In this document: piece by piece, positions 1 to 64,000 of the stretch
Layout of the letters: the number at the start of each line of letters is the position of its first letter
Numbering within the stretch: position 1 is the first letter of the stretch
From: Bizionia sp. M204
GTDB lineage: Bacteria > Bacteroidota > Bacteroidia > Flavobacteriales > Flavobacteriaceae
DNA length: 64,000 nt
Assembly (NCBI RefSeq): GCF_023205095.1
Contig: NZ_CP046242.1
Span: 2,283,001-2,347,000, forward strand
Direction of reading: 5' to 3'
The notes under the pieces: generated by a model
Told to the model about the DNA's origin: nothing
The model's input: the letters and a program-made list of their open reading frames with translations, nothing else
Databases searched by the model: none
Made by a program: the position numbers and the translations under genes

Positions 1-53
1 AAGGGGCAAGTGCTAAAACGGCACAACTAATCTATAAATCCCTTAACCCGTAA
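1..53 (+). CDS. 3' end of a gene cut by the left edge
   Basis: Reading from base 3, an open frame encodes a 16-residue tail (GASAKTAQLIYKSLNP) that ends in TAA at 51-53, just before the convergent methyltransferase gene. The tail looks like a real protein C-terminus. A G-x-AS-x-K pattern like this occurs at the end of UDP-GlcNAc 2-epimerase/glycosyltransferase-type proteins, but 16 residues cannot support an assignment. It could be a chance open frame. Confidence 0.35.
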   Translation, partial: GASAKTAQLIYKSLNP

Positions 54-63
54 AAGGCAGACT

Positions 64-1206
64 TTAAAACAGTTTTTCTTTTGAATTTTGAACACCAGAA
101 AGTGTTTCCTGAAGGGACTTGGCAATAGCATAACCCAATAAAGGCGGAACGGCATTTCCTATTTGCTGATATTGACTCAAACCCTTTTCCCAACTCATTT
201 TAGTTCGCATCCCTTGAAAAATAAAGGTATCTGGAAATGATTGTAATCGCGCGCCTTCACGTGCCGTAAAATTTCGATGTAAGAACGGATGAATAAAATT
301 ACTTTGAAAAGATGCTGCAATGGTTGGCGCAGGCTTTTCAGCATGTAAACGCTGATTATTTTGCGAAAAAACAATCTTGGATTTCTCCTTCGGGTTTCCA
401 CGTTTTACCGCAGCATGTTCTTGAGAAACATGCGCCAAAGATTCACCCGCTTTAATTACCTGAAACCGATTGATTAATCGTTGGGTATGACGCATAGCTA
501 TGTGGTTAAAAACCAACGTACTTTGCTGCCGTATAAATTCTTGATAAGTATTTGATGCATCCATTTCATAAGTCATTTTTTCGGCACCTTCCGATGCTTT
601 TATTTGTGGTAAATCGGAAATGGCTTCCCAAACGGTTATCGGTTTCTCATATGTTTTCTTTGGGAAAACCGGTTGCTTTTCTAAATCCTTTCGAATGCCA
701 ATCATAATAACCCGTTGCCTATTTTGTGGCACGCCATAATCTGAAGCTAAAAGCACTTGATATTCCACCTGATATCCAATTCCAGCATTTTCAAACTCAT
801 CTTTCATAAGTTTAATAACCTGTCCTTTTTGCATGGATAATAAGCCACGTACATTTTCCATGACAAAGGCTTTGGGCTGTAAATCGGTAACCACACGAAC
901 AAACTCATAAAACAACTCGTTTCTAGGATCTGATTTTGCTTTGTTTCTGTTTTTGTTAGCCAATGAAAACCCTTGACAAGGTGGACCTCCAACAACGACA
1001 TCCACAGGATTTGAAAGGTGTTTTTTTAATTCATTTGTAGAAATGTCTCGTAAATCGTTTTTAATAAACGGCACATTTGGAAAGTTATGGGAATAGGTTT
1101 TTTCGCAATTTTCATCCACATCACTAGCTAACAGTGTTTGGAATCCAGCCCATTTAAAACCAAGTGCTAATCCACCACAACCCGAAAACAAATCGACTAC
1201 ATTCAT
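64..1206 (-). CDS. DNA (cytosine-5-)-methyltransferase
   Basis: This 380-residue protein has the full ordered motif set of C5 cytosine DNA methyltransferases. Motif I (DLFSGCGG, about residues 5-12) binds SAM. Motif IV GGPPCQGFS places the catalytic Cys at 77. Motif VI ENVRG lies near 117, motif VIII QNRQR at 161-165, and motif X (QIGNAVPP) near 347. The target-recognition region is roughly residues 190-300. The gene is divergent from the NlpC/P60 gene. No restriction endonuclease is seen on its right side and the left neighbour is cut off, so it is either an orphan enzyme or part of a restriction-modification pair outside the window. The recognition site cannot be predicted from the sequence. 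Confidence 0.93.
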   Translation of the reverse strand: MNVVDLFSGCGGLALGFKWAGFQTLLASDVDENCEKTYSHNFPNVPFIKNDLRDISTNELKKHLSNPVDVVVGGPPCQGFSLANKNRNKAKSDPRNELFYEFVRVVTDLQPKAFVMENVRGLLSMQKGQVIKLMKDEFENAGIGYQVEYQVLLASDYGVPQNRQRVIMIGIRKDLEKQPVFPKKTYEKPITVWEAISDLPQIKASEGAEKMTYEMDASNTYQEFIRQQSTLVFNHIAMRHTQRLINRFQVIKAGESLAHVSQEHAAVKRGNPKEKSKIVFSQNNQRLHAEKPAPTIAASFQSNFIHPFLHRNFTAREGARLQSFPDTFIFQGMRTKMSWEKGLSQYQQIGNAVPPLLGYAIAKSLQETLSGVQNSKEKLF

Positions 1207-1303
1207 ATTGTAAAATTCCTTTTGAAAGGTTAAAAGTAACCGTTTTATACCTGTTGTCCAACCAAGTTTTTAAGTTGTTATTATTTTTTATAACAAAAAT
1301 GTG

Positions 1304-1311
1304 TATTTTTG
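1304..1311 (+). promoter_or_regulatory. Candidate -7 promoter box (TATTTTTG)
   Basis: A TAnnTTTG match ends only 5 bases before the ATG of the NlpC/P60 lipoprotein. The nearest TTG upstream (1275-1277) is 26 bases away, longer than the usual spacing of about 19-22. If the box is real, the transcript would start at or within a few bases of the start codon, making a leaderless mRNA. Confidence 0.35.
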
Positions 1312-1316
1312 GAAAT

Positions 1317-1844
1317 ATGCAAAAAAGCTTACTTATTTTATTATGCCTATTCTGTTTTTCGGCATGTAAATCGACAAAAAAGGCGACTACCTCATCGAAA
1401 AGAACAACTAAATCGGCTCCAGCTGTCAAAAAAATAGGCAGTAACAACGGGACTTATAATTCTCAAGCCGAATCTATTATAGATTACGCCAAAACGTTTA
1501 ACGGCGTGAAATATAAATATGGTGGCACAACCAAAAAAGGTATGGATTGTTCTGGTTTAATTGTAACATCCTTTAAAAAAGAAGCCATACAATTGCCACG
1601 AACCACATCACAATTAGCCGTAACAGGCGATTGGGTAGATGTTAAAGAAGTTCAAAAAGGGGATTTATTATTTTTTGCTACTAATAAAAATAGCCGAAAC
1701 GTAAATCATGTAGGAATTGTAACCGAATCGCGTACTGGTTTTGTTGAATTTATTCATGCCTCTACCAGTAGCGGCGTTATGATTTCAGAGCTTTCTGAAA
1801 AGTATTGGTATTTTGCATTTGTTCAAGCACGACGAATCTTGTAA
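1317..1844 (+). CDS. NlpC/P60 family lipoprotein, cell-wall peptidase
   Basis: The open frame extends upstream to 1164, but the ATG at 1317 gives a clear lipoprotein signal peptide with lipobox FSAC and lipidated Cys17, so I start there (175 aa). A basic Ser/Thr-rich linker leads to an NlpC/P60 domain with catalytic Cys78 in MDCSG, His131 in NHVGI and a second polar His147. Enzymes of this family cut gamma-D-Glu-diaminopimelate bonds in peptidoglycan. The protein should sit in the periplasm, anchored to a membrane. The comEC gene starts 22 bases downstream on the same strand. Confidence 0.88.
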   Translation: MQKSLLILLCLFCFSACKSTKKATTSSKRTTKSAPAVKKIGSNNGTYNSQAESIIDYAKTFNGVKYKYGGTTKKGMDCSGLIVTSFKKEAIQLPRTTSQLAVTGDWVDVKEVQKGDLLFFATNKNSRNVNHVGIVTESRTGFVEFIHASTSSGVMISELSEKYWYFAFVQARRIL

Positions 1845-1866
1845 GTTATTTTTGTAACTTACTATT

Positions 1867-3912
1867 GTGAAACTTCTTGATTTTCCGATAGTTAAACTAA
1901 CATGTTGTTTCATGTTAGGTATTTTAGTGAGTTTGCAGTTGGCATTATCACTGAAGTTTTCTGTGACTATAACTTTCGTACTACTTCTAATTCTTACCAT
2001 TACGTATGTTGTAACCCAAAATCAGTTTAAACAATCCATCTGGTTTGGGCTAGCTGCGTATTTGATGGTTATGAGTTTGGGTAATTTAAGTGTGGAAATA
2101 CATAACCATCTGAATTATGACAAACATTATACACATCAGTACTCAATTTCTGAAGCCAAATTTTCAAAGTTTCAATTACGAATTTTAGAGGTTATTAAAC
2201 CCAATATATTCAACCAACGTTACATTGCGGAAATAGTAACAATTAATGGTAAAAGTGTTTTTGGAGATATTCTATTAAACATTGGTAAAGACAGCAGTTT
2301 TTCAAACCTTGAAGTAGATGATAAGATTCAAATCTTTGGCGGTTTAAAAGAACTTTACAGGCCTTTAAATCCGCATCAATTTGATTACCAAAGGTATTTA
2401 GAAAACCATCAAATTTATGCTCAAATTTATTGCAAGGCTGAATTTGTTTCTGTTCTATCAAGAGAAAAACATAGCATGTATGGTTATGCTGACTATTTCC
2501 GTCAAGCGATAAATAAAGGTCTCCAGAAATATAAGTATAGTGCATCTGAATTAGCGGTTATTAACGCCCTACTTTTAGGGCAGCGTCAGGATATTGGAAA
2601 GGAATTATATGCGGATTATGTAAATGCTGGAGCCATTCATATTCTAGCAATTTCTGGATTGCATATTGGCATTATTCTGTTCCTTTTAAAATGGTTGTTT
2701 AAACCTTTATTACTTATTAAACATGGTCGGTATATTACTGCTATCATCATTCTTTTTATACTGTGGAGTTATGCCGTGGTTGCGGGATTATCACCTTCTA
2801 TTTTACGCGCTGTAACCATGTTTAGTGTAATAACCGTAGGTATGTATTTAAAACGGCCTTATAACATTTATAACACGTTGGCTATTTCGGCATTTATATT
2901 ACTAATATGGAATCCTATGATTTTATTTGAAATCGGTTTTCAGTTAAGTTATTTAGCGGTTATTGGAATCGTAGCAATTCATCCGCTACTGTTTGCACGC
3001 TTAAAAACACCCTATGCCTTTCCTAATAAAATCATCACGTTAATAACGGTTTCATTAGCTGCGCAGTTAGGGATTTTTCCTTTGAGTATTTTCTATTTCC
3101 ATCAATTTCCTGGGCTTTTCTTATTAACTAATGTGGTTGTCATTCCATTTTTAGGATTCATTCTAGGTTATGGATTATTAATTTTCGGAATGGCTTTAAT
3201 GGACGTTCCTAAGAGCTTATTGACTGATATTTTTGGAGATATTATTAGTTTGATGAATCAGTTTTTTAAATGGATTGCAGAACAGGACGTTTTCATATTT
3301 AGAGATATTCCCATGAATTGGTTTCTTGTTATTGGTCTATATCTTATAATCCTACTCTTTACGAGGTATTTTATATCGAAAGCGTTCAATAAACTTGTTT
3401 TGGCAATGGTTGTGACTTGCGTATTCCAAATAGGTTTGTTTTTTAATCAGTTTTGGTATAGCAATAACAACGAATTTGTAGTATTTCACAAAAGCAGACA
3501 CAGTATTATTAGTAAAAATTCTAGATTTCACTTACAAGTATTCCACAACTTGGACAGCCTAAAATTAAAATCAGATTATAGCATTGCTAATTATCGCGTT
3601 GGGAATTTTATTAAGACGATAGACTATCAAAGCATTCAAAATGCCTATCATTTCAACCAGAAACAATTTTTAATAATTGACAGTTTGGGCGTTTACAAAA
3701 ACATATCCTTTAAGCCGGATTATATTATTTTGAGCCAGTCGCCAAAAATTAATTTAAATCGACTAATCGATTCTTTAAATCCGCAAGTTATTATTGCTGA
3801 TGGCAGCAATTACAAATCGTATATAAACCGATGGCATGAAACCTGTAAAACACGAAAACGCCTTTTTCACTATACAGGTGAAAAAGGCGCTTTTATATTG
3901 AAAGAAAACTAA
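1867..3912 (+). CDS. comEC: ComEC/Rec2-family DNA uptake channel
   Basis: This 681-residue multi-spanning membrane protein starts with GTG. It has an N-terminal membrane pair, a soluble DUF4131-type segment (about residues 95-205) and the competence membrane domain, whose hallmark HILAISGLHIGI lies near residue 260. In the family, ComEC carries single-stranded DNA across the inner membrane in natural transformation. The last 150 residues resemble the end of the metallo-beta-lactamase domain found in longer ComEC proteins (PDYIILSQSP, then a GAFIL ending), but I see no HxHxDH metal site. The nuclease-like domain is therefore absent or degenerate. The neighbour downstream is convergent. Confidence 0.87.
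   Translation: MKLLDFPIVKLTCCFMLGILVSLQLALSLKFSVTITFVLLLILTITYVVTQNQFKQSIWFGLAAYLMVMSLGNLSVEIHNHLNYDKHYTHQYSISEAKFSKFQLRILEVIKPNIFNQRYIAEIVTINGKSVFGDILLNIGKDSSFSNLEVDDKIQIFGGLKELYRPLNPHQFDYQRYLENHQIYAQIYCKAEFVSVLSREKHSMYGYADYFRQAINKGLQKYKYSASELAVINALLLGQRQDIGKELYADYVNAGAIHILAISGLHIGIILFLLKWLFKPLLLIKHGRYITAIIILFILWSYAVVAGLSPSILRAVTMFSVITVGMYLKRPYNIYNTLAISAFILLIWNPMILFEIGFQLSYLAVIGIVAIHPLLFARLKTPYAFPNKIITLITVSLAAQLGIFPLSIFYFHQFPGLFLLTNVVVIPFLGFILGYGLLIFGMALMDVPKSLLTDIFGDIISLMNQFFKWIAEQDVFIFRDIPMNWFLVIGLYLIILLFTRYFISKAFNKLVLAMVVTCVFQIGLFFNQFWYSNNNEFVVFHKSRHSIISKNSRFHLQVFHNLDSLKLKSDYSIANYRVGNFIKTIDYQSIQNAYHFNQKQFLIIDSLGVYKNISFKPDYIILSQSPKINLNRLIDSLNPQVIIADGSNYKSYINRWHETCKTRKRLFHYTGEKGAFILKEN
3859..3894 (+). 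terminator. Terminator hairpin inside the end of comEC
   Basis: Arms CGCCTTTTTCAC (3859-3870) and GTGAAAAAGGCG (3878-3889) pair perfectly around a 7-base loop and are followed by CTTTT. The hairpin lies within the last codons of comEC, where the gene meets the convergent thioredoxin-like gene two bases after its stop. Confidence 0.6.
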
Positions 3913-3913
3913 A

Positions 3914-4462
3914 TTAGTTTGTAAACTCTGGTTTAAAAGCTTGAGCAAACGCTTGAAAATCTTGCTGTGTTTTAAAATTGTTATGCTCATTATTTTTAAA
4001 CACCTTTAAATATAACTCCAATTGTTGTGGTGTTTGATAACCAATAATAGGCGCTAATAAATTAGCATCTTCATCCAAATATACAATAGTAGGATAGGAT
4101 CGGATACTAAAATAGCGAGCTAATTCATGACCTGAATTACGCTTGTTAGCTTTTGCTGGATCATAACCTGGGTTTGTATACGTTTTCCCTTTAAACGTAA
4201 CAGTTTCATTTCCTTCAGCGTTAAATTTTACGGCGTAAAAATGTTTATTAACATAATCTGCCACATCCTTATTTTGAAAGGTATTTTTATCTAACATTTT
4301 ACAAGGACCACACCAATTGGTGTACATATCCATCATGATTTTTTTAGGTTTTTTCTTTTGAAGTTCTACAGCTTCTTCAAGAGTTACCCAATTAATTTCT
4401 TGTGCCACGCTAACTGTCGAGAACCCGACAATTAGTATTAAAGTATAAAATAAATTTCTCAT
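3914..4462 (-). CDS. Periplasmic thioredoxin-fold protein (CGPC)
   Basis: This 182-residue protein has a signal peptide (about residues 1-20, ending VSVA-Q) and a thioredoxin fold with CGPC at 51-54 in a WCGPCK context. It fits the DUF255/thioredoxin_7 group of exported thiol reductases or disulfide-handling proteins. RSYPTIVYL carries the expected cis-Pro. An insert of about 25 residues separates the active-site helix from the rest of the fold. The partner protein is unknown. Confidence 0.8.
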   Translation of the reverse strand: MRNLFYTLILIVGFSTVSVAQEINWVTLEEAVELQKKKPKKIMMDMYTNWCGPCKMLDKNTFQNKDVADYVNKHFYAVKFNAEGNETVTFKGKTYTNPGYDPAKANKRNSGHELARYFSIRSYPTIVYLDEDANLLAPIIGYQTPQQLELYLKVFKNNEHNNFKTQQDFQAFAQAFKPEFTN

Positions 4463-4498
4463 GTTCTATTTGTTGTATTATATGTTCCGAACTTACAA

Positions 4499-4523
4499 AA
4501 AACACGCCAAAAAGGCGTGTTTT
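4499..4523 (-). terminator. Rho-independent terminator of the first POT gene
   Basis: Perfect 10-base arms AAAACACGCC and GGCGTGTTTT enclose a 5-base loop. On the minus strand the hairpin follows the POT transporter stop by about 25 bases and runs into Ts. Confidence 0.8.
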
Positions 4524-4548
4524 GAATTAAATTTAGCAATTTTATTAA

Positions 4549-6333
4549 TTAGCGCACACCATGCATTAATCGTTTAAGTAAAGGATTTAATGCCATAGAT
4601 ATAAGTCCCACAGCAATAGGAATTACCGCAAAAATTAAAAAGAAGGTTCCTAAAGAATACGCTTCAGAAATCTTATCAATCATTCCACCCATAGTATTTG
4701 CAGCCTTTTGTCCAACGGCAATGGCTAAATACCATACGCCAAACATAAAACCAATCATACGAGCAGGAACTAACTTACTTAAATAGGACAATCCTAAAGG
4801 TGATAAGCACAACTCGCCCATGGTATGAAATAAGTAGGCCAGAATTAAGAATACCATGCTTACTGATGCTGTTCTAGCTCCAGGTGGAATATCTGATGCA
4901 CCATATGATAAAATGGCAAAACCAACGCCTAATAACACCAATCCAATACCATATTTCATGGCAGCACTTGGGTTGTATTTACTTTCCCACCATTTCGAAA
5001 ATAATGGCGCTAATGTAATAATAAAGAATGAGTTTAAAATTCCAAACCAAGTAGCATCAACCGTCATTTCTGTTTGACTAAATTTATCGTATAAACGGAA
5101 TATTACTAATCCCCAAACCCCAACAAATGCAATAGCTAGGACAATATTAGAAGCGCCAATTTTGGTAAAGGTTTTCTTAAATATTAAAGCAATAACATAG
5201 GTTATAATAATCAGCGGAATTGTTGTTAAAAGCCCATCTATTATTTTAAATATTGTCGCCGAATTCCCAGTTAAACTTCTATCGGTATAATCACTTGCAA
5301 ACAAGGTCATAGATCCTAAAGATTGCTCAAAGAACGCGAAGAAAAAGACTGTGAATAAGGCAAATATGGTAACAGCAATTAATCGGTCGCGAACTATAGG
5401 TAAATAACGTGCAATACGTGTAATTAACAAAACAAGAAACATGGCCAAAGCCGCAAGAATAACGATATTCGTACCACTCATTCCTCCTATTTCAAAAGGT
5501 ACCAAGGACATTGAGTAGATAACATCCAAAGGATCATTAAAAAGATACAGTAATCCACCAATAGAGGATAAGACAATCAAGACATAATCGAAAGTCGTAA
5601 ATGGATTTAGCTTAATTTCTGCTTGCATTTCCTCTACTATTTCCACATTGGTTTCGTTTGGTGTATGCTCCAAAACAACCTCTTCTTTTCTACCTGGTTT
5701 ATCACCAATACTTCCAAATATTTTATGAGCTAACATAAATTGAAGCATTCCTAAAAGCATAAATATACCTGCTAAACCAAAGCCCCAATGCCAGCCGTAA
5801 TTTTCGGCTAAGTAACCACAAAGCATCATTCCAAAGAAAGCTCCAGCATTAACACCCATATAAAATATGGTATACGCACCATCCTTTTTGGACTCACGTG
5901 TTTTATACATTTCAGAAATTATAGAGGTGATATTTGGTTTAAAAAAACCAGTTCCAATTACCAATAAGGCAAGACCTATATAAAAACTCATAGTGGTATC
6001 AAAAGCCATGGCTGCGTGACCAAGGGTCATGACTAAACAACCAATAATTACGGCAATGCGATAGCCTGTAAACTTATCAGCAATCCAACCTCCTACAATA
6101 GGCGTTAAATATAGTAAAGAGGCATAAGTACCTATTAGCGCCAATGCATGTTCTCGAGGCCAATCCCATCCCGGATTATCACTCATCATTGGAGCTGTTA
6201 AAAATAAGATAAGAAGGATTCGCATTCCATAGAAAGAAAAACGCTCCCACATCTCTGTAAAGAAAAGAATAAATAGTCCTACTGGATGTCCGAGAACTGT
6301 GTCCTTAAATAAATTTTCAATATCCGTATTCAT
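4549..6333 (-). CDS. POT/PTR2 family proton-dependent peptide transporter
   Basis: This 594-residue inner-membrane transporter carries the POT signature near its N-terminus (FFTEMWERFSFYGMR, with the ExxERF motif) and the FYMGVNAGAF segment of helix 5. Between the two six-helix bundles lie two extra hydrophobic helices (about residues 248-265 and 290-308), the HA/HB pair typical of bacterial POT proteins, so about 14 membrane spans are expected. Family members import di- and tripeptides with protons. A paralogue and a dipeptidyl peptidase IV follow upstream on the same strand, which fits use of proteins as food. Confidence 0.92.
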   Translation of the reverse strand: MNTDIENLFKDTVLGHPVGLFILFFTEMWERFSFYGMRILLILFLTAPMMSDNPGWDWPREHALALIGTYASLLYLTPIVGGWIADKFTGYRIAVIIGCLVMTLGHAAMAFDTTMSFYIGLALLVIGTGFFKPNITSIISEMYKTRESKKDGAYTIFYMGVNAGAFFGMMLCGYLAENYGWHWGFGLAGIFMLLGMLQFMLAHKIFGSIGDKPGRKEEVVLEHTPNETNVEIVEEMQAEIKLNPFTTFDYVLIVLSSIGGLLYLFNDPLDVIYSMSLVPFEIGGMSGTNIVILAALAMFLVLLITRIARYLPIVRDRLIAVTIFALFTVFFFAFFEQSLGSMTLFASDYTDRSLTGNSATIFKIIDGLLTTIPLIIITYVIALIFKKTFTKIGASNIVLAIAFVGVWGLVIFRLYDKFSQTEMTVDATWFGILNSFFIITLAPLFSKWWESKYNPSAAMKYGIGLVLLGVGFAILSYGASDIPPGARTASVSMVFLILAYLFHTMGELCLSPLGLSYLSKLVPARMIGFMFGVWYLAIAVGQKAANTMGGMIDKISEAYSLGTFFLIFAVIPIAVGLISMALNPLLKRLMHGVR

Positions 6334-6454
6334 AGTATAGTTAGTTAAAATATAAAGCGCATATATAGACGAAACCGCCTGTAAATTATTTTACTTTCAA
6401 AAAGCTAGTACTGAAAATCATTACTATCTTTTCAAGTAAACATTAAAAATTACG

Positions 6455-8044
6455 TTACTCAATTCCATGCATCATTCTTTTCAGCATCGGGTTTAATAAC
6501 AACATAATTAAAGCTGCTGAAATTGGAATTATAGTAAATATTAAAAAGAAGGTTGTTAAACCGTATTCTTCAGAAATTGGGTCGATATAACTTCCCGTAA
6601 AACCACCTAATAGATTTGCAAAGAAATTAGCTGTAAACCAAATTCCAAACATTAAACTAACAAATTTCACAGGCGCTAATTTACTTACATAAGATAACCC
6701 AACTGGAGACACACATAGCTCTCCCATAGTATGTAAGAAATAGGCAACTACCAAAAACATTAAACTAACAGAAGCTGTTTTAGCACCATCTGGTATTCCC
6801 GCTGCTCCATAAGCTAAAACTCCAAATCCAAAACCTACTAGAAGCAAACCAATAGCAAATTTAACTGGGCCTGAAGGATTTAATTTACTTTCCCAAATTT
6901 TAGAAAATAAAGGCGCAAATAATATAATAAACAATGAATTTAAAACTGAAAACCATGATGCCGGAACTTCCGTTGCATCTGATTGAAACTCTCTATTTAA
7001 CATCCAAATAACAATTCCCCAAATAATTACAAAACTCAAGCCTAATAACACATTGGCAAACGCGTAATTCTGAAATGTTTGCTTAAATAACATCACTAAA
7101 ACCCAAGTAATAACCAACATTGGAACCACTGTGATTATGGTGTTTACTATTTTGAAAGTTAGTGCTGCACTACCAACTAACGCTCGATCTGTATAATCTG
7201 CTGCAAAAACGGTCATAGATCCTCCCGCTTGCTCAAATGCCCACCAGAAAAATATTACAAATATTGAAAACACACCAATAACAATCATTCTATCTCTGAC
7301 AACTCCAGAACTTTCTGCTTCTTCGATAACTTCTTCTATATCTTCTCCAATTTTTTCAACACTATCCTCAATTACATCGTCAAAATCTTGTGTTTGCTTT
7401 GGCGACAATCCAATTCTTCCAAATATTTTTTGAGTAAAATAGAATTGTAACATCCCTAAAAACATAAAAATACCAGCTAATCCAAAACCATAATGCCATC
7501 CAATATTTTCCCCAATATATCCACATAACAAAATACCTAAAAAGGCTCCTGCATTAATACCCATATAAAAAATGGTATAACCTGAATCTTTTTCTTTACC
7601 ATGATTTTTATAAAGTTGTCCAACCATAGACGAAATGTTTGGTTTAAAAAATCCATTTCCTATAATTAATAAGGATAACCCAATATAAAAGAAAATAGAT
7701 GTCAATCCCTCTAGTGCCATGGAACCGTGACCAAGAGTCATAATTAATGCACCAAGTACCACAGCGTTTCGGTATCCCATAAATTTATCTGCAATAAAAC
7801 CACCAATAATAGGTGTTAGGTAAACCAATCCTGTATACCAACCGTATAAAACTAATGCGTCTGCTCTAGACCAATCCCAACCACCATCAATAAGTGTAGA
7901 CACTAAAAATAGTACAAGTAATGCTCTCATACCATAGAAGGAAAAACGCTCCCACATTTCAGTAAAAAACAACACAAATAATCCTGCAGGATGTCCTAAC
8001 ACTGTTTTTTGATTCTCAGCAGAGCCTCCAAATTTAAATTCCAT
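6455..8044 (-). CDS. Second POT family peptide transporter, lacking the HA/HB helix pair
   Basis: This 529-residue paralogue of its neighbour has the same FFTEMWERFSFYGMR signature and FYMGINAGAF helix. Where the neighbour has two extra membrane helices, this protein has a short, strongly acidic linker (about residues 215-250, rich in Asp and Glu), so a 12-span topology is expected. It presumably imports short peptides, perhaps with a different size or charge preference. It lies 52 bases from the DPP IV gene on the same strand. Confidence 0.92.
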   Translation of the reverse strand: MEFKFGGSAENQKTVLGHPAGLFVLFFTEMWERFSFYGMRALLVLFLVSTLIDGGWDWSRADALVLYGWYTGLVYLTPIIGGFIADKFMGYRNAVVLGALIMTLGHGSMALEGLTSIFFYIGLSLLIIGNGFFKPNISSMVGQLYKNHGKEKDSGYTIFYMGINAGAFLGILLCGYIGENIGWHYGFGLAGIFMFLGMLQFYFTQKIFGRIGLSPKQTQDFDDVIEDSVEKIGEDIEEVIEEAESSGVVRDRMIVIGVFSIFVIFFWWAFEQAGGSMTVFAADYTDRALVGSAALTFKIVNTIITVVPMLVITWVLVMLFKQTFQNYAFANVLLGLSFVIIWGIVIWMLNREFQSDATEVPASWFSVLNSLFIILFAPLFSKIWESKLNPSGPVKFAIGLLLVGFGFGVLAYGAAGIPDGAKTASVSLMFLVVAYFLHTMGELCVSPVGLSYVSKLAPVKFVSLMFGIWFTANFFANLLGGFTGSYIDPISEEYGLTTFFLIFTIIPISAALIMLLLNPMLKRMMHGIE

Positions 8045-8096
8045 AATAATTTATATTAGTTAGTATTAATTAGTTTAACTTTTGATTAAAAAAAAT

Positions 8097-10289
8097 CTAT
8101 GGCAAAATTTTATCACCCAATGTTTGGTCAATAAAATTTGTCATTTTTTTATATAAATGTAAGCGGGTGTTGCCTCCGTAGATACCGTGATTTTTATCAG
8201 GATAAATCATCCACTCAAATTGTTTATCCGCTTGGATTAATGCTTCTACCATCCGCATAGTGTTTTGAACATGTACATTATCATCACCCGTTCCGTGAAT
8301 TAATAAAAAATCGCCTTTCAATTTATCCACGTGGTTTATGGGTGAGTTTTCATCATAACCACTTGGGTTTTCTTGCGGTGTTGTCATATAACGTTCTGTA
8401 TAAATAGAATCGTAAAAACGCCAGCTTGTTACAGGTGCTACAGCAATAGCCATTTTAAAAACATCATTCCCTTTAAATAACGCATTACTACTCATATATC
8501 CGCCATAACTCCAACCCCATATACCAATTCGAGACGCATCGATATACGATTCTGCACCTAACTTTTTAGCGGCATCTATCTGATCTTCTACTTCGTATTT
8601 CCCGAGTTCTTTTTGAGTTACTTTCTTAAATTCAGCCCCTTTGTATCCGGTGCCGCGTCCATCTACACAAGCAATGATATAGCCTTTTTGAGCTAAATAC
8701 TGATACCAATAATCATTAGCGTTATTCCAAGAATTAGAAACACTTTGAGAACCTGGACCCGAATATTGAAACATAAATAAGGGGTAGGATTTGCTTGCGT
8801 CAAAATTAGCAGGCTTAATCATCCACATATTCAAATCATTGCCGTTAATAGCAATTGTTGAAAATTCTTTTTTAGACATTTGGTATTCCTTCAACTTATT
8901 TTGAAGCGCTGTATTGTCTTTAATTAATTTAATTTGCTTACCATTCTTGGCGTTATTTAATGTGTAAACTGGTGCTGTAGTGGCACTTGAAAAGGTTTTT
9001 ATAAAATATGAAAAATCAGCACTAAAGGCAGCACTATTTGTTCCATCATTTGCCGATAATCGGGTTTTATCACGACCATTTAATTTAATAGAATAAACAT
9101 CGCGATTAATGGAACCATTTTCAGTTGACTGATAAAAAATAGTTTTATTCTTGGCATCAAAACCATAATAACTAGTGACTTCCCAATTCCCTTTAGTAAT
9201 TTGGTTGATTAGTTTCCCAGTTTCATCATAATGATAAATGTGGTTGTAGCCATCTTTTTCACTGGTCCAAATAAAACTATCATCCTCTATAAAGGTTAAG
9301 TTATCCGTTACATCCACATAGGCATTATCACGATCTTCCAACACTAAATTAGTTGTATTTGCTTTTGCGTTTACAAACCATAAATCCAATTCATCTTGAT
9401 GTCTGTTCATATATTGCGCACTTAAAACATCAGGATTATTGGTCCATGCTATTCGAGGAATATAAAAATCGGTATACGTTTTATTAACCTTTACTTCTTC
9501 TGTTTGTGAAGCCTTTAAATCATGAATATGCAATGATACTTTAGCATTTGCTTCACCAGCTTTTGGATACTTAAACACGTTTTGAGTTTGATATAAATCC
9601 TGTCCGTACACATCCATAGAAAATTCTGGCACATCCGTTTCATCAAAACGAATAAAAGCTATTTTATCGCTTCCTGCATTCCACTCAAAAGCTCGCACAA
9701 AGCCAAATTCTTCTTCATAAACCCAATCCGTGATTCCGTTTATAATTTTATTTTTTTCACCATCAAAAGTAATTTGTTGGGTATTTCCTGTTTTTAAATC
9801 TTTAACAAACAAATTATTATTGTAACCATAAGCTAATTTGGTTCCATCAGGCGAAAACGTTGGTTCTTGAATTTTTTCTTCAGCTACTAATTCTAATTGT
9901 TTTGTTTTGGTATCATATATAAAATATTTCCCAAGGGTTGAACGTCTAAAAATAGATTCAACGTCTGTAGCTAAGAGTATTTGACTTTCATCATCACTAA
10001 AGGTGTAATCTGTAAAATATTTTACCGCTTCTAAATTAGCAGAATTTACTAATGTTTTTTCCTTATTTAAGGTTTTATAATCATAAACATCTATGGTTGT
10101 AGAACCCGAAGTACGGTCAAAATTCAACACAGAATATTGCTGACCATTATTCATGGAGTGTAAAGCGTCCATGCGCTCGGTTCTAAAGGTACCAGACCAG
10201 ATGTCTTCAAGTGAAATTTTATTATTTTGAGCCGTAGAAAATAGGCTCGTTATAAAGCAAACTAACAGAAGTTGTTTTGTAAATCTCAT
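8097..10289 (-). CDS. Dipeptidyl peptidase IV (S9B serine peptidase)
   Basis: This 730-residue exported peptidase has a signal peptide (about residues 1-20), an N-terminal beta-propeller and a C-terminal alpha/beta-hydrolase domain. The catalytic triad is Ser594 in GWSYGG, Asp669 in GTGDDN and His701 in KNHG. The DWVYEEE stretch carries the paired Glu that hold the free N-terminus of the substrate in DPP IV. The enzyme removes X-Pro or X-Ala dipeptides in the periplasm, and the two POT transporters downstream could take these up. Confidence 0.93.
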   Translation of the reverse strand: MRFTKQLLLVCFITSLFSTAQNNKISLEDIWSGTFRTERMDALHSMNNGQQYSVLNFDRTSGSTTIDVYDYKTLNKEKTLVNSANLEAVKYFTDYTFSDDESQILLATDVESIFRRSTLGKYFIYDTKTKQLELVAEEKIQEPTFSPDGTKLAYGYNNNLFVKDLKTGNTQQITFDGEKNKIINGITDWVYEEEFGFVRAFEWNAGSDKIAFIRFDETDVPEFSMDVYGQDLYQTQNVFKYPKAGEANAKVSLHIHDLKASQTEEVKVNKTYTDFYIPRIAWTNNPDVLSAQYMNRHQDELDLWFVNAKANTTNLVLEDRDNAYVDVTDNLTFIEDDSFIWTSEKDGYNHIYHYDETGKLINQITKGNWEVTSYYGFDAKNKTIFYQSTENGSINRDVYSIKLNGRDKTRLSANDGTNSAAFSADFSYFIKTFSSATTAPVYTLNNAKNGKQIKLIKDNTALQNKLKEYQMSKKEFSTIAINGNDLNMWMIKPANFDASKSYPLFMFQYSGPGSQSVSNSWNNANDYWYQYLAQKGYIIACVDGRGTGYKGAEFKKVTQKELGKYEVEDQIDAAKKLGAESYIDASRIGIWGWSYGGYMSSNALFKGNDVFKMAIAVAPVTSWRFYDSIYTERYMTTPQENPSGYDENSPINHVDKLKGDFLLIHGTGDDNVHVQNTMRMVEALIQADKQFEWMIYPDKNHGIYGGNTRLHLYKKMTNFIDQTLGDKILP

Positions 10290-10426
10290 TAAAAATAATG
10301 TTATAGATAAATTAATGCCAAGTTTACTAAAAAATAAGCAAAAAACCGTATTTATTAACAGTTAAATAGCCTTGACATGCAGAACTCACACAATAATAGT
10401 ATCTTTACGTTTTGAAAAAAATCTAA

Positions 10427-11743
10427 ATGAATACACCCATATCAGGCTTTTCTAAATTCTCAAAATCCGAAAAAATCAATTGGATAGTTGACACTTATTT
10501 TACGAATTCAGAAGCTGCCAAAAAAACGCTAAAACAATATTGGAATTCAGACGAAAAGCTACAACAGCTTCACGATGAATTTATTGAAAACACCATTACC
10601 AATTATTATTTACCATTAGGCGTGGCACCAAACTTCCTTATTAACGGAAAATTACACACCATTCCTATGGCTATTGAGGAAAGTTCAGTAGTTGCAGCAG
10701 CAAGTAAAGCGGCTAAATTTTGGTTGGAGAGAGGTGGTTTTAAGGCAACCGTTTTATCAACTACTAAAATTGGTCAGGTGCATTTTATGTTTCCTGGAAA
10801 TCCAGAAACACTCCAATCATTTTTTGAACAGGTAAAATCTAAATTACTAGCAGACGCCAAATCCATTACTCAAAACATGGAAAAACGTGGTGGTGGTATT
10901 TTAGATATTGAACTCCGTAATAAAACATCCCATTTATCTGGCTATTACCAACTTCACGCAACGTTTGAAACCTTGGATGCCATGGGAGCAAATTTCATAA
11001 ATTCCTGTTTGGAGCAATTTGCAACAACTTTTAAACGTGAAGCTTTGCTCTATCCCGGTTTTAACGACGCTGAAAAGCAAATTGAAATCGTCATGAGTAT
11101 TCTCTCTAATTATGTTCCAAACTGTTTAGTGCGTGCGGAAGTATCTTGTCCTGTATACAATTTATCAGATGATAAAAATATTGATTCAGAAGCCTTTGCA
11201 CAAAAATTTATTCAAGCTGTTAAGATTGCCGAAATTGAACCGTATCGTGCGGTAACCCATAATAAAGGTATTATGAATGGTATTGATGCCGTTGTATTGG
11301 CAACTGGTAATGATTTTCGTGCTGTGGAAGCTGGTGTTCATGCGTATGCATCGCGCGATGGGCAGTACCGAAGTTTAACACATGCTAAAATTGAAAATGG
11401 CATATTTACCTTTTGGATGGAAATCCCTTTAGCATTAGGAACCGTTGGTGGACTTACAGGTTTACATCCTTTGGTGAAATTTGCCATGGAATTATTACAC
11501 AAACCTAACGCTCAAGAACTCATGCAAATAGTAGCTGTGGCTGGATTAGCACAGAATTTTGCCGCACTGCGGTCTTTAACAACAACAGGGATCCAGGAAG
11601 GACATATGAAAATGCATTTAATGAATATCTTAAATCAGTTTGATGCAACTCCAGATGAGAAAACACAGATAATCCATCATTTTAAAAACCATGTGGTAAC
11701 CCATAGCGCAGTAGTAGAAGCTATTAGTAATATACGAAAATAA
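10427..11743 (+). CDS. mvaA: Hydroxymethylglutaryl-CoA reductase, class II
   Basis: This 438-residue enzyme aligns by motif with class II (bacterial) HMG-CoA reductases: MAIEESS with the catalytic Glu, DAMGAN, HNKGIMNG with the catalytic Lys, GNDFRAVEAG with the Asp, and a His in the EGHMKMHL segment. It makes mevalonate, the committed step of the mevalonate route to isoprenoids. A GHMP kinase follows 40 bases later, and two more mevalonate-pathway genes lie at 55.7-57.8 kb. It is transcribed divergently from the DPP IV gene across 137 bases. Confidence 0.92.
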   Translation: MNTPISGFSKFSKSEKINWIVDTYFTNSEAAKKTLKQYWNSDEKLQQLHDEFIENTITNYYLPLGVAPNFLINGKLHTIPMAIEESSVVAAASKAAKFWLERGGFKATVLSTTKIGQVHFMFPGNPETLQSFFEQVKSKLLADAKSITQNMEKRGGGILDIELRNKTSHLSGYYQLHATFETLDAMGANFINSCLEQFATTFKREALLYPGFNDAEKQIEIVMSILSNYVPNCLVRAEVSCPVYNLSDDKNIDSEAFAQKFIQAVKIAEIEPYRAVTHNKGIMNGIDAVVLATGNDFRAVEAGVHAYASRDGQYRSLTHAKIENGIFTFWMEIPLALGTVGGLTGLHPLVKFAMELLHKPNAQELMQIVAVAGLAQNFAALRSLTTTGIQEGHMKMHLMNILNQFDATPDEKTQIIHHFKNHVVTHSAVVEAISNIRK

Positions 11744-11783
11744 GCGAAATTGAAATTGTCCTAAAAAAGATAAATCACAAAGC

Positions 11784-12686
11784 ATGACACGTTTTTATAG
11801 CAATGGTAAATTATTATTAACTGGCGAATACGTGGTTTTAGATGGTGCGCTTTCACTTGCTTTACCTACTAAATACGGGCAATCGTTATTTGTAAAACCT
11901 ATTGAAGCACATAGAATTCTGTGGAAAAGTAAAGATGAAAAAGGAAGGATTTGGTTTGAAGACAGCTTTACTATTTCTGAAAACCGCATCAATGGTAACA
12001 ACCGAAATAATCCTATTTCAGAGCGATTAATTCAGATTCTTCAAGAAACAAGAACTCTAAATCCAAAATTTTTAAATTCAGGTTATATTGTTGAAAGCCA
12101 CTTAACATTCTCAAGAAATTGGGGACTTGGCTCTTCTTCTACCTTACTGAATAATATAGCCAATTGGGCCCAAGTAAATCCATATCAACTATTGGATAAA
12201 ACCTTTGGAGGCAGTGGTTATGATATAGCTTGTGCACAGAATGACACAGCCATAACCTATCAATTACAGAATAAAAACAGGGACGTAAACCCCGTTCAGT
12301 TTAATCCAACATTTAAGGAACATTTGTATTTTGTGTATTTAAACCAAAAGCAAAACAGTCGGGATGGTATAGCTAATTACAGGCAAGCAGCTAAAAGCAA
12401 TTCAAATGCTATTTTAGAAATAAATACGATTACCAATCAGATGATTGTTTGTGAAACCATTTCAGAATTCAATCTACTATTGAATACTCATGAAGAAATT
12501 ATTTCTAAACTAATTCAACAACCAACCGTTAAAGCGCGTTTGTTTTCAGACTTTCCTGGCGCATTAAAAAGCCTTGGTGCTTGGGGTGGCGATTTTATTT
12601 TGGTGTCTTCTACTGAAAATCCTGAACCCTATTTTAAGGCGAAAGGCTTTCAGACAATTATTAAGTATCAAGATTTGATTTTATAA
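11784..12686 (+). CDS. GHMP kinase (GYDIA type), probably mevalonate pathway
   Basis: This 300-residue small-molecule kinase has an N-terminal GKLLLTGEY substrate motif, the ATP-binding GLGSSSTLLNNIA (about residues 115-127) and a GGSGYDIACA motif. The last gives the GYDIA name used for this Bacteroidota group. It is coupled to HMG-CoA reductase. Because an apparently complete mevalonate kinase and a decarboxylase occur elsewhere in the window but no phosphomevalonate kinase does, I infer it may phosphorylate phosphomevalonate. Its substrate is not established by the sequence. Confidence 0.8.
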   Translation: MTRFYSNGKLLLTGEYVVLDGALSLALPTKYGQSLFVKPIEAHRILWKSKDEKGRIWFEDSFTISENRINGNNRNNPISERLIQILQETRTLNPKFLNSGYIVESHLTFSRNWGLGSSSTLLNNIANWAQVNPYQLLDKTFGGSGYDIACAQNDTAITYQLQNKNRDVNPVQFNPTFKEHLYFVYLNQKQNSRDGIANYRQAAKSNSNAILEINTITNQMIVCETISEFNLLLNTHEEIISKLIQQPTVKARLFSDFPGALKSLGAWGGDFILVSSTENPEPYFKAKGFQTIIKYQDLIL

Positions 12687-12825
12687 TTAAATCAGTATTC
12701 ACAAAGCGCTTTACATTCAAATTTATTTTTTAAAGGACTATAGGTAACTGAAACCTGTGCAGTTTGATGAGTAACATGAATATGATGCTTCTAAAATATC
12801 ACAACGAGATTCTATATAAAAACAA

Positions 12826-12854
12826 AAAAGGCTTTACAATGTGTAAAGCCTTTT
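12826..12854. terminator. Bidirectional terminator between convergent genes
   Basis: A 13-base perfect stem (AAAAGGCTTTACA / TGTAAAGCCTTTT) with a 3-base loop has As before it and Ts after it, so it can work in both directions. It sits between the GHMP kinase and ppiD. The rest of the gap (12687-12825) shows no gene. Confidence 0.8.
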
Positions 12855-12877
12855 CGTTTTATAAAAATACAGCTAAA

Positions 12878-15001
12878 TTATTGTACCGTTTTAGCTCTAT
12901 TATCTTCAATTTCAGAAGCCTCCTTAAGCGCAGGGTATAATTTAGAATTTACTGAATTAACTTTAGATACTTGCACTTGATTGGCAAGTCCTTGGTAATT
13001 TTCTAATTCTGCAGCTGGCGTTAGTTTTTCAACGCGAACCATATACATCCCTTTTTCACCTTCAATTAATTTAGACGTTTCACCCTCTTTCATTCCAAAA
13101 GCATAACCAACAACTTTTGGCTCATTTCCTGCTCCTGAAATAGTTGGTGTTTTCATATTAATTGCTAATGCCGAACGTACTGATGTGTTTTCAGCTTTTG
13201 CTAAATCTTCTAATGTTGTTGCAGAAACTCTACTTCTAATTTGCTCTGCTTTCTTTTGCTTACGAATTGCTGGTAAGGCTGTAACTGAAGCGTCTTCAGA
13301 TTTCATTAAACCTGCTTTATTTTTAGCTACTAACTGAACAATTGCATAACCACCTGGCACATTGAAACGCTTGTAATCTCCTACTTCCGTAGCTTCCTCA
13401 AAAGCCCAGCGTGTAATAGCACGTTGGTTTCCTAATCCTGGAATGGTTTCGTCTAATACTTTAATGGTATTTACTGGACGAACCACATAATCTTGTTCTT
13501 TTGCTAAATCAGCGAAATCACCTTTTTCTAAACTAATTTCGAAATTTGATGCTTTTCTAAATACATCGTTCACTGTTTGTTCAGATGGCTCAATTTTTCT
13601 AGCAATTGTTCCTATTTTAACAGCACGTTGTTTGTTTTTCTGGCCTAATATTTCAATGACGTGGAAACCGAAATCCGATTTCACAACACCAATAGATCCT
13701 TCTTCATTTTCGAAAGTAAAATCTCTGAATTCAGGAACCATAGCATTGTAAGTAAACCAATCTAAAACTCCTTCTTTTTCATTACTTACTGTATCAGCAG
13801 AAAAATCTAACAATGATACAAACTTATCCTTATCTGCTTTTATAACCGCCATTAAACTATCAGCTGTTTTTTTAGCTTCAACTTCTGTTTGTGTAGTTGT
13901 TTCAGTTTGCGAACGAGATCCTACAAAAGGAATTAAAATATGTCTGGCTTTAACCGAATCCGGCAATTGGGTTACGGCTATCATTTTAGTTAATTTAACT
14001 AAACCATTATCTTTATAAGGCCCGTAAACATCACCAACGTTTAAATTGAAAATATCTTCTGCAACGGCTTCAGGTAAAGCTGACTTTAAAATAAAACGAT
14101 TATCAAACTTCACTTCAGAATTTGCAATAAAGTTGATGTAGTTCTCATTGTTTTTAACTTTTGAGAATGCTTGAATTGTATCTGTTCTCCCATTTACAAA
14201 TTCAGCACGATCTGTTTTGTACTTGGAAATTTCATTTTCTAATTCCTGAATATCTTCTACAGATGCTTCTTCTTTAAATTGAACATACTGTAAATCTCTA
14301 GATTCTTCTACTTCGTATTGATTTCTGTGATTTTTCATGTACGTTTCAATTTCTGCTTTAGAAACTGTAATTGTACTATCTGCTATTGAAGAAAAAGGAA
14401 CTTGAACAAATTTAATATCGGCATTATCTCCTTCTAATTTGTGTTGTAATTTACCTTCAGCAAGCGTTCCAATCATACCAGCTTTAACCATGTTAAAGTA
14501 GTTTTGTTGCAATGCATTTACAGAAATAGAATTTTCATAGTCAATCCATTGTTGATATGCTGCGGCAGACGTTGCTTTTAAATTAGCAATGTATTCTGTT
14601 AGTTTATTATCATCAAACAGTCCAGCTTCATTTTGAAAATCTGGATTTGAGGCCAAATTAGTACGTAAAATATCACGCATTTGATCTCTTTCAACAGTTA
14701 TTCCTAATTTTTCAAATTGGTTTTCCAGTACAGCATTACGAACCTCTTGTTCCCAAACACGGTTCATTATTTGCGTTTGTGTAGCTTGACCACCCATTTG
14801 TTGAGTTGCATTTTCTACTTTCATTAAAAAATCCTCACGTGTAATATCTTTACCATTTATGGTAGCAACAATGTTTTGAGATTTTGCTGAAAGCGCATCA
14901 CTGTTTCTGAATAAATCTGATAATACGAATGAAAATAATGCTAATGCAATTATTAATATCAGGAATAGTGAGCGTTGTCTAATTTTATTTAAAACTGCCA
15001 T
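12878..15001 (-). CDS. PpiD-like membrane-anchored peptidyl-prolyl isomerase
   Basis: This 707-residue protein has one N-terminal membrane anchor (about residues 10-30), a SurA_N-like chaperone domain and parvulin-type rotamase segments (the first near VKARHILIP, about residue 350). The architecture is that of PpiD, a periplasmic chaperone/isomerase tethered to the inner membrane that helps outer-membrane proteins fold. It is the last gene of a same-strand envelope block, 99 bases after the CorC-like gene. Confidence 0.85.
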   Translation of the reverse strand: MAVLNKIRQRSLFLILIIALALFSFVLSDLFRNSDALSAKSQNIVATINGKDITREDFLMKVENATQQMGGQATQTQIMNRVWEQEVRNAVLENQFEKLGITVERDQMRDILRTNLASNPDFQNEAGLFDDNKLTEYIANLKATSAAAYQQWIDYENSISVNALQQNYFNMVKAGMIGTLAEGKLQHKLEGDNADIKFVQVPFSSIADSTITVSKAEIETYMKNHRNQYEVEESRDLQYVQFKEEASVEDIQELENEISKYKTDRAEFVNGRTDTIQAFSKVKNNENYINFIANSEVKFDNRFILKSALPEAVAEDIFNLNVGDVYGPYKDNGLVKLTKMIAVTQLPDSVKARHILIPFVGSRSQTETTTQTEVEAKKTADSLMAVIKADKDKFVSLLDFSADTVSNEKEGVLDWFTYNAMVPEFRDFTFENEEGSIGVVKSDFGFHVIEILGQKNKQRAVKIGTIARKIEPSEQTVNDVFRKASNFEISLEKGDFADLAKEQDYVVRPVNTIKVLDETIPGLGNQRAITRWAFEEATEVGDYKRFNVPGGYAIVQLVAKNKAGLMKSEDASVTALPAIRKQKKAEQIRSRVSATTLEDLAKAENTSVRSALAINMKTPTISGAGNEPKVVGYAFGMKEGETSKLIEGEKGMYMVRVEKLTPAAELENYQGLANQVQVSKVNSVNSKLYPALKEASEIEDNRAKTVQ

Positions 15002-15100
15002 CTGTCATTTAAATTTTTTACGATATAGTGCGCGAAAATACCATTTTCTATTTAATAATAAAAGGAGAATTTCGCATTAATTATTTTAATTGTCGGGAAA

Positions 15101-16399
15101 TTAGTCTTCTTCAAGAATTTTAAGTTTGACTAAATCGATTTTTGTGTTAGAAACTTCTAAAATAGTAAACTGAAAGTCTTCCATTATAACCACTTCATCT
15201 TTCTCTGGAATACCTTCGGTAAAATCTACAATTAAACCTCCTAAAGTCTCGTAGTTCTCACTATCTGGGAGATTAATTTTATAAGTTTCATTCAGGTAAT
15301 CCACCTCAAATCTTGCCGAAAAAATATAGTTTTCGTCATCAATTTTCTCTTCTGTTAATACAACGGTATCGTGTTCGTCTTCAATTTCTCCAAAGAGTTC
15401 TTCAACAATGTCTTCAACGGTCATAATTCCAGAGGTACCACCATATTCATCCAAAACAACAGCAATACTCTTACGTTTTTTAATTAAAACACTTAAAACA
15501 TCTTTAATCAACATGGTTTCTGGCACAAATTCAACAGGCCTTATTATGGATTTAAGTGTTTTTGGTTTTTTAAATAGTTCAAAAGAATGGGCATATCCTA
15601 TTATTTCATCAATGTTCCCTTTATAAACTAGTATTTTTGTAATTCCTGTATCGGTAAATTTCCCGTTAATAGTTTTCAGTGATTCAGTAACATCAACCGC
15701 AATAATCTCTGTTCTAGGCACCATGACTTCGCGTGCTTTTACTTCCGAAAACTCCAAAGCATTTTGAAATATTTGAATCTCGGTATCCACATCATCATGC
15801 GGTTCTGCCGATTCCATTTGCTCACTAATATAATGACCGAGTTCTATTTTGGTAAATGCCAGTTGTACTTGATCACCTTCAGTTTTAAAGAATTTTTTAA
15901 GAACAAAATCGGTTATCCAAATAATAAAATCGCTTATCCATGAAAATAGCACATAAAATATATAAGCTGGTATTGCCAATAATTTAAGCAAGGAATTGGC
16001 ATAAATTTGGAAAAATACTTTCGGCAAAAATTCTGCTGTAATTAATATAATAAGGGTTGAAATAACCGTTTGGGTTAGCAGACTAAAATCTACCAATAAG
16101 TAATTTAAAATAGCGGAATTGGAATTAGACAGTGCTAGCATATCTTGAAACCATGCCACCAACAAATCACCCATAAAAAACCCGTAAACTACCAAAGCAA
16201 TATTATTACCAATAAGCATGGTAGCAATAAACTTGGAAGGTTTTACCGTTAATTTAGATAATATTTTAGCCAGTAATCCACTTTGCTTTTTTTCAATTTC
16301 AATGTGAATTTTATTAGAAGACACATAGGCAATTTCCATACCTGAAAAGAAGGCAGAAAGGATTAAGGATGCAATTATAATAATGACATCTGGATTCAT
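15101..16399 (-). CDS. CNNM/CorC-family transporter (hemolysin-like)
   Basis: This 432-residue protein has a DUF21/CNNM membrane domain (about residues 1-175, starting with LSAFFSGMEIAYVSS), a pair of CBS domains (about residues 205-325, with the conserved REVMVPRTEI and LDEYGGTSGIMTVEDIVEEL) and a C-terminal CorC_HlyC domain. Family members are linked to Mg2+ or Co2+ efflux. In gliding Flavobacteria a relative is GldE, but I see no gliding partner here, so I leave the symbol empty. It starts 3 bases after the small membrane protein gene. Confidence 0.88.
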   Translation of the reverse strand: MNPDVIIIIASLILSAFFSGMEIAYVSSNKIHIEIEKKQSGLLAKILSKLTVKPSKFIATMLIGNNIALVVYGFFMGDLLVAWFQDMLALSNSNSAILNYLLVDFSLLTQTVISTLIILITAEFLPKVFFQIYANSLLKLLAIPAYIFYVLFSWISDFIIWITDFVLKKFFKTEGDQVQLAFTKIELGHYISEQMESAEPHDDVDTEIQIFQNALEFSEVKAREVMVPRTEIIAVDVTESLKTINGKFTDTGITKILVYKGNIDEIIGYAHSFELFKKPKTLKSIIRPVEFVPETMLIKDVLSVLIKKRKSIAVVLDEYGGTSGIMTVEDIVEELFGEIEDEHDTVVLTEEKIDDENYIFSARFEVDYLNETYKINLPDSENYETLGGLIVDFTEGIPEKDEVVIMEDFQFTILEVSNTKIDLVKLKILEED

Positions 16400-16402
16400 A
16401 GG

Positions 16403-16594
16403 CTATTTGCGGTCTCTTTCTTCAAAGCGTTTATTGAATTTTTTTCTAAAGAAAAACATAAAAATAGCGGCAGCGGCTAATAGAATGGATGCATAATCTA
16501 TGTACTCATTTTCCATATATTTTTGCGCAGCTACATAAATAAATAGAATAGCAAAAATTAAATAGGCGTACTGAAAAAATTTAAAGATTTTCAT
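16403..16594 (-). CDS. Small two-span membrane protein
   Basis: This 63-residue protein has two hydrophobic stretches (about residues 8-24 and 33-49) and a basic tail (RKKFNKRFEERDRK). It is not recognised by motif. The 3-base gap to the CorC-like gene suggests they are translated from one message. A terminator 45 bases upstream separates it from lptC. Confidence 0.7.
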   Translation of the reverse strand: MKIFKFFQYAYLIFAILFIYVAAQKYMENEYIDYASILLAAAAIFMFFFRKKFNKRFEERDRK

Positions 16595-16638
16595 CTTGAT
16601 AGGTTTGAATTGTTTATTAAAAACAAAGGTAAATAAAA

Positions 16639-16669
16639 AAACCTCATGCGTTTATAATTCATGAGGTTT
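16639..16669 (-). terminator. Terminator of the coaX-lptC operon
   Basis: Ten-base arms AAACCTCATG and CATGAGGTTT with an 11-base loop lie 23 bases past the lptC stop. On the minus strand the hairpin runs into a T-rich stretch. Confidence 0.75.
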
Positions 16670-16691
16670 CCGTTATATATTTAATAATTTG

Positions 16692-17246
16692 CTATTCGTC
16701 TACATTAATTAGACCATCAATTTCAAGCACTTGGGCTTTTGTGAACTTTACATCCGAATCAAACCCCTTACCATTTATAATGTCTGATCCAGTTCTAAAT
16801 GTTACGGGTTGATTTGTAAACATCCACTCTCTATTCTGATCATAGTACAATTGGTCAGCATATAATGTGTCGTTTTTATAAGACGCCAATACCACGTTCC
16901 CTTGCATATCAATCAGCCCCGTTTTATCATAAACAATGGCATAATCTGCTGTAATGGTACTTTTCTGATTGTTTTCGTCAAACAAATCCAATTCAACCGC
17001 ATCTGGAAATTCTGAAAAGGGAAAATCTCTATTAGAAAAGTCTAACATTTTAGGACTGCGTAAAAGGGCTGTTACACGACCGGAATCTGTATACTTCAAA
17101 TTCATGTTTTCGGCAATACCAATGGGTGCATTTTCCGAAATACCAATTTTTTTAACGTCCTCAAAATTATTTTTGCAAGAAAAAACCATAGTCAAAGCAA
17201 TAGCTAAGACTATGGTTTTATGTATATGTTTTATTAAAACAGTCAT
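16692..17246 (-). CDS. lptC: LPS export protein LptC
   Basis: This 184-residue lipoprotein has lipobox VFSC with Cys24. The mature part repeats the short beta-strand pattern of the LptC/OstA fold (for example ITADYAIVYDKTG and MQGNVVLAS). LptC passes lipopolysaccharide from the inner-membrane ABC transporter to the periplasmic bridge. The start codon overlaps the preceding TPR gene's stop by one base (TAATG), so the two are translationally coupled. Confidence 0.85.
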   Translation of the reverse strand: MTVLIKHIHKTIVLAIALTMVFSCKNNFEDVKKIGISENAPIGIAENMNLKYTDSGRVTALLRSPKMLDFSNRDFPFSEFPDAVELDLFDENNQKSTITADYAIVYDKTGLIDMQGNVVLASYKNDTLYADQLYYDQNREWMFTNQPVTFRTGSDIINGKGFDSDVKFTKAQVLEIDGLINVDE

Positions 17247-18628
17247 TAAATTTTTGGTACGGTAATCGTTCTACCAATCCAGCAACCTACATTAATTTGT
17301 TTTCCTGACATATTCTCTTGGAAAATCTCTGATTTTTGTGGAGCTTTAGCTCTATAACTAGTTGCTGTTTGTGCAGCTGCACTTTTTAATGTTGGATCTA
17401 CGCGACCAGCTTTTTCAGCTTCGTCAGCAGCTAACCAAAACACAGCACGCTTGTTAAAGTTACTATCTCCACAATCGTTAGCACTTGCATTATACATAGA
17501 TGCAATACGTAAGTGAGGACGACCATTTGAAGGGTTTAACCTTAAAGACTTCATATAGTACTCACGAGCACTTCCATAACGCCCTTTATTTTTAAGTTTG
17601 TCACCAATTCTTTCATTAAGTCTCGCTTTTTTGAAATTATCGGTTTCTAAACCTACAGCTTGCTCATAAAACGCTAAAGCTTCATTTACTTTTCCTTCTT
17701 TATCTTTTAAGATCCCTAAATAGTAAGCTGAATTAGCCGAAGGGCTTATTTCATGATATGCGTTTACTAACTTAAAGAACATTGGATCGTCTGTACATTC
17801 TTTTTCAGACATTTTTCCTGCTGCACGTTGTAACCACAGTGCGTTAGCTTTATTATCTTCAAAGCCTTTTTCGTATAGTGGAATTAAGTTTTCACAGTTT
17901 GCACGATCTCCTAATTTCTTATCAACAGCACTTGATACTTGATCATAAGCTTTTAAATAACTTTCGTAAGATCTTTGGTAACTAGATTCTTTTCTAGTTA
18001 AAGCTGTTCCCGCTTCTTCTTTTTCAATGATAACATTTAATTTCTCTGAATAATTACCAACTTCTGTTTGAATTTTTTCAGCAACATCATCATATTTATC
18101 AAATAATTCCGCAGCAGTTTTAGACTGCGCATCATATAAATCTACCATTAAAGAAAAATACGTGTATAATGATTTAGGGTTTGTAAAATTTTCTTTATCC
18201 GCATTAAAAGCGGCATCAAAACAATTATATAGTTCTAAATCTGACAAACCTAAAACGTCTCGGTTATCATATTGTAACTGACAAGATTTTGTTTGAAACT
18301 CACCAACTGGCGAATCACTTGCAAAGTTAGCTTGACGTTCTTCGTATAGTTTAGATAAATCTTTGATAAAGTTTACCTTTTCTGCGCCTGAAGCTTTATC
18401 AATTTTATGTTCTAAAATGTCAGCTCCTTGACTATAAATGGCTTTGTGCAATTTTGGACAATTAGTACGGACATACATCCAAGGCTCATAAGCAGCATCA
18501 TAATTTTTTGCTTTTGCATATTCAGAAAATATGGATAGTTTCGTCATACATTCCTCGTTCTGTTGCGCATGGGCAACTTGAAATCCTAAAAATAGCACTA
18601 CTGCTAATAATGTGATTTTCGTTTTCAT
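17246..18628 (-). CDS. Exported TPR-repeat protein
   Basis: The frame opens at 18655, overlapping the upstream gene. ATG codons at 18637 and 18628 both give a signal peptide (KTKITLLAVVLFLGF, cleaved after AHAQ), and I take the last. The mature protein of about 440 residues is helical with TPR-like repeats, clearest around EALAFYEQAVGL and SAREYYMKSLRLNP. Its placement between an outer-membrane barrel and LptC suggests an envelope scaffold role, but the exact function is unknown. Confidence 0.8.
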   Translation of the reverse strand: MKTKITLLAVVLFLGFQVAHAQQNEECMTKLSIFSEYAKAKNYDAAYEPWMYVRTNCPKLHKAIYSQGADILEHKIDKASGAEKVNFIKDLSKLYEERQANFASDSPVGEFQTKSCQLQYDNRDVLGLSDLELYNCFDAAFNADKENFTNPKSLYTYFSLMVDLYDAQSKTAAELFDKYDDVAEKIQTEVGNYSEKLNVIIEKEEAGTALTRKESSYQRSYESYLKAYDQVSSAVDKKLGDRANCENLIPLYEKGFEDNKANALWLQRAAGKMSEKECTDDPMFFKLVNAYHEISPSANSAYYLGILKDKEGKVNEALAFYEQAVGLETDNFKKARLNERIGDKLKNKGRYGSAREYYMKSLRLNPSNGRPHLRIASMYNASANDCGDSNFNKRAVFWLAADEAEKAGRVDPTLKSAAAQTATSYRAKAPQKSEIFQENMSGKQINVGCWIGRTITVPKI

Positions 18629-18647
18629 AATATTCATGGTAAAAGTG

Positions 18648-19961
18648 TTAATCATATCTTCTTTTTTGGAACCATCTATCGTTTAAGGATAAACTTAAAC
18701 TAACATTAAAATAGTTCTCTTGTATTAAATTATTATTTGTTGTTCCACGCTTTCCGTATTCAAAGCCAATGTTAGCATTTGAGAAGAAATCGTTTCCTAC
18801 AGGTAATCCTAATCCAAAAGACATGCCAAACTCATCAATGGAGGTGTTATTAATGTTCAGCCCAGACGATTCAAAGCGCAATCCAGCCCTGTAAACCACT
18901 CGACTTAAGTAACTTGAAAAAGAATTATACTTTGGAATAATAAATCCACCTAATGCTAAAGTTGAGCTGTTTGAATAGTCAACTCCTGTATATCCATACA
19001 GTTCATTTTTAAAATTTTTAGTGTTTTGGAACGTATATTCAGCACCAACAAACCAAATTCTTGGTTGTCCAATACCGGCTCCAAAAGATATTTTTGAAGG
19101 TAAAACAAACTCCGTTTCCTCTAAACCTTGTGCGGCTAAATCAGCATCTATAGTATCAACAGGGAATTCAATATTGGTGTCGGGATTGAAGAGAATAGTA
19201 CCAAAAGACCGTTCGTTACGTGATTTTAATCTGGTTTCTGGTGTAAACGTGAAACCGGATTGTAGTTCTAGATCATCAGTAACCATAGCTTTATAGGTCA
19301 GTCCAAAGTTAAGACTAATACCACTTAAATCTGATCGGTTTGTTTCTTGCGATTGATATTGTAGAATGGTACCATCATCTGGATCATAATCAAAAACAAT
19401 CGTGCTATTTTTAATATTTCCGAAGTTATAATTAACATCTACACCAACACTAAAGTTTTTATTTATGTAGTAACCAGCGGATAAATAGGTTCTGTTTACC
19501 CCACCTTCACCACGAAAGCGTTCGTTTAAACTTAAATCGTTATTTCTAGTTTCTAATTTATAACCAACCGATGTATATGGAATTAAACCAAAACCAACAC
19601 CAAGTCTACCAAGTGGAATACTCATAGATAGGTAATCGAAAGTTGATGATTTTAAGTTATCTTCTCCAGAATCACTTTTAAGCTTTAATCGGGAATGTGA
19701 TCCTGCTACCGAAAATATTACAGGTCTATTTTCGTTACCGTAAACAGCTAAATTTTTACTTCCGTAAGCTGCTGGGTTTTTTAGGTTAAGGTGAATACTA
19801 TCTGTATAGATGCTTATGCCTCCCATACTCCTGTTTTCAACGGTACCTTTAAATTTCAAGCTCCCAATTCCATAAAAGGAATAAGGTGAAGCTGTACCAT
19901 CTTGCGCATAACTTTTAATTGCAAATACAGCAATAAAAACTAATACCAGTTTTTTAATCAT
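18648..19961 (-). CDS. Outer-membrane beta-barrel protein
   Basis: This 437-residue protein has a signal peptide (about residues 1-19, ending KSYA-Q), alternating polar/hydrophobic strands throughout and an aromatic end typical of outer-membrane barrels. The early SPYSFYGIG is common in Bacteroidota OMPP1/FadL-like proteins, which may pass hydrophobic compounds. Its ATG overlaps the coaX stop by four bases (ATGA). The substrate is unknown. Confidence 0.8.
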   Translation of the reverse strand: MIKKLVLVFIAVFAIKSYAQDGTASPYSFYGIGSLKFKGTVENRSMGGISIYTDSIHLNLKNPAAYGSKNLAVYGNENRPVIFSVAGSHSRLKLKSDSGEDNLKSSTFDYLSMSIPLGRLGVGFGLIPYTSVGYKLETRNNDLSLNERFRGEGGVNRTYLSAGYYINKNFSVGVDVNYNFGNIKNSTIVFDYDPDDGTILQYQSQETNRSDLSGISLNFGLTYKAMVTDDLELQSGFTFTPETRLKSRNERSFGTILFNPDTNIEFPVDTIDADLAAQGLEETEFVLPSKISFGAGIGQPRIWFVGAEYTFQNTKNFKNELYGYTGVDYSNSSTLALGGFIIPKYNSFSSYLSRVVYRAGLRFESSGLNINNTSIDEFGMSFGLGLPVGNDFFSNANIGFEYGKRGTTNNNLIQENYFNVSLSLSLNDRWFQKRRYD

Positions 19962-20689
19962 TCGTTTGAATTATATTGTAAAATGTGGTTTAAACCTTCT
20001 AATAAGAAATTAGAATGGGCAAATATGCTACTTTTTAATTGTTTAGACAAAAAATTAGCGTCTCCTCCTGTTAAAATAACTGTTAAATCTGAAAATTTTT
20101 CTTTATAAGTTTGAATCACACCATCAATTTCAAATAAAACGCCATGAACAACACCAGAATGAATGGCTGAATTTGTGGTATTACCAATTATCATTTTCGG
20201 CTTCTCTTTAGTTAATAACGGTAAATTGGCTGTTAAATTATTTAAAGATGTATAGCGCAATCTAATCCCTGGGGAAATGGCACCTCCTAGGTACTGATTT
20301 TGATTCGTAATAAAATCATAAGTGATACAAGTACCTGCATCCATTATTAATGTATTTTGATATGGGTATTTTTTAACTGCAGCGCTAACCAATGCCATCC
20401 TGTCCACCCCTAATGTTTGTGGTGTTTTATAATCATTTATAAATGGCAACGGTGTTTCTGCGTTTAAAACTAAAACATGCAGTCGTTTTTTAATAGTTTC
20501 TAATTGCAAATTAGACAACAATCCAACCGAAGACACGATGGACTTATTGATTTCAGGATATTTTTTTAGAAGGTTTTCAAAATTATTTTCAAACGCCTCT
20601 AATGAGCACGTTATTTTTTCAATAAGCTCATCCGCTTGAAATACAGCTATTTTCACGGATGTATTGCCAACATCTATTATTAAATTCAT
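19958..20689 (-). CDS. coaX: Type III pantothenate kinase
   Basis: This 243-residue enzyme has the ASKHA-fold motifs of CoaX: the N-terminal phosphate loop DVGNTSVK, the substrate region GVDRMALVSAA, and DAGTCITYDF with the catalytic acidic residue. It phosphorylates pantothenate in the first step of coenzyme A synthesis. It is the first gene of the operon coaX-barrel-TPR-lptC. The coupling of a CoA enzyme to envelope genes is odd, but I recall similar orders in Flavobacteria. Confidence 0.92.
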   Translation of the reverse strand: MNLIIDVGNTSVKIAVFQADELIEKITCSLEAFENNFENLLKKYPEINKSIVSSVGLLSNLQLETIKKRLHVLVLNAETPLPFINDYKTPQTLGVDRMALVSAAVKKYPYQNTLIMDAGTCITYDFITNQNQYLGGAISPGIRLRYTSLNNLTANLPLLTKEKPKMIIGNTTNSAIHSGVVHGVLFEIDGVIQTYKEKFSDLTVILTGGDANFLSKQLKSSIFAHSNFLLEGLNHILQYNSNE

Positions 20690-20740
20690 AGGATAATTTA
20701 AGGATGTAAAAATACAAAACGATTTTTTATAAATTTTCTT

Positions 20741-20770
20741 TTGGTGAATAATAAAAACAAGTTATATTTG
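20741..20770 (+). promoter_or_regulatory. Bacteroidota housekeeping promoter of tRNA-Phe
   Basis: A TTG at 20741-20743 and a perfect TAnnTTTG box (TATATTTG) at 20763-20770 are separated by 19 bases. The tRNA starts 18 bases after the box. This is the clearest promoter in the window and supports the Bacteroidota assignment. Confidence 0.8.
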
Positions 20771-20787
20771 CAACCGCATTTAGCGCT

Positions 20788-20863
20788 GGTGCCTTAGCTC
20801 AGTTGGTAGAGCAAAGGACTGAAAATCCTTGTGTCCCTGGTTCGATTCCTGGAGGCACCACCA
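20788..20863 (+). tRNA. tRNA-Phe (anticodon GAA)
   Basis: The 76-base cloverleaf has a 7-base acceptor stem (GGTGCCT with AGGCACC), a D arm with AGCTCAGTTGGTAGAGC, an anticodon stem AAGGA/TCCTT with GAA at 20821-20823, a T arm with GGTTCGATTCC, discriminator A and an encoded CCA at 20861-20863. Confidence 0.97.
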
Positions 20864-20865
20864 CC

Positions 20866-20895
20866 AAAACCCAATCTGAAAAGGTTGGGTTTTTT
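20866..20895 (+). terminator. Terminator after tRNA-Phe
   Basis: AAAACCCAA (20866-20874) pairs with TTGGGTTTT (20885-20893) and Ts follow, just after the tRNA. Between here and 21078 I see no gene. Confidence 0.75.
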
Positions 20896-21078
20896 GGTTT
20901 TTAGCATACCATACGACACATTAAAAACTAGCCTTACCCAAAAATTCCATTAATCTATTAACGCATAATCAGTAAACGCGTTTTTACCAAACTTCCTATC
21001 CAAAAAACCTTTTAAATATTATTTCTTTTGGAATGCTCCTTATCATTAATTAATTTTTATCTTGGTTTCCTTTAGACT

Positions 21079-22642
21079 ATGCCCAAAATCATGTTATCAA
21101 ATTTCTTTAAAACACTAGTGTTTTGCACTGTTATTAGCACAACAATTTCCTATAGCCAATCCTTTAACTCCAGTTTTGAGGAGGAAATTTTTGAATCTTA
21201 TAAAAAGGATTCTATTAATTACGATTTTTTTAAAAGTATGTTTGCCATTGATTCTTTAGCGAACAACAATTTGGTTTTAAAGTATCAAGATAGAGTCAAT
21301 ACCCTTCTTAAAACTTTTCCCGAGAAAGAAAGTAAAGCAAAAAAAAGAGCAAAAAAGAATCAAATTTATCTACGATGAAATTCACAGTACTTTTTTTAAT
21401 AAATATTTATTAAATTCATATTTCAACGATTTATTTGAAGATGGAACCTATAATTGCGTAACTGCATCTGCACTATACGCCTATGTTTTTGACGAACTAA
21501 ATATTCCTTATCACGTTAAGGAAACACCTACGCATGTTTTTTTAATTGCCTATCCAGAAACTTATAAAATTTATCTTGAAACTACTGTTCCTGGAGAATA
21601 TGGCTTTATTGTCCCTAAAGAGTCTGAAGTAATAAAAATAATTGATGAACTCATTAGCTACAAGCTCGTAACAAAAGACGAGGTTCTTGAAAAAGGCTAC
21701 ATGAAATTTTATGAGGATCTGTATTATGGCCGTGAGTATATTAATAAAAACGCATTAATTGGTATGCAATATTACAATAGAGGTTTAACGTATTTAGATA
21801 CCGAAGATTATAGCAAGGCCATAAATAACTTAAGAAAGTCTAAAATATTTTTCTCCTCACCTCTTATTAAGCCGATTATAAAAACAATCATGTTTGACAA
21901 AATAAATGATTTAGAATTTAATTCATTTGAGGATATCGATTATTTATTAGAACTAATAGAAATTGCCAATTATCCAGAGGACTACTCCTTAAAAAATTTG
22001 GAATCGTCCTTATTTAAAATAATTAATCATGATGATAACACAAATAAATTTATTGAGGCTTCTATAGAAAAATTCAAAACCATCAAGGTGGAAGAGGTTA
22101 GAAATACAGCATTAGAGTTTTTATATGAATATTTAGCAAAGCAAGCAGGTACAGATGAAAACCTGGAAGATGCTTTAAAATATAGTGACCAGATTATAAA
22201 TTTGAATCCAAATAGTAAAATAGCCCAAAGAATTATTGAGTATGTCTGTTTTAGAAAAATTGCTTTATCTACATTTAATAAAGAAACCCTTAGTGAGTTT
22301 GAAAAGAACATTATTAAACACCCTTTTTTAAAATCTAACAACCGTTATTATTTGGCATTAGCGCATTTATATGGAAACATTTCATTAGATAGTTTTGTTA
22401 ACAAGGACATTGAAAGTGCTCAACTATACCTTAAAAAGCTAGAAAACTTATTGGACAATAATGACATCATAAATGAAGTTAGTAAAAAGCTCAGATCAGA
22501 TGTATACACTAAAGCGGGAAACTATTATTATTATAAAGAGCAACACAAATCAGCTTATGCTATTTACAGCAAAGGACTAACCTACGCACCAAATGACAAT
22601 GAATTAAACAAAAGAGCCAAATGGTCAAAAGATGAATTATAA
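21079..22642 (+). pseudogene. Transglutaminase-like/TPR protein gene with a one-base frameshift
   Basis: Two open frames make one gene. The first (21079-21378) starts with a signal peptide ending SYSQ. It shifts frame at an A8 run (21339-21346), goes out of register and stops at 21376-21378. The second frame is open without a stop from that run to 22642. Removing one A joins them into about 520 residues. The bridging stretch, before the first ATG of the second frame, has transglutaminase-like core features: YNCVTASALYAYVF with a Cys, and THVFLIAYPE with a His. TPR-like helices follow. It may be a true mutation, a homopolymer reading error or slippage-controlled expression. The function is unknown. 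Confidence 0.75.
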
Positions 22643-22676
22643 AACTCACTTCTGCTTAACCAAATAGCATTACAAA

Positions 22677-23090
22677 TTAATGCGGCAACTTATCTTTAAG
22701 CACGCCATATACGTACGTACCTAAAATAGCCGAAGCAATAACCACCAAGATTGGCCAATAACCTGCACCTACCAAAACATACATAGGTCCAGGACAAGCT
22801 CCCGCCAATGCCCAACCTAATCCAAAAAGTGTTCCACCAATTAGGTAACGCTTAAAGCCACTTTCTTTTGCTTCAAACTGAAGCGTTTTACCGTAAAACG
22901 ATTTAATTTTGAAGCGTTTTATAACAAACGTCATCAACAAACCTAGACTTAATGCCACACCTATAATGCCATACATGTGAAAAGACTGGAATTGAAACAT
23001 TTCAAAAATACGAAACCATGACGCCGCTTCCGATTTAAACATGGTGATTCCAAAAATCACACCTATTACTAAATATATACCTGTTCTCAT
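22677..23090 (-). CDS. YeeE/YedE-type transporter, C-terminal half protein (DUF6691)
   Basis: This 137-residue protein has about four membrane spans and the motif GACPGPMYVLVGAG, whose Cys matches the sulfur-relay cysteines of YeeE/YedE thiosulfate transporters. It starts 3 bases after the partner half. Together the two small proteins appear to equal one full-length YeeE/YedE. It is placed in the sulfur island next to rhodanese and MBL genes. Confidence 0.87.
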   Translation of the reverse strand: MRTGIYLVIGVIFGITMFKSEAASWFRIFEMFQFQSFHMYGIIGVALSLGLLMTFVIKRFKIKSFYGKTLQFEAKESGFKRYLIGGTLFGLGWALAGACPGPMYVLVGAGYWPILVVIASAILGTYVYGVLKDKLPH

Positions 23091-23093
23091 TAT

Positions 23094-23651
23094 TTAAAAA
23101 ATTAAAGGGAATAATACATGAACCATTATCAAGCCTCCTAAAAAGAAACCTATAACCGTAATTAATGAAGGTAATTGTAAGTTACTCAAACCAGAAATAG
23201 CGTGACCAGAAGTACAACCGCCAGCATAACGCGCTCCAAATCCGACTAAAAAACCACCAATAATTAAAACTAACAATCCTTTGACATCCGTAAAAACATC
23301 ATTTCCAAACAATTCCGTTGGCATATAACTGGTTCCAGCACTATCAAACCCTAAAGCATTTAAGTCTGCGACGGTTTGATTACTGATAGCCACAGTATCG
23401 CTAGGTGATAAATATTCCGAAGCAATAAAGCCACCAATGACAGCTCCAATAACCACAACTAAATTCCAACGTTGGGATTTCCAATCGAAATCGAAAAAAT
23501 CTGTACGCTTTCCAGCACCTACCATACTACAAATTGTACGCAGGTTAGAGGACATTCCGAAGCGTTTATCTACCATAATGAGCAGAAACATTACTAATGC
23601 AATCATAAAGCCAGAGAAATACCAAGGCCAAGGTTCAAGGAAAAATGCCAT
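23094..23651 (-). CDS. YeeE/YedE-type transporter, N-terminal half protein
   Basis: This 185-residue inner-membrane protein has the conserved GARYAGGCTSGHAISG, with a Cys in the hairpin that relays thiosulfate or persulfide sulfur in this family. It is the first gene of the two-gene unit. A Crp/Fnr-type dyad is centred about 64 bases upstream of its ATG and is shared with the divergent desaturase-like gene. The minus-strand -7 candidates are TTTATCTG and TTTATTTG, both imperfect. Confidence 0.88.
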   Translation of the reverse strand: MAFFLEPWPWYFSGFMIALVMFLLIMVDKRFGMSSNLRTICSMVGAGKRTDFFDFDWKSQRWNLVVVIGAVIGGFIASEYLSPSDTVAISNQTVADLNALGFDSAGTSYMPTELFGNDVFTDVKGLLVLIIGGFLVGFGARYAGGCTSGHAISGLSNLQLPSLITVIGFFLGGLIMVHVLFPLIF

Positions 23652-23707
23652 GTTTTGTGTTTATTTTTTGCAAATAAACAGATAAATATTCAGGAAATTA
23701 AATCCTT

Positions 23708-23723
23708 TGTAACATTCGTTACA
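23708..23723. promoter_or_regulatory. Operator A: TGTAAC-ATTC-GTTACA
   Basis: A perfect 6+6 dyad with a 4-base centre lies in the 148-base divergent region between yedE and the desaturase-like gene. It has the 16-base geometry of Crp-type sites (TGTAA-N6-TTACA). Three near-copies occur at 26875, 28407 and 29283 before other genes of the island. In the plus direction a perfect TAACTTTG box begins 21 bases after it. Confidence 0.75.
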
Positions 23724-23744
23724 GACTTTGGTAGTTCACAAAGC

Positions 23745-23752
23745 TAACTTTG
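23745..23752 (+). promoter_or_regulatory. -7 box TAACTTTG of the desaturase-like gene
   Basis: A perfect TAnnTTTG lies 21 bases downstream of operator A, the same spacing as at operators B, C and D. A second TAACTTTG at 23775-23782, with TTG at 23750-23752 (22-base spacing), could be an alternative, operator-independent promoter for the same gene at 23800. Confidence 0.6.
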
Positions 23753-23799
23753 TAGTCATTTGCATTTTCTTCAGTAACTTTGCTTAACAATAAACGGCT

Positions 23800-24684
23800 A
23801 TGTGGAATTATATTAACGCTTTTAAGGATGCCATTCTAGGAACTTTAAATTGGACTTGGAATTCTATTATTTTCGAAGTGCCTTGGTACACTAATTATTT
23901 TTGGGGATTAATTGTTATTTCGCTATTAGTTTGGGGATTAGAAATTTTATTTCCATGGCGAAAAAACCAGGCTATTTTTAGAAAAGATTTCTGGTTAGAC
24001 GCGTTTTATATGTTTTTCAATTTCTTTATTTTCGCTATTATTATTAGTGGTGTTTATCGTTTTTTAGAAGTCGCTTTTGCAGATTTAGGTATTTCCATGA
24101 CTAGTTTAGCATTAATAGACATCAGTATTTGGCCAATGTGGGCACAGTTACTTGTTTTCTTTATTGTTCTAGATTTCGTACAGTGGTTTACACATGTTTT
24201 ATTGCATCGTTTTGAAGTCCTTTGGCGCTTTCACCAAGTACACCACAGCGTTAAAGAAATGGGGTTTGCTGCACATTTGCGCTACCATTGGATGGAGAAT
24301 ATTTTATACAAGCCATTAAAAGTTTTTGGTGTAATGATTTTGGGTGGCTTTGAACCTGAACAAGCTTACATAGTGCATTTTATTGCTATTTCTATTGGTC
24401 ATTTTAATCATTCAAATATTAAAATTACCTATGGTCCGTTAAAGTATATTTTGAATAATCCAGTAATGCATTTATACCACCATGCTTATAATTTACCCGA
24501 AGGCAAACAATTTGGTATGAATTACGGAATTAGCTTAAGTGTTTGGGATTATATGTTTAAAACAAATTATATTCCTGAAGATAGTGGTAACGTTGAATTA
24601 GGCTATGAAGGTGATGACACCATGCCAAACACGTTTATAGGACAGATGAAATATGGTTTCTCTAAAAAGGAAAAACAAGTTTAA
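23800..24684 (+). CDS. Sterol desaturase/fatty acid hydroxylase family protein
   Basis: This 294-residue membrane protein has the His clusters of the family that bind a di-iron centre: HVLLHR, FHQVHHS, the following RYHW, and HLYHH near the C-terminus. The enzymes hydroxylate or desaturate lipid chains in the membrane. The substrate is unknown. Its apparent sharing of an operator with the sulfur transporter suggests a membrane-lipid change linked to sulfur stress, which is inference. It ends exactly where the convergent methyltransferase gene ends. Confidence 0.88.
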   Translation: MWNYINAFKDAILGTLNWTWNSIIFEVPWYTNYFWGLIVISLLVWGLEILFPWRKNQAIFRKDFWLDAFYMFFNFFIFAIIISGVYRFLEVAFADLGISMTSLALIDISIWPMWAQLLVFFIVLDFVQWFTHVLLHRFEVLWRFHQVHHSVKEMGFAAHLRYHWMENILYKPLKVFGVMILGGFEPEQAYIVHFIAISIGHFNHSNIKITYGPLKYILNNPVMHLYHHAYNLPEGKQFGMNYGISLSVWDYMFKTNYIPEDSGNVELGYEGDDTMPNTFIGQMKYGFSKKEKQV

Positions 24685-25266
24685 TTACTTTTTTAGAAAC
24701 TTAATAAACAATTCGCTATCCTCGCGACTTGCCACAGAGTTATAACTAGTCTCAAATATATCTAATTCAAAATACGGTTTAAAGTACGTAATATATTCCG
24801 CTTTAGAACCCCCAAATGGTGGTCTTTCCGTAAACAACGGTTTATCAAATAATAAACCAACTAACTTTCCATTCGGGTTTAACAAACTGTGCATTTTTTT
24901 AGCGTACGCTTCGCGAAGGTTTGGATTTAATGCACAAAAAAAGGTTTGTTCAATAATTATATCGAAGGTTTCATTCATATCAAAAACATTGGTGTGCCGT
25001 AAGTTTTCACTTGGAAAACTAGGAACACGGTTTTTAAAATTATCTAATGCTGTTTTTGATAAATCGGCTATACATACATTTTTAAACCCATTTAGAAACA
25101 AGTATTCAGCTTCATAGGAATTTCCTGCTCCTGGAATGAGAATTTTAAGCGATGTATCTTTTAACTGATCGAAATATGTTTTAATTGGCAAGGACACCTC
25201 ACCTAAATCCCAACCCGTATCTTGGTTCTGATAGCGCGAATCCCAAAACGATTCAGATAAATCCAT
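24685..25266 (-). CDS. TPMT-family S-adenosylmethionine methyltransferase
   Basis: This 193-residue class I methyltransferase begins with the thiopurine-methyltransferase-like pattern (FWDSRYQNQDTGWDLGEVS) and has a SAM loop ILIPGAGNSYEAEYL. The TPMT family methylates thiols, selenols, tellurite or halides. As the last gene of the rhodanese-HMA-DUF3365-Trx unit, 3 bases after thioredoxin, methylation of sulfide or another thiol is a reasonable guess. Confidence 0.83.
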   Translation of the reverse strand: MDLSESFWDSRYQNQDTGWDLGEVSLPIKTYFDQLKDTSLKILIPGAGNSYEAEYLFLNGFKNVCIADLSKTALDNFKNRVPSFPSENLRHTNVFDMNETFDIIIEQTFFCALNPNLREAYAKKMHSLLNPNGKLVGLLFDKPLFTERPPFGGSKAEYITYFKPYFELDIFETSYNSVASREDSELFIKFLKK

Positions 25267-25269
25267 GAA

Positions 25270-25566
25270 TTACAAATGTGATTGAATTAAAGATACTAAA
25301 TCGCGTTTAGAAGCTAATCCAGATTGTCGCCATAATTGTTTTCCGTTTTTATAGAGAATAAGCGTTGGTACGCCACGAACTTTAAATTGGGCTGCTAATT
25401 GCTGGTTTTTATCCACGTCTATTTTTAAAATGGTGACATCTTCACCAAGGCTATCTTTTACGTCTTTTAAAATTGGACTCATAGTTTTACATGGTCCACA
25501 CCATTCGGCAAAAAAATCGACTAAAACAGGTTTGTCTTTATTTATTATTTCTGAAAATTTACTCAT
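25270..25566 (-). CDS. Thioredoxin
   Basis: This 98-residue protein has the full cytoplasmic thioredoxin core: FFAEWCGPCKTMSP with active-site Cys23 and Cys26, KIDVDKN, and the cis-Pro in VRGVPTLILY. It has no signal peptide. Its place in the operon suggests it reduces persulfides formed by the rhodanese proteins nearby. It is probably not the only thioredoxin of the cell. Confidence 0.92.
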   Translation of the reverse strand: MSKFSEIINKDKPVLVDFFAEWCGPCKTMSPILKDVKDSLGEDVTILKIDVDKNQQLAAQFKVRGVPTLILYKNGKQLWRQSGLASKRDLVSLIQSHL

Positions 25567-25575
25567 ATCTACATT

Positions 25576-26199
25576 TTATTTATCGAACGAAATACTCCAA
25601 ATTCCACGTACTTCATTTTCAATATACCCTATGGCTTCATCTTTTGGGTATAAAGCTTTTATACTTTTGTATACTTCTGGCGCTACCGATTTTCCATGAC
25701 ATTGTAAGCACATGGTATTGGTTTCAATTGGATAGTAAAATCTGACGCCGTTTGATGTTTCTTCAACAATAGGATCAGGATTTACACCTAACAAAAAATC
25801 TTCTTTAAATTTTGCAATATGCTGAAGCTCTAGCTCATTAGCTTGATTTCTAGGGTTTCTTGGTTTATCAGAAACACGCTTAATTTTGGCATTGTGTTTT
25901 ACAGCCATACTATCCGTTAGTGGGTAAGCGGCGATATTACAGAATTCTACAGCTGCTAACGTACCTTTTTGTTGAATCGTGCCTATTAAGTTTTTTCCCA
26001 AAACGGCTTTCGTGCTTATGGCATATTCCATCCCAATATCTGCGTAAGATTTTTCAGGCTCTATAGTTATTTCTTCTTTAGAAACTTTATTAGTTTCCTC
26101 AAATTCAATTTCTGCTTCCTTTAGTTCTGATGTTTCTGAATTTTTACAACTCACAATTACAGCGCACGCAAAAATCAACATATAATATTTACGATTCAT
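25576..26199 (-). CDS. DUF3365 (Tll0287-like) haem-binding lipoprotein
   Basis: I start at the ATG at 26199, which gives a lipoprotein signal peptide with Cys at the VIVSC box. The frame opens 24 bases earlier. The 207-residue protein ends in a DUF3365 domain holding a single c-type haem motif (CLQCHGKS) preceded by VRFYYPIETNTM. Such proteins are PAS-like redox sensors or electron carriers outside the cytoplasm. It overlaps the HMA gene by 11 bases and precedes thioredoxin by 9. Confidence 0.82.
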   Translation of the reverse strand: MNRKYYMLIFACAVIVSCKNSETSELKEAEIEFEETNKVSKEEITIEPEKSYADIGMEYAISTKAVLGKNLIGTIQQKGTLAAVEFCNIAAYPLTDSMAVKHNAKIKRVSDKPRNPRNQANELELQHIAKFKEDFLLGVNPDPIVEETSNGVRFYYPIETNTMCLQCHGKSVAPEVYKSIKALYPKDEAIGYIENEVRGIWSISFDK

Positions 26200-26467
26200 G
26201 ATTTGCCATTTTTCCGGTTGCACAACTTATAAATGACTTGGCTTTGGTTACTACTGAATTAGCCGCATCAATCTCTGGATAGCCTAAAGATTTCAGTTTT
26301 TGTTTGGCAGCCACCAAATCTGCTTCAGATGCATAATCAAAGCTCACTTCGTTAGATTCTACTGATACTGACACGTGTTCAACACCTGCAACATCTGCTA
26401 ATTTAGTTGATACCGTATGGGCACATCCACCACATTTTAAATTTTGAATTTCGAGTGTTGTTTTCAT
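26189..26467 (-). CDS. HMA-domain protein with extra cysteine tail
   Basis: This 92-residue protein is one heavy-metal-associated domain with LKCGGCAHTV (CxxC at about 12-15) and a short tail carrying one more Cys (FISCATGK). HMA proteins carry Cu+ or other soft metals. It starts one base after the rhodanese stop. In a sulfur regulon it may buffer copper, or bind persulfide through its cysteines; the sequence cannot decide. Confidence 0.85.
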   Translation of the reverse strand: MKTTLEIQNLKCGGCAHTVSTKLADVAGVEHVSVSVESNEVSFDYASEADLVAAKQKLKSLGYPEIDAANSVVTKAKSFISCATGKMANHES

Positions 26468-26468
26468 T

Positions 26469-26825
26469 TTATTTCCAGTTTAAATAACCACCTTTTAAAT
26501 CATAAATTTCCGTGAATCCCATTGCAGATAATTTGCTCGCCGCTTTTCTACTTCGCGCACCACTTCTGCAATATATATAAAGTGGTTTTTCTTTATTTAA
26601 TTTTTCAAATTGACTTTCAAAACTAGTTGCAAAAAAATCTATATTCTTCGCATTTTTAATGTGACCAGAATTATATTCGTTTGGGGTTCGAACATCAACT
26701 AACTGAACTTTTCCCTTTTCTATTTGTGTTTTGTATTCATCAACAGGTAACACTTTGAGTGCGGCGTTTTGAGCTGTACCGAACAGCATAGATATAAATG
26801 ACATAAAGATTATAATTTGTTTCAT
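26469..26825 (-). CDS. Exported single-domain rhodanese
   Basis: The frame extends to 26882, but the ATG at 26825 gives a signal peptide (KQIIIFMSFISMLFGTAQ), so I start there (118 aa). One rhodanese domain has active Cys in YIYCRSGARS. It moves sulfane sulfur between thiols in the periplasm. It is the first gene of a five-gene unit with gaps of 1, -11, 9 and 3 bases. Operator B is centred about 57 bases before its ATG. Confidence 0.88.
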   Translation of the reverse strand: MKQIIIFMSFISMLFGTAQNAALKVLPVDEYKTQIEKGKVQLVDVRTPNEYNSGHIKNAKNIDFFATSFESQFEKLNKEKPLYIYCRSGARSRKAASKLSAMGFTEIYDLKGGYLNWK

Positions 26826-26845
26826 ATGTATTCTTAATTCGTTTA

Positions 26846-26890
26846 TAAAATTACAAGGAATATTTAACCCTATACGTAACATTTGTTACT
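26846..26890 (-). promoter_or_regulatory. Operator B and -7 box of the rhodanese operon
   Basis: The dyad GTAAC-ATTT-GTTAC (26876-26889; full 16-base site 26875-26890, 10 of 12 arm bases as in operator A) is followed on the minus strand, after 21 bases, by TAATTTTA (26853 down to 26846). That is TAnnTTTG with only the last base changed. No TTG lies at the -33 place, as expected if a bound activator replaces it. Confidence 0.65.
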
Positions 26891-26892
26891 AA

Positions 26893-26918
26893 AAAAGAGT
26901 GGCTAGGACCACTCTTTT
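26893..26918 (-). terminator. Terminator of the MBL-rhodanese gene
   Basis: Perfect 10-base arms AAAAGAGTGG and CCACTCTTTT with a 6-base loop lie 23 bases past the MBL-rhodanese stop and only 2 bases from operator B. Confidence 0.8.
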
Positions 26919-26941
26919 AAATATACGGAATTTTTAATAAA

Positions 26942-28354
26942 TTACTTTAACGTAGTTGGACAAACAAAATCTGTTACTGGAATCCCTGCTTCTTTAATTG
27001 CAGCAAAACCACCTGCAATTTCTACTAAATTATGAATACCTCGACTCTTTAAAATAGAAGCGGCAATAACACTGCGGTAACCACCAGCGCAATGCACGTA
27101 AAATGTATCGTTTTTTGGAAATTCGCTTAAATGATCATTCAAAAAATCTAATGGTGTTAAATGCGCTTCGTTAATGTGAGCCGATGTAAACTCGCCTTCT
27201 TTTCTAACATCAAAAACAGGAATAGTATCTTTCTCTAAAATGTCTTTAAATTCGGTTGCAGGAATGGATTTAATAGTATCTGTTTCTTTTCCTGAATTTT
27301 TCCAAGCTTCAAAGCCTCCTTTTAAATAGCCCACTGTATAATCAAAACCAACACGAGATAAACGTGTAATAGTTTCTTCTTCTCTGCCTTGTGGCGCAAC
27401 TAATAGAATTGGTTGTTTTACATCAGCAATTAAGGCTCCTACCCAAGGGGCAAACCCACCATCAATTCCAATAAAAATAGAACGTGGAATATGACCTTTT
27501 ACATAATCATCTTGATGACGCACATCCAAAATAACAGCTTCAGTTTCATTGGCTGCCGCTTCAAACGCATCTGGCGATAAAGCTTGCGTACCCCGTTTTA
27601 AAACCACATCAATATCTTCATATCCGTCTTTATTCATCTGAACATTTAAAGGGAAATATTGTGGTGGTGGCTGTAAACCATCTGTTACTTCTTGTATAAA
27701 CTCTTCTTTAGTCATATCCGCACGCAAGGCATAATTCGTCTTCTTTTGGTCGCCAATACTACCTACGGTTTCTTTGCTTAAATTTTTTCCACATGCCGAT
27801 CCTGCACCATGAGCGGGATAAACAATAACATCGTCAGCTAAAGTCATTATTTTGGTGCGTAAGCTTTCAAATAAAATACCTGCTAACTCTTCCTGCGTCA
27901 TGCTTGCCGCTTTTTGTGCTAAATCTGGTCGACCCACATCACCTAAAAACAGGGTGTCTCCACTAAAAATAGCATAATCTTTTCCGTTCTTATCTTTTAG
28001 CAAATAGGTGGTACTTTCCATGGTATGCCCTGGTGTATGCAAAGCTGTAATGGTAATATCGCCTAATGGAAACACTTGGCCATCGGTGGCAATAACAGAA
28101 TCAAATCCTGTTGATGCGGTTGGGCCAAAAACAATTTTAGCACCACTTTCTTTAGCTAGTGTTACGTGACCACTTACAAAATCAGCATGAAAATGAGTTT
28201 CAAAAATATATTTGATTTTAGCGTTATCCTTTTTAGCACGCTCTAAATACGGTTTCACTTCGCGAAGTGGATCAATAATAGCCACTTCACCTTGGCTTTC
28301 TATATAGTAAGCACCTTGCGCTAAGCATCCTGTATATATCTGTTCAATTTTCAT
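26942..28354 (-). CDS. MBL-fold hydrolase fused to two rhodanese domains (persulfide dioxygenase-like)
   Basis: This 470-residue cytoplasmic protein starts with a metallo-beta-lactamase fold of the ETHE1/glyoxalase II group (THFHADFVSGH metal motif near residue 54, HTPGHTMEST, and FSGDTLFLGDVGRPDL). Two rhodanese domains follow. The first (about residues 258-355) has lost its active Cys (the loop reads LVAPQGREEE). The second (about 365-465) keeps it in VHCAGGYRS. Related fusions oxidise glutathione- or other low-molecular-weight persulfides. Operator C is centred about 60 bases upstream of the ATG. Confidence 0.9.
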   Translation of the reverse strand: MKIEQIYTGCLAQGAYYIESQGEVAIIDPLREVKPYLERAKKDNAKIKYIFETHFHADFVSGHVTLAKESGAKIVFGPTASTGFDSVIATDGQVFPLGDITITALHTPGHTMESTTYLLKDKNGKDYAIFSGDTLFLGDVGRPDLAQKAASMTQEELAGILFESLRTKIMTLADDVIVYPAHGAGSACGKNLSKETVGSIGDQKKTNYALRADMTKEEFIQEVTDGLQPPPQYFPLNVQMNKDGYEDIDVVLKRGTQALSPDAFEAAANETEAVILDVRHQDDYVKGHIPRSIFIGIDGGFAPWVGALIADVKQPILLVAPQGREEETITRLSRVGFDYTVGYLKGGFEAWKNSGKETDTIKSIPATEFKDILEKDTIPVFDVRKEGEFTSAHINEAHLTPLDFLNDHLSEFPKNDTFYVHCAGGYRSVIAASILKSRGIHNLVEIAGGFAAIKEAGIPVTDFVCPTTLK

Positions 28355-28377
28355 ATTTCTAACTTTTTAATATGTTG

Positions 28378-28422
28378 CAAATTTACGAATAACTGTTGAA
28401 ATAGGCAGTAACTAAAGTTACA
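28378..28422 (-). promoter_or_regulatory. Operator C and -7 box of the MBL-rhodanese gene
   Basis: The dyad AGTAAC-TAAA-GTTACA (28407-28422, 11 of 12 arm bases as in operator A) abuts the TSUP stop codon. On the minus strand a perfect TAAATTTG box (28385 down to 28378) starts 21 bases after it. A start point 5 bases past the box would put the dyad centre at -41.5, the class II activator position. Confidence 0.72.
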
Positions 28423-29229
28423 TTACGCCTTTACAAAAAATTCCATGTAGAAGATAAAAATAGCCATGGCAAAGACAAAATAACCAAAGCCTTTTTTAAG
28501 TTTTTTACCATCAATAAAGTTACCTAAATAACTTCCTATAAAAATACCAATCAATGAAATAGCTGTAAATGATAATAGAAATTTCCAATCAATTGTCATG
28601 GTTAAAGCATCACCTAGAAAAAATCCAGACAAGGCATTCATGGCTATAATAATTAAAGAAGTTGCTACGGCCACTTTTATGTCCACATTAGCCAAAAGTA
28701 CTAGCGCCGGAATAATCAAAAAACCGCCGCCTGCTCCAATCATACCCGTAATAGCACCTATAAGAAGCCCTTCAATAATAATTAAAGGATAGTTGTAAGA
28801 CACTTGCGTGTTTTCAGGTTTTAATTTCACATCTCTTAACATGGACAAAGCGGCAGGAATCATTAAAATAGAAAACATTCCGAACATAACCATTCGTCTC
28901 GTAAACTCGAAATTGCCTATTGTAAACATAACTTCGGGAAGTGCCGGAATAACAAAATGCCTAACTATTGAAATCCCAATAATTGCTGGAATACCAAAAA
29001 CAAAAGCTGTTCGCCAATCAACTAAACCTTTTTTATGCTGTTTTAAACCACCAACTAAAGCGCTAACACCTACTACAAATAAAGAATATGCTGTAGCCAC
29101 TTTTTCATTAACTAAAAATAAATAGGCCAAAGCTGGAACTGCCAAAATGGATCCACCACCACCAATTAGTCCTAATACAACACCAATTAGCAAAGCACTT
29201 ATATAGCCAAAAATTTCTAATACTTCCAT
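28423..29229 (-). CDS. TauE/SafE (TSUP) family sulfite/sulfur-compound exporter
   Basis: This 268-residue protein has about eight membrane spans, with the internally repeated TSUP motif: GVVLGLIGGGGSILAVPAL near the N-terminus and GAITGMIGAGGGFLIIPAL in the second half. Family members move sulfite, sulfoacetate or other sulfur anions across the inner membrane. Within this island it probably exports sulfite or thiosulfate made by the MBL-rhodanese protein. Operator D is centred about 61 bases upstream. Confidence 0.88.
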   Translation of the reverse strand: MEVLEIFGYISALLIGVVLGLIGGGGSILAVPALAYLFLVNEKVATAYSLFVVGVSALVGGLKQHKKGLVDWRTAFVFGIPAIIGISIVRHFVIPALPEVMFTIGNFEFTRRMVMFGMFSILMIPAALSMLRDVKLKPENTQVSYNYPLIIIEGLLIGAITGMIGAGGGFLIIPALVLLANVDIKVAVATSLIIIAMNALSGFFLGDALTMTIDWKFLLSFTAISLIGIFIGSYLGNFIDGKKLKKGFGYFVFAMAIFIFYMEFFVKA

Positions 29230-29253
29230 GGAATGGGTTTCAATTTACTAACG

Positions 29254-29298
29254 CAAATATATCCTTTTATTTAAACCGAGTTTGTAACCCAAGCTACA
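29254..29298 (-). promoter_or_regulatory. Operator D and -7 box of the TSUP gene
   Basis: The dyad TGTAAC-CCAA-GCTACA (29283-29298, 11 of 12 arm bases as in operator A) lies between the regulator's stop and the TSUP start. On the minus strand a perfect TATATTTG box (29261 down to 29254) begins 21 bases after it. There is no TTG at the -33 place. Confidence 0.72.
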
Positions 29299-29305
29299 TA
29301 GCTTG

Positions 29306-29938
29306 CTATTCTTTGTTTAGGATTATATAATTTCGGTTTAGCTGAACCTTCCCCATATTTTCTAGTTTTTTAAGTAATCGGGAAACAACCACACGGGAGG
29401 TATTCAATTCATAAGCTATGTCCTGATGCGTGCTATATATAGTATAATCTTCTGAAACACGCGCTTTTTCGTTGAGATATTTTAGCAATCGTGCATCCAT
29501 TTTCAAAAAAGCTATACTATCAATAGTATCTAACATTTCATTTAATCGGCTATGATAACTTTCAAAAACAAAATTTCTCCAACTTTTATATTTAGAGGAC
29601 CATTCTTCCATTTTCTCGATTGGAATCATAATCAATCTCGCATCTGTTTCTGCAATGGCACGAATTTCACTTTTGGTACGTCCTAAACAACAGGTTAAAG
29701 TCATAGCACAAGTATCTCCCTTTTCTAAAAAATAAAGTAATAACTCATCACCATCATTATCTTGCCTTAAAATTTTTATAGCTCCTGTGATTAGTAAAGG
29801 CATGGATTTAACATACGATCCTATTTCAATAAGTACGTCATCTTGTTTAACTTCCTTTAAAAAACCAACCTGATTTATTTCATCAAGCAAGTCTTTTTCA
29901 AAAAAATGACCATAATTATTAGTTAACTCTTCTAACAT
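29306..29938 (-). CDS. Crp/Fnr family transcriptional regulator, likely sulfur-responsive
   Basis: I start at the ATG at 29938 (210 aa). The TTG at 29962 in the same frame seems to lie within or next to a promoter-like TATATTG. The N-terminal double-stranded beta-helix (about residues 20-110) has no cAMP-type phosphate cassette; that place reads GDTCAMTLTCCLGRT, with Cys77, Cys83 and Cys84. The C-terminal winged helix (about 150-205) has recognition helix TSRVVVSRLLKKLE. Both Arg of Crp are kept, but Glu181 of Crp is replaced by Val, which fits a site other than TGTGA. It probably binds operators A-D. No copy of the dyad is seen before its own gene. Confidence 0.85.
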   Translation of the reverse strand: MLEELTNNYGHFFEKDLLDEINQVGFLKEVKQDDVLIEIGSYVKSMPLLITGAIKILRQDNDGDELLLYFLEKGDTCAMTLTCCLGRTKSEIRAIAETDARLIMIPIEKMEEWSSKYKSWRNFVFESYHSRLNEMLDTIDSIAFLKMDARLLKYLNEKARVSEDYTIYSTHQDIAYELNTSRVVVSRLLKKLENMGKVQLNRNYIILNKE

Positions 29939-30088
29939 AAAATGAAATTTTTCAAGTCGCAATATAGCCTTTTTTAATGTGTTTAATAATCTAGAATAAG
30001 CCGTTGTTTTATGTAATCTTTAATATATTTCTTCGACATAAAACCGTACATTTCAATTTTACGTAACTATTTATATACACAACACATT

Positions 30089-30424
30089 ATGCAGAAAACA
30101 TATTACGACCCAGCAGACCTTAAAAAATTCGGTAAAATTTCCGAATGGAACGAAGAATTAGGTGCTAAATTTTTTGATTACTATGGAAAAGTTTTTGAGG
30201 AAGGCGCACTTTCTGAACGTGAAAAATCACTCATTGCGCTGGCTGTAGCACATACCGTTCAATGTCCGTATTGTATTGACGCATATACTGGAGACGGCTT
30301 GCAACGCGGGATAACTAAAGAAGAAATGATGGAAGCTTTGCATGTAGCTGCTGCCATAAGAGGTGGTGCATCTTTAGTGCATGGCGTGCAAATGATGAAC
30401 AAAGTAAATAAATTAGATATGTAA
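30089..30424 (+). CDS. Arsenosugar biosynthesis-associated peroxidase-like protein (AhpD/CMD family)
   Basis: This 111-residue carboxymuconolactone-decarboxylase-like protein has the redox pair CPYC (Cys59 and Cys62) in AHTVQCPYCIDAYT. It matches the AhpD-like protein regularly found with ArsM and ArsS in arsenosugar clusters. It may protect or reduce thiols in arsenic handling; its biochemical role is not established. First gene of the plus-strand cluster. A weak TACATTTC at 30047-30054 is the only promoter candidate. The 151-base gap after it shows no gene. Confidence 0.85.
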   Translation: MQKTYYDPADLKKFGKISEWNEELGAKFFDYYGKVFEEGALSEREKSLIALAVAHTVQCPYCIDAYTGDGLQRGITKEEMMEALHVAAAIRGGASLVHGVQMMNKVNKLDM

Positions 30425-30575
30425 GCTAGGCTGTTCATTCTATAAAACCAAATCTTACAAGTCGTTTAAGCTAAAGTTAAAAACACAAAGTTGGCCGTCA
30501 AGAATTGGAATTTAAAAAGGCCATAACAAGAAACGATGAAGATTAAAACTTGAACCAGAAACTTTAAACCTTAAC

Positions 30576-31631
30576 ATGATTAAATCCTTAAAGCAACAAG
30601 AAAACGCCCTGGCAGATAGCAAACGCCAATTGGAAATACTCGCCAATGGTATTTTTAAAACTGGTGAATTACCAACTTTCAAAAATAAAATAGCTGAAAG
30701 CAACCAGTTTCCTTTACAAGCTAAAAAACTAGAAATCCTTCAAATTAATGTGGGCTATATGTGCAACCAAGTTTGTACGCATTGCCACGTGGATGCTGGT
30801 CCAGACAGAAAGGAAATCATGACCAAGGAAACCATGCTGCAATGTCTAGAAGTTATAAAAAACACGGGAGCACACACCTTGGATTTAACAGGAGGCGCCC
30901 CTGAAATGAACCCAAATTTCCGTTGGTTTGTTGAGGAAGCCGCTAAAGCTGGGGTAACCGATTTTATAGTTCGATCCAATTTAACCATTATCCGAGCCAA
31001 CAAAAAGTATTTTGATTTACCAGAGTTTTTTAAAAAGCATAATGTACATGTAGTAAGCTCTATGCCACATTGGACAAAAGGTAAAACGGACAAACAACGT
31101 GGGGATGGTGTTTTTGCAAAATCTATAAAAGCGTTAAAAGAATTAAATGCGGTTGGTTACGGCATGCCAGACAGCAATTTACGTTTAGATTTAGTCTATA
31201 ATCCGTCTGGAGCTTTTTTACCAGGCAACCAAGCAGCCATGGAAAAAGATTTTAAAAAGGCGCTTTTAGAAGATTTTGATATTCAGTTTCATAATTTATT
31301 TGCCATTACCAATTTACCTATTGCGCGATTTTTAGATTATTTAATTGCCTCCGAAAATTACGAGGATTATATGTATAGTTTAGTGGAAGCTTATAATCCC
31401 TCGGCTGTTAAAAATGTAATGTGTACCAATACACTTTCCATTAGTTGGGATGGCTATTTATATGATTGTGATTTTAACCAAATGTTAAATCTACCGGTTA
31501 ATAGTTCGGTTAAACATATTTCAGAATATAATGAGGATTTACTAGAAGGTAGAAACATTATGATATCTCAACACTGCTACGGATGCACAGCAGGCGCAGG
31601 CAGCAGCTGCCAAGGTAGCGTCGTGGATTAG
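30576..31631 (+). CDS. arsS: Arsenosugar biosynthesis radical SAM protein ArsS
   Basis: This 351-residue radical SAM enzyme has its cluster motif CNQVCTHC (Cys63, Cys67, Cys70) followed by HVDAGPDR, the TGGAPEMN region, and a C-terminal DUF3641-type domain with Cys-rich ends (CYGCTAGAGSSC). In the arsenosugar route ArsS is thought to join a 5'-deoxyadenosyl group from SAM to dimethylarsinous acid made by ArsM. The flanking AhpD-like, glycosyltransferase, PNP and ArsM genes support the assignment. Confidence 0.92.
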   Translation: MIKSLKQQENALADSKRQLEILANGIFKTGELPTFKNKIAESNQFPLQAKKLEILQINVGYMCNQVCTHCHVDAGPDRKEIMTKETMLQCLEVIKNTGAHTLDLTGGAPEMNPNFRWFVEEAAKAGVTDFIVRSNLTIIRANKKYFDLPEFFKKHNVHVVSSMPHWTKGKTDKQRGDGVFAKSIKALKELNAVGYGMPDSNLRLDLVYNPSGAFLPGNQAAMEKDFKKALLEDFDIQFHNLFAITNLPIARFLDYLIASENYEDYMYSLVEAYNPSAVKNVMCTNTLSISWDGYLYDCDFNQMLNLPVNSSVKHISEYNEDLLEGRNIMISQHCYGCTAGAGSSCQGSVVD

Positions 31632-31649
31632 AATTGATAATAGCCCATT

Positions 31650-32150
31650 ATGATAAAAAAAGTCACTTATTTATTATTGTTTTTTTTAACCGTTCAAACC
31701 AGTTTGGCTCAAGATTCTTTGTCCCAGTTGTTAAAGCGGTATAACACGAAAAACATTCCCTATATTTCAGTTCAAGAGTTGGCCATGCCAAAAACCAATT
31801 ACAAAATTTTAGATGCCCGTGAACCCAATGAATACCAAGTAAGTCATTTAAATAACGCCATATTTGTTGGATATAAAGATTTTAAAATTGAAACTGTTTT
31901 AAACGAAATTCCGAATAAAAAAGACACAATAGTTGTTTATTGCTCTTTAGGAATTCGCTCTGAAGCAATTTCTAAAAAACTTAAAGACGAAGGCTATATT
32001 TCTGTTTACAATTTATACGGTGGAATTTTTGAATGGAAAAACAACGACTTCCCCGTTTATAACCGGAATAATATAGAAACAGATAGCGTTCATGCTTTTT
32101 CAAAAATGTGGGGGAAATGGTTAATGAAGGGTGAAAAGGCATACAATTAG
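31650..32150 (+). CDS. Exported rhodanese-like protein in the arsenosugar cluster
   Basis: This 166-residue protein has a signal peptide (about residues 1-20, ending TSLAQ) and one rhodanese domain with active Cys in VVYCSLGIRSE, plus a C-terminal extension of about 30 residues. It is 18 bases after arsS and 12 before the glycosyltransferase, so it is probably co-transcribed. It could supply sulfur for thio-arsenicals, or act as an arsenate-reductase-like protein; both are guesses. Confidence 0.83.
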   Translation: MIKKVTYLLLFFLTVQTSLAQDSLSQLLKRYNTKNIPYISVQELAMPKTNYKILDAREPNEYQVSHLNNAIFVGYKDFKIETVLNEIPNKKDTIVVYCSLGIRSEAISKKLKDEGYISVYNLYGGIFEWKNNDFPVYNRNNIETDSVHAFSKMWGKWLMKGEKAYN

Positions 32151-32162
32151 TATATAGCATCA

Positions 32163-32828
32163 ATGGGAATTTTATCAAAAAATAACACCAATAGCGACCA
32201 AGATCAAGTGGCTAATTTCTATTTTCCAACGTCCAAAAGTGCGCTTATTATTTTTACAAGAAATCCAGAATTAGGAAAATGTAAAACCCGATTAGCCAAA
32301 ACTATTGGTAATGAAGCGGCTTTGGAAATTTACAAACATCTATTAAAGCATACTGCAGAAACGGCAAAAAATGTATCGGTAGATCGCTATGTTTTTTATT
32401 CTGAAGCCATTCAAAAAGAGGACCTTTGGAATCCCGAATTTTTTAAAAAAAAGCTTCAAGAAGGTTCTAATTTAGGAGAGCGAATGGAGAATGCCTTTTC
32501 GAAATTGTTTCAACTAGGCTATGAAAAAGCCCTGATAATTGGCAGCGATTTATTAGATTTAAATGCCGAGATTATTTCAGAAGGATTTCAAAAATTAAAC
32601 CAAAACGATTATGTTTTGGGTCCTGCCAAGGATGGCGGTTATTATCTTTTTGGCATGAAACAATTGCACCCTAAAGTATTTAAAAACAAAGCTTGGGGAA
32701 CGGAAAGTGTTCGTAAAGACACCTTGGATGATTTACAGAATGAAGACATTCACCTATTAGAAATATTAAATGATATTGATACCTTTGAAGATATTGAAGG
32801 CATTGAATCACTAAAAAAATACTATTAA
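32163..32828 (+). CDS. TIGR04282-type arsenosugar biosynthesis glycosyltransferase (DUF2064)
   Basis: This 221-residue soluble GT-A-like protein has the DUF2064 N-terminus (IIFTRNPELGKCKTRLAKTIG), the GERM segment, and the central IIGSDLLDL and GPAKDGGYYLFG motifs. This family is named from its repeated place in arsenosugar clusters. It probably transfers a sugar or activates a sugar phosphate. It ends 4 bases before the PNP gene. Confidence 0.87.
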   Translation: MGILSKNNTNSDQDQVANFYFPTSKSALIIFTRNPELGKCKTRLAKTIGNEAALEIYKHLLKHTAETAKNVSVDRYVFYSEAIQKEDLWNPEFFKKKLQEGSNLGERMENAFSKLFQLGYEKALIIGSDLLDLNAEIISEGFQKLNQNDYVLGPAKDGGYYLFGMKQLHPKVFKNKAWGTESVRKDTLDDLQNEDIHLLEILNDIDTFEDIEGIESLKKYY

Positions 32829-32832
32829 ACTT

Positions 32833-33645
32833 ATGATGAAGTATATAACAGAAACCACAGAATATTTGCAAAGCAAAGGCTTTGAGAGTCCTGAAATAGG
32901 CATTATTCTCGGAACAGGATTAGGCAAATTAATAGAACATATTGATATTATAGCTGAAGTCAGTTATAACCACATCCCCAATTTCCCAACGGCTACGGTT
33001 GAGTTTCATAAAGGCAAACTTATTTACGGAACACTTTCCGGAAAAAAGGTAGTAGTTATGCAAGGCCGCTTTCATATTTACGAAGGCTATTCACTACAGG
33101 ATGTTGCCTATCCCGTTCGTGTTATGAAACAATTAGGCATAGAAACCTTATTAGTTTCTAATGCCTCTGGCGCCATTAATTTAGACTTTAAAAAAGGCGA
33201 ACTAATGTTAATAGATGATCATATTAATCTCCAAGGTAGTTCACCATTGGCCTTTAGAGGTGTGGAATTATTAGGCGAACGTTTTACCGATATGAGCGCA
33301 CCTTATGATGCAGATATTAATGCCAAATTTGAAGCTATTGCTAAAGACCAAGGCATTAAACTTCACAAAGGCGTTTATGCTAGCGTTGTTGGACCGCAAT
33401 TAGAAACACGTGCAGAATATAGGATGCTTAAAATTATTGGGGCTGATGCTGTTGGAATGAGTACCGTTCCAGAAATTATTGTAGCCAATCATTTGAATTT
33501 AAAGGTGGCTGCCGTGTCAGTTTTAACGGATGAGTGCGACCCAAGTAATCTAAAACCTGTTGATATTTCAGAAATTATAGAAATGGCAGGAAAAGCAGAA
33601 CCACAAATGATTACCCTTTTTAAAGAACTGATTAAAAGTTTATAA
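32833..33645 (+). CDS. Purine nucleoside phosphorylase (trimeric type)
   Basis: This 270-residue enzyme has GTGLGKL (phosphate), QGRFHIYEGY, SNASGAIN and GPQLETRAEYRM (Glu191), with Met209 in VGMSTVPE. By my alignment the base-recognition residue that is Asn243 in human PNP is Asp233 here (VLTDE). Asp at that place favours 6-aminopurines such as adenosine. In the cluster it may remove adenine from a 5'-deoxy-5'-dimethylarsinoyl-adenosine made by ArsS, leaving an arsenic-containing ribose phosphate. Ordinary purine salvage remains possible. Confidence 0.88.
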   Translation: MMKYITETTEYLQSKGFESPEIGIILGTGLGKLIEHIDIIAEVSYNHIPNFPTATVEFHKGKLIYGTLSGKKVVVMQGRFHIYEGYSLQDVAYPVRVMKQLGIETLLVSNASGAINLDFKKGELMLIDDHINLQGSSPLAFRGVELLGERFTDMSAPYDADINAKFEAIAKDQGIKLHKGVYASVVGPQLETRAEYRMLKIIGADAVGMSTVPEIIVANHLNLKVAAVSVLTDECDPSNLKPVDISEIIEMAGKAEPQMITLFKELIKSL

Positions 33646-33673
33646 TAGCAATTAACACTCGAATACTGAAACT

Positions 33674-34645
33674 ATGAGCAATTATCTTAACACCACACAC
33701 GATGTATACAAAGAAGCAGCATTAACACCAGATGTTGGTTTATGTTGCACCACGAATCCTATTTGGGAATTACCAGGGTTAAGAATCCCGAAAATCATGC
33801 AGGAAATGAACTATGGTTGTGGGTCAACTGTTCATGCACGCGATTTAACTAACAACCCTAAAATGCTCTATGTTGGTGTTGGTGGCGGCATGGAATTATT
33901 GCAGTTTTCATATTTCAACCGCAAAAAAAATGGTGTTATTGGTATTGATGTAGTCGATGAAATGTTAGAAGCATCTCGTAAAAATTTTAAAGAAGCCGAA
34001 GCTCAAAACCCATGGTTTAAAAGTGAATTTGTAGATCTTAAAAAAGGTGATGCGTTGAATCTTCCAGTTCCTGATAACAGTATTGATGTGGCTGCACAAA
34101 ATTGTTTATTCAATATTTTTAAAACAGACGATTTAAAAAAAGCCATTGCTGAAATGTATCGCGTACTCAAACCACATGGTAAATTAGTCATGAGCGATCC
34201 TACTTGTGAGCAACCCATGAATGACACCTTGCGTAACGATGACAGATTGCGCGCCCTTTGTTTAAGCGGTAGTTTGCCCATTGCAGAATATGTAAAAATG
34301 TTGACAGATGCTGGTTTTGGAACCATTGAAATTCGCGCCAGAAAACCGTATCGCATTTTGGCTCCTAACCATTACCCAACGGAAGAATTGATTTATATAG
34401 AATCTATTGAAGTAGCTGCCATAAAAGATCCCATGCCTGCAGATGGTCCGTGTATTTTTACAGGAAAAGCCGCTATTTACTATGGCGACCAAGATTTTTT
34501 TGATGATAACGCTGGACATGTACTTATTCAAAACCAACCATTAGCTATTTGTGATAAAACGGCTGGGGACTTGGCCAAATTGAATCGGAATGATATTTAT
34601 ATCAGTGAATCCACGTTTCATTATGATGGTGGTGGCTGTTGTTAA
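33674..34645 (+). CDS. arsM: Arsenite S-adenosylmethionine methyltransferase ArsM
   Basis: This 323-residue class I methyltransferase has the SAM motif LYVGVGGGMELL and arsenite-type cysteines: Cys24-Cys25 near the N-terminus, Cys49 in NYGCG, and a GGGCC C-terminal end. The cluster is the strongest evidence for its form as the arsenosugar-pathway ArsM, which methylates As(III) to the dimethyl level before ArsS acts. It follows PNP by 28 bases. Confidence 0.92.
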   Translation: MSNYLNTTHDVYKEAALTPDVGLCCTTNPIWELPGLRIPKIMQEMNYGCGSTVHARDLTNNPKMLYVGVGGGMELLQFSYFNRKKNGVIGIDVVDEMLEASRKNFKEAEAQNPWFKSEFVDLKKGDALNLPVPDNSIDVAAQNCLFNIFKTDDLKKAIAEMYRVLKPHGKLVMSDPTCEQPMNDTLRNDDRLRALCLSGSLPIAEYVKMLTDAGFGTIEIRARKPYRILAPNHYPTEELIYIESIEVAAIKDPMPADGPCIFTGKAAIYYGDQDFFDDNAGHVLIQNQPLAICDKTAGDLAKLNRNDIYISESTFHYDGGGCC

Positions 34646-34689
34646 AAAATATAGAACAAGGTTTGAACAATTACATAAAAAATAATGCT

Positions 34690-35394
34690 ATGAAAAGTCC
34701 GATATATCTTATGTTATTGCTGTTTGGCTTCAGTCTTTCGGCTTTTGGACAAACCATAAACCATTCCGGTTTTACTGAATTCTTACAAAAACATGTTACT
34801 AATAAAGGTGAAGTTGATTATAAAACTATAAAAGCAAATGATTCAGAATTAAACACCTACCTCAACCAATTTATAGCCGTTTCACCTAAAGAAAGTTGGA
34901 CAAAAAACGAAACATTAGCCTATTGGATTAACGCGTATAATGCATTTACCATAAAACTTATTATTGATAATTATCCAATTGAAAGTATTAAAGACATCAA
35001 AAATCCTTGGGATCACGAGTTTATTCCTATCAACGGCAAATTACTTTCTTTAAATTATATTGAACATGAGGTGCTTCGCAACATGAAGGAACCACGTATT
35101 CATTTTGCTATTGTTTGCGCTTCGGCTTCTTGTCCGCAATTATTAAATGAAGCCTATATACCAGAAAAATTAGACAAACAATTAACAACAGTTACAAAAC
35201 AGTTTTTGGCAGATTCATCAAAAAATAGAATTCAAAAAAACAGTCTGGAACTCTCAAAAATATTTAAATGGTTTTCGAAAGATTTTAAGGAAAACGGCAG
35301 TCTTATCACCTTTTTAAACACCTATTCAGATGTAAAAATTGCATCCGATGCTAAAATAAAGTATATAGATTATAGTTGGAAGCTAAATGATTAA
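34690..35394 (+). CDS. Exported DUF547 protein
   Basis: The frame opens at a TTG at 34639, but the ATG at 34690 gives a signal peptide (SPIYLMLLLFGFSLSAFGQ), so I start there (234 aa). DUF547 motifs are present: LAYWINAYNAFTIKLI and HFAIVCASASCPQL. DUF547 proteins often accompany arsenosugar genes in Bacteroidota. The Cys/His arrangement is papain-like in appearance, but the reaction is unknown. It overlaps the next gene by 8 bases. Confidence 0.85.
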   Translation: MKSPIYLMLLLFGFSLSAFGQTINHSGFTEFLQKHVTNKGEVDYKTIKANDSELNTYLNQFIAVSPKESWTKNETLAYWINAYNAFTIKLIIDNYPIESIKDIKNPWDHEFIPINGKLLSLNYIEHEVLRNMKEPRIHFAIVCASASCPQLLNEAYIPEKLDKQLTTVTKQFLADSSKNRIQKNSLELSKIFKWFSKDFKENGSLITFLNTYSDVKIASDAKIKYIDYSWKLND

Positions 35395-36091
35395 TTCCAT
35401 TTCCATAATTATTCCCATGCTTAATGAAGCCGAAAATATAGCTTCGGTTTTAGAACATCTATTAGAGAATTCAACTTCTAAAAATATAGCGGAAATCATC
35501 GTTGTAGATGGCGGAAGTGTGGATGGCTCACAAAACATCGTTAATAAATTTGTGCCTTCGAACAAAATTCATCTTCTAAACGCACAAAAAGGCAGAGCTA
35601 AACAAATGAATTTTGGTGCCAAACATGCCACGGGAACTATTCTCTATTTCCTCCATGCGGATTCTTTTCCGCCTAAAAATTTTGATAACCTCATAATCCA
35701 TGAAGTAACCAAAGGGAATTTAGCAGGTTGCTTCCGTTTACAGTTTGATAACAATCATTGGTGGTTACAATTAGCGGGTTGGCTCACCCAATTTTCTTGG
35801 CGTGCTAGCCGTGGTGGAGATCAAAGTCAGTTTATTACCAAACAATTATTCACCGAAATTGGTGGTTTTGATGAAAATTTCACCATTTATGAAGACAATA
35901 TTTTAATAAATGAGCTTTATTCTAGAAAGCAATTTGTGGTCATTCAAGACAAAATAAAAACGTCTGCTCGGCTTTATGATAAGCATGGTGTCTGGACATT
36001 ACAATATCATTTTTGGACCATATATATTAAAAAATGGTTTGGTGCTTCCGCAGATGAATTATATACATATTACCAAAAGTATATTTCCTAA
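35387..36091 (+). CDS. TIGR04283-type arsenosugar biosynthesis glycosyltransferase
   Basis: This 234-residue GT-A family 2 glycosyltransferase starts with SIIIPMLNEAENI. It has VVDGGSVDGS, a DxD-like LHADS, and a C-terminal RGGDQSQF/YEDNIL region. The TIGR04283 group co-occurs with ArsM and ArsS. It likely adds the glycerol-sugar part, or a further sugar, to the arsenoribose. It is the last gene that I would place firmly in the cluster. Confidence 0.87.
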   Translation: MINSISIIIPMLNEAENIASVLEHLLENSTSKNIAEIIVVDGGSVDGSQNIVNKFVPSNKIHLLNAQKGRAKQMNFGAKHATGTILYFLHADSFPPKNFDNLIIHEVTKGNLAGCFRLQFDNNHWWLQLAGWLTQFSWRASRGGDQSQFITKQLFTEIGGFDENFTIYEDNILINELYSRKQFVVIQDKIKTSARLYDKHGVWTLQYHFWTIYIKKWFGASADELYTYYQKYIS

Positions 36092-36209
36092 AAATCTGGT
36101 TTAAAAATGGTTAATCTGTTAAAATAAAGATAAATCTTACTTAATAAAGTGATAAAGGAACGTGTTGCTTCAATTGAAAAATATACTTTTCCACTCTAAA
36201 CCAATTATC

Positions 36210-37736
36210 ATGAAACCAACCAAACTTATCTTGGCACTTTGCTGTCTAACCGTATTTTCAGCAAAGGCCCAACGCACTATTTCTGCCGTAATAATCGACT
36301 CTACTAAACAAGAGCCCATTCCATTTGCAACGATATTAATAGATGACAAAACAGGTGTTATTAGCAATGATAAAGGCGAATTCAACATTACCATTAACAG
36401 AAAAATTTCTGAAAGGGACTCTCTTTATATAAGCTGCTTAGGTTACGAGCAAAAACAATTTGCTATTCAAAAATTTACAGATAGTATTATTTCATTAAGT
36501 ACCAAAAATATTGATTTAAGTGAAGTGTTTATCACCAATAAAAACTATACACTGGATGAAATTTTAGACAAAGTTAAAGAAGGATTAAAAACCAATTACG
36601 ATTTTGGTTACGCAAAGCGCAAACTGTTCTACAGAGAATCATACTACACGAATATGCTGAAAACGGATGTGAAAATTGAAGAATCTACTATTCCCGAATT
36701 CAATCAAGCATTTGTAGATAGCATTATTAAATCCGTTCCAAAAAATACGGATCAGCACACGGAGGTTTTAGCCGAAATATATGGCGAAATTAAACCGTCC
36801 ACACCACAGAAATTAGATATTTTAAAAGCTTCTCGTTTATACGATAAACAAAGCGAAATAACCTTTGAAAATTATGAAAAACGCTTCAATGAAATTATCA
36901 AAAAACATGTGAAACGCGATTCGTATTTCAAAATTAAATCGGGTTGGTTTGGCACGAAAGAAGAAATAGACTCCTCGTTTTTTGAAGATAAAAAAGAAGA
37001 CCAACAAACAGCAGAATTTATAGAAAAGAAAAAAGAATTGGAAGCCAAGCGTAAAGCCAACTTTTTAAACTGGCGAAAAGGCTCAATCCAAAGTATTGAA
37101 AACGCCAACTTCCTAGATGAAGATTCGGATTTGAATTTTATTGAAAAATCCAGACGTTATGAATTTGAAATGCAGGATTTTGCGTATCTGAATAACGAAT
37201 TTGTTTACACCATAACTTTTAAGCCCAAACGGAGCGAGGATTTTGAGGGAACGCTTTACATTAACACACAAGATTTTGCTATTGTGCGTGTAGATTATAA
37301 AAATGTAAAGCCTCTGCGTAAATTTGGGTTATTAGGTATTTCATTAAATGAGTATTTAAAGGAAGGCACTATCATTTTCCAAAAAAATGCCAATGAAAAA
37401 TACACTTTAAAATATGCTGATCAAACCGATGGTCAACAAGTAGGTATTAAAAGACCTTTAAAAATTATTGAGAAAAACAAAAACGTAAAAGGCAGACGCA
37501 AGCAAAATGAATTAGCTGCTGATTTACATTTTATAGTTCGAAATGTTGAGAAAAAAGAATTGATTGTTTTTGAATCGACGCCTATTTCAGAAACAGAGTT
37601 CAACAATTTCACAGAAGTGCCAGAGGTAACACCAACCTATCTTCCGGCTTATGATTCGGAATTTTGGAAAGGATACAATATTATTGAACCTAACCAAGCC
37701 ATAAAAGATTTTAAGATTATAGAAAAAACACACTAA
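36210..37736 (+). CDS. Exported carboxypeptidase-regulatory-like domain protein
   Basis: I start at the ATG at 36210 for its signal peptide (TKLILALCCLTVFSAKAQ), giving 508 residues. The N-terminal 90 residues form a CarboxypepD_reg-like beta sandwich (IPFATILIDDKTGVISNDKGEFNI), as found ahead of TonB-dependent receptors. The rest is long and charged with beta-rich parts, and no receptor barrel follows. It may be a periplasmic or surface protein; the function is unknown. It follows the arsenosugar genes on the same strand after 118 bases. Confidence 0.75.
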   Translation: MKPTKLILALCCLTVFSAKAQRTISAVIIDSTKQEPIPFATILIDDKTGVISNDKGEFNITINRKISERDSLYISCLGYEQKQFAIQKFTDSIISLSTKNIDLSEVFITNKNYTLDEILDKVKEGLKTNYDFGYAKRKLFYRESYYTNMLKTDVKIEESTIPEFNQAFVDSIIKSVPKNTDQHTEVLAEIYGEIKPSTPQKLDILKASRLYDKQSEITFENYEKRFNEIIKKHVKRDSYFKIKSGWFGTKEEIDSSFFEDKKEDQQTAEFIEKKKELEAKRKANFLNWRKGSIQSIENANFLDEDSDLNFIEKSRRYEFEMQDFAYLNNEFVYTITFKPKRSEDFEGTLYINTQDFAIVRVDYKNVKPLRKFGLLGISLNEYLKEGTIIFQKNANEKYTLKYADQTDGQQVGIKRPLKIIEKNKNVKGRRKQNELAADLHFIVRNVEKKELIVFESTPISETEFNNFTEVPEVTPTYLPAYDSEFWKGYNIIEPNQAIKDFKIIEKTH

Positions 37737-37767
37737 ATATCAGTGGGTTTTTATTAGTAAACACATG

Positions 37768-37799
37768 AATCGGGATGCGGCATGATCCTATTCCCGATT
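37768..37799. terminator. Terminator between convergent genes
   Basis: Eight-base arms AATCGGGA and TCCCGATT with a 16-base loop end at the stop codon of the GH113-like gene. A single T-rich side makes it moderately convincing. Confidence 0.45.
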
Positions 37800-38806
37800 T
37801 ATTGTCTTTTATAGTAGTCTCTAATAACAGCTTCAACGGGTTTATTTTGAGGTGTAAATTGATTATCTGTTTCACCGCCACTTTCTTCATGATTATGAAA
37901 CCATTTCCAAACAAAACCACCTGCAAACCAAGGTTCTTTCCAGAATACATCAAATAAAGCTTGGGTTGTATTGGTTTGTCCCTCAAAATTTAACGCCGTT
38001 ATTTTATAATCGCTAACCCAAGGTTCTTTTCCGGTATAATCTGTACTTCGGTAGCCAAATTCCGTAAATAGTATGGGTTTGTCAAAGGTTTCAGAAATTG
38101 CTTTCATTTCTATTGTATGCGCTTGCCAACCTGCAATAGCATCATCTACATTGGGTGTTTTTTTATCACTAATTGGAAAATAGGCATCCACGCCAATATA
38201 ATCCAAATCGCTCCATAATGGTGTGCGTTTGTATTCATCCCAATTAGCAGCGTATGTTAGTTTCCCATCATAAACAGCACGAATATTCATAATTAATTCT
38301 TGCCAATATTCAGGTCTGTGCGCTACAAACTGTTCCAATTCGGTACCAATACAATATATAGCAACCTGCTTTTCTTGAGCTAGTTTAGCAAAATCCAAAA
38401 TAAAGCGCGAGTAGGTTTGTTCCAATTCTAACCAAGCAGCTTCATTAGGCATTTTAATATGCCCTGTAAATTCACCATGCCAAACCCAAATTTGTGGTTT
38501 TATCATGATTTCAATATTTGCTTTCTGTAAAACATCAATATATTGTGAAACGCCAGCTTTAGTTTCACCAAACCATTGTCTATCTGTATTATAAATTATT
38601 TCAGGATGTTCCAAGCTTTTAATAAACCCAAACGGCATAATAGCCGTATAGTTGGCATTTACATTTAAAACGGGTAGGATATTTTTATTAGAAATACTAT
38701 CACGAGATGCCACAAAGCTAACACCATTTATTTTGATATCTTTCTTCGTAGTCATACTACATGAAGAGAGTATAAAAACTAAAAACCACGTTAAATACCT
38801 TGTCAT
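37799..38806 (-). CDS. GH113-like glycoside hydrolase lipoprotein
   Basis: This 335-residue protein has a lipoprotein signal peptide (lipobox LSSC) and a TIM-barrel glycoside hydrolase fold. Candidate acid/base Glu lies in CIGTELEQF and the nucleophile Glu in LFTEFGYRS, with DYIGVDAYFP between them. This fits family GH113 (beta-mannanase type). It is alone on the minus strand between same-strand plus genes, with no polysaccharide-utilisation susC/susD pair in view. The true substrate is uncertain. Confidence 0.72.
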   Translation of the reverse strand: MTRYLTWFLVFILSSCSMTTKKDIKINGVSFVASRDSISNKNILPVLNVNANYTAIMPFGFIKSLEHPEIIYNTDRQWFGETKAGVSQYIDVLQKANIEIMIKPQIWVWHGEFTGHIKMPNEAAWLELEQTYSRFILDFAKLAQEKQVAIYCIGTELEQFVAHRPEYWQELIMNIRAVYDGKLTYAANWDEYKRTPLWSDLDYIGVDAYFPISDKKTPNVDDAIAGWQAHTIEMKAISETFDKPILFTEFGYRSTDYTGKEPWVSDYKITALNFEGQTNTTQALFDVFWKEPWFAGGFVWKWFHNHEESGGETDNQFTPQNKPVEAVIRDYYKRQ

Positions 38807-38898
38807 AACTACTTAATTATGATTAAATTTAAACAAATTGCACAAAGAACCTTAAGTTTCAGTAAAAACCTTCGACAAACCCAACAAGAAATCAATAT

Positions 38899-40248
38899 AT
38901 GGAACACGTTGTAATAATTGGAAACGGTATTTCTGGCGTAACAGCAGCTAGACATATTCGGAAATTATCAGATAAAAAAATTACAATAGTATCAGCAGAA
39001 ACCGACCACTTTTTCTCACGTACAGCCTTGATGTATATTTACATGGGACACATGACATATGAGCACACCAAACCTTATGAAGATTGGTTTTGGGAAAAGA
39101 ATCGTATTGAACTCAAATCGGGATTTGTCAATCAAATTGACACCTCAAGTAAAACACTTCATTTTGAAAAAGGAGACTTATTAAAGTATGACCAACTGAT
39201 TCTAGCTGCCGGGAGCAAGCCTAATAAATTTGGTTGGCCTGGACAGGATTTGAACGGCGTCCAAGGCTTGTATAGCAAACAAGATTTAGACAATTTAGAA
39301 GTGTACGCACCAGATAATAAAAGTTGCAAGCGAGCCGTAATTGTTGGTGGTGGATTAATTGGGATTGAATTAGCTGAAATGCTTCATTCACGACATATTC
39401 CTGTAACATTTTTAGTACGCGAAACCAGTTTTTGGAACGGCGTTTTACCAGAAGGTGAATCTGAAATGGTTAATCGTGAAATAACTAGAAACGGTATCGA
39501 TTTAAGATTAGCTTCTAACCTTAAAGAAATAATTTCAGATGAAAACGGAAACGTAAAATCAGTCATTTTAGAAGAAACAGAGGAAGAAATTCCTTGTAAT
39601 GTTGTGGGGTTAACGGCTGGCGTTTCACCCAATATTAATTTTATAAAAGATTCTGGAATAGCCATTAATCGTGGTGTTTTAGTAAATCGGTTTTTAGAAA
39701 CCAATATTCCTGATATTTATGCTATAGGCGATTGTGCGGAGCAACATGAAGCTATTGGAAACCGCAGACCCATTGAAGCCGTTTGGTACACAGGACGTAT
39801 GATGGGTGAAGTTGTTGCCCAGACTATTTGTGATAATCGCTTGGAATATAAACCTGGTCATTGGTTTAATTCGGCTAAATTTTTTGATATTGAATATCAA
39901 ACGTATGGTTGGGTTCATGGTAAAAAGGAGCAACCAGACCATGAAGTGCATTTTCATTGGAAACATCCCGACGACACCAAATGTATTACCATAGCATTTC
40001 ATAAAGAATCACGGCAATTTCTAGGAATAAACAATTTTGGAATTCGCATGCGCCATGAGTTTTTCGATCGGGTTTTATCTGAAAATCGGTCTATAGAATA
40101 TGTTTTAGCTCATCTAGCTGATGCTAATTTTGATCCGGAGTTTTATAAACTTCATGAAAAAACAATTATCCAAAAATTTAATAACGACCATAATACAACC
40201 ATCCAATTAAAGAAGAAGAGTTGGAAACGTATTTTTCAAACCTCCTAA
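38899..40248 (+). CDS. NAD(P)/FAD-dependent oxidoreductase
   Basis: This 449-residue pyridine nucleotide-disulfide-type flavoprotein has the FAD-binding IIGNGISGVTAARHI at the N-terminus, the second Rossmann motif VIVGGGLIGIELAE (about residue 152) and the FAD-binding DIYAIGDCAE. It lacks a CxxxxC redox disulfide, so it resembles ferredoxin/nitrite-reductase-type reductases. It ends 9 bases before a membrane Fe-S protein, and the pair may pass electrons from NAD(P)H to a membrane acceptor. Confidence 0.85.
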   Translation: MEHVVIIGNGISGVTAARHIRKLSDKKITIVSAETDHFFSRTALMYIYMGHMTYEHTKPYEDWFWEKNRIELKSGFVNQIDTSSKTLHFEKGDLLKYDQLILAAGSKPNKFGWPGQDLNGVQGLYSKQDLDNLEVYAPDNKSCKRAVIVGGGLIGIELAEMLHSRHIPVTFLVRETSFWNGVLPEGESEMVNREITRNGIDLRLASNLKEIISDENGNVKSVILEETEEEIPCNVVGLTAGVSPNINFIKDSGIAINRGVLVNRFLETNIPDIYAIGDCAEQHEAIGNRRPIEAVWYTGRMMGEVVAQTICDNRLEYKPGHWFNSAKFFDIEYQTYGWVHGKKEQPDHEVHFHWKHPDDTKCITIAFHKESRQFLGINNFGIRMRHEFFDRVLSENRSIEYVLAHLADANFDPEFYKLHEKTIIQKFNNDHNTTIQLKKKSWKRIFQTS

Positions 40249-40257
40249 ATACATCAA

Positions 40258-41838
40258 ATGAAACAAATACAATATATAGGTCTTGGTTTATTTTTAACTG
40301 GACTTGCCATCTTTATTTCCTTAATATTTTTAGGAAGATATGAACTTTCACAAGATGTCTTTGACGAGGTTGTTACGAATAAAGGAATAAAAAGCGAACT
40401 ATTTATAAATGACATAAATACTAATTTGGTTGGAAACGAGTTTACTGACCCTTTTTCATTTTCTTCAAAAGTAACAACGGCTTTAGAAAGCGCAAATACC
40501 ACTCACAAAGAAAACAGTGAATGGGATAAAGTGATATGGACTAAACCACATAGCTTTTCTTATGAGCTTGCCAAATCTTCAGGAAATGGCATAATAAAAG
40601 ACAATAAAATGCTATTTTGGATCCTCACCTTTGGTTTGGGTATTCTTGGTGCCTTATTCTTTATTATTCCGCAAGTTGTAACACTTGGTCGTCCTGGCAT
40701 TAAAAATAATGGTATTTACCACCATGCTTCAACTAGTAGAGGTTGGATTGGTTGGTTTGTATTTATTTTTCTAGTCAGTTTTTATGTTCTACTATATTTT
40801 TATCCAGACTTCATCGTTAATTGGACGTACATAGTTGACCCCTTTAGCATGGCGTTAAGTGGTAATTTAGCGAGTCAATGGTTTCTTTACGGTTTTCTAT
40901 ATTCTACGGTTATGACGGTTATGGCTGTCCGCATGTATATTAAATACCGTCATAATAAATATCAAATACTACGAACTACTTCGGTGCTTTTTTTTCAGAT
41001 TGTATTTGCATTTTTGATTCCAGAAATTTTGGTTCGTTTTGAAAAGCCTTGGTATGATTTTAAAAATGCCTTCCCTCTCGATTACGATTTCTTTTTCAGT
41101 TGGAATTTAAATCAACTCATAGAAAGTGGTGGTTTTGGCCTATTTATCCTAGTTTGGGGTATTGTTTTAACCGTTGTTGTTGTTCCCGTTATGGTTTACT
41201 TTTTCGGTAAACGCTGGTACTGCTCGTGGGTATGTGGATGCGGTGGTTTAGCAGAGACTTTAGGCGATCCGTATCGTCAATTATCTGATAAATCACTAAA
41301 AGCATGGCAATTAGAACGCTGGCTAGTGCATGGCGTTTTAGTATTTGCACTTGTTATGACGGGGTTTACACTCTATTCCTATTTTTCAGGAGCGGATGCT
41401 GTTTTAGGAATAAAAACACAAACCATACAAGATATTTACGGCTTTTTAATTGGCGCTATTTTCGCCGGAGTTATAGGAACAGGGTTCTACCCTATTTTTG
41501 GAAATCGTGTTTGGTGTAGATTTGGCTGTCCATTAGCTGCATATTTAGGATTTGTTCAACGTTTTAAATCCCGATTTAGAATTACAACCAATGGTGGACA
41601 ATGTATTTCCTGTGGTAATTGCTCCACCTATTGTGAACAAGGTATTGATGTTAGAGCTTATGCTCAAAAAGGTGAAAATATAATACGATCTAGTTGTGTT
41701 GGCTGTGGTATTTGCGCTGCCGTTTGCCCAAGGGGCGTTTTAAAATTGGAGAATGGTCCAGAAAACGGACGTATTAATCCAACTGAAATTCTTTTAGGAA
41801 ATGATGTTGATTTAATGGATTTACTGAATCAGAAATAA
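40258..41838 (+). CDS. Membrane 4Fe-4S ferredoxin-type protein (NapH/CcoG-like)
   Basis: This 526-residue protein has several membrane spans and a cytoplasmic cluster region. Two short Cys motifs in the membrane part (CSWVCGCGG and CRFGCPLAA) match the NapH/CcoG pattern. Two classic ferredoxin motifs follow (CISCGNCSTYC and CVGCGICAAVC) near the C-terminus. It likely accepts electrons from the flavoprotein encoded just upstream. The target is unknown. Confidence 0.85.
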   Translation: MKQIQYIGLGLFLTGLAIFISLIFLGRYELSQDVFDEVVTNKGIKSELFINDINTNLVGNEFTDPFSFSSKVTTALESANTTHKENSEWDKVIWTKPHSFSYELAKSSGNGIIKDNKMLFWILTFGLGILGALFFIIPQVVTLGRPGIKNNGIYHHASTSRGWIGWFVFIFLVSFYVLLYFYPDFIVNWTYIVDPFSMALSGNLASQWFLYGFLYSTVMTVMAVRMYIKYRHNKYQILRTTSVLFFQIVFAFLIPEILVRFEKPWYDFKNAFPLDYDFFFSWNLNQLIESGGFGLFILVWGIVLTVVVVPVMVYFFGKRWYCSWVCGCGGLAETLGDPYRQLSDKSLKAWQLERWLVHGVLVFALVMTGFTLYSYFSGADAVLGIKTQTIQDIYGFLIGAIFAGVIGTGFYPIFGNRVWCRFGCPLAAYLGFVQRFKSRFRITTNGGQCISCGNCSTYCEQGIDVRAYAQKGENIIRSSCVGCGICAAVCPRGVLKLENGPENGRINPTEILLGNDVDLMDLLNQK

Positions 41839-41852
41839 ATATAAAACTATCG

Positions 41853-41860
41853 TACTTTTG
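41853..41860 (+). promoter_or_regulatory. Candidate -7 box TACTTTTG before the GT2 gene
   Basis: A perfect TAnnTTTG lies 21 bases before the ATG at 41882. A TTG codon that would extend the gene upstream is part of this box, which argues for the ATG start. No -33 TTG is seen at the normal distance. Confidence 0.4.
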
Positions 41861-41881
41861 TCCCCTGAAACAAAACAGCAA

Positions 41882-42574
41882 ATGCCCCATATAAAAGTCA
41901 TTATTCCTGCTTATAATGAAGCTGATTCCATTCCGCTAGTCATTGGAGATATTCCAGAATTAGTAAACGAAATTATTGTGGTGAGCAATAACTCAACGGA
42001 TGCTACGGTAGAAAATGCTAGAAACGCTGGAGCAACGGTGTTAAGCGAAAGCAGAAAAGGCTACGGTTATGCCTGTTTAAAAGGTATGGCTTATGTTGCT
42101 GAACAAAATGAAAAAGCCGATATTATTGTATTCCTTGATGGCGATTATAGTGATTACCCGGAAGAACTCACTAAAATAATTCAACCTATACTTGACAACA
42201 AAGTCGACTTTGTAATTGGAGCTCGTGTGAAAATGCTACGTGAGAAAGGGTCTATGACCATACCTCAAATTTTTGGAAATTGGCTAGCCACCACCTTAAT
42301 GCGTTTTATGTTTAAGTCGAAATTCACGGATTTAGGGCCATTTCGCGCTATTAAATATACCAAGCTTTTGGATTTAAACATGGAAGATAAAACCTATGGT
42401 TGGACAGTAGAAATGCAACTAAAAGTATTAAAACAAAAAATTTCTTATACAGAAATTCCTGTAAATTACAGAAACAGAATTGGTATTTCTAAAGTATCTG
42501 GAACAGTTAAAGGTGCTGTTTTTGCAGGCTTTAAAATTTTGGGGTGGATTTTTAAATACGGTTTTAAAAAATGA
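41882..42574 (+). CDS. Family 2 glycosyltransferase (polyprenyl-phosphate sugar transferase type)
   Basis: This 230-residue GT-A enzyme begins VIIPAYNEADSIP and has VVSNNSTDAT, the metal-binding FLDGDYSDYP and a C-terminal region (GWTVEMQLKVLKQK, YRNRIGISKVSGT) typical of dolichyl-/polyprenyl-phosphate glycosyltransferases. It probably loads a sugar onto a membrane lipid carrier. Its last 4 bases overlap the next gene's start. Confidence 0.85.
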   Translation: MPHIKVIIPAYNEADSIPLVIGDIPELVNEIIVVSNNSTDATVENARNAGATVLSESRKGYGYACLKGMAYVAEQNEKADIIVFLDGDYSDYPEELTKIIQPILDNKVDFVIGARVKMLREKGSMTIPQIFGNWLATTLMRFMFKSKFTDLGPFRAIKYTKLLDLNMEDKTYGWTVEMQLKVLKQKISYTEIPVNYRNRIGISKVSGTVKGAVFAGFKILGWIFKYGFKK

Positions 42575-44055
42575 TTATTGAAGGCATCATCATAACTATT
42601 TACACGTTGGCATTGCTTCTTATATTCATGTATGCTTTGGCGCAACTAAATCTATTGTTCAATTATTTGTCAGCAAAAAAGAAGATTGATAATACGACTA
42701 AATTCAATTTTAAAAATCCTTCAGAAATCCCTCTAGTAACAATTCAATTACCACTTTACAATGAATTGTATGTAGTAGAGCGCTTGTTGGAAAATGTTTC
42801 GAAAATAGATTATCCGCAAGATAAATTAGAAATTCAAGTGTTAGATGATTCTACGGATAAATCGATTCAAATAATTCATACAAAAATTAGTGAATTACAG
42901 CAAACAGGTCTGGATATTAAATACATTCATAGAACGGACAGAACCGGTTTTAAAGCTGGCGCATTAAAAGCTGGATTAGAAACTGCCAAGGGAGAATTTA
43001 TTGCCATTTTTGATGCCGACTTTTTACCGAAATCCGATTGGCTCTTGCAAACCATTCCGCATTTTAAAGATAATAACATTGGTGTTGTTCAAACCCGTTG
43101 GGGACATATAAATCGGGATTATTCTATTCTTACTAAAATTCAAGCTTTTGCTTTAGATACGCATTTCACTTTAGAACAAACGGGACGAAACACGAAAAAC
43201 CATTTTATAAATTTTAATGGAACGGCCGGTGTTTGGCGAAAAACCTGTATTCTAGATGCGGGAAATTGGGAAGGCGACACGCTAACCGAAGATTTGGATT
43301 TAAGCTATCGTGCCCAATTAAAAGGCTGGAAATTTAAGTATTTAGAAGATGTTGTAACACCTGCTGAACTCCCTATTATAATTAGTGCAGCACGATCACA
43401 ACAATTTAGGTGGAATAAAGGTGGGGCCGAAAATTTTCAGAAAATGTTCTTTAAAATAGTAAAGAACAATGGCATATCTTCTAAAACCAAAATGCATGGT
43501 ATTTTGCATTTATTAAATAGTACCATGTTTTTAAACATTTTAATTGTTGCCATATTAAGCGTTCCTATGCTTTATATTAAACATGAAAATGATACGCTTA
43601 AAATGTACTTTTATGCCACTAGCTTTTTTGTGGTAAGCTCACTAATTTTCTTCATTTGTTATTGGTTTATGTATAAACGCATACATGGTTCTGGATTTAA
43701 AAATTTTGTTGGATTTATTGGTATGTTTTTTAGTTTCTTCGCAATTGCTATGGGGTTTTCTTTACATAATACCATAGCTGTAATAGAAGGGCATTTCAGA
43801 AAGCGAAGTGATTTTATTCGTACACCAAAATTCAATATCAATACCGATAAGAGTTCTTGGAAAGATAATATTTATCTTAAAAAGAGAATTTCAACAAACG
43901 TTATTTTTGAAGGTCTACTTACACTCTACTTTGCCTTCGGCATGTACAGTGCATTTATTGTGGGAAATCACAAAGGCGATTTTGGATTATTCCCATTTCA
44001 TCTTATGCTATTTTTAGGTTTCGGTTATGTGTTTTTAAAGTCTTTAAGAAATTAA
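42571..44055 (+). CDS. Membrane family 2 glycosyltransferase (cellulose-synthase-like)
   Basis: This 494-residue enzyme has a membrane helix at the N-terminus, a GT2 catalytic domain with the processive signature D, DxD, D, QxxRW (LDDSTD, FDADF, TEDLDLS, QQFRW), and about four membrane helices at the end. It resembles CsxA/beta-glucan or glucomannan synthase-like enzymes. It lacks the PilZ domain of cellulose synthases. The product is unknown; it may lengthen a surface glycan or glycosylate a lipid. Confidence 0.85.
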   Translation: MIIEGIIITIYTLALLLIFMYALAQLNLLFNYLSAKKKIDNTTKFNFKNPSEIPLVTIQLPLYNELYVVERLLENVSKIDYPQDKLEIQVLDDSTDKSIQIIHTKISELQQTGLDIKYIHRTDRTGFKAGALKAGLETAKGEFIAIFDADFLPKSDWLLQTIPHFKDNNIGVVQTRWGHINRDYSILTKIQAFALDTHFTLEQTGRNTKNHFINFNGTAGVWRKTCILDAGNWEGDTLTEDLDLSYRAQLKGWKFKYLEDVVTPAELPIIISAARSQQFRWNKGGAENFQKMFFKIVKNNGISSKTKMHGILHLLNSTMFLNILIVAILSVPMLYIKHENDTLKMYFYATSFFVVSSLIFFICYWFMYKRIHGSGFKNFVGFIGMFFSFFAIAMGFSLHNTIAVIEGHFRKRSDFIRTPKFNINTDKSSWKDNIYLKKRISTNVIFEGLLTLYFAFGMYSAFIVGNHKGDFGLFPFHLMLFLGFGYVFLKSLRN

Positions 44056-44140
44056 TCACGTTGGCTAGGCAATAGTATTAAACTTACGTTAAACCGCTTC
44101 AATTCCTTGTAATTACTAGCTTTTCGGGTTATATTAAGAT

Positions 44141-44779
44141 ATGGAAAATATTTTAGTAGCAGGTGCTCATGGTACCACAGGAAAAAAAATAGTTAATCTT
44201 TTAAGTGAATCTCAATATTTTAACCCGATTGCAATGGTTAGGAAAGAAGAGCAGATTCCTTTTTTTAAATCGAAAAATGTTGACACCATTCTAGCCGATT
44301 TAGAACAGGACGTTACGCCTGCGTTTAAAACACCAATTGATAAAGTTATATTTGCCGCTGGTTCTGGTGGAAAAAATGTCGTTGCAGTAGATCAAGAAGG
44401 TGCTAAAAAGCTTATTGATGCTTCTAAACAGAATAACATTAGAAAATTTGTGATGTTAAGTTCCATGGGTGCGGATAATCCCGAATCTGTTTCAGAATTA
44501 AAAGATTATTTAAAAGCGAAACAGAATGCAGACAACCATTTAATTAAAAGTGGTTTGAATTATAGTATTGTTAGACCAGGTGCCTTAACAGATGGAGAAT
44601 TGAGCAATAAAATAGAATTAGAATCGAAACTGAACAAGCAGGGAGAAATAAGCCGAAATGATGTGGCGCAAACTTTAGTAAGAACGTTAAATGACGACGT
44701 TGCAAATAAAGCTACATTTGAAATTATTAAAGGCGACACACTCATTGCCGATGCCTTGAATAAAGTTTCAAAAATGTAA
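44141..44779 (+). CDS. NAD(P)-binding atypical SDR protein
   Basis: This 212-residue single Rossmann-fold protein starts with ILVAGAHGTTGKKIV, has VMLSSMGADNP and the NYSIVRPGALTDG segment of the NmrA/YwnB-like SDR_a5 group. These proteins bind NAD(P) and act as redox sensors or epimerase-like enzymes. The active-site Tyr-Lys pair is not clear. Confidence 0.85.
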   Translation: MENILVAGAHGTTGKKIVNLLSESQYFNPIAMVRKEEQIPFFKSKNVDTILADLEQDVTPAFKTPIDKVIFAAGSGGKNVVAVDQEGAKKLIDASKQNNIRKFVMLSSMGADNPESVSELKDYLKAKQNADNHLIKSGLNYSIVRPGALTDGELSNKIELESKLNKQGEISRNDVAQTLVRTLNDDVANKATFEIIKGDTLIADALNKVSKM

Positions 44780-44806
44780 CATTAATCCTTTTAAAAATTG
44801 ACATCA

Positions 44807-44836
44807 AAAAGCAATCACCACAGTGGTTGTTTTTTT
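44807..44836 (+). terminator. Weak terminator after the SDR gene
   Basis: AATCACCA (44813-44820) pairs with TGGTTGTT (44824-44831) with one mismatch and a 3-base loop. A T run follows and As precede it. Confidence 0.4.
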
Positions 44837-44870
44837 ATTTATAAAAGATTTGAAGCTGTATATTTAACCC

Positions 44871-46265
44871 ATGCAAATTTCCAACTTTTTACAGGTCTAT
44901 AAATTTCAGTTGCTTCTGGCTCTATCCAGTTTGCTTTTTTATTGGGCTTTTGCCTATGATTTAACGCGAACAGACACTACAAAACTACTCATGCTATATG
45001 CAGCATTATTTGCGGTTTTTTATAAACTTATTCAGCTTACTAAACATAATATCCAATACCTAACGTGGATAGCCTTTGGATTTAGAGCCGTTTTTATTTT
45101 AGCCATACCGAATTTATCACAGGATTTTTACCGATTTATTTGGGATGGACGCATGATTTTAGAAGGTTTTAATCCGTATTTATATACACCGGAATCGTTT
45201 ATTTCTATGAGCATATTTCCCGTAGCTCAAGCGCAGGAACTTTATAATGGCATGGGTTTATTGAACGCCAGCCACTTTACCAATTACCCGCCTCTCAATC
45301 AACTGTGTTTTGTTATAGCTGGTTTATTAAGTGGTAAAAACATTTTGGGTTCGGTTGTTGTTTTACGACTGATTATTATTGCTGCTGATTTTGGAATTCT
45401 CTACTTCGGGAGAAAATTACTAATTCGATTTAAGCTTCCAGAACATTTAATATTCTGGTATATTTTAAATCCATTTATTATTATTGAATTGATAGGAAAT
45501 CTTCATTTTGAAGGTGTCATGTTATTCTTCTTAATTTGGAGCTTGTATTTGTTAGAAAAAAGTAAATGGCAATGGGCAGCTGTAGTTTTTGCCTGTTCTG
45601 TTTCGGTTAAATTAATACCATTGTTATTCCTGCCATTATTTTTTAGATGGTTTAAAAAAGAAAATACGCCAGAAACAAAAGAATCAGACAAAGTAGATAT
45701 TAAGAAACTGTTCTCTTTTTATGGCATTGTTGGGTTAACAACGGCCTGTTTGTTTTTACCGTTTTATTCAACCGAGTTCCTGACTAATTACACGCATACC
45801 GTTGCTTTATGGTTTCAGAATTTTGAGTTTAACGCCAGTGTTTATTACATTTTAAGGGCAATTGGATATTGGATTTCCGGTTATAATCAGATAGCTATTA
45901 TTGGAAAACTAACGGCTCTTTTTATATTTTTATTTATTATTGGCATGGCTATTTATAAAAAACCAAAGAACACAACACAACTTATAGCAGCGATGCTTAT
46001 CGCTTTAAGCATGTATTACTTTACGGCTACAACGGTTCATCCTTGGTATGTAGCTACATTAGTTTTGCTTGCCGTATTTACAGATTACAAGTTTCCTATA
46101 GTCTGGAGTTTTATGATTATTTTCAGCTATTTAGCCTATTCCAATTCCAGCAATTCTGAAAACCTCTGGATCATAGCATTTGAATATGTAGTGGTTTTTA
46201 GTGTATTTTTGCACGACATTTTTAAACCAAAACCGCTTGACACTGAATTTTCCAAAACTTTTTAG
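44871..46265 (+). CDS. GT-C fold membrane glycosyltransferase (GT87-like)
   Basis: This 464-residue protein has 10 or more membrane helices and the early loop QDFYRFIWDGRMILEGFNPY, which carries the Asp typical of polyprenyl-phosphate-mannose-using GT-C enzymes. It could use the lipid-linked sugar made by the GT2 enzyme 2.3 kb upstream. A promoter-like TTG-N21-TATTTTTG lies inside its last codons. Confidence 0.8.
   Translation: MQISNFLQVYKFQLLLALSSLLFYWAFAYDLTRTDTTKLLMLYAALFAVFYKLIQLTKHNIQYLTWIAFGFRAVFILAIPNLSQDFYRFIWDGRMILEGFNPYLYTPESFISMSIFPVAQAQELYNGMGLLNASHFTNYPPLNQLCFVIAGLLSGKNILGSVVVLRLIIIAADFGILYFGRKLLIRFKLPEHLIFWYILNPFIIIELIGNLHFEGVMLFFLIWSLYLLEKSKWQWAAVVFACSVSVKLIPLLFLPLFFRWFKKENTPETKESDKVDIKKLFSFYGIVGLTTACLFLPFYSTEFLTNYTHTVALWFQNFEFNASVYYILRAIGYWISGYNQIAIIGKLTALFIFLFIIGMAIYKKPKNTTQLIAAMLIALSMYYFTATTVHPWYVATLVLLAVFTDYKFPIVWSFMIIFSYLAYSNSSNSENLWIIAFEYVVVFSVFLHDIFKPKPLDTEFSKTF
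46180..46211 (+). promoter_or_regulatory. Possible internal promoter for the alpha/beta hydrolase gene
   Basis: TTG (46180-46182), 21 bases, then a perfect TAnnTTTG (TATTTTTG, 46204-46211) lie within the upstream coding region. A TTG start codon at 46237 lies 25 bases after the box. Because the sequence is also coding, it could be chance. Confidence 0.4.
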
Positions 46266-47061
46266 ACGATTTCTTCGCATAATTGCCGTATTGTTTGGCT
46301 TGTACATTTTGTCTTTGATTTTTGTTTATTTCAAGCAGGAAAGTTTCTTTTTTAATCCGAAGCATTTAGAAAAAAATTACACCTTTACCTTTAAAGAATC
46401 TTTTGAAGAACTGAATATTCCTGTTACAGAAACCGTTTCGTTAAACGCATTATTGTTTAAAACTGAACAAACAAAAAAAGGTGTTATCATCTATTTTCAC
46501 GGCAATGCGGGTGCTATTCATGATTGGGGAAAACGCGCACCTTTATACCTAAATAATGGGTATGATATTTTATTTTTTGATTATCGTGGTTATGGCAAAA
46601 GCGATGGTGAGTATTCAGAAGCAAAGGAATTATTTAATGATGGCCAAGCCATTTATAACTATGTGAAAAAAGATTATTCAGAAAATCAAATTGTTCTTTT
46701 GGGTTATTCTTTGGGTTCTGGTATTGCCGCTTATGTGGCTTCAAAAAACAATCCGAAACAACTTATATTAAACGCTCCCTATTATTCGTGGAAAACGCTT
46801 ATTTCCGAAGAAATTGCGCCTCCAATCCCCACCTTTTTAATAAAATATGACATTCCAACATATCACTTTATTGGCGCGGTAAAAGCTCCGATTACCATAT
46901 TTTATGGCACGCGAGATTTTCTGATTCATCCGGAAACGAACGCTAAAAAATTACAAAAAATCAATCCAGGAAACATCACATTATTTCCAATTACGGATGG
47001 TGGTCATAATGGTTTGCACATTACCAAGCAGTATTATGATGAATTAAAACAAGTGCTTTAA
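46237..47061 (+). CDS. Alpha/beta hydrolase, membrane-anchored
   Basis: This protein of about 274 residues has an N-terminal membrane anchor (IIAVLFGLYILSLIFVYF), an oxyanion-hole HGNAGAIHDW, nucleophile Ser in GYSLGSGIA, acid in GTRDFLIHP and His in DGGHNGL. The start is uncertain: GTG at 46201 and TTG at 46237 are both possible, and the gene overlaps its neighbour. The family includes esterases and peptidases of the BEM46 type. Its substrate is unknown. Confidence 0.8.
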   Translation: MTLNFPKLFRRFLRIIAVLFGLYILSLIFVYFKQESFFFNPKHLEKNYTFTFKESFEELNIPVTETVSLNALLFKTEQTKKGVIIYFHGNAGAIHDWGKRAPLYLNNGYDILFFDYRGYGKSDGEYSEAKELFNDGQAIYNYVKKDYSENQIVLLGYSLGSGIAAYVASKNNPKQLILNAPYYSWKTLISEEIAPPIPTFLIKYDIPTYHFIGAVKAPITIFYGTRDFLIHPETNAKKLQKINPGNITLFPITDGGHNGLHITKQYYDELKQVL

Positions 47062-47062
47062 T

Positions 47063-47884
47063 TTATTTTTTTAGTATTTGAGATTTATCACTCAATCCTT
47101 TCACTGAAATTTCTGGACTACCAAAAATATGAAGAATACTTTTTCCTCTTGCGTAAATACTTAAATGTTTACTTACATACAAATACACTTCAGACGAATT
47201 TGAGATATTAAGTTCGGCTTCTGTAACTTTTAAATCTTTACCCTTTAAATCTGCAGATCCTGAAGCCATAAGATTAAGGTTTTCTACATTTCCTTCAAGC
47301 TTGGCATAGGCGCTTTTATTAATTGTTAGTTCCATATTATCTATGGAAATGATGCCCTCTAGCCGAGCCTTATCATTGAGTATCGCCTTCGCATTAGTAC
47401 TTTTAATTTGGAGCTCTCCTCTTGATGAATCATCCATTTGAACAAAAAAATCAGTGGTATTTATATCTAGGTCAAAAGTCGCATTTTCCATACAGTTTAA
47501 GGTGAAGTCTAATAACTCAAATTTATTTTGACCTTCTACTTGTGCGTTCTGATTTATATGAATACGCTCCAAATCTTGAAACGTGACGTATATTTCCATC
47601 TTTTTGCTTGACACTATTTTATGAGTCGTATAAATTTTTAAAACACCATCAATAACATCTAATTTAATGATATCTACTAGGTTTGCGTCTGTTTTAACAT
47701 GATAACCATTAGAGCTGGTTTGCATAATAAATACTTCCAGACCATCGGTTACTTCAATTTGCGAAAACGGGTCTAGATTTTTATATATGTCTACAACATT
47801 TTTATCCCCTTTTATTTTTTGTTTTTTTTGGGCACTTGTTGTCATGGCTACCATACAGGCAACCATTAATATTAGTATTTTCAT
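47063..47884 (-). CDS. Exported DUF2807 (GIN domain) protein
   Basis: This 273-residue protein has a signal peptide (about residues 1-18) and a DUF2807 right-handed beta-helix with repeated short strands such as LDLDINTTDFFVQMDD and LMASGSADLKGKDL. DUF2807 proteins are common in Bacteroidota as putative auto-transporter adhesin-like head domains. The function is not known. It ends 2 bases from the convergent hydrolase gene. Confidence 0.8.
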   Translation of the reverse strand: MKILILMVACMVAMTTSAQKKQKIKGDKNVVDIYKNLDPFSQIEVTDGLEVFIMQTSSNGYHVKTDANLVDIIKLDVIDGVLKIYTTHKIVSSKKMEIYVTFQDLERIHINQNAQVEGQNKFELLDFTLNCMENATFDLDINTTDFFVQMDDSSRGELQIKSTNAKAILNDKARLEGIISIDNMELTINKSAYAKLEGNVENLNLMASGSADLKGKDLKVTEAELNISNSSEVYLYVSKHLSIYARGKSILHIFGSPEISVKGLSDKSQILKK

Positions 47885-47975
47885 TTTATTTTTTAGTATA
47901 ATTTAGGGTTAGGGAAAACGATTGGGTAATTTATGAAACGCAACGCCATTTGCTGAATAACACACTTTTATTTAA

Positions 47976-48006
47976 AAAAAGCAATTGGATTAACCAATTG
48001 CTTTTT
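47976..48006 (-). terminator. Rho-independent terminator after the small-gene pair
   Basis: A perfect 13-base stem (AAAAAGCAATTGG / CCAATTGCTTTTT) with a 5-base loop. On the minus strand it follows the 76-residue gene by about 50 bases and is flanked by Ts. The 172-base gap at 47885-48056 holds nothing else. Confidence 0.85.
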
Positions 48007-48056
48007 ATTTTAAATGCTATTTATAGTTCTGAATTTTAAAGTATTAATTAACGAAA

Positions 48057-48287
48057 TTATAGTGGTTTTAAATTTTCTACTCTATAAATCACTAAATCGT
48101 CATCATAAGGGTCAGGTGCTTCAACAAAAACTATTTTAAATTCTTGATCAATATAATTCTCATCATTCTTTAAATCGAATTGTTTTAATACACGTGGATG
48201 AACTTCTTCAAAAGCTAGCTCTTCTCCGTTATCAAACCAGAAGATAAAATAACCATTCTCATAAGATTTAAAAACCGCAGTTCTCAT
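48057..48287 (-). CDS. Small protein of unknown function
   Basis: This 76-residue acidic, beta-rich protein (WFDNGEELAFEEVHPRVL) has no signal peptide or membrane span. I do not recognise it. It follows the acidic 110-residue gene by 11 bases and is closed by a strong terminator, so the two form a unit. Confidence 0.65.
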   Translation of the reverse strand: MRTAVFKSYENGYFIFWFDNGEELAFEEVHPRVLKQFDLKNDENYIDQEFKIVFVEAPDPYDDDLVIYRVENLKPL

Positions 48288-48298
48288 GTTATAACAAA

Positions 48299-48631
48299 TT
48301 AATCAATATCGTCTTCAACGTCTTCATCTGCTATTTCAATATCTGGATCTTGAACTGCTTCAGGATCTGCACCATCAAAATCTTCGTAATCATCTTCATC
48401 GTAGTTTTCCATAGTTACAGCTAGTTTGGTACTAACTTTTACTAAATACTTGGTATCACTAGTTGTTACTTCAACAGCTTCTATGATTTCGTTTTTTGCA
48501 TTTCTGAAGGAAACAATTTGATCTTCATCATAACCATCAGGATATTTTTCAACGAGCAAAGCTAAAATTTCTGGTGTAAGCTTTTTAAAGTCTACAATTA
48601 CGCGTTTTAAATTATCATTTCTATTTTTCAT
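48299..48631 (-). CDS. Small acidic protein of unknown function
   Basis: This 110-residue protein has an ordered-looking N-terminal part (about residues 1-75; FKKLTPEILALLVEKYPDGY) and a tail almost wholly Asp/Glu after residue 75. Such a tail resembles the disordered end of RNA polymerase delta-like or nucleic-acid-mimic proteins, but I make no assignment. It is likely co-transcribed with the 76-residue gene. Confidence 0.65.
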   Translation of the reverse strand: MKNRNDNLKRVIVDFKKLTPEILALLVEKYPDGYDEDQIVSFRNAKNEIIEAVEVTTSDTKYLVKVSTKLAVTMENYDEDDYEDFDGADPEAVQDPDIEIADEDVEDDID

Positions 48632-48672
48632 TACTTGGGCAAATATTTATACTTTTAAAAAAAATAAAGTTA

Positions 48673-50208
48673 CTATTTATTGTGATTAATTCTGACAACA
48701 TCATAAAAATCTTTTCGTCTGTCTTTCAAATTTTTAACAGCTCCATGCGAATGAAGTTCGCGAAGCAGGCTCAAATCAACGTCAGCTACAAGAATCATTT
48801 CGGTATTTGGTGTTGCTTCAGCCTTGATTCCGTTACTTGGAAATGAAAAATCGCAAGGTGTAAACACAGCCGATTGCGCATACTGAATATCCATATTATT
48901 CACGTTCGGTAAATTACCGACACTCCCTGAAATTGCAACATAACATTCGTTTTCAATAGCTCTTGCTTGCGAACATAAACGGACGCGAGAGTACCCATTT
49001 TGTGTATCCGTTAAAAACGGCACGAATAAAATATCCATACCTTCGTCTGCCAATAAACGTGATAATTCTGGAAATTCCGAATCATAGCATATTAAAATAC
49101 CAATTTTTCCTGAATCTGTTTCAAAAGTCTGCAATTTATTTCCACGCTGCATTCCCCAGACTTTAGCTTCATCTGGTGTTACATGAATTTTCTCGTATCG
49201 TTCTGCACTTCCATCACGACGACATAAATATCCGACATTATATAATTTATCATCTACCAATTCGGGCATACTACCAGAAATAATATTGATATTATACGAA
49301 ATAGATAATTGTTTCAACTTATTTACAATAACCTCTGTGTACTTTGCCAATTCCCTAATAGCATCTGGCTCATGCATATGGTTAAACTTCGCCATTAGTG
49401 GTGCGTTAAAAAACTCTGGGAAAACCGCAAAGTCTGAACGATACGCAGACACACTATCTACAAAGTACTCCACTTGTTGCATCAGTTCGTCTAAACCAGT
49501 ATAGGTCCGCATTTGCCATTGAATAAGGCCTAAACGCACAATAGTTTTAACGGTACTCGCTTTTTTATTCGGTTTGGTATAGTAAATATTATCCCATTCC
49601 ATTAAAACAGCATATTCATTGGAGGCTGTATCACCTTCCAAATACCCTTTTAAAATACGAACGGGATGAAAATCATTAGAAATTTGAAAATTTAAAACCG
49701 GGTCATGAATTTCCTTACGTTTTACTTTTTCAAAATATTCTTTAGGAGTTAAATCCTTATGGTGCTGGTAATTTGGCATACGACCACCAAAAACAATTCC
49801 TTTTAAATTCAAGTTTTCGCACACTTCTTTACGGTAATCATAAAGTCGTCTGCCTAAACGCAATCCACGGTATTTTGGTTTTATAAACACGTCTATTCCG
49901 TATAAAACATCACCCTTTTTATCATGGTTTTTAAAAGATTCTCCCGCTATAATATCTTCGTAGGTATGCTCATCATCAATAGAATCATAATCCACAATAA
50001 TGGATAAGGCGCAACCAGCAATGTCTCCATCAATTTTTATTACGACTTGACCTTCCGGAAATTTTCTAGTTAAATCTTGTATGTGATGTTTTTTCCAATA
50101 CGAATTTAAAACGCCTCCATAAGCCTCCAAGGTTGCCGATTTTAATTCCTCATAATCGTCAACTGTAAGGTACTTTAATTCAATATTTTCAATTTTCTGC
50201 GTTTTCAT
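48673..50208 (-). CDS. GNAT acetyltransferase fused to carbon-nitrogen hydrolase
   Basis: This 511-residue fusion has an N-terminal GNAT acetyltransferase domain (about residues 10-205, acetyl-CoA loop YRGLRLGRRLYD at 113-124) and a C-terminal nitrilase-superfamily domain (about 222-500). The nitrilase triad is Glu265 (FPEFF), Lys340 (YEKIH) and Cys374 (LICYDSE). It starts 2 bases after the deoxyhypusine-synthase-like gene, so it is probably the fourth gene of the polyamine operon. It may act on N-carbamoyl or N-acetyl polyamines or aminoacyl amides; this is inference. Confidence 0.87.
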   Translation of the reverse strand: MKTQKIENIELKYLTVDDYEELKSATLEAYGGVLNSYWKKHHIQDLTRKFPEGQVVIKIDGDIAGCALSIIVDYDSIDDEHTYEDIIAGESFKNHDKKGDVLYGIDVFIKPKYRGLRLGRRLYDYRKEVCENLNLKGIVFGGRMPNYQHHKDLTPKEYFEKVKRKEIHDPVLNFQISNDFHPVRILKGYLEGDTASNEYAVLMEWDNIYYTKPNKKASTVKTIVRLGLIQWQMRTYTGLDELMQQVEYFVDSVSAYRSDFAVFPEFFNAPLMAKFNHMHEPDAIRELAKYTEVIVNKLKQLSISYNINIISGSMPELVDDKLYNVGYLCRRDGSAERYEKIHVTPDEAKVWGMQRGNKLQTFETDSGKIGILICYDSEFPELSRLLADEGMDILFVPFLTDTQNGYSRVRLCSQARAIENECYVAISGSVGNLPNVNNMDIQYAQSAVFTPCDFSFPSNGIKAEATPNTEMILVADVDLSLLRELHSHGAVKNLKDRRKDFYDVVRINHNK

Positions 50209-50210
50209 AT

Positions 50211-51185
50211 TTACATCCCAAGCAGGTAAGCAAAAACTAATGGTGCAACAATAGTTGCATCACTTTCAATTATAAATTTCGGTGTATTAATATCTAATTT
50301 TCCCCAAGTAATTTTCTCGTTAGGAACAGCTCCTGAATACGATCCGTAACTAGTTGTAGAATCACTAATCTGACAGAAATAACTCCAAAATGGTGTTTCT
50401 GGACGTTCCATATCTTGATACAACATTGGTACCACACAGATTGGGAAATCACCCGCAATACCACCTCCAATTTGGAAGAAACCGATACCGTTTTCAGAGT
50501 TATCGGTATACCAATCCGCTAAAAAAGTCATGTATTCAATACCAGATTTCATAGTGCTGGCTTTCAATTCACCTTTTAATACGTAGCTTGCAAAAATATT
50601 ACCCATAGTACTATCTTCCCATCCTGGGCAGATAATAGGTAGGTTTTTTTCGGCTGCTGCATACATCCAAGAATCTTTAATATCAATTTCATAATGCTCT
50701 TCTAAAACACCTGAAAGTAATAATTTGTACATATATTCATGCGGTAAATAACGCTCACCTTTGGCTTCTGCATCTTTCCAAATTTTTACAATATGCTTTT
50801 GGATTCTTCTAAATGCTTCCTCTTCAGGAATACAGGTATCCGTAACACGGTTTAGACCTTTTTCTAACAAATCCCATTCATCTTGAGGTGTTAAATCTCG
50901 GTAATTAGGCACACGTTTGTAATGAGAGTGCGCTACTAAATTCATAATATCTTCCTCCAAGTTTGCACCTGTACAAGAAATAATTTGAACTTTATCTTGA
51001 CGAATCATTTCGGCAAATATTTTACCTAATTCGGCCGTACTCATAGCTCCAGCTAATGACACCAACATTTTAGCGCCATTATATAGTTGATCCTCATACC
51101 CTTTTGCGGCATCTACTAAAGCAGCTGCGTTAAAATGTAAGTAGTACTTTTCTATAAATTTTGATATTTCTCCTTTAGTTGTCAT
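50211..51185 (-). CDS. Deoxyhypusine-synthase-like protein, likely homospermidine synthase
   Basis: The frame opens at 51269, deep inside speB. ATG codons at 51194 and 51185 are nearer the family start (TKGEISKFIEKYYLHFNAAA), and I use 51185 (324 aa). The NAD and active-site regions are kept, including catalytic Lys296 in TWGKL and ESDATIVAPL. Bacteria have no eIF5A, so the bacterial family members make polyamines or have unknown roles. Flavobacteria are known for homospermidine, which this enzyme could form from two putrescines. It overlaps speB by 11 bases. Confidence 0.85.
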   Translation of the reverse strand: MTTKGEISKFIEKYYLHFNAAALVDAAKGYEDQLYNGAKMLVSLAGAMSTAELGKIFAEMIRQDKVQIISCTGANLEEDIMNLVAHSHYKRVPNYRDLTPQDEWDLLEKGLNRVTDTCIPEEEAFRRIQKHIVKIWKDAEAKGERYLPHEYMYKLLLSGVLEEHYEIDIKDSWMYAAAEKNLPIICPGWEDSTMGNIFASYVLKGELKASTMKSGIEYMTFLADWYTDNSENGIGFFQIGGGIAGDFPICVVPMLYQDMERPETPFWSYFCQISDSTTSYGSYSGAVPNEKITWGKLDINTPKFIIESDATIVAPLVFAYLLGM

Positions 51186-52116
51186 CGTCTTCATTAAATT
51201 TAGAAAATTTAGTTGTATTTTCTTTTGATTCATTAAAATTGTTATCGAAACTGTCGCCAACAGCATCATCTAGAAACTTGTAAGTCAGCATTTTGTAATA
51301 GAGTTTCGCAGCTAAAAAATCGGAAGAACGCTCGTTTTCATTTGGGCATAATTCCACAATATCAAAACCTACCACATTTTTTTCCGCAAAAACTTGACGT
51401 AAAAATTCAAGTGTTTCATACCATAGTAAACCGCCTGGTTCTGGTGTTCCTGTGCTTGGCATGATAGACGGATCAAAAGCGTCTAAATCTATTGTAATAA
51501 ATACATTTTCCGTCATCTGATCGATTGCTGAATCCATCCAAGTATCATCCACAGCCATATCATGAGCAAAATATGTTTTGTCAAAATCCATTACGGTAGT
51601 TTCAATAACATCCATACTTCGGATACCAACTTGAATTAAATTTGCTGTTTGACTTGCTTCATAAAGCGCACACGCGTGATTGCATTTACTACCATGGTAT
51701 TCTTTACGTAAATCGGCATGTGCATCTAATTGCAGTACGGTAAGGTTATCAAAGCACTCATTAAATGCTCTAATGGTACCAATAGAAATTGAATGCTCAC
51801 CACCAAAAGCAGTAACAAATTTGTTGCGTTTAATATACTTTTTTGTTGCTTCATGAACCGCATCAACCATTTTTTCTGGTGATGAATTTTCAGTAATAGG
51901 CTTCGCTAAATATACACCTTGTTTGTATACCTCTGTTCCTGTTTCAATATCATAAAGCTCCATGTTTTCTGACGCATTTAAAAATGCTTCTGGACCTTTA
52001 TCCGCGCCTTTTTGCCATGTACTTGTGCCATCATAAGGTACAGATATTAATACGATTTTTGAGCTATCTAATTTGGAATATTGCTCCTCTATTCCTGCAT
52101 ACGTTTTATTGTCCAT
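51175..52116 (-). CDS. speB: Agmatinase (ureohydrolase)
   Basis: This 313-residue enzyme has the Mn-binding ureohydrolase motifs: GGEHSI (His108), DAHADL (Asp131, His133, Asp135) and ITIDLDAFDPS (Asp210, Asp212). It turns agmatine into putrescine and urea. Its start overlaps speA's end by 11 bases, and its end overlaps the deoxyhypusine-synthase-like gene. A C-terminal tail (FNEDDDN) is unusually acidic. Confidence 0.92.
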   Translation of the reverse strand: MDNKTYAGIEEQYSKLDSSKIVLISVPYDGTSTWQKGADKGPEAFLNASENMELYDIETGTEVYKQGVYLAKPITENSSPEKMVDAVHEATKKYIKRNKFVTAFGGEHSISIGTIRAFNECFDNLTVLQLDAHADLRKEYHGSKCNHACALYEASQTANLIQVGIRSMDVIETTVMDFDKTYFAHDMAVDDTWMDSAIDQMTENVFITIDLDAFDPSIMPSTGTPEPGGLLWYETLEFLRQVFAEKNVVGFDIVELCPNENERSSDFLAAKLYYKMLTYKFLDDAVGDSFDNNFNESKENTTKFSKFNEDDDN

Positions 52117-53506
52117 TGTAACCTAAAATTTTAAGTAAGTCTTCACTTTTTTGTTGTTCCGCAAATAATTTTGTGGTGATGTTTCCATCAGCATCTTTAT
52201 TAATTAATACATGTTTTGGTGATGGTATTAAGCAATGCTGCAATCCACCAAATCCACCAATGGTTTCCTGATAAGCTCCTGTATTGAAAAAGCCAATATA
52301 CAACGGTTTATCCTTATTATATTTTGGTAAATAAATAGCATTCATGTGTTGTTCACTGTTATAGTAATCATCACTATCGCAGGTTAAACCTCCCAATAGT
52401 ACACGTTCATAACTCTCGTACCAACGGTTAATTGGCAACATAATAAACCGCTTATTAATTGCCCAAGTATCTGGTAAGGTCGTGATAAATGATGAATTAA
52501 TCATATTCCATTTTTCACGATCATTTTGTTGTTTTTGATAAAGGACTTCATAAATAGCACCGCCACTTTCGCCAACTGTAAAACTTCCAAACTCTGTAAA
52601 AATATTTGGAACGGCTACATCTTCATTCTCGCATGCTAAATTTATTTGATTGATAATTTCATCAATCATATACTCGTAGTCAAATTCAAATGCTAATGAA
52701 TTTTTTATTGGAAATCCACCACCAATATTCAGACTATCTAAGGTTGGACAAATCTTTTTTAAGCTGGTGTAAACCTTTAAACACTTTGCCAATTCATTCC
52801 AGTAATAGGCGTTATCGCGAATTCCAGTATTAATAAAAAAGTGTAACATTTTAAGTTTAACTTTCTTATTATCTTGAATTTGGTTTTTATAAAATGGCAC
52901 GATGTTTTTATATCCAATCCCTAAACGAGACGTATAAAACTCGAATTTTGGTTCTTCTTCAGAAGCAATACGAATACCAATATTGTATTTTCCTTTTATT
53001 TCTTCGGAAAGTAAATCTATTTCTTCATAGTTATCAATAATTGGAATACAGTTTTTCTGTCCACTATTGATTAGTCTAGCAATATTAGTTACATATTGCG
53101 AACGTTTAAAACCATTACAGATTACATAGGTTTTATCTGTAATTTTACCTTCCACTTTTAAATTTTCAACAATGTCTATGTCGAAAGCAGATGATGTTTC
53201 AATATGAATGTCGTTTGTTAACGCTTCATCTAAGACGTGTTTAAAGTGGGAACTTTTTGTACAATAGCAATAATTATACTTGCCTTTATATTTATTATTT
53301 TTTATGGCTTTTGCAAACCAACCTTTTGCGCGCTGAATATTATTTGATATTTGCGGTAAATAGGTAAATTTTAAGGGAGTTCCATAATCCTCAACCAGTT
53401 GCATAAGGTCTACATCATGGAATTCTAGTGTTTTATCTTCCAGTTTAAATTCTTCTTGTGGAAAATCAAAGGTTTGATTGATTAGATCAATATATTTTGT
53501 ATTCAT
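52106..53506 (-). CDS. speA: Arginine decarboxylase (PLP-dependent, fold III)
   Basis: This 466-residue enzyme has an alanine-racemase-like barrel with the PLP Lys84 in CTKSSHFKHV and a glycine loop (SLNIGGGFPIKN). Product-side residues include the GLTCDSDD segment with the Cys-Asp pair. It is much shorter than E. coli SpeA and fits the compact Bacteroidota form. It makes agmatine, the substrate of SpeB. As first gene of the operon it has a 336-base upstream region with hairpins. Confidence 0.87.
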   Translation of the reverse strand: MNTKYIDLINQTFDFPQEEFKLEDKTLEFHDVDLMQLVEDYGTPLKFTYLPQISNNIQRAKGWFAKAIKNNKYKGKYNYCYCTKSSHFKHVLDEALTNDIHIETSSAFDIDIVENLKVEGKITDKTYVICNGFKRSQYVTNIARLINSGQKNCIPIIDNYEEIDLLSEEIKGKYNIGIRIASEEEPKFEFYTSRLGIGYKNIVPFYKNQIQDNKKVKLKMLHFFINTGIRDNAYYWNELAKCLKVYTSLKKICPTLDSLNIGGGFPIKNSLAFEFDYEYMIDEIINQINLACENEDVAVPNIFTEFGSFTVGESGGAIYEVLYQKQQNDREKWNMINSSFITTLPDTWAINKRFIMLPINRWYESYERVLLGGLTCDSDDYYNSEQHMNAIYLPKYNKDKPLYIGFFNTGAYQETIGGFGGLQHCLIPSPKHVLINKDADGNITTKLFAEQQKSEDLLKILGYNGQ

Positions 53507-53627
53507 TAATTTTGATGTTTAAAATTTAAAGGTACGAACTGATATTATTTTCAGCGATAATATAACATTAAATTATAAAATAATCAAACTTGAATTTGAG
53601 GATGAGTCGTAGGAATAAAGCCAAATA

Positions 53628-53648
53628 AATGTTGGCTTGATAATATGT
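53628..53648 (-). other. Inverted repeat AAGCCAA-N7-TTGGCTT
   Basis: A perfect 7-base stem with a 7-base loop, about 120 bases before the speA start. On the minus strand the right arm is followed by TATT only, so it is a weak terminator at best. It could be a leader hairpin. Confidence 0.4.
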
Positions 53649-53694
53649 ATGAAACGGAAGTTAGCTCTAAAATTCGGTTACTTAATCTGTAAGC

Positions 53695-53729
53695 GGCTTT
53701 TGAAAATGACTTCCTGAAAGTCAAAAGCC
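53695..53729 (-). other. Inverted repeat GGCTTTTGA-N17-TCAAAAGCC
   Basis: Nine-base perfect arms. A competing inner stem GACTT/AAGTC (53708-53722) shares bases with the outer one, so two folds exclude each other. No T run follows on either strand. Confidence 0.4.
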
Positions 53730-53834
53730 CGAAAATAAAAACAGTTTTCAATTTGTTCAGCTAAATGCGGTGCAAATGAAATATATTTTTTTGAATTTCG
53801 AGCTTTTTTTTTATCTTTTTTTAATTGCATTAAA

Positions 53835-53851
53835 ATGCTGTTTTACAGCAT
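53835..53851 (-). terminator. Short terminator at the end of the pseudouridine synthase gene
   Basis: ATGCTGT-TTT-ACAGCAT is a perfect 7-base stem that overlaps the stop codon. On the minus strand it is followed by TTTT. Confidence 0.45.
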
Positions 53852-54718
53852 CCTAAGCGTGTTGATTTCTTGAATTGTAAGATGTTTCCAATGACCTCTT
53901 GGAATATCTTTCTTGGTAAGATGCGCAATAGCCACACAATCAATCTTAATGATATCGTAATTTAGGTGTTCAAAAATAGTTCGGATAATTGTGTTTCCTG
54001 TATTTTTAATTTTTAAACCAATCAGATTCTTGCTCTGACCTTCAATATAACTAATCTCTTCTACAGGTGTTAACTTGCCATCAATTTTTATACCTTCTTG
54101 AATACTTTTTAAATCTTCGAATTTCAGATTCTTATCTAATTCCACCTGGAATAAACGCGGTACACCATGTTTAGAATTTGTGAATTTTTTCACAATCTCC
54201 TCATCATTGGTAAACAATAATAAACCCGTGGAATTTCTTCCTAAGCGTCCAATAGGCTTTATACGAGAATCCGTAGCGTTTGCCACTAAATCCATAACTG
54301 TTCTCCCTTTACCTTCACTCGTTGTGGTAGCAAAACCTTTTGGCTTATTTAATAAAACGTAAGCTTTTTTTTCTGGATTTATACGTCTGCCATCATAACG
54401 AACATCATCTTCCAATTTCACTTTATAACCCATTTCAATAACAGGTTTTCCATTAACGGTTACCAATCCAATAGCAATATGCTCATCGGCTTCACGACGG
54501 GAACAAATTCCTGAATTAGCAATGTATTTATTTAATCGGATTTCTCCTGAATCCTTCTTTTTGTTAGGTGTTGCCTTTGGCTTTATTGGCGCGTTTCCTC
54601 GTGCAAAACTTTTACTTTTTTCGTTGTTAGAACCACGTCCCGAAACTTTATCTTTTCCGTCTTGCTGTCCTCTTCCTGCGGATTTTCCTTTTCCGCTACT
54701 TCCTTGCTGTCTGCTCAT
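53843..54718 (-). CDS. RsuA/RluB-family pseudouridine synthase with Asp-to-Gly at the catalytic site
   Basis: This 291-residue protein has a Gly/Ser/Lys-rich N-terminal extension (about residues 1-57), an S4 RNA-binding domain (about 60-105, LNKYIANSGICSRREADEHI) and the RsuA-type catalytic domain (VLLNKPKGFATTT). The catalytic loop normally reads GRLD-x-x-(T/S)-x-GLLL. Here it reads GRLGRNSTGLLL: residue 160 is Gly (codon GGA) where the nucleophilic Asp is expected. Either the protein has lost catalysis and only binds RNA, or the subgroup is unusual. Its neighbours do not explain it. Confidence 0.85.
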   Translation of the reverse strand: MSRQQGSSGKGKSAGRGQQDGKDKVSGRGSNNEKSKSFARGNAPIKPKATPNKKKDSGEIRLNKYIANSGICSRREADEHIAIGLVTVNGKPVIEMGYKVKLEDDVRYDGRRINPEKKAYVLLNKPKGFATTTSEGKGRTVMDLVANATDSRIKPIGRLGRNSTGLLLFTNDEEIVKKFTNSKHGVPRLFQVELDKNLKFEDLKSIQEGIKIDGKLTPVEEISYIEGQSKNLIGLKIKNTGNTIIRTIFEHLNYDIIKIDCVAIAHLTKKDIPRGHWKHLTIQEINTLRML

Positions 54719-54812
54719 GATTACTAAATTTTAGGCAAAGGTAATACAATAGTTGACATTTTAATGAATTAACCTACAGATTCAATTGGCTAAACATTGA
54801 ATATATAGTCTC

Positions 54813-55718
54813 TTAAAATATTCTAGATAGGACCAAATCCACATTAATTAGAAGAATACTAAATACACCAGCAACAATAATAAACTTCAAAATATTATGA
54901 AGTATGAGATAGTGTGTTTTTGTTTTAGAAAGCCAAAGCAACAAAAGAAACACCACGAGCAACAAAATACAGGTATAGAAAAACAGGTACATATGGCCAA
55001 TTTCAAATTTATACAGCACCAAATAGCTAGGAATAAGGGTTAGTAATGTTAATACTGTCAGCATAATTTTAGATGCTTTTTCGCCGTAAACAACGGGAAT
55101 TGTATGGTAATTTTGAACCAAATCTCCTTTTATGTTTTCTAAATCTTTTGTCAATTCGCGCATAGAGATAATTAAAAACAAAAATGTAGCGTGTACAAAA
55201 ATGACCGTTTCAAAATTCCGATAATAAATGAAAATGGCAAAAAATGGTGTAATAGTTAAAATGGCAGATGTTAGATTGCCAATAAAAGGTAATTTTTTAA
55301 GTTTATGCGAATACAACCAGATTCCAAAAATATAAAGCGAAAAGAAAATGACCGCTCTAAAGGACACATAGCTGGCCATGATGACGGCAATAAAATTTAA
55401 TAAAAAGTAAAAGGAAAGCTTGGTATTTTGGCTTACTAATCTGTCAAGTTGAGACTTAATAGGTCTGTTTATTAAATCTTTTTCAGAATCGTAAAAACTA
55501 TTGATAATATATCCACCGGCAATAGTTGCTGACGATGCTAGCACGAGCATAAATAAATTTAAGTCGAAAACAACTTCACGAAGCGGTAAATCATGAGCTA
55601 AAATATAAACAGCGGTTAAATATTGCGCAATGATTATAATGAGAATATTATACCCACGAATAACCGAAAACAGACTAAAAAATTTTAGTAAAATGTGTTT
55701 TTGCCTGCGAGAAAACAT
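54813..55718 (-). CDS. UbiA-family prenyltransferase
   Basis: This 301-residue membrane protein has about nine spans and the family's two Asp-rich motifs: NSFYDSEKD (about residue 87) and DLENIKGD. It belongs to the group often named geranylgeranylglycerol-phosphate geranylgeranyltransferase in Flavobacteria, though the true acceptor is uncertain. It follows mevalonate kinase by 11 bases, which links isoprenoid supply to lipid prenylation. Confidence 0.85.
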   Translation of the reverse strand: MFSRRQKHILLKFFSLFSVIRGYNILIIIIAQYLTAVYILAHDLPLREVVFDLNLFMLVLASSATIAGGYIINSFYDSEKDLINRPIKSQLDRLVSQNTKLSFYFLLNFIAVIMASYVSFRAVIFFSLYIFGIWLYSHKLKKLPFIGNLTSAILTITPFFAIFIYYRNFETVIFVHATFLFLIISMRELTKDLENIKGDLVQNYHTIPVVYGEKASKIMLTVLTLLTLIPSYLVLYKFEIGHMYLFFYTCILLLVVFLLLLWLSKTKTHYLILHNILKFIIVAGVFSILLINVDLVLSRIF

Positions 55719-55729
55719 GTTTGAAAAAT

Positions 55730-56659
55730 TTAGAAGTTGTAAACGACTTCTAATTTATAATCCGAAAGTGATTTTTTGGCTTGATCAATATCTTCAGTAA
55801 AACCTAAAATATAACCGCCTCCACCGGAGCCACAAAGTTTTAAGTAATACTCATTGGTTTCAATGCCTTTTTGCCACAGCTCATGAAATTGCAATGGAAT
55901 CATTGGTTTAAAATGATTCAACACAACTTTTGATAATTGCTTGGTGTTTTTGAAAAGTGATTTTACATCTCCCTTCAAAAAATCGTCTACGCAAGCATCG
56001 GTATGTTTTATGAATTGATTTTTAAGCATATTACGGAAACCTTCCTGCTTCATATTCTCCATAAAAATACGTACCATGGGAGCCGTTTCGCCAACCACAC
56101 CACTATCTAATAAAAAAACGGCACCTTTACCATCAGCCGTTTGCGACGGAATTCCAGTAGCTTCAATATTATCTTTAGAGTTGATAAGGATTGGAATACT
56201 TAAATAACTATTTAACGGATCGAGACCCGAAGACTTACCATGGAAAAACGATTCCATTTCAGAAAAAATAGTTTTTAATTGAATGAGTTTTTCACGTGTT
56301 AAATTTTCTAAAACCGTGATTTTATTTTGTGCATACTGATCATAAAGTGCAGCTACTAAAGCACCACTGCTACCAACGCCGTACCCTTGCGGAATGGACG
56401 AATCAAAATACATGCCTGCTTCCACATCTGCTTTTAAAGTTGCTATATCAAAAGTGACTAATTCTGGATTAATTTGCTCTAAATAATCAGCAAAACGTTT
56501 TAAACTTAAATTAGATTTAATAGAGGATTCTGTGGGGTTTTCGGCCACCTTTAAAGCACCATTATAAAAATTATATGGTATAGATAAACCTTTGGAATCT
56601 TTAATGATTCCATACTCTCCGAAGAGCAATATTTTTGAGTAAAAAAGGGGTCCTTTCAT
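55730..56659 (-). CDS. Mevalonate kinase (GHMP family)
   Basis: This 309-residue kinase has an N-terminal SKILLFGEYGII, the ATP loop PQGYGVGSSGALVAAL (about residues 90-105), FHGKSSGLDPL and the C-terminal GSGGGG loop. The motifs best fit mevalonate kinase, which phosphorylates mevalonate in the cytoplasm. The decarboxylase is immediately upstream and the UbiA gene downstream. Confidence 0.85.
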   Translation of the reverse strand: MKGPLFYSKILLFGEYGIIKDSKGLSIPYNFYNGALKVAENPTESSIKSNLSLKRFADYLEQINPELVTFDIATLKADVEAGMYFDSSIPQGYGVGSSGALVAALYDQYAQNKITVLENLTREKLIQLKTIFSEMESFFHGKSSGLDPLNSYLSIPILINSKDNIEATGIPSQTADGKGAVFLLDSGVVGETAPMVRIFMENMKQEGFRNMLKNQFIKHTDACVDDFLKGDVKSLFKNTKQLSKVVLNHFKPMIPLQFHELWQKGIETNEYYLKLCGSGGGGYILGFTEDIDQAKKSLSDYKLEVVYNF

Positions 56660-56723
56660 AAATTAGTATTCAGTTATCAGCATTCAGTATACAGAAACCG
56701 TATAACAAAGATACGTAATAAAA

Positions 56724-57833
56724 TTATATTTGAGTAGCACCAAAACCAATTTGGTCTGAAATAAAATGCTGGTTTTGGCAATATGTAACAAGCTCGTTCT
56801 TAATAAATTCTAGAATTGGAACAGCATCGCGTTTAGGGTATAACACATGTACATTTGCTCCAGCATCTAATGTAAAACTAATTGGTAAACCCGTTTTTTC
56901 ACGGAAATCCCAGATGGCATTTATTACTTTTAAGGTATTAGGCTTCATTAAAATAAAGTACGGCATACTTGTCATCATCATTGCATGAAGCGTTAATGCC
57001 TCACTCTCAACCAAACCAATGAATGCGTCCAAATCGCCTGATTCCAAAATGATTTTCATTTTTTCTAGATTATCATGTGCTTGCTGAAAGCGATTTTGCG
57101 CATACGGATGATCATACATTAAATTGTGGCCAACCGTACTACTTACCTGCTTTTCGCCTTTGTCAACGAGTAAAATAGTGTCTTGATACTCTTTAAATAT
57201 ATCGTGAACTGGATACGGGTATTTTGTTCCAAATAAATTGCTACTTCCTTCCACGACGTTCGTTTCTCCCCAAACAATTACATCGCCTTCAATACTTCGG
57301 CAAGCGGAACCTGATCCTAAACGTGCCAAAAATGATGCTTTTTGGTTAAAGTATTTTTCATCATAAGAACTCTCATCTACGTTCAAGGTGACATCTTTTT
57401 CAATAATTTGTTTTTCAACACTCATTAAACACAAGGCCAAAGCACTCATACCAGATGCAGACGAAGCAATTCCCGAACTGTGTGGAAAAGTGTTTTTGGT
57501 TTCAATAATAAAATGATAATCTTTTAAAAATGGCAAATACTGCTCCACGCGTTCAAAAAAGGTTTGAATTTTTGGCTTAAAATCTTCTTTTTTGTTACCC
57601 TCTAAAAATACATCAAATGAAAAAGTATCATTGGTATCTTTCGCTTTAAACGAAAGCGTGGTAATAGTTTTGCAATTACTTAATGTAAAACTGATAGAAG
57701 GGTTTTCAGGAATTTGATTTTTACGTTTTCCCCAATATTTAATTAAAGCAATATTACTAGGTGATTCCCAAGCAACTTGACCGTTTGGACGTGTTTCTGA
57801 AAAATTTTCCGGAATGAAATGTTGTTCTGTCAT
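56724..57833 (-). CDS. mvaD: Diphosphomevalonate decarboxylase
   Basis: This 369-residue GHMP-family enzyme has the MvaD-specific signature ALIKYWGKR near residue 29, SSGIASSASGMSALAL (about 115-130) and SGSACRSIEGDVIVW. It turns mevalonate diphosphate into isopentenyl diphosphate. A 64-base gap separates it from mevalonate kinase. The DUF1697 gene ends 9 bases before it. Confidence 0.92.
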   Translation of the reverse strand: MTEQHFIPENFSETRPNGQVAWESPSNIALIKYWGKRKNQIPENPSISFTLSNCKTITTLSFKAKDTNDTFSFDVFLEGNKKEDFKPKIQTFFERVEQYLPFLKDYHFIIETKNTFPHSSGIASSASGMSALALCLMSVEKQIIEKDVTLNVDESSYDEKYFNQKASFLARLGSGSACRSIEGDVIVWGETNVVEGSSNLFGTKYPYPVHDIFKEYQDTILLVDKGEKQVSSTVGHNLMYDHPYAQNRFQQAHDNLEKMKIILESGDLDAFIGLVESEALTLHAMMMTSMPYFILMKPNTLKVINAIWDFREKTGLPISFTLDAGANVHVLYPKRDAVPILEFIKNELVTYCQNQHFISDQIGFGATQI

Positions 57834-57842
57834 CGACTCATT

Positions 57843-58373
57843 TTATGCTGACAAAGATAATAACTTTAGCATTGTGTTATAGTTTCTAGCGGTTGCAAAT
57901 GTATTTAATTTTTGTTCGAAGAAACTTACATTGAATTTCGCCTGCCCAAAGCCTTTTTCGCAAAAAAAATAAATGCAGTCGTTTATAATTTCGTATTCTT
58001 CACCTTCATAGACTTTTTCTGAAGCTTCACGTACTAAATCAGCATCTGGTGTTTTATGAAGCATGATAAAATAACTGGCTTTCTTTTTTTCTTCGGAAAA
58101 GGGACTCGAATTAAAAATACGTTCTAAATCATGACGTGTTTTCACTAAAACTGATACCTCAAATCCAAATTGTTTTAAAATAGCCGCAGTAATATCCGGT
58201 TCTATTTCTGCTATATCGTTGGCTGCCGATTCTAAAATAACATTCCCACTTTGAATATAGGTTTTAACGTTTTTATACCCAGATTTAGTTAATAAATCCC
58301 GTAAATCAGCCATCGGGATTTTTTTATGTCCACCAACGTTAATCCCTTTTAAAAGCAAGACAAAAGTTGTCAT
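57843..58373 (-). CDS. DUF1697 protein
   Basis: This 176-residue protein has the DUF1697 start (FVLLLKGINVGGHKKIPMADLRDLL) and the central YIQSGNVIL and RNYNTMLKL motifs. It is soluble and common in bacteria, and no reaction is established. It lies between a toxin-antitoxin pair (abutting its start) and mvaD. Confidence 0.88.
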   Translation of the reverse strand: MTTFVLLLKGINVGGHKKIPMADLRDLLTKSGYKNVKTYIQSGNVILESAANDIAEIEPDITAAILKQFGFEVSVLVKTRHDLERIFNSSPFSEEKKKASYFIMLHKTPDADLVREASEKVYEGEEYEIINDCIYFFCEKGFGQAKFNVSFFEQKLNTFATARNYNTMLKLLSLSA

Positions 58374-58646
58374 TTAATAGTCTTGTTTTAGATTTAAAAA
58401 TCTATAAACTAAAATACCATCTGGTTTTTGCACATAATGAATGGAATAATTGAATTTCTGTAAAGACACCGCACGAACGTGCTTATAACGAATTTGAAAA
58501 GCATAGGGAAATTCTAATATTAAATCCATTTGTCTATTTACATCTGACCAAAACTCATTTTCGCAACCATTGAATTCCATAAAACATTTTGCTTTATGAA
58601 ATTCTAGCCTTGCTTCTTCAGTAAACTCAACAGTTTTAACGTCCAT
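58374..58646 (-). CDS. RelE/ParE-family toxin
   Basis: This 90-residue protein has the RelE/ParE fold pattern: FTEEARLEFHKAKCFM helices, then FPYAFQIRYKHVRAVSLQKFNYSIHYV strands and a short tail. RelE toxins cut mRNA on the ribosome; ParE types block gyrase. The sequence does not tell which. Its start overlaps the antitoxin's end by 11 bases, the usual order. Confidence 0.85.
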   Translation of the reverse strand: MDVKTVEFTEEARLEFHKAKCFMEFNGCENEFWSDVNRQMDLILEFPYAFQIRYKHVRAVSLQKFNYSIHYVQKPDGILVYRFLNLKQDY

Positions 58647-58881
58647 ATTCTTTCTTTATCTCTTCCCAAGAATAGGTTTTAAGTGTTCCTTTTTCGTGAC
58701 GTTCAATCATATCATCCATCATTTTTTTATATTCTCCTGATGGTTCGCTATAACGTAAAGCCGTATCTTCTATCATATATTCCAGATAATTTTTCAAGGA
58801 ACGCTTTTCAAGTTTTGCCTGCTTTTCAAGAATAGCAATGGCTTTATCGTCTAGTTCAATTAATTTTTTTGTCTTTCCCAT
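58636..58881 (-). CDS. Antitoxin, ribbon-helix-helix type
   Basis: This 81-residue protein starts KKLIELDDKAIAILEKQA and continues KRSLKNYLEYMIE, a short RHH DNA-binding N-terminus. The C-terminal half (about residues 50-81, YKKMMDDMIERHEKGTLKTYSWEEI) should wrap the toxin. Two palindromes upstream are likely the autoregulatory operators. Confidence 0.8.
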   Translation of the reverse strand: MGKTKKLIELDDKAIAILEKQAKLEKRSLKNYLEYMIEDTALRYSEPSGEYKKMMDDMIERHEKGTLKTYSWEEIKKEYGR

Positions 58882-58883
58882 GA

Positions 58884-58900
58884 TATATAGATTCTATATA
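58884..58900 (-). promoter_or_regulatory. Palindromic operator 1 of the toxin-antitoxin genes
   Basis: TATATAGA-T-TCTATATA is a perfect dyad around one base, beginning 3 bases upstream of the antitoxin ATG. It shares TATATAGATT with the second palindrome. Confidence 0.6.
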
Positions 58901-58923
58901 CTAAATATATAAAAAATATATCG

Positions 58924-58937
58924 AATCTATATAGATT
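58924..58937 (-). promoter_or_regulatory. Palindromic operator 2, overlapping the baiN-like stop codon
   Basis: AATCTATATAGATT is a perfect 14-base palindrome, about 38 bases from operator 1 centre to centre. It overlaps the stop codon of the upstream flavoprotein gene. No TAnnTTTG box is seen close by. Confidence 0.55.
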
Positions 58938-60138
58938 TCGCTACAATAAAAGCGCCAGTCCAGGCATTCTGGAAATTAAAACCACCAGTGACCGCATCAA
59001 TATTAAGAACTTCCCCTGCAAAATAGAGGTTTTTATGAAGGCGACTTTCAAAAGTTTTGAAGTTAATTTCTTTTAAATTAATCCCTCCAGCTGTTACAAA
59101 TTCATCTTTAAACGTACTTTTTCCTGTAACCTGAAAAATAGCGCTGGTCAATTGATTACTCAAATCTTCCAATTGTTGCTTGTTTAATTCTGCCCAACGA
59201 TCAGCTTCCGAAATTCCTGCAGCCAAAACCAGTTTTCGCCATAAGCGTTTTGGCAAATCCAATTGTGCGGCTTTATAAACGGTTTTTTTAGCAAACTGTT
59301 GTTTGAGTTCTTTTAAATGATTCAAACAATCATCAAAAGATTGCTTGATAAAATTAATCTCAATTTTAAAATTATAATTGCGTTTCGCTAATTCCAAAGC
59401 ACCAAAAGCAGATAATTTTAAGATAGCTGGCGCACTCATTCCAACATGGGTAATTAGCAAAGGCCCTTCGGAATGTAAATCTGTTCCAACAACAGAAACA
59501 CCTACGTCTAGCGCTACAACGCCTGGAATATCCCGGATTCGTTCATCTTGAATATCAAAGGTAAATAAAGATGGAACGGGCTGCACAACAGTATGTCCTA
59601 ATCCTTCCACTAACTTCCAAAACTTGACAGAACTACCTGTTGCTATAAGTAGTTTATCTGCTTGATAGGTTTCATCTTTTGTTGAAACGATGAAACCTTT
59701 AGAATTATTTTGAACGGCAATTGCCGTAACATTCTGACTATACTGCACGTTAATTTTTAGTTTCTGGACTTCATTTAGGAAACAATCAATAATAGTTTGA
59801 GATGAGTTTGAAACGGGAAACATGCGACCATCGTCTTCAATTTTCAATTCCACGCCTCGTTTCTCAAACCAGGCAATCGTATCACCTGTCATGAATTGGT
59901 GGAAGGGTCCTAATAATTCTTTTTCACCTCGTGGGTAGTTCTGTGTTAATTCTGCCGGAATAAATTCGGCATGGGTAACATTGCAACGGCCTCCTCCAGA
60001 AATTTTCACCTTTTGTAAACCTTCTTTAGCTTTCTCCAAAATGGTGATAGATAGTTCTGGGTTCAATTCCGCCATATTAATGGCTGCAAAAAACCCCGCA
60101 GCTCCACCTCCAATAATAAGTACATCTTGTTGTTTCAT
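58927..60138 (-). CDS. BaiN/HI0933-type FAD-dependent oxidoreductase
   Basis: This 403-residue flavoprotein has the FAD loop VLIIGGGAAGFFAAI and the family motif KISGGGRCNVTH (about residue 45), with VTAGGINLKEINFKT and FAGEVLNIDAVTGGFN near the end. HI0933-like proteins are predicted flavin reductases; the substrate here is not known. It overlaps the GDPD gene by 4 bases (ATGA). Confidence 0.87.
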   Translation of the reverse strand: MKQQDVLIIGGGAAGFFAAINMAELNPELSITILEKAKEGLQKVKISGGGRCNVTHAEFIPAELTQNYPRGEKELLGPFHQFMTGDTIAWFEKRGVELKIEDDGRMFPVSNSSQTIIDCFLNEVQKLKINVQYSQNVTAIAVQNNSKGFIVSTKDETYQADKLLIATGSSVKFWKLVEGLGHTVVQPVPSLFTFDIQDERIRDIPGVVALDVGVSVVGTDLHSEGPLLITHVGMSAPAILKLSAFGALELAKRNYNFKIEINFIKQSFDDCLNHLKELKQQFAKKTVYKAAQLDLPKRLWRKLVLAAGISEADRWAELNKQQLEDLSNQLTSAIFQVTGKSTFKDEFVTAGGINLKEINFKTFESRLHKNLYFAGEVLNIDAVTGGFNFQNAWTGAFIVAKSI

Positions 60139-60833
60139 ATTTTATCTGGCACATCTGAAATAATACCATTAACACCATAATCTTTCATACGTAGATTAGT
60201 ATCGGCATCATTTACCGTCCAGGTGTTAACTTCAAAACCTCTATTTTGAGCCAGCTTCACATTATCTTTTGTTAATAAAGCATAATTAGGATGAATAATT
60301 TTAGCCTTAATAGTTTCAGCAAATTCTATTGCTTCGGTAACACTGGCTTTTGTTAAAACGGCTAGTGGTATATTTTTATTGGTTTGAAATACGGCTTCTA
60401 ATTCAGCATGCTGAAAACTAGACACAATAAAATCAGCATATTTCCAACCATAATTCCGAACATAATTATCAACCATTTCACAGGTTTTAATGGCTGTGTT
60501 TTTTCCTTTTAATTCAATATTTAAAATGCATTTTTTATCAATTAAATTTAATACATCTTCTAAAGTCGGAACTTGAAATCCACCGTTGACTGTTAGGTTT
60601 TTTAAGGCTTCTAGAGTTTGTTTGCCAACTTCACCAGTTCCATTTGTCATTCTATCTAATGTGAAATCATGAAAAACAACTAATTCACCAGAAGCGCACA
60701 GATGCACATCTATTTCAATGCCATCCACATTAAAACCCAGTGCTTTTTCAATGGATTCTATAGTGTTTTCCGCTAGATAACCTTTAGCGCCTCGATGACC
60801 AAAAACACGGGTTGAAGCATTCTGCATATTCAA
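60135..60833 (-). CDS. Glycerophosphodiester phosphodiesterase family protein
   Basis: This 232-residue protein has the GDPD motifs: HRGAKGYLAENTIESIEKAL, EIDVH and VVFHDFTLDRMTNGTG, with catalytic His residues. It releases glycerol-3-phosphate from deacylated phospholipids. No signal peptide is seen, so it is cytoplasmic. It is translationally coupled to the flavoprotein gene by the 4-base overlap. Confidence 0.92.
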   Translation of the reverse strand: MNMQNASTRVFGHRGAKGYLAENTIESIEKALGFNVDGIEIDVHLCASGELVVFHDFTLDRMTNGTGEVGKQTLEALKNLTVNGGFQVPTLEDVLNLIDKKCILNIELKGKNTAIKTCEMVDNYVRNYGWKYADFIVSSFQHAELEAVFQTNKNIPLAVLTKASVTEAIEFAETIKAKIIHPNYALLTKDNVKLAQNRGFEVNTWTVNDADTNLRMKDYGVNGIISDVPDKI

Positions 60834-60884
60834 AATTTTTAGTGTCAGTTTATGTTTGTAAATTTATGGTAAAATAAACAGGAT

Positions 60885-61688
60885 TTGAAAATTAAAACCA
60901 CGCTTACACTATTTGCATCCATATTTATAGCTTGCCAAAACGGAAATCCGAAAGTCATTGCTAATTTACCTAGCAGTTTACCAGAGATTTCTGCCATTGA
61001 AAAAACGACGAATTCCGATTTGTTTTGGGTAATCCAAGATGCTGGAAATAACAACCATATATATGGATTAGATGAAAAAGGCAGCATTAAAGCGGATATT
61101 ATTGTTGAAAATGCAAATAATCGGGATTGGGAAGATTTGACTTCCGATAAAAAAGGCAACCTTTATATTGGCGATTTTGGAAACAATAATAAAGACAAAA
61201 CCACTTTTTCCATTTTAAAAATAACGAATCCACAAGCTAATATAAAAAGTACCAAAGCAGAATTTATTCGGTTTAGTTTGCCAAAGGATGTAAAACCCAA
61301 AGATTTTGAAGCTTTTTTTCTACACAACGATTATTTTTATGTGTTTAGTAAAGAATCGAAAAAATTTAGAACCTTAAAAATCCCCAATCGTATTGGGAAT
61401 CATGAAGCCGAACTGATTTCTGAATTTAATTTGAAAGGCAAAAACAATAAAATTACCTCTGCCGCTATGAGCCAAGATAGCAAACGTATGTATTTACTAA
61501 ATCATGATAAAGTATGGGAGATTTCAGATTTTGAAAATGACCATTTTTTTGAAGGAAAAGTAATAAGCATCCCATTTGATCATAACACTCAAAAAGAAGG
61601 CGTTTTTGAAATTAATAACACACTTTATATTACCGATGAGTTCAAGAAAAATGAGGGTGGAAACCTATATGAGTTAACTTTAGATTAA
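60885..61688 (+). CDS. Exported beta-propeller-like lipoprotein of unknown function
   Basis: This 267-residue protein seems to start with a TTG at 60885 and has a lipoprotein signal peptide (SIFIAC). The mature part has propeller-type strands (DLFWVIQDAGNNNHIYGLDEKG, cited in part, and NLYIGDFGNNN). It is not assigned to a reaction. A perfect TATGTTTG box lies at 60851-60858, 27 bases before the start, though no TTG at -33 is in place. Confidence 0.65.
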   Translation: MKIKTTLTLFASIFIACQNGNPKVIANLPSSLPEISAIEKTTNSDLFWVIQDAGNNNHIYGLDEKGSIKADIIVENANNRDWEDLTSDKKGNLYIGDFGNNNKDKTTFSILKITNPQANIKSTKAEFIRFSLPKDVKPKDFEAFFLHNDYFYVFSKESKKFRTLKIPNRIGNHEAELISEFNLKGKNNKITSAAMSQDSKRMYLLNHDKVWEISDFENDHFFEGKVISIPFDHNTQKEGVFEINNTLYITDEFKKNEGGNLYELTLD

Positions 61689-62554
61689 GATTTCTTAATT
61701 GGACGCATTAAACCTTCTTGTGCAACAGAGGCTACTAAAACGCCATCACGCGTAAAGATATTTCCTTTAGCAAAACCTCTAGCGTTTCCTGTGCTTGGTG
61801 TTTCTAGCGAAAATAATAACCAATCATTCAAATCAAATTCACGGAAAAACCACATGGAATGATCTAAACTGGCGGTTAATAAGTTTCCCCAATGCGCTTT
61901 ACTGGCATGTGGTTGTAGTGCCACAGACAAAATATTATAATCTGAAATATACGTCAGAATTTGTTGCTTAATTGCTAATTCCATATCGCCTACATCTCCT
62001 TTTAACTTAAACCATACATCGGCAAATGCCGGCAAATCTTTTCTATCTAAAGGGTTCGGGAGATAGGTTGGTTTGAACTCAACAGGACGCGGGATTTCTA
62101 AAAACGCTTTGGTTTTAGAGGGCAACATGCTCCCATATTCATTTAAAATATCGGTCCAACTCATCAGTTCTTCCGGTTGCTTCATATCCGGTTTCATTTC
62201 TATTTGATGCGAATATCCTTCTTCTGTTTTATGAAATGAAGCGGATAAAATAAAAATAGTTTGATTATTCTGACTAGCCGTTACACGACGTACTGAAAAA
62301 CTGCCTCCATCACGCATAATACTCACATCATAATGAATAGGGTAATCCAAATGGCCAGCTTCTAAAAAATAGGCATGTAGAGAGTGTAAAACACGATTAT
62401 TATGAATAGTTCTATAAGCAGCATTCAGTGCTTGAGCCAAAACTTGGCCTCCAAAAACATTGGGACTTCCTACGGACTCGCTTACGCCTTCAAACTGATT
62501 TTCTTCAAGGTGTTTTAATTCAAGGATTTCTAATAAGCTATCTACAGAATTCAT
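61685..62554 (-). CDS. tesB: Acyl-CoA thioesterase II
   Basis: This 289-residue double-hotdog protein has the first-half pattern VFGGQVLAQALNAAY and HSLHAYFLEAG, and in the second half DHSMWFFREFDLNDWLLFSLETPS and GRAF-like ARGFAKGNIFTRDG. These match TesB with the Asp-Thr/Ser-Gln catalytic residues. It releases fatty acids from CoA. It overlaps the convergent lipoprotein gene by 4 bases. Confidence 0.92.
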   Translation of the reverse strand: MNSVDSLLEILELKHLEENQFEGVSESVGSPNVFGGQVLAQALNAAYRTIHNNRVLHSLHAYFLEAGHLDYPIHYDVSIMRDGGSFSVRRVTASQNNQTIFILSASFHKTEEGYSHQIEMKPDMKQPEELMSWTDILNEYGSMLPSKTKAFLEIPRPVEFKPTYLPNPLDRKDLPAFADVWFKLKGDVGDMELAIKQQILTYISDYNILSVALQPHASKAHWGNLLTASLDHSMWFFREFDLNDWLLFSLETPSTGNARGFAKGNIFTRDGVLVASVAQEGLMRPIKKS

Positions 62555-62628
62555 AATTATATTTTTTTACAAGGTATTATTTATAGACGCTTTTATAAAA
62601 ATAAAGCCAAACAAATTTTATAAAACTC

Positions 62629-64000
62629 TTAAAAATTTAATCCCAATGCGAAAGCAAACCGTAAGCCATCATCACTGTTAAACAAGGACACATTCCCTGT
62701 AAATACTTCAGCGGCCATTATTAATAAACCACCACCATAGGAGTTATGCCATTTTTTTGAAGGATCATCTTTAAGCCAAACACGACCATAATCCACACCA
62801 GAATAAACACCTAGGTTAATTGGTAAAATTCCTGTTTTTATTTTGCTAAACATATACCGCAAATCGGTTAATTGGTAGTAAGAGTTTTTTCCTGTAAACC
62901 GCTGATTTCTATAACCACGAAGTCCATCACTAGCACCAATTGAAGCCGCTTGATAAAATTCATAATTATCTCCCAATGTTATATGACCTTTTAATTTAGT
63001 TGCTAAAACCAGCTTTCCTGTTGGTTCTAATTTATAATTAAAACTAATGTCTGGAATAATATAACCCATGCTAGTAGATTCATCCAAATTAGTACGAAAA
63101 CCCAATTTTAAATTCGTTTCAAAACCAATAGATGGATACGCCTTATTATTCCTGTTTTCGAAATGGTAGGACGTAAAAGCACCAATAAAGGAATTACTGT
63201 TTTCTATTAAACTTGATAAATAATAATCGTTAATGAATCTCCCCTTAGTTTCCTCCACTTCTATGGTTTCATAGGCCAATCCTAATTTAAAAACACCATC
63301 CAAATAGCCTTTATAAATTAAGGAAGGTGCAAAACGCAAGGTTCGTAATTTTACACGATTATAATCTTTATTAAAAATAGCGTCGTTATCAGCATTTGGA
63401 TTTATGGTTTCATTACCATAGCCAAAGAAATTAACACTGTAATTTGGACTTGTAAAAATAACATCAACTCCTAAATTGAAATCATTAATTATGTTTGCAA
63501 ATTCACCGCTATATGATAAATCAAAACCATTAGTTGCGAAATAATAAGCTGCTGATAATTTATGTTGCGAGGTAAACGGATTTCGATTAAAGCCGTAAAC
63601 TGTATAGGTGTCTTTAACGCCTAGTTTAACACCATCATCTGGGTTGTAACCAATAATTGGAATAACCTGATTGGCGTTATATTTTAATTTCAGATAGTTA
63701 TAGGTGTTGATATCATAGTTATTGGTCAAATGCTTCTTGCCTTTGGTTGTTTTGAAGGTGTTCTCTTTCGACTTATAATCATAAAAATGCGTTTTCTTGC
63801 CATTTTCAATATTATAAATATCATTGTTTTGCCCACCAACTAATCGCAATTTAATAAGCTTATTTCCCTCGCCATGAACGTGTAGTACGTCGTCATCATC
63901 TAATGCGTAAATCCATATCTCTTTTGTTTCGTTCTTACTATAAGTACGCTTATGGAATATATCAGCTTTTTCACCTTTCTTTATACGATATGCCGTAACA
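62629..64000 (-). CDS. C-terminal barrel part of a large outer-membrane protein gene, cut by the right edge
   Basis: The frame stays open to the right edge, and the first Met-like codon inside is a TTG at 63849, so the true start lies beyond the window. At least 456 residues are seen. The early part (GEGNKLIKLRLVGGQNNDIYNIENG) is a short beta linker; the rest is an aromatic-rich BamA/TamA-like barrel ending FALGLNF. In Flavobacteria this tail follows a calcineurin-like phosphoesterase domain in one large protein, which I infer for the missing part. Confidence 0.75.
   Translation of the reverse strand, partial: VTAYRIKKGEKADIFHKRTYSKNETKEIWIYALDDDDVLHVHGEGNKLIKLRLVGGQNNDIYNIENGKKTHFYDYKSKENTFKTTKGKKHLTNNYDINTYNYLKLKYNANQVIPIIGYNPDDGVKLGVKDTYTVYGFNRNPFTSQHKLSAAYYFATNGFDLSYSGEFANIINDFNLGVDVIFTSPNYSVNFFGYGNETINPNADNDAIFNKDYNRVKLRTLRFAPSLIYKGYLDGVFKLGLAYETIEVEETKGRFINDYYLSSLIENSNSFIGAFTSYHFENRNNKAYPSIGFETNLKLGFRTNLDESTSMGYIIPDISFNYKLEPTGKLVLATKLKGHITLGDNYEFYQAASIGASDGLRGYRNQRFTGKNSYYQLTDLRYMFSKIKTGILPINLGVYSGVDYGRVWLKDDPSKKWHNSYGGGLLIMAAEVFTGNVSLFNSDDGLRFAFALGLNF

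Follow-up and report, generated by a model that had tools for sequence, protein, structure and literature searches.

Abundant as degraders of algal material, flavobacteria encounter sulfide in sediments and on particles, and a compact island of sulfur genes in Bizionia sp. M204 raises the question of whether the Crp/Fnr-family protein encoded at its end switches these genes on, and in response to what. The window that we analysed comprises 64,000 nt of this genome (GCF_023205095.1, contig NZ_CP046242.1, positions 2,283,001-2,347,000 of the forward strand), and operators, boxes and island genes are numbered from its first letter (Table 1). Among the matches listed in a search of open-access papers, we found no Bacteroidota Crp/Fnr sulfide regulon and no flavobacterial regulator of sulfide handling. 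The preliminary description had placed a Crp/Fnr gene at the island end, which holds, all three Pfam domains scoring above their cutoffs, and had called the gene behind operator A desaturase-like; the gene is there, its product however belongs to the fatty-acid hydroxylase family. The start of the rhodanese gene was set at the ATG behind the box, in place of a longer mechanical ORF start, and the MBL-rhodanese of the island is, we infer, persulfide-dioxygenase-like.

Table 1 Operators, -7 boxes and genes of the island, in window numbering
Feature	Positions	Strand	Remarks
YeeE/YedE-type sulfur transporter, half 2	22677..23090	-	Weak YedE matches, far under cutoff
YeeE/YedE-type sulfur transporter, half 1	23094..23651	-	PF04143; TsuA model match far under cutoff
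Degenerate -7 box, YedE-pair promoter	23679..23686	-	TTTATCTG; exactly 21 bases from operator A
Operator A	23708..23723		TGTAACATTCGTTACA; 12/12 arm bases; between the divergent fatty-acid hydroxylase and YedE-pair genes
-7 box, fatty-acid hydroxylase promoter	23745..23752	+	TAACTTTG; 21 bases from operator A
Fatty-acid hydroxylase family protein	23800..24684	+	PF04116
TPMT-like S-methyltransferase	24685..25266	-	PF05724
Thioredoxin	25270..25566	-	PF00085
Tll0287-like protein	25576..26199	-	PF11845
HMA-domain protein	26189..26467	-	PF00403
Rhodanese, gene 1 of five-gene run	26469..26825	-	PF00581
-7 box, rhodanese-HMA-Tll0287-Trx-TPMT operon	26846..26853	-	TAATTTTA; 21 bases from operator B
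Operator B	26875..26890	-	AGTAACAAATGTTACG (minus-strand reading); 10/12 arm bases
MBL fold with two rhodanese stretches (MBL-rhodanese)	26942..28354	-	PF00753, PF00581
-7 box, MBL-rhodanese promoter	28378..28385	-	TAAATTTG; 21 bases from operator C
Operator C	28407..28422	-	TGTAACTTTAGTTACT (minus-strand reading); 11/12 arm bases
TSUP (TauE/SafE) family exporter, putative	28423..29229	-	PF01925
-7 box, TSUP promoter	29254..29261	-	TATATTTG; 21 bases from operator D
Operator D	29283..29298	-	TGTAGCTTGGGTTACA (minus-strand reading); 11/12 arm bases
Crp/Fnr-family regulator, 210 aa, proposed activator	29306..29938	-	PF00027, PF13545, PF00325

All four dyads of the TGTAAC-N4-GTTACA type first reported for the island are present in the sequence with 10 to 12 of 12 arm bases, and the 21-base gap between dyad and TAnnTTTG-type box is exact at each. 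A -33 TTG is indeed absent at operators B, C and D, operator A alone among the four having a TTTG (23727-23730). The geometry behind the suggested centre at -41.5 is also sound: the -7 box begins 29.5 bases downstream of the dyad centre. The degenerate box on the YedE side of operator A had been overlooked in the earlier reading. The operator A dyad recurs in three Bizionia relatives (L014-L016), and box variants of relatives stand at the same 21-base gap on the YedE side. Since a box lies at 21 bases on both sides, operator A may serve two divergent promoters.

Conservation in related genomes had been named as the test of these sites, and both the dyads and their 21-base spacing proved to be conserved. 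Across 80 flavobacterial Crp loci, dyads at ≤1 mismatch numbered 202, against 8 for a reversed control, and the 1-kb bin fullest in dyads was the bin holding most Crp genes. These loci and the window together gave 223 dyad/orientation rows (dyads with ≤1 mismatch that fell outside crude ORF calls and had a gene starting no more than 300 bases away; a site lying between two divergent genes was counted once per orientation). A perfect TANNTTTG box stood at gap 21 in 104 of these rows and a box with ≤1 mismatch in 172, while a perfect box at any other gap from 0 to 59 occurred in 0 to 5 rows each. In the logo of 177 composite sites both dyad arms and the box are conserved, the latter at logo positions 38-46 as the -7 TAnnTTTG(Y) box of the Bacteroidota promoter (consensus TANNTTTGY in an extract of PMC12632263), whilst the spacer between dyad and box (positions 19 to 37) carries information of at most 0.1 and no TTG (-33) consensus; because the sites were picked by dyad and box, the dyad and box columns are partly circular, the spacer columns not.

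The exact composite of dyad, spacing and box goes with the Crp orthologue. Of the 176 Flavobacteriaceae genomes whose Crp match was strong (E≤1e-75), 161 possessed it and 15 lacked it; it was present in 37 of the 89 whose match was weaker (a class that includes three genomes with E between 1e-75 and 6e-75) and in 4 of the 34 that had none (a class to which 14 genomes were assigned by their absence from the Crp match table). Taking one genome per genus (201 genera), which is a partial control for kinship only, the counts were 107/115, 25/60 and 4/26, respectively. Overall, the exact composite was seen in 148 of the 203 genera sampled from the family.

Most of the genes behind these sites are predicted to handle sulfur: among the matches listed they include MBL-rhodanese, TauE, the YedE pair, SQR-like, SulP and SorA-like genes, with 49 of the 223 rows before MBL-rhodanese genes and 37 before TSUP genes. 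The sulfur genes that the preliminary description named are retained in a predicted regulon that is wider, adding SQR-like, SulP, SorA-like, peroxiredoxin and DUF983 genes. The SQR-like flavoprotein matches only an SQR model, at 59.4 bits against a cutoff of 525 (NCBIfam), and the SorA-like protein is likewise under its NCBIfam cutoff. Among the matches listed, targets with no evident sulfur link are the fatty-acid hydroxylase, DUF983, TolC and three singletons (L028, L072, L085). In 29 loci picked regardless of Crp nearness, own genome excluded, there were 31 exact composites, whose first genes matched island proteins in 19 cases (one weakly) and the wider set in 5, the remaining 7 being unmatched or without an ORF. 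In the Bizionia genome, near-perfect composites precede the MBL-rhodanese and TauE genes of the island and, elsewhere, peroxiredoxin/MBL-rhodanese, TolC, DUF983 and thioredoxin-family genes as well as the gene of the SQR-like flavoprotein, which belongs to a second cluster. The Crp gene itself lay directly behind a dyad in only 8 of 223 rows, so autoregulation is not general.

A single candidate protein, with one type of operator and a constant promoter geometry, is enough to predict this regulon. The operator, its fixed spacing, the common target genes and the co-occurrence with the Crp gene are established at the level of sequence; for the island Crp as binder and activator, and for the biochemical roles of the genes, we infer the following. 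The island is probably the core of a sulfide/persulfide-defence regulon activated by its own Crp as a class II activator. The Crp dimer would bind TGTAAC-N4-GTTAC(T/A) and activate from there, the operator, at its set distance from the Bacteroidota -7 box, standing in for the -33 element. The SQR-like protein would convert sulfide to persulfide, MBL-rhodanese, rhodanese and thioredoxin would oxidise persulfide and transfer its sulfur, and TauE, the YedE pair, SulP and the SorA-like protein would remove sulfite, thiosulfate and similar anions by export or oxidation. If right, these promoters are of the Bacteroidota type and depend on an activator, their -33 element being replaced by an operator, and the Crp superfamily gains in this regulator a candidate sulfane-sulfur sensor of a new class.

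The island Crp combines a cNMP-binding-type domain with a Crp-type HTH, as expected of the Crp/Fnr superfamily (PF00027, 38.2 bits against a cutoff of 27.5; PF13545, 37.6 against 27; PF00325, 22.3 against 21). A fold model built with 68 of 81 Crp sequences had a pTM of 0.62, with the lowest confidence at residues 71-90, and Foldseek and VIA-align comparisons of it show a Crp fold, without separating CRP, FNR and NtcA. The class II promoters of Escherichia coli CRP and FNR, proteins which share this fold, have the operator centre at -41.5, with half-sites of TGTGA (CRP) or TTGAT (FNR), unlike the TGTAAC found here. The island Crp scored 49 bits on the NCBIfam CRP equivalog model (cutoff 266) and 21.3 on the FNR model (cutoff 228), and it lacks the four-Cys 4Fe-4S set of FNR. 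The promoter architecture matches that of cyanobacterial NtcA, also a Crp-family dimer: according to an extract of PMC3898017, its canonical promoters pair a GTAN8TAC site near -41.5 with a TAN3T -10 box, and the 21-base gap and the logo reproduce this arrangement, in which a TA-N3-T element follows a GTA-N8-TAC operator with class II spacing. The recognition helices are alike, STRVTVTRLL in NtcA and TSRVVVSRLL in the island Crp, and NtcA ranks second among solved structures in sequence match. NtcA however serves nitrogen genes and responds to 2-oxoglutarate (same extract), whereas the island Crp goes with sulfur genes and reached 36.8 bits against 244.95 on the NtcA NCBIfam equivalog model.

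Persulfide or polysulfide may serve as the signal by reaction with Cys77, Cys83 and Cys84, the only cysteines of the 210-residue protein, which in an alignment of 81 Crp sequences are kept in 81, 81 and 79, respectively. Judged from this conservation, sensing by the three residues is quite possible, if short of probable. Their segment corresponds, we assume, to the CRP segment contacting the cAMP phosphate. Tentatively, then, the cysteines may replace that nucleotide-holding segment, with persulfide or polysulfide bridging driving the switch and class II activation, and the protein may be the main sulfide-response activator of Flavobacteriaceae, evolved apart from CstR, SqrR/BigR and FisR. A serious though lesser possibility is a genuine class II regulon that answers to another signal, be it oxygen, NO, sulfite/thiosulfate, a nucleotide or a thiol like glutathione, Crp-family members being known to sense many ligands. 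Cysteines at these positions are not unique to sulfur loci, as a second Crp, lying amid the same set of genes at 10 of the 80 relatives' loci, keeps Cys77 without Cys83 and Cys84, and 3dv8 (a structural-genomics Crp/Fnr protein from Eubacterium rectale and the best PDB sequence match) aligns cysteines with Cys77 and Cys83 and an Ile with Cys84. Against these other signals speak the predominance of sulfur genes among the targets and the near-invariance of the three cysteines in the island-type Crp.

It is unlikely that some other Crp/Fnr paralogue encoded in the genome occupies the operators, with the island Crp nearby by coincidence. Candidates for this role exist (seven further Crp-family proteins in the Bizionia genome at first look, one at E≤1e-40), as does the second Crp in the relatives; the exact composites however go with the island-type Crp (161/176 against 4/34), and a different, TGTGAC-type half-site occurs in 8 of the 10 loci that have the second Crp, against 3 of the 70 others. 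The recognition helix of this second Crp reads SREVISR. A rule by which helix Val reads A and Glu reads G was rejected as a correlation only: the Crp of one relative (L033) has the differing recognition helix TSREVISRLL, with Glu, yet ordinary sites adjoin it.

The cst operon of Staphylococcus aureus and the FisR and BigR systems of Acinetobacter baumannii resemble the island in gene content, with SQR, persulfide dioxygenase, TauE and YeeE/YedE (extracts of PMC7315123 and PMC9774590). Their regulators differ, CstR being a CsoR-like repressor, FisR a sigma-54-dependent activator and BigR a repressor, whereas the island regulator is Crp-type, with no CsoR-family (CstR) regulator found in the island, and is a candidate activator. 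That persulfide-responsive regulators of like gene sets include CstR and BigR (same extracts) would favour a Crp that represses and is relieved by sulfide; with the dyad upstream of the -7 box rather than over it, spaced from it as for a class II activator, and with the logo and rows showing no -33 element, we consider repression very unlikely and retain activation by the island Crp.

Chance dyads in A+T-rich intergenic DNA, to which the unremarkable counts of the dyad alone would lend some weight, are rejected as the origin of the sites, a negligible prospect given the fixed spacing, the conservation and simulated windows. On its own the dyad is weak evidence: the window holds 9 matches at ≤2 mismatches against 3.58 expected (9 was reached in 1 of 100 shuffles), and the whole genome 13 places at ≤1 mismatch, where the reversed control has 14. 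The composite is strong evidence, with 2 perfect, 4 at ≤1 and 5 at ≤2 mismatches in the window, against means of 0, 0 and 0.075 in 200 first-order Markov simulated windows, where the maximum at ≤1 mismatch was 0. At up to 3 mismatches the composite shows no enrichment in the Bizionia genome (45 matches, the reversed control giving 68); a wider regulon at this threshold was therefore rejected, and weak sites cannot be called. A perfect dyad at 2518018 is absent from the genome composite list and was set aside, and a doubtful composite at 1549848, before a TonB receptor, was excluded from the count. The 3.36 Mb genome has 10 composites at ≤1 mismatch, four of which are operators A-D, and of the six near-perfect composites elsewhere three lie within 6 kb of one another and form the second cluster.

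The four TGTAAC-N4-GTTACA dyads reported for the sulfur gene island in the preliminary description, each with a TAnnTTTG-type -7 box at exactly 21 bases, are all present in the window sequence. The dyad by itself is no more than chance, with 9 matches in the window against 3.58 expected (up to two mismatches), and 13 places in the host genome, a Bizionia-like one of 3.36 Mb in a single contig, where the reversed pattern gave 14 (up to one mismatch). The composite of dyad, gap and box exceeds chance: at up to one mismatch it occupies four places in the window and was absent from all 200 simulated windows, and the genome holds only 10 such places, four of them inside the island. At up to three mismatches the genome showed no enrichment (45 matches against 68 in the reversed control). 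A perfect dyad at contig position 2518018-2518033, missing from the composite list, comes right after a large ORF, with a presumably efflux-pump-like gene downstream of it.

That dyads and 21-base spacing are kept in related genomes was borne out in 80 loci around relatives' Crp genes (from named records, nearly all flavobacterial), which held 202 dyads at up to one mismatch against 8 in the reversed control. The relatives and the window together gave 223 intergenic dyad/orientation rows; a perfect TANNTTTG box began at gap 21 in 104 of them, and one with no more than a single mismatch in 172. The remaining gaps from 0 to 59 had between 0 and 5 perfect boxes each. The logo of 177 sites comprises arms TGTAAC and GTTAC and box TAnnTTTG, with an uninformative spacer and no TTG element; because T is preferred at position 16 and G at position 17, the promoter-side arm reads GTTACTG. 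YedE promoters often carry a TTnnTTTG-like box, likewise at gap 21.

The exact composite occurred in 202 of 299 Flavobacteriaceae genomes and 148 of 203 genera, with a single reversed-control match among the matches listed, and it co-occurs with the Crp orthologue. Among genomes whose Crp match was strong, 161 of 176 carried it; the figures were 37 of 89 for a weaker match and 4 of 34 for none (107/115, 25/60 and 4/26 when one genome was taken per genus, 201 genera). In a phylum sample of 296 genomes it was found in 24, all within the window's family, order or class, and in none from the same phylum outside the class.

Labelled genes behind the 223 rows were MBL-rhodanese (49), TSUP (37), YedE half 1 (31), FA-hydroxylase (9), Crp (8), rhodanese (6), HMA (2) and Tll0287 (1), leaving 80 unlabelled. 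Unlabelled targets with a box clustered into DUF983 (14), sulfate permease SulP (12), SQR-like (8), peroxiredoxin (3), Fe-S/NrfD protein (3), and SorA-like, TolC and MBL (2 each), beside a lipoprotein-like pair that had no match in Pfam. Targets seen once included a TlpA-like protein, cytochrome bd subunit I and several that have no link to sulfur. Among 31 exact composites in 29 loci chosen regardless of Crp nearness, 24 first genes matched the reference set, both island-type (MBL-rhodanese 8, TSUP 4, FA-hydroxylase, Tll0287 and rhodanese 2 each, thioredoxin 1, weakly) and of the wider predicted regulon (SulP 2, SQR-like 2, SorA-like 1); seven had no match or no ORF. The host genome has a second cluster, with three composites in 6 kb.

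DUF983, a protein of unknown function, recurs in the predicted regulon; all 12 listed of its 14 targets lie directly upstream of the Crp gene, and in the host genome (contig position 100489-100533), away from Crp, the composite site is retained. The membrane FA-hydroxylase family gene of the window and relatives is likewise a repeated predicted member, and we know of no tie to sulfide.

Island genes, host-genome second cluster (L124) and relatives' loci with a second Crp
Feature	Position or locus	Strand	Basis or context
Crp-type regulator	29306-29938	minus	Pfam
TauE/SafE family exporter		minus	Pfam
Metallo-beta-lactamase protein with two rhodanese stretches		minus	Pfam
Rhodanese, HMA, Tll0287-like, thioredoxin, TPMT-like proteins	after MBL-rhodanese	minus	Pfam
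Fatty-acid hydroxylase family protein	23800-24684	plus	Pfam
Sulf_transp protein (YedE half 1)		minus	Pfam
Second YedE-like half	after Sulf_transp gene	minus	NCBIfam, weak matches only
Composite	L124		before peroxiredoxin, MBL-rhodanese, two methyltransferases
Composite	L124		before SQR-like flavoprotein
Composite	L124		before TolC/HlyD genes
Second Crp	L028, L031, L046, L047, L050, L056, L064, L068, L077, L090

The island Crp shares 95% identity with its Bizionia algoritergicola counterpart; it is a Crp/Fnr-family member and missed every cutoff of the CRP, FNR and NtcA NCBIfam models. The -7 box begins 29.5 bases downstream of the dyad centre. The canonical NtcA-activated promoter, as outlined in PMC3898017, combines GTA-N8-TAC with TA-N3-T, an arrangement common to it and the composite sites. 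The NtcA recognition helix STRVTVTRLL also resembles TSRVVVSRLL of the island Crp, a helix kept as [TS]SRVV[VI]SRLL in 80 of 81 orthologues. Geometry, promoter likeness and helix together point to class II activation, in which a dimer of the island Crp would act from the dyad. Cys77 and Cys83 are present in 81 of 81 Crp sequences and Cys84 in 79, within a segment behind strand 65-71 that is the least certain part of the predicted model; in CRP the corresponding segment contacts the cAMP phosphate. The three cysteines may be regarded as a candidate sensor.

The cst, FisR and BigR systems, as portrayed in PMC7315123 and PMC9774590, have gene content like that of the predicted regulon but a regulator of another kind. 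Among the papers listed by searches in an open-access library, none dealt with a sulfide regulon under Crp/Fnr control in Bacteroidota.

Ten of the relatives' loci hold a second Crp, a different paralogue lying among like genes, 34-38% identical to the island type, with helix SREVISR and Cys77 alone of the three cysteines. TGTGAC/GTCACA-type dyads were found in 8 of these 10 loci against 3 of the 70 others. In six of these loci there is a gene of 69-73 aa on the plus side, no more than 200 bases away, the single one scanned being YgaP-TM-like. The Crp of relative locus L033 (10001-10633) alone among the orthologues has a Glu in its recognition helix (TSREVISRLL), yet ordinary TGTAAC dyads adjoin it, which would speak against a simple helix-to-half-site code.

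Past the island Crp, a plus-strand gene run at window 30089-36091 is kept in Bizionia and Hanstruepera and looks arsenic-related; the only two members scanned were of the CMD family and radical-SAM/DUF3641, and the others we take to include a rhodanese, a phosphorylase and an ArsM-like methyltransferase.
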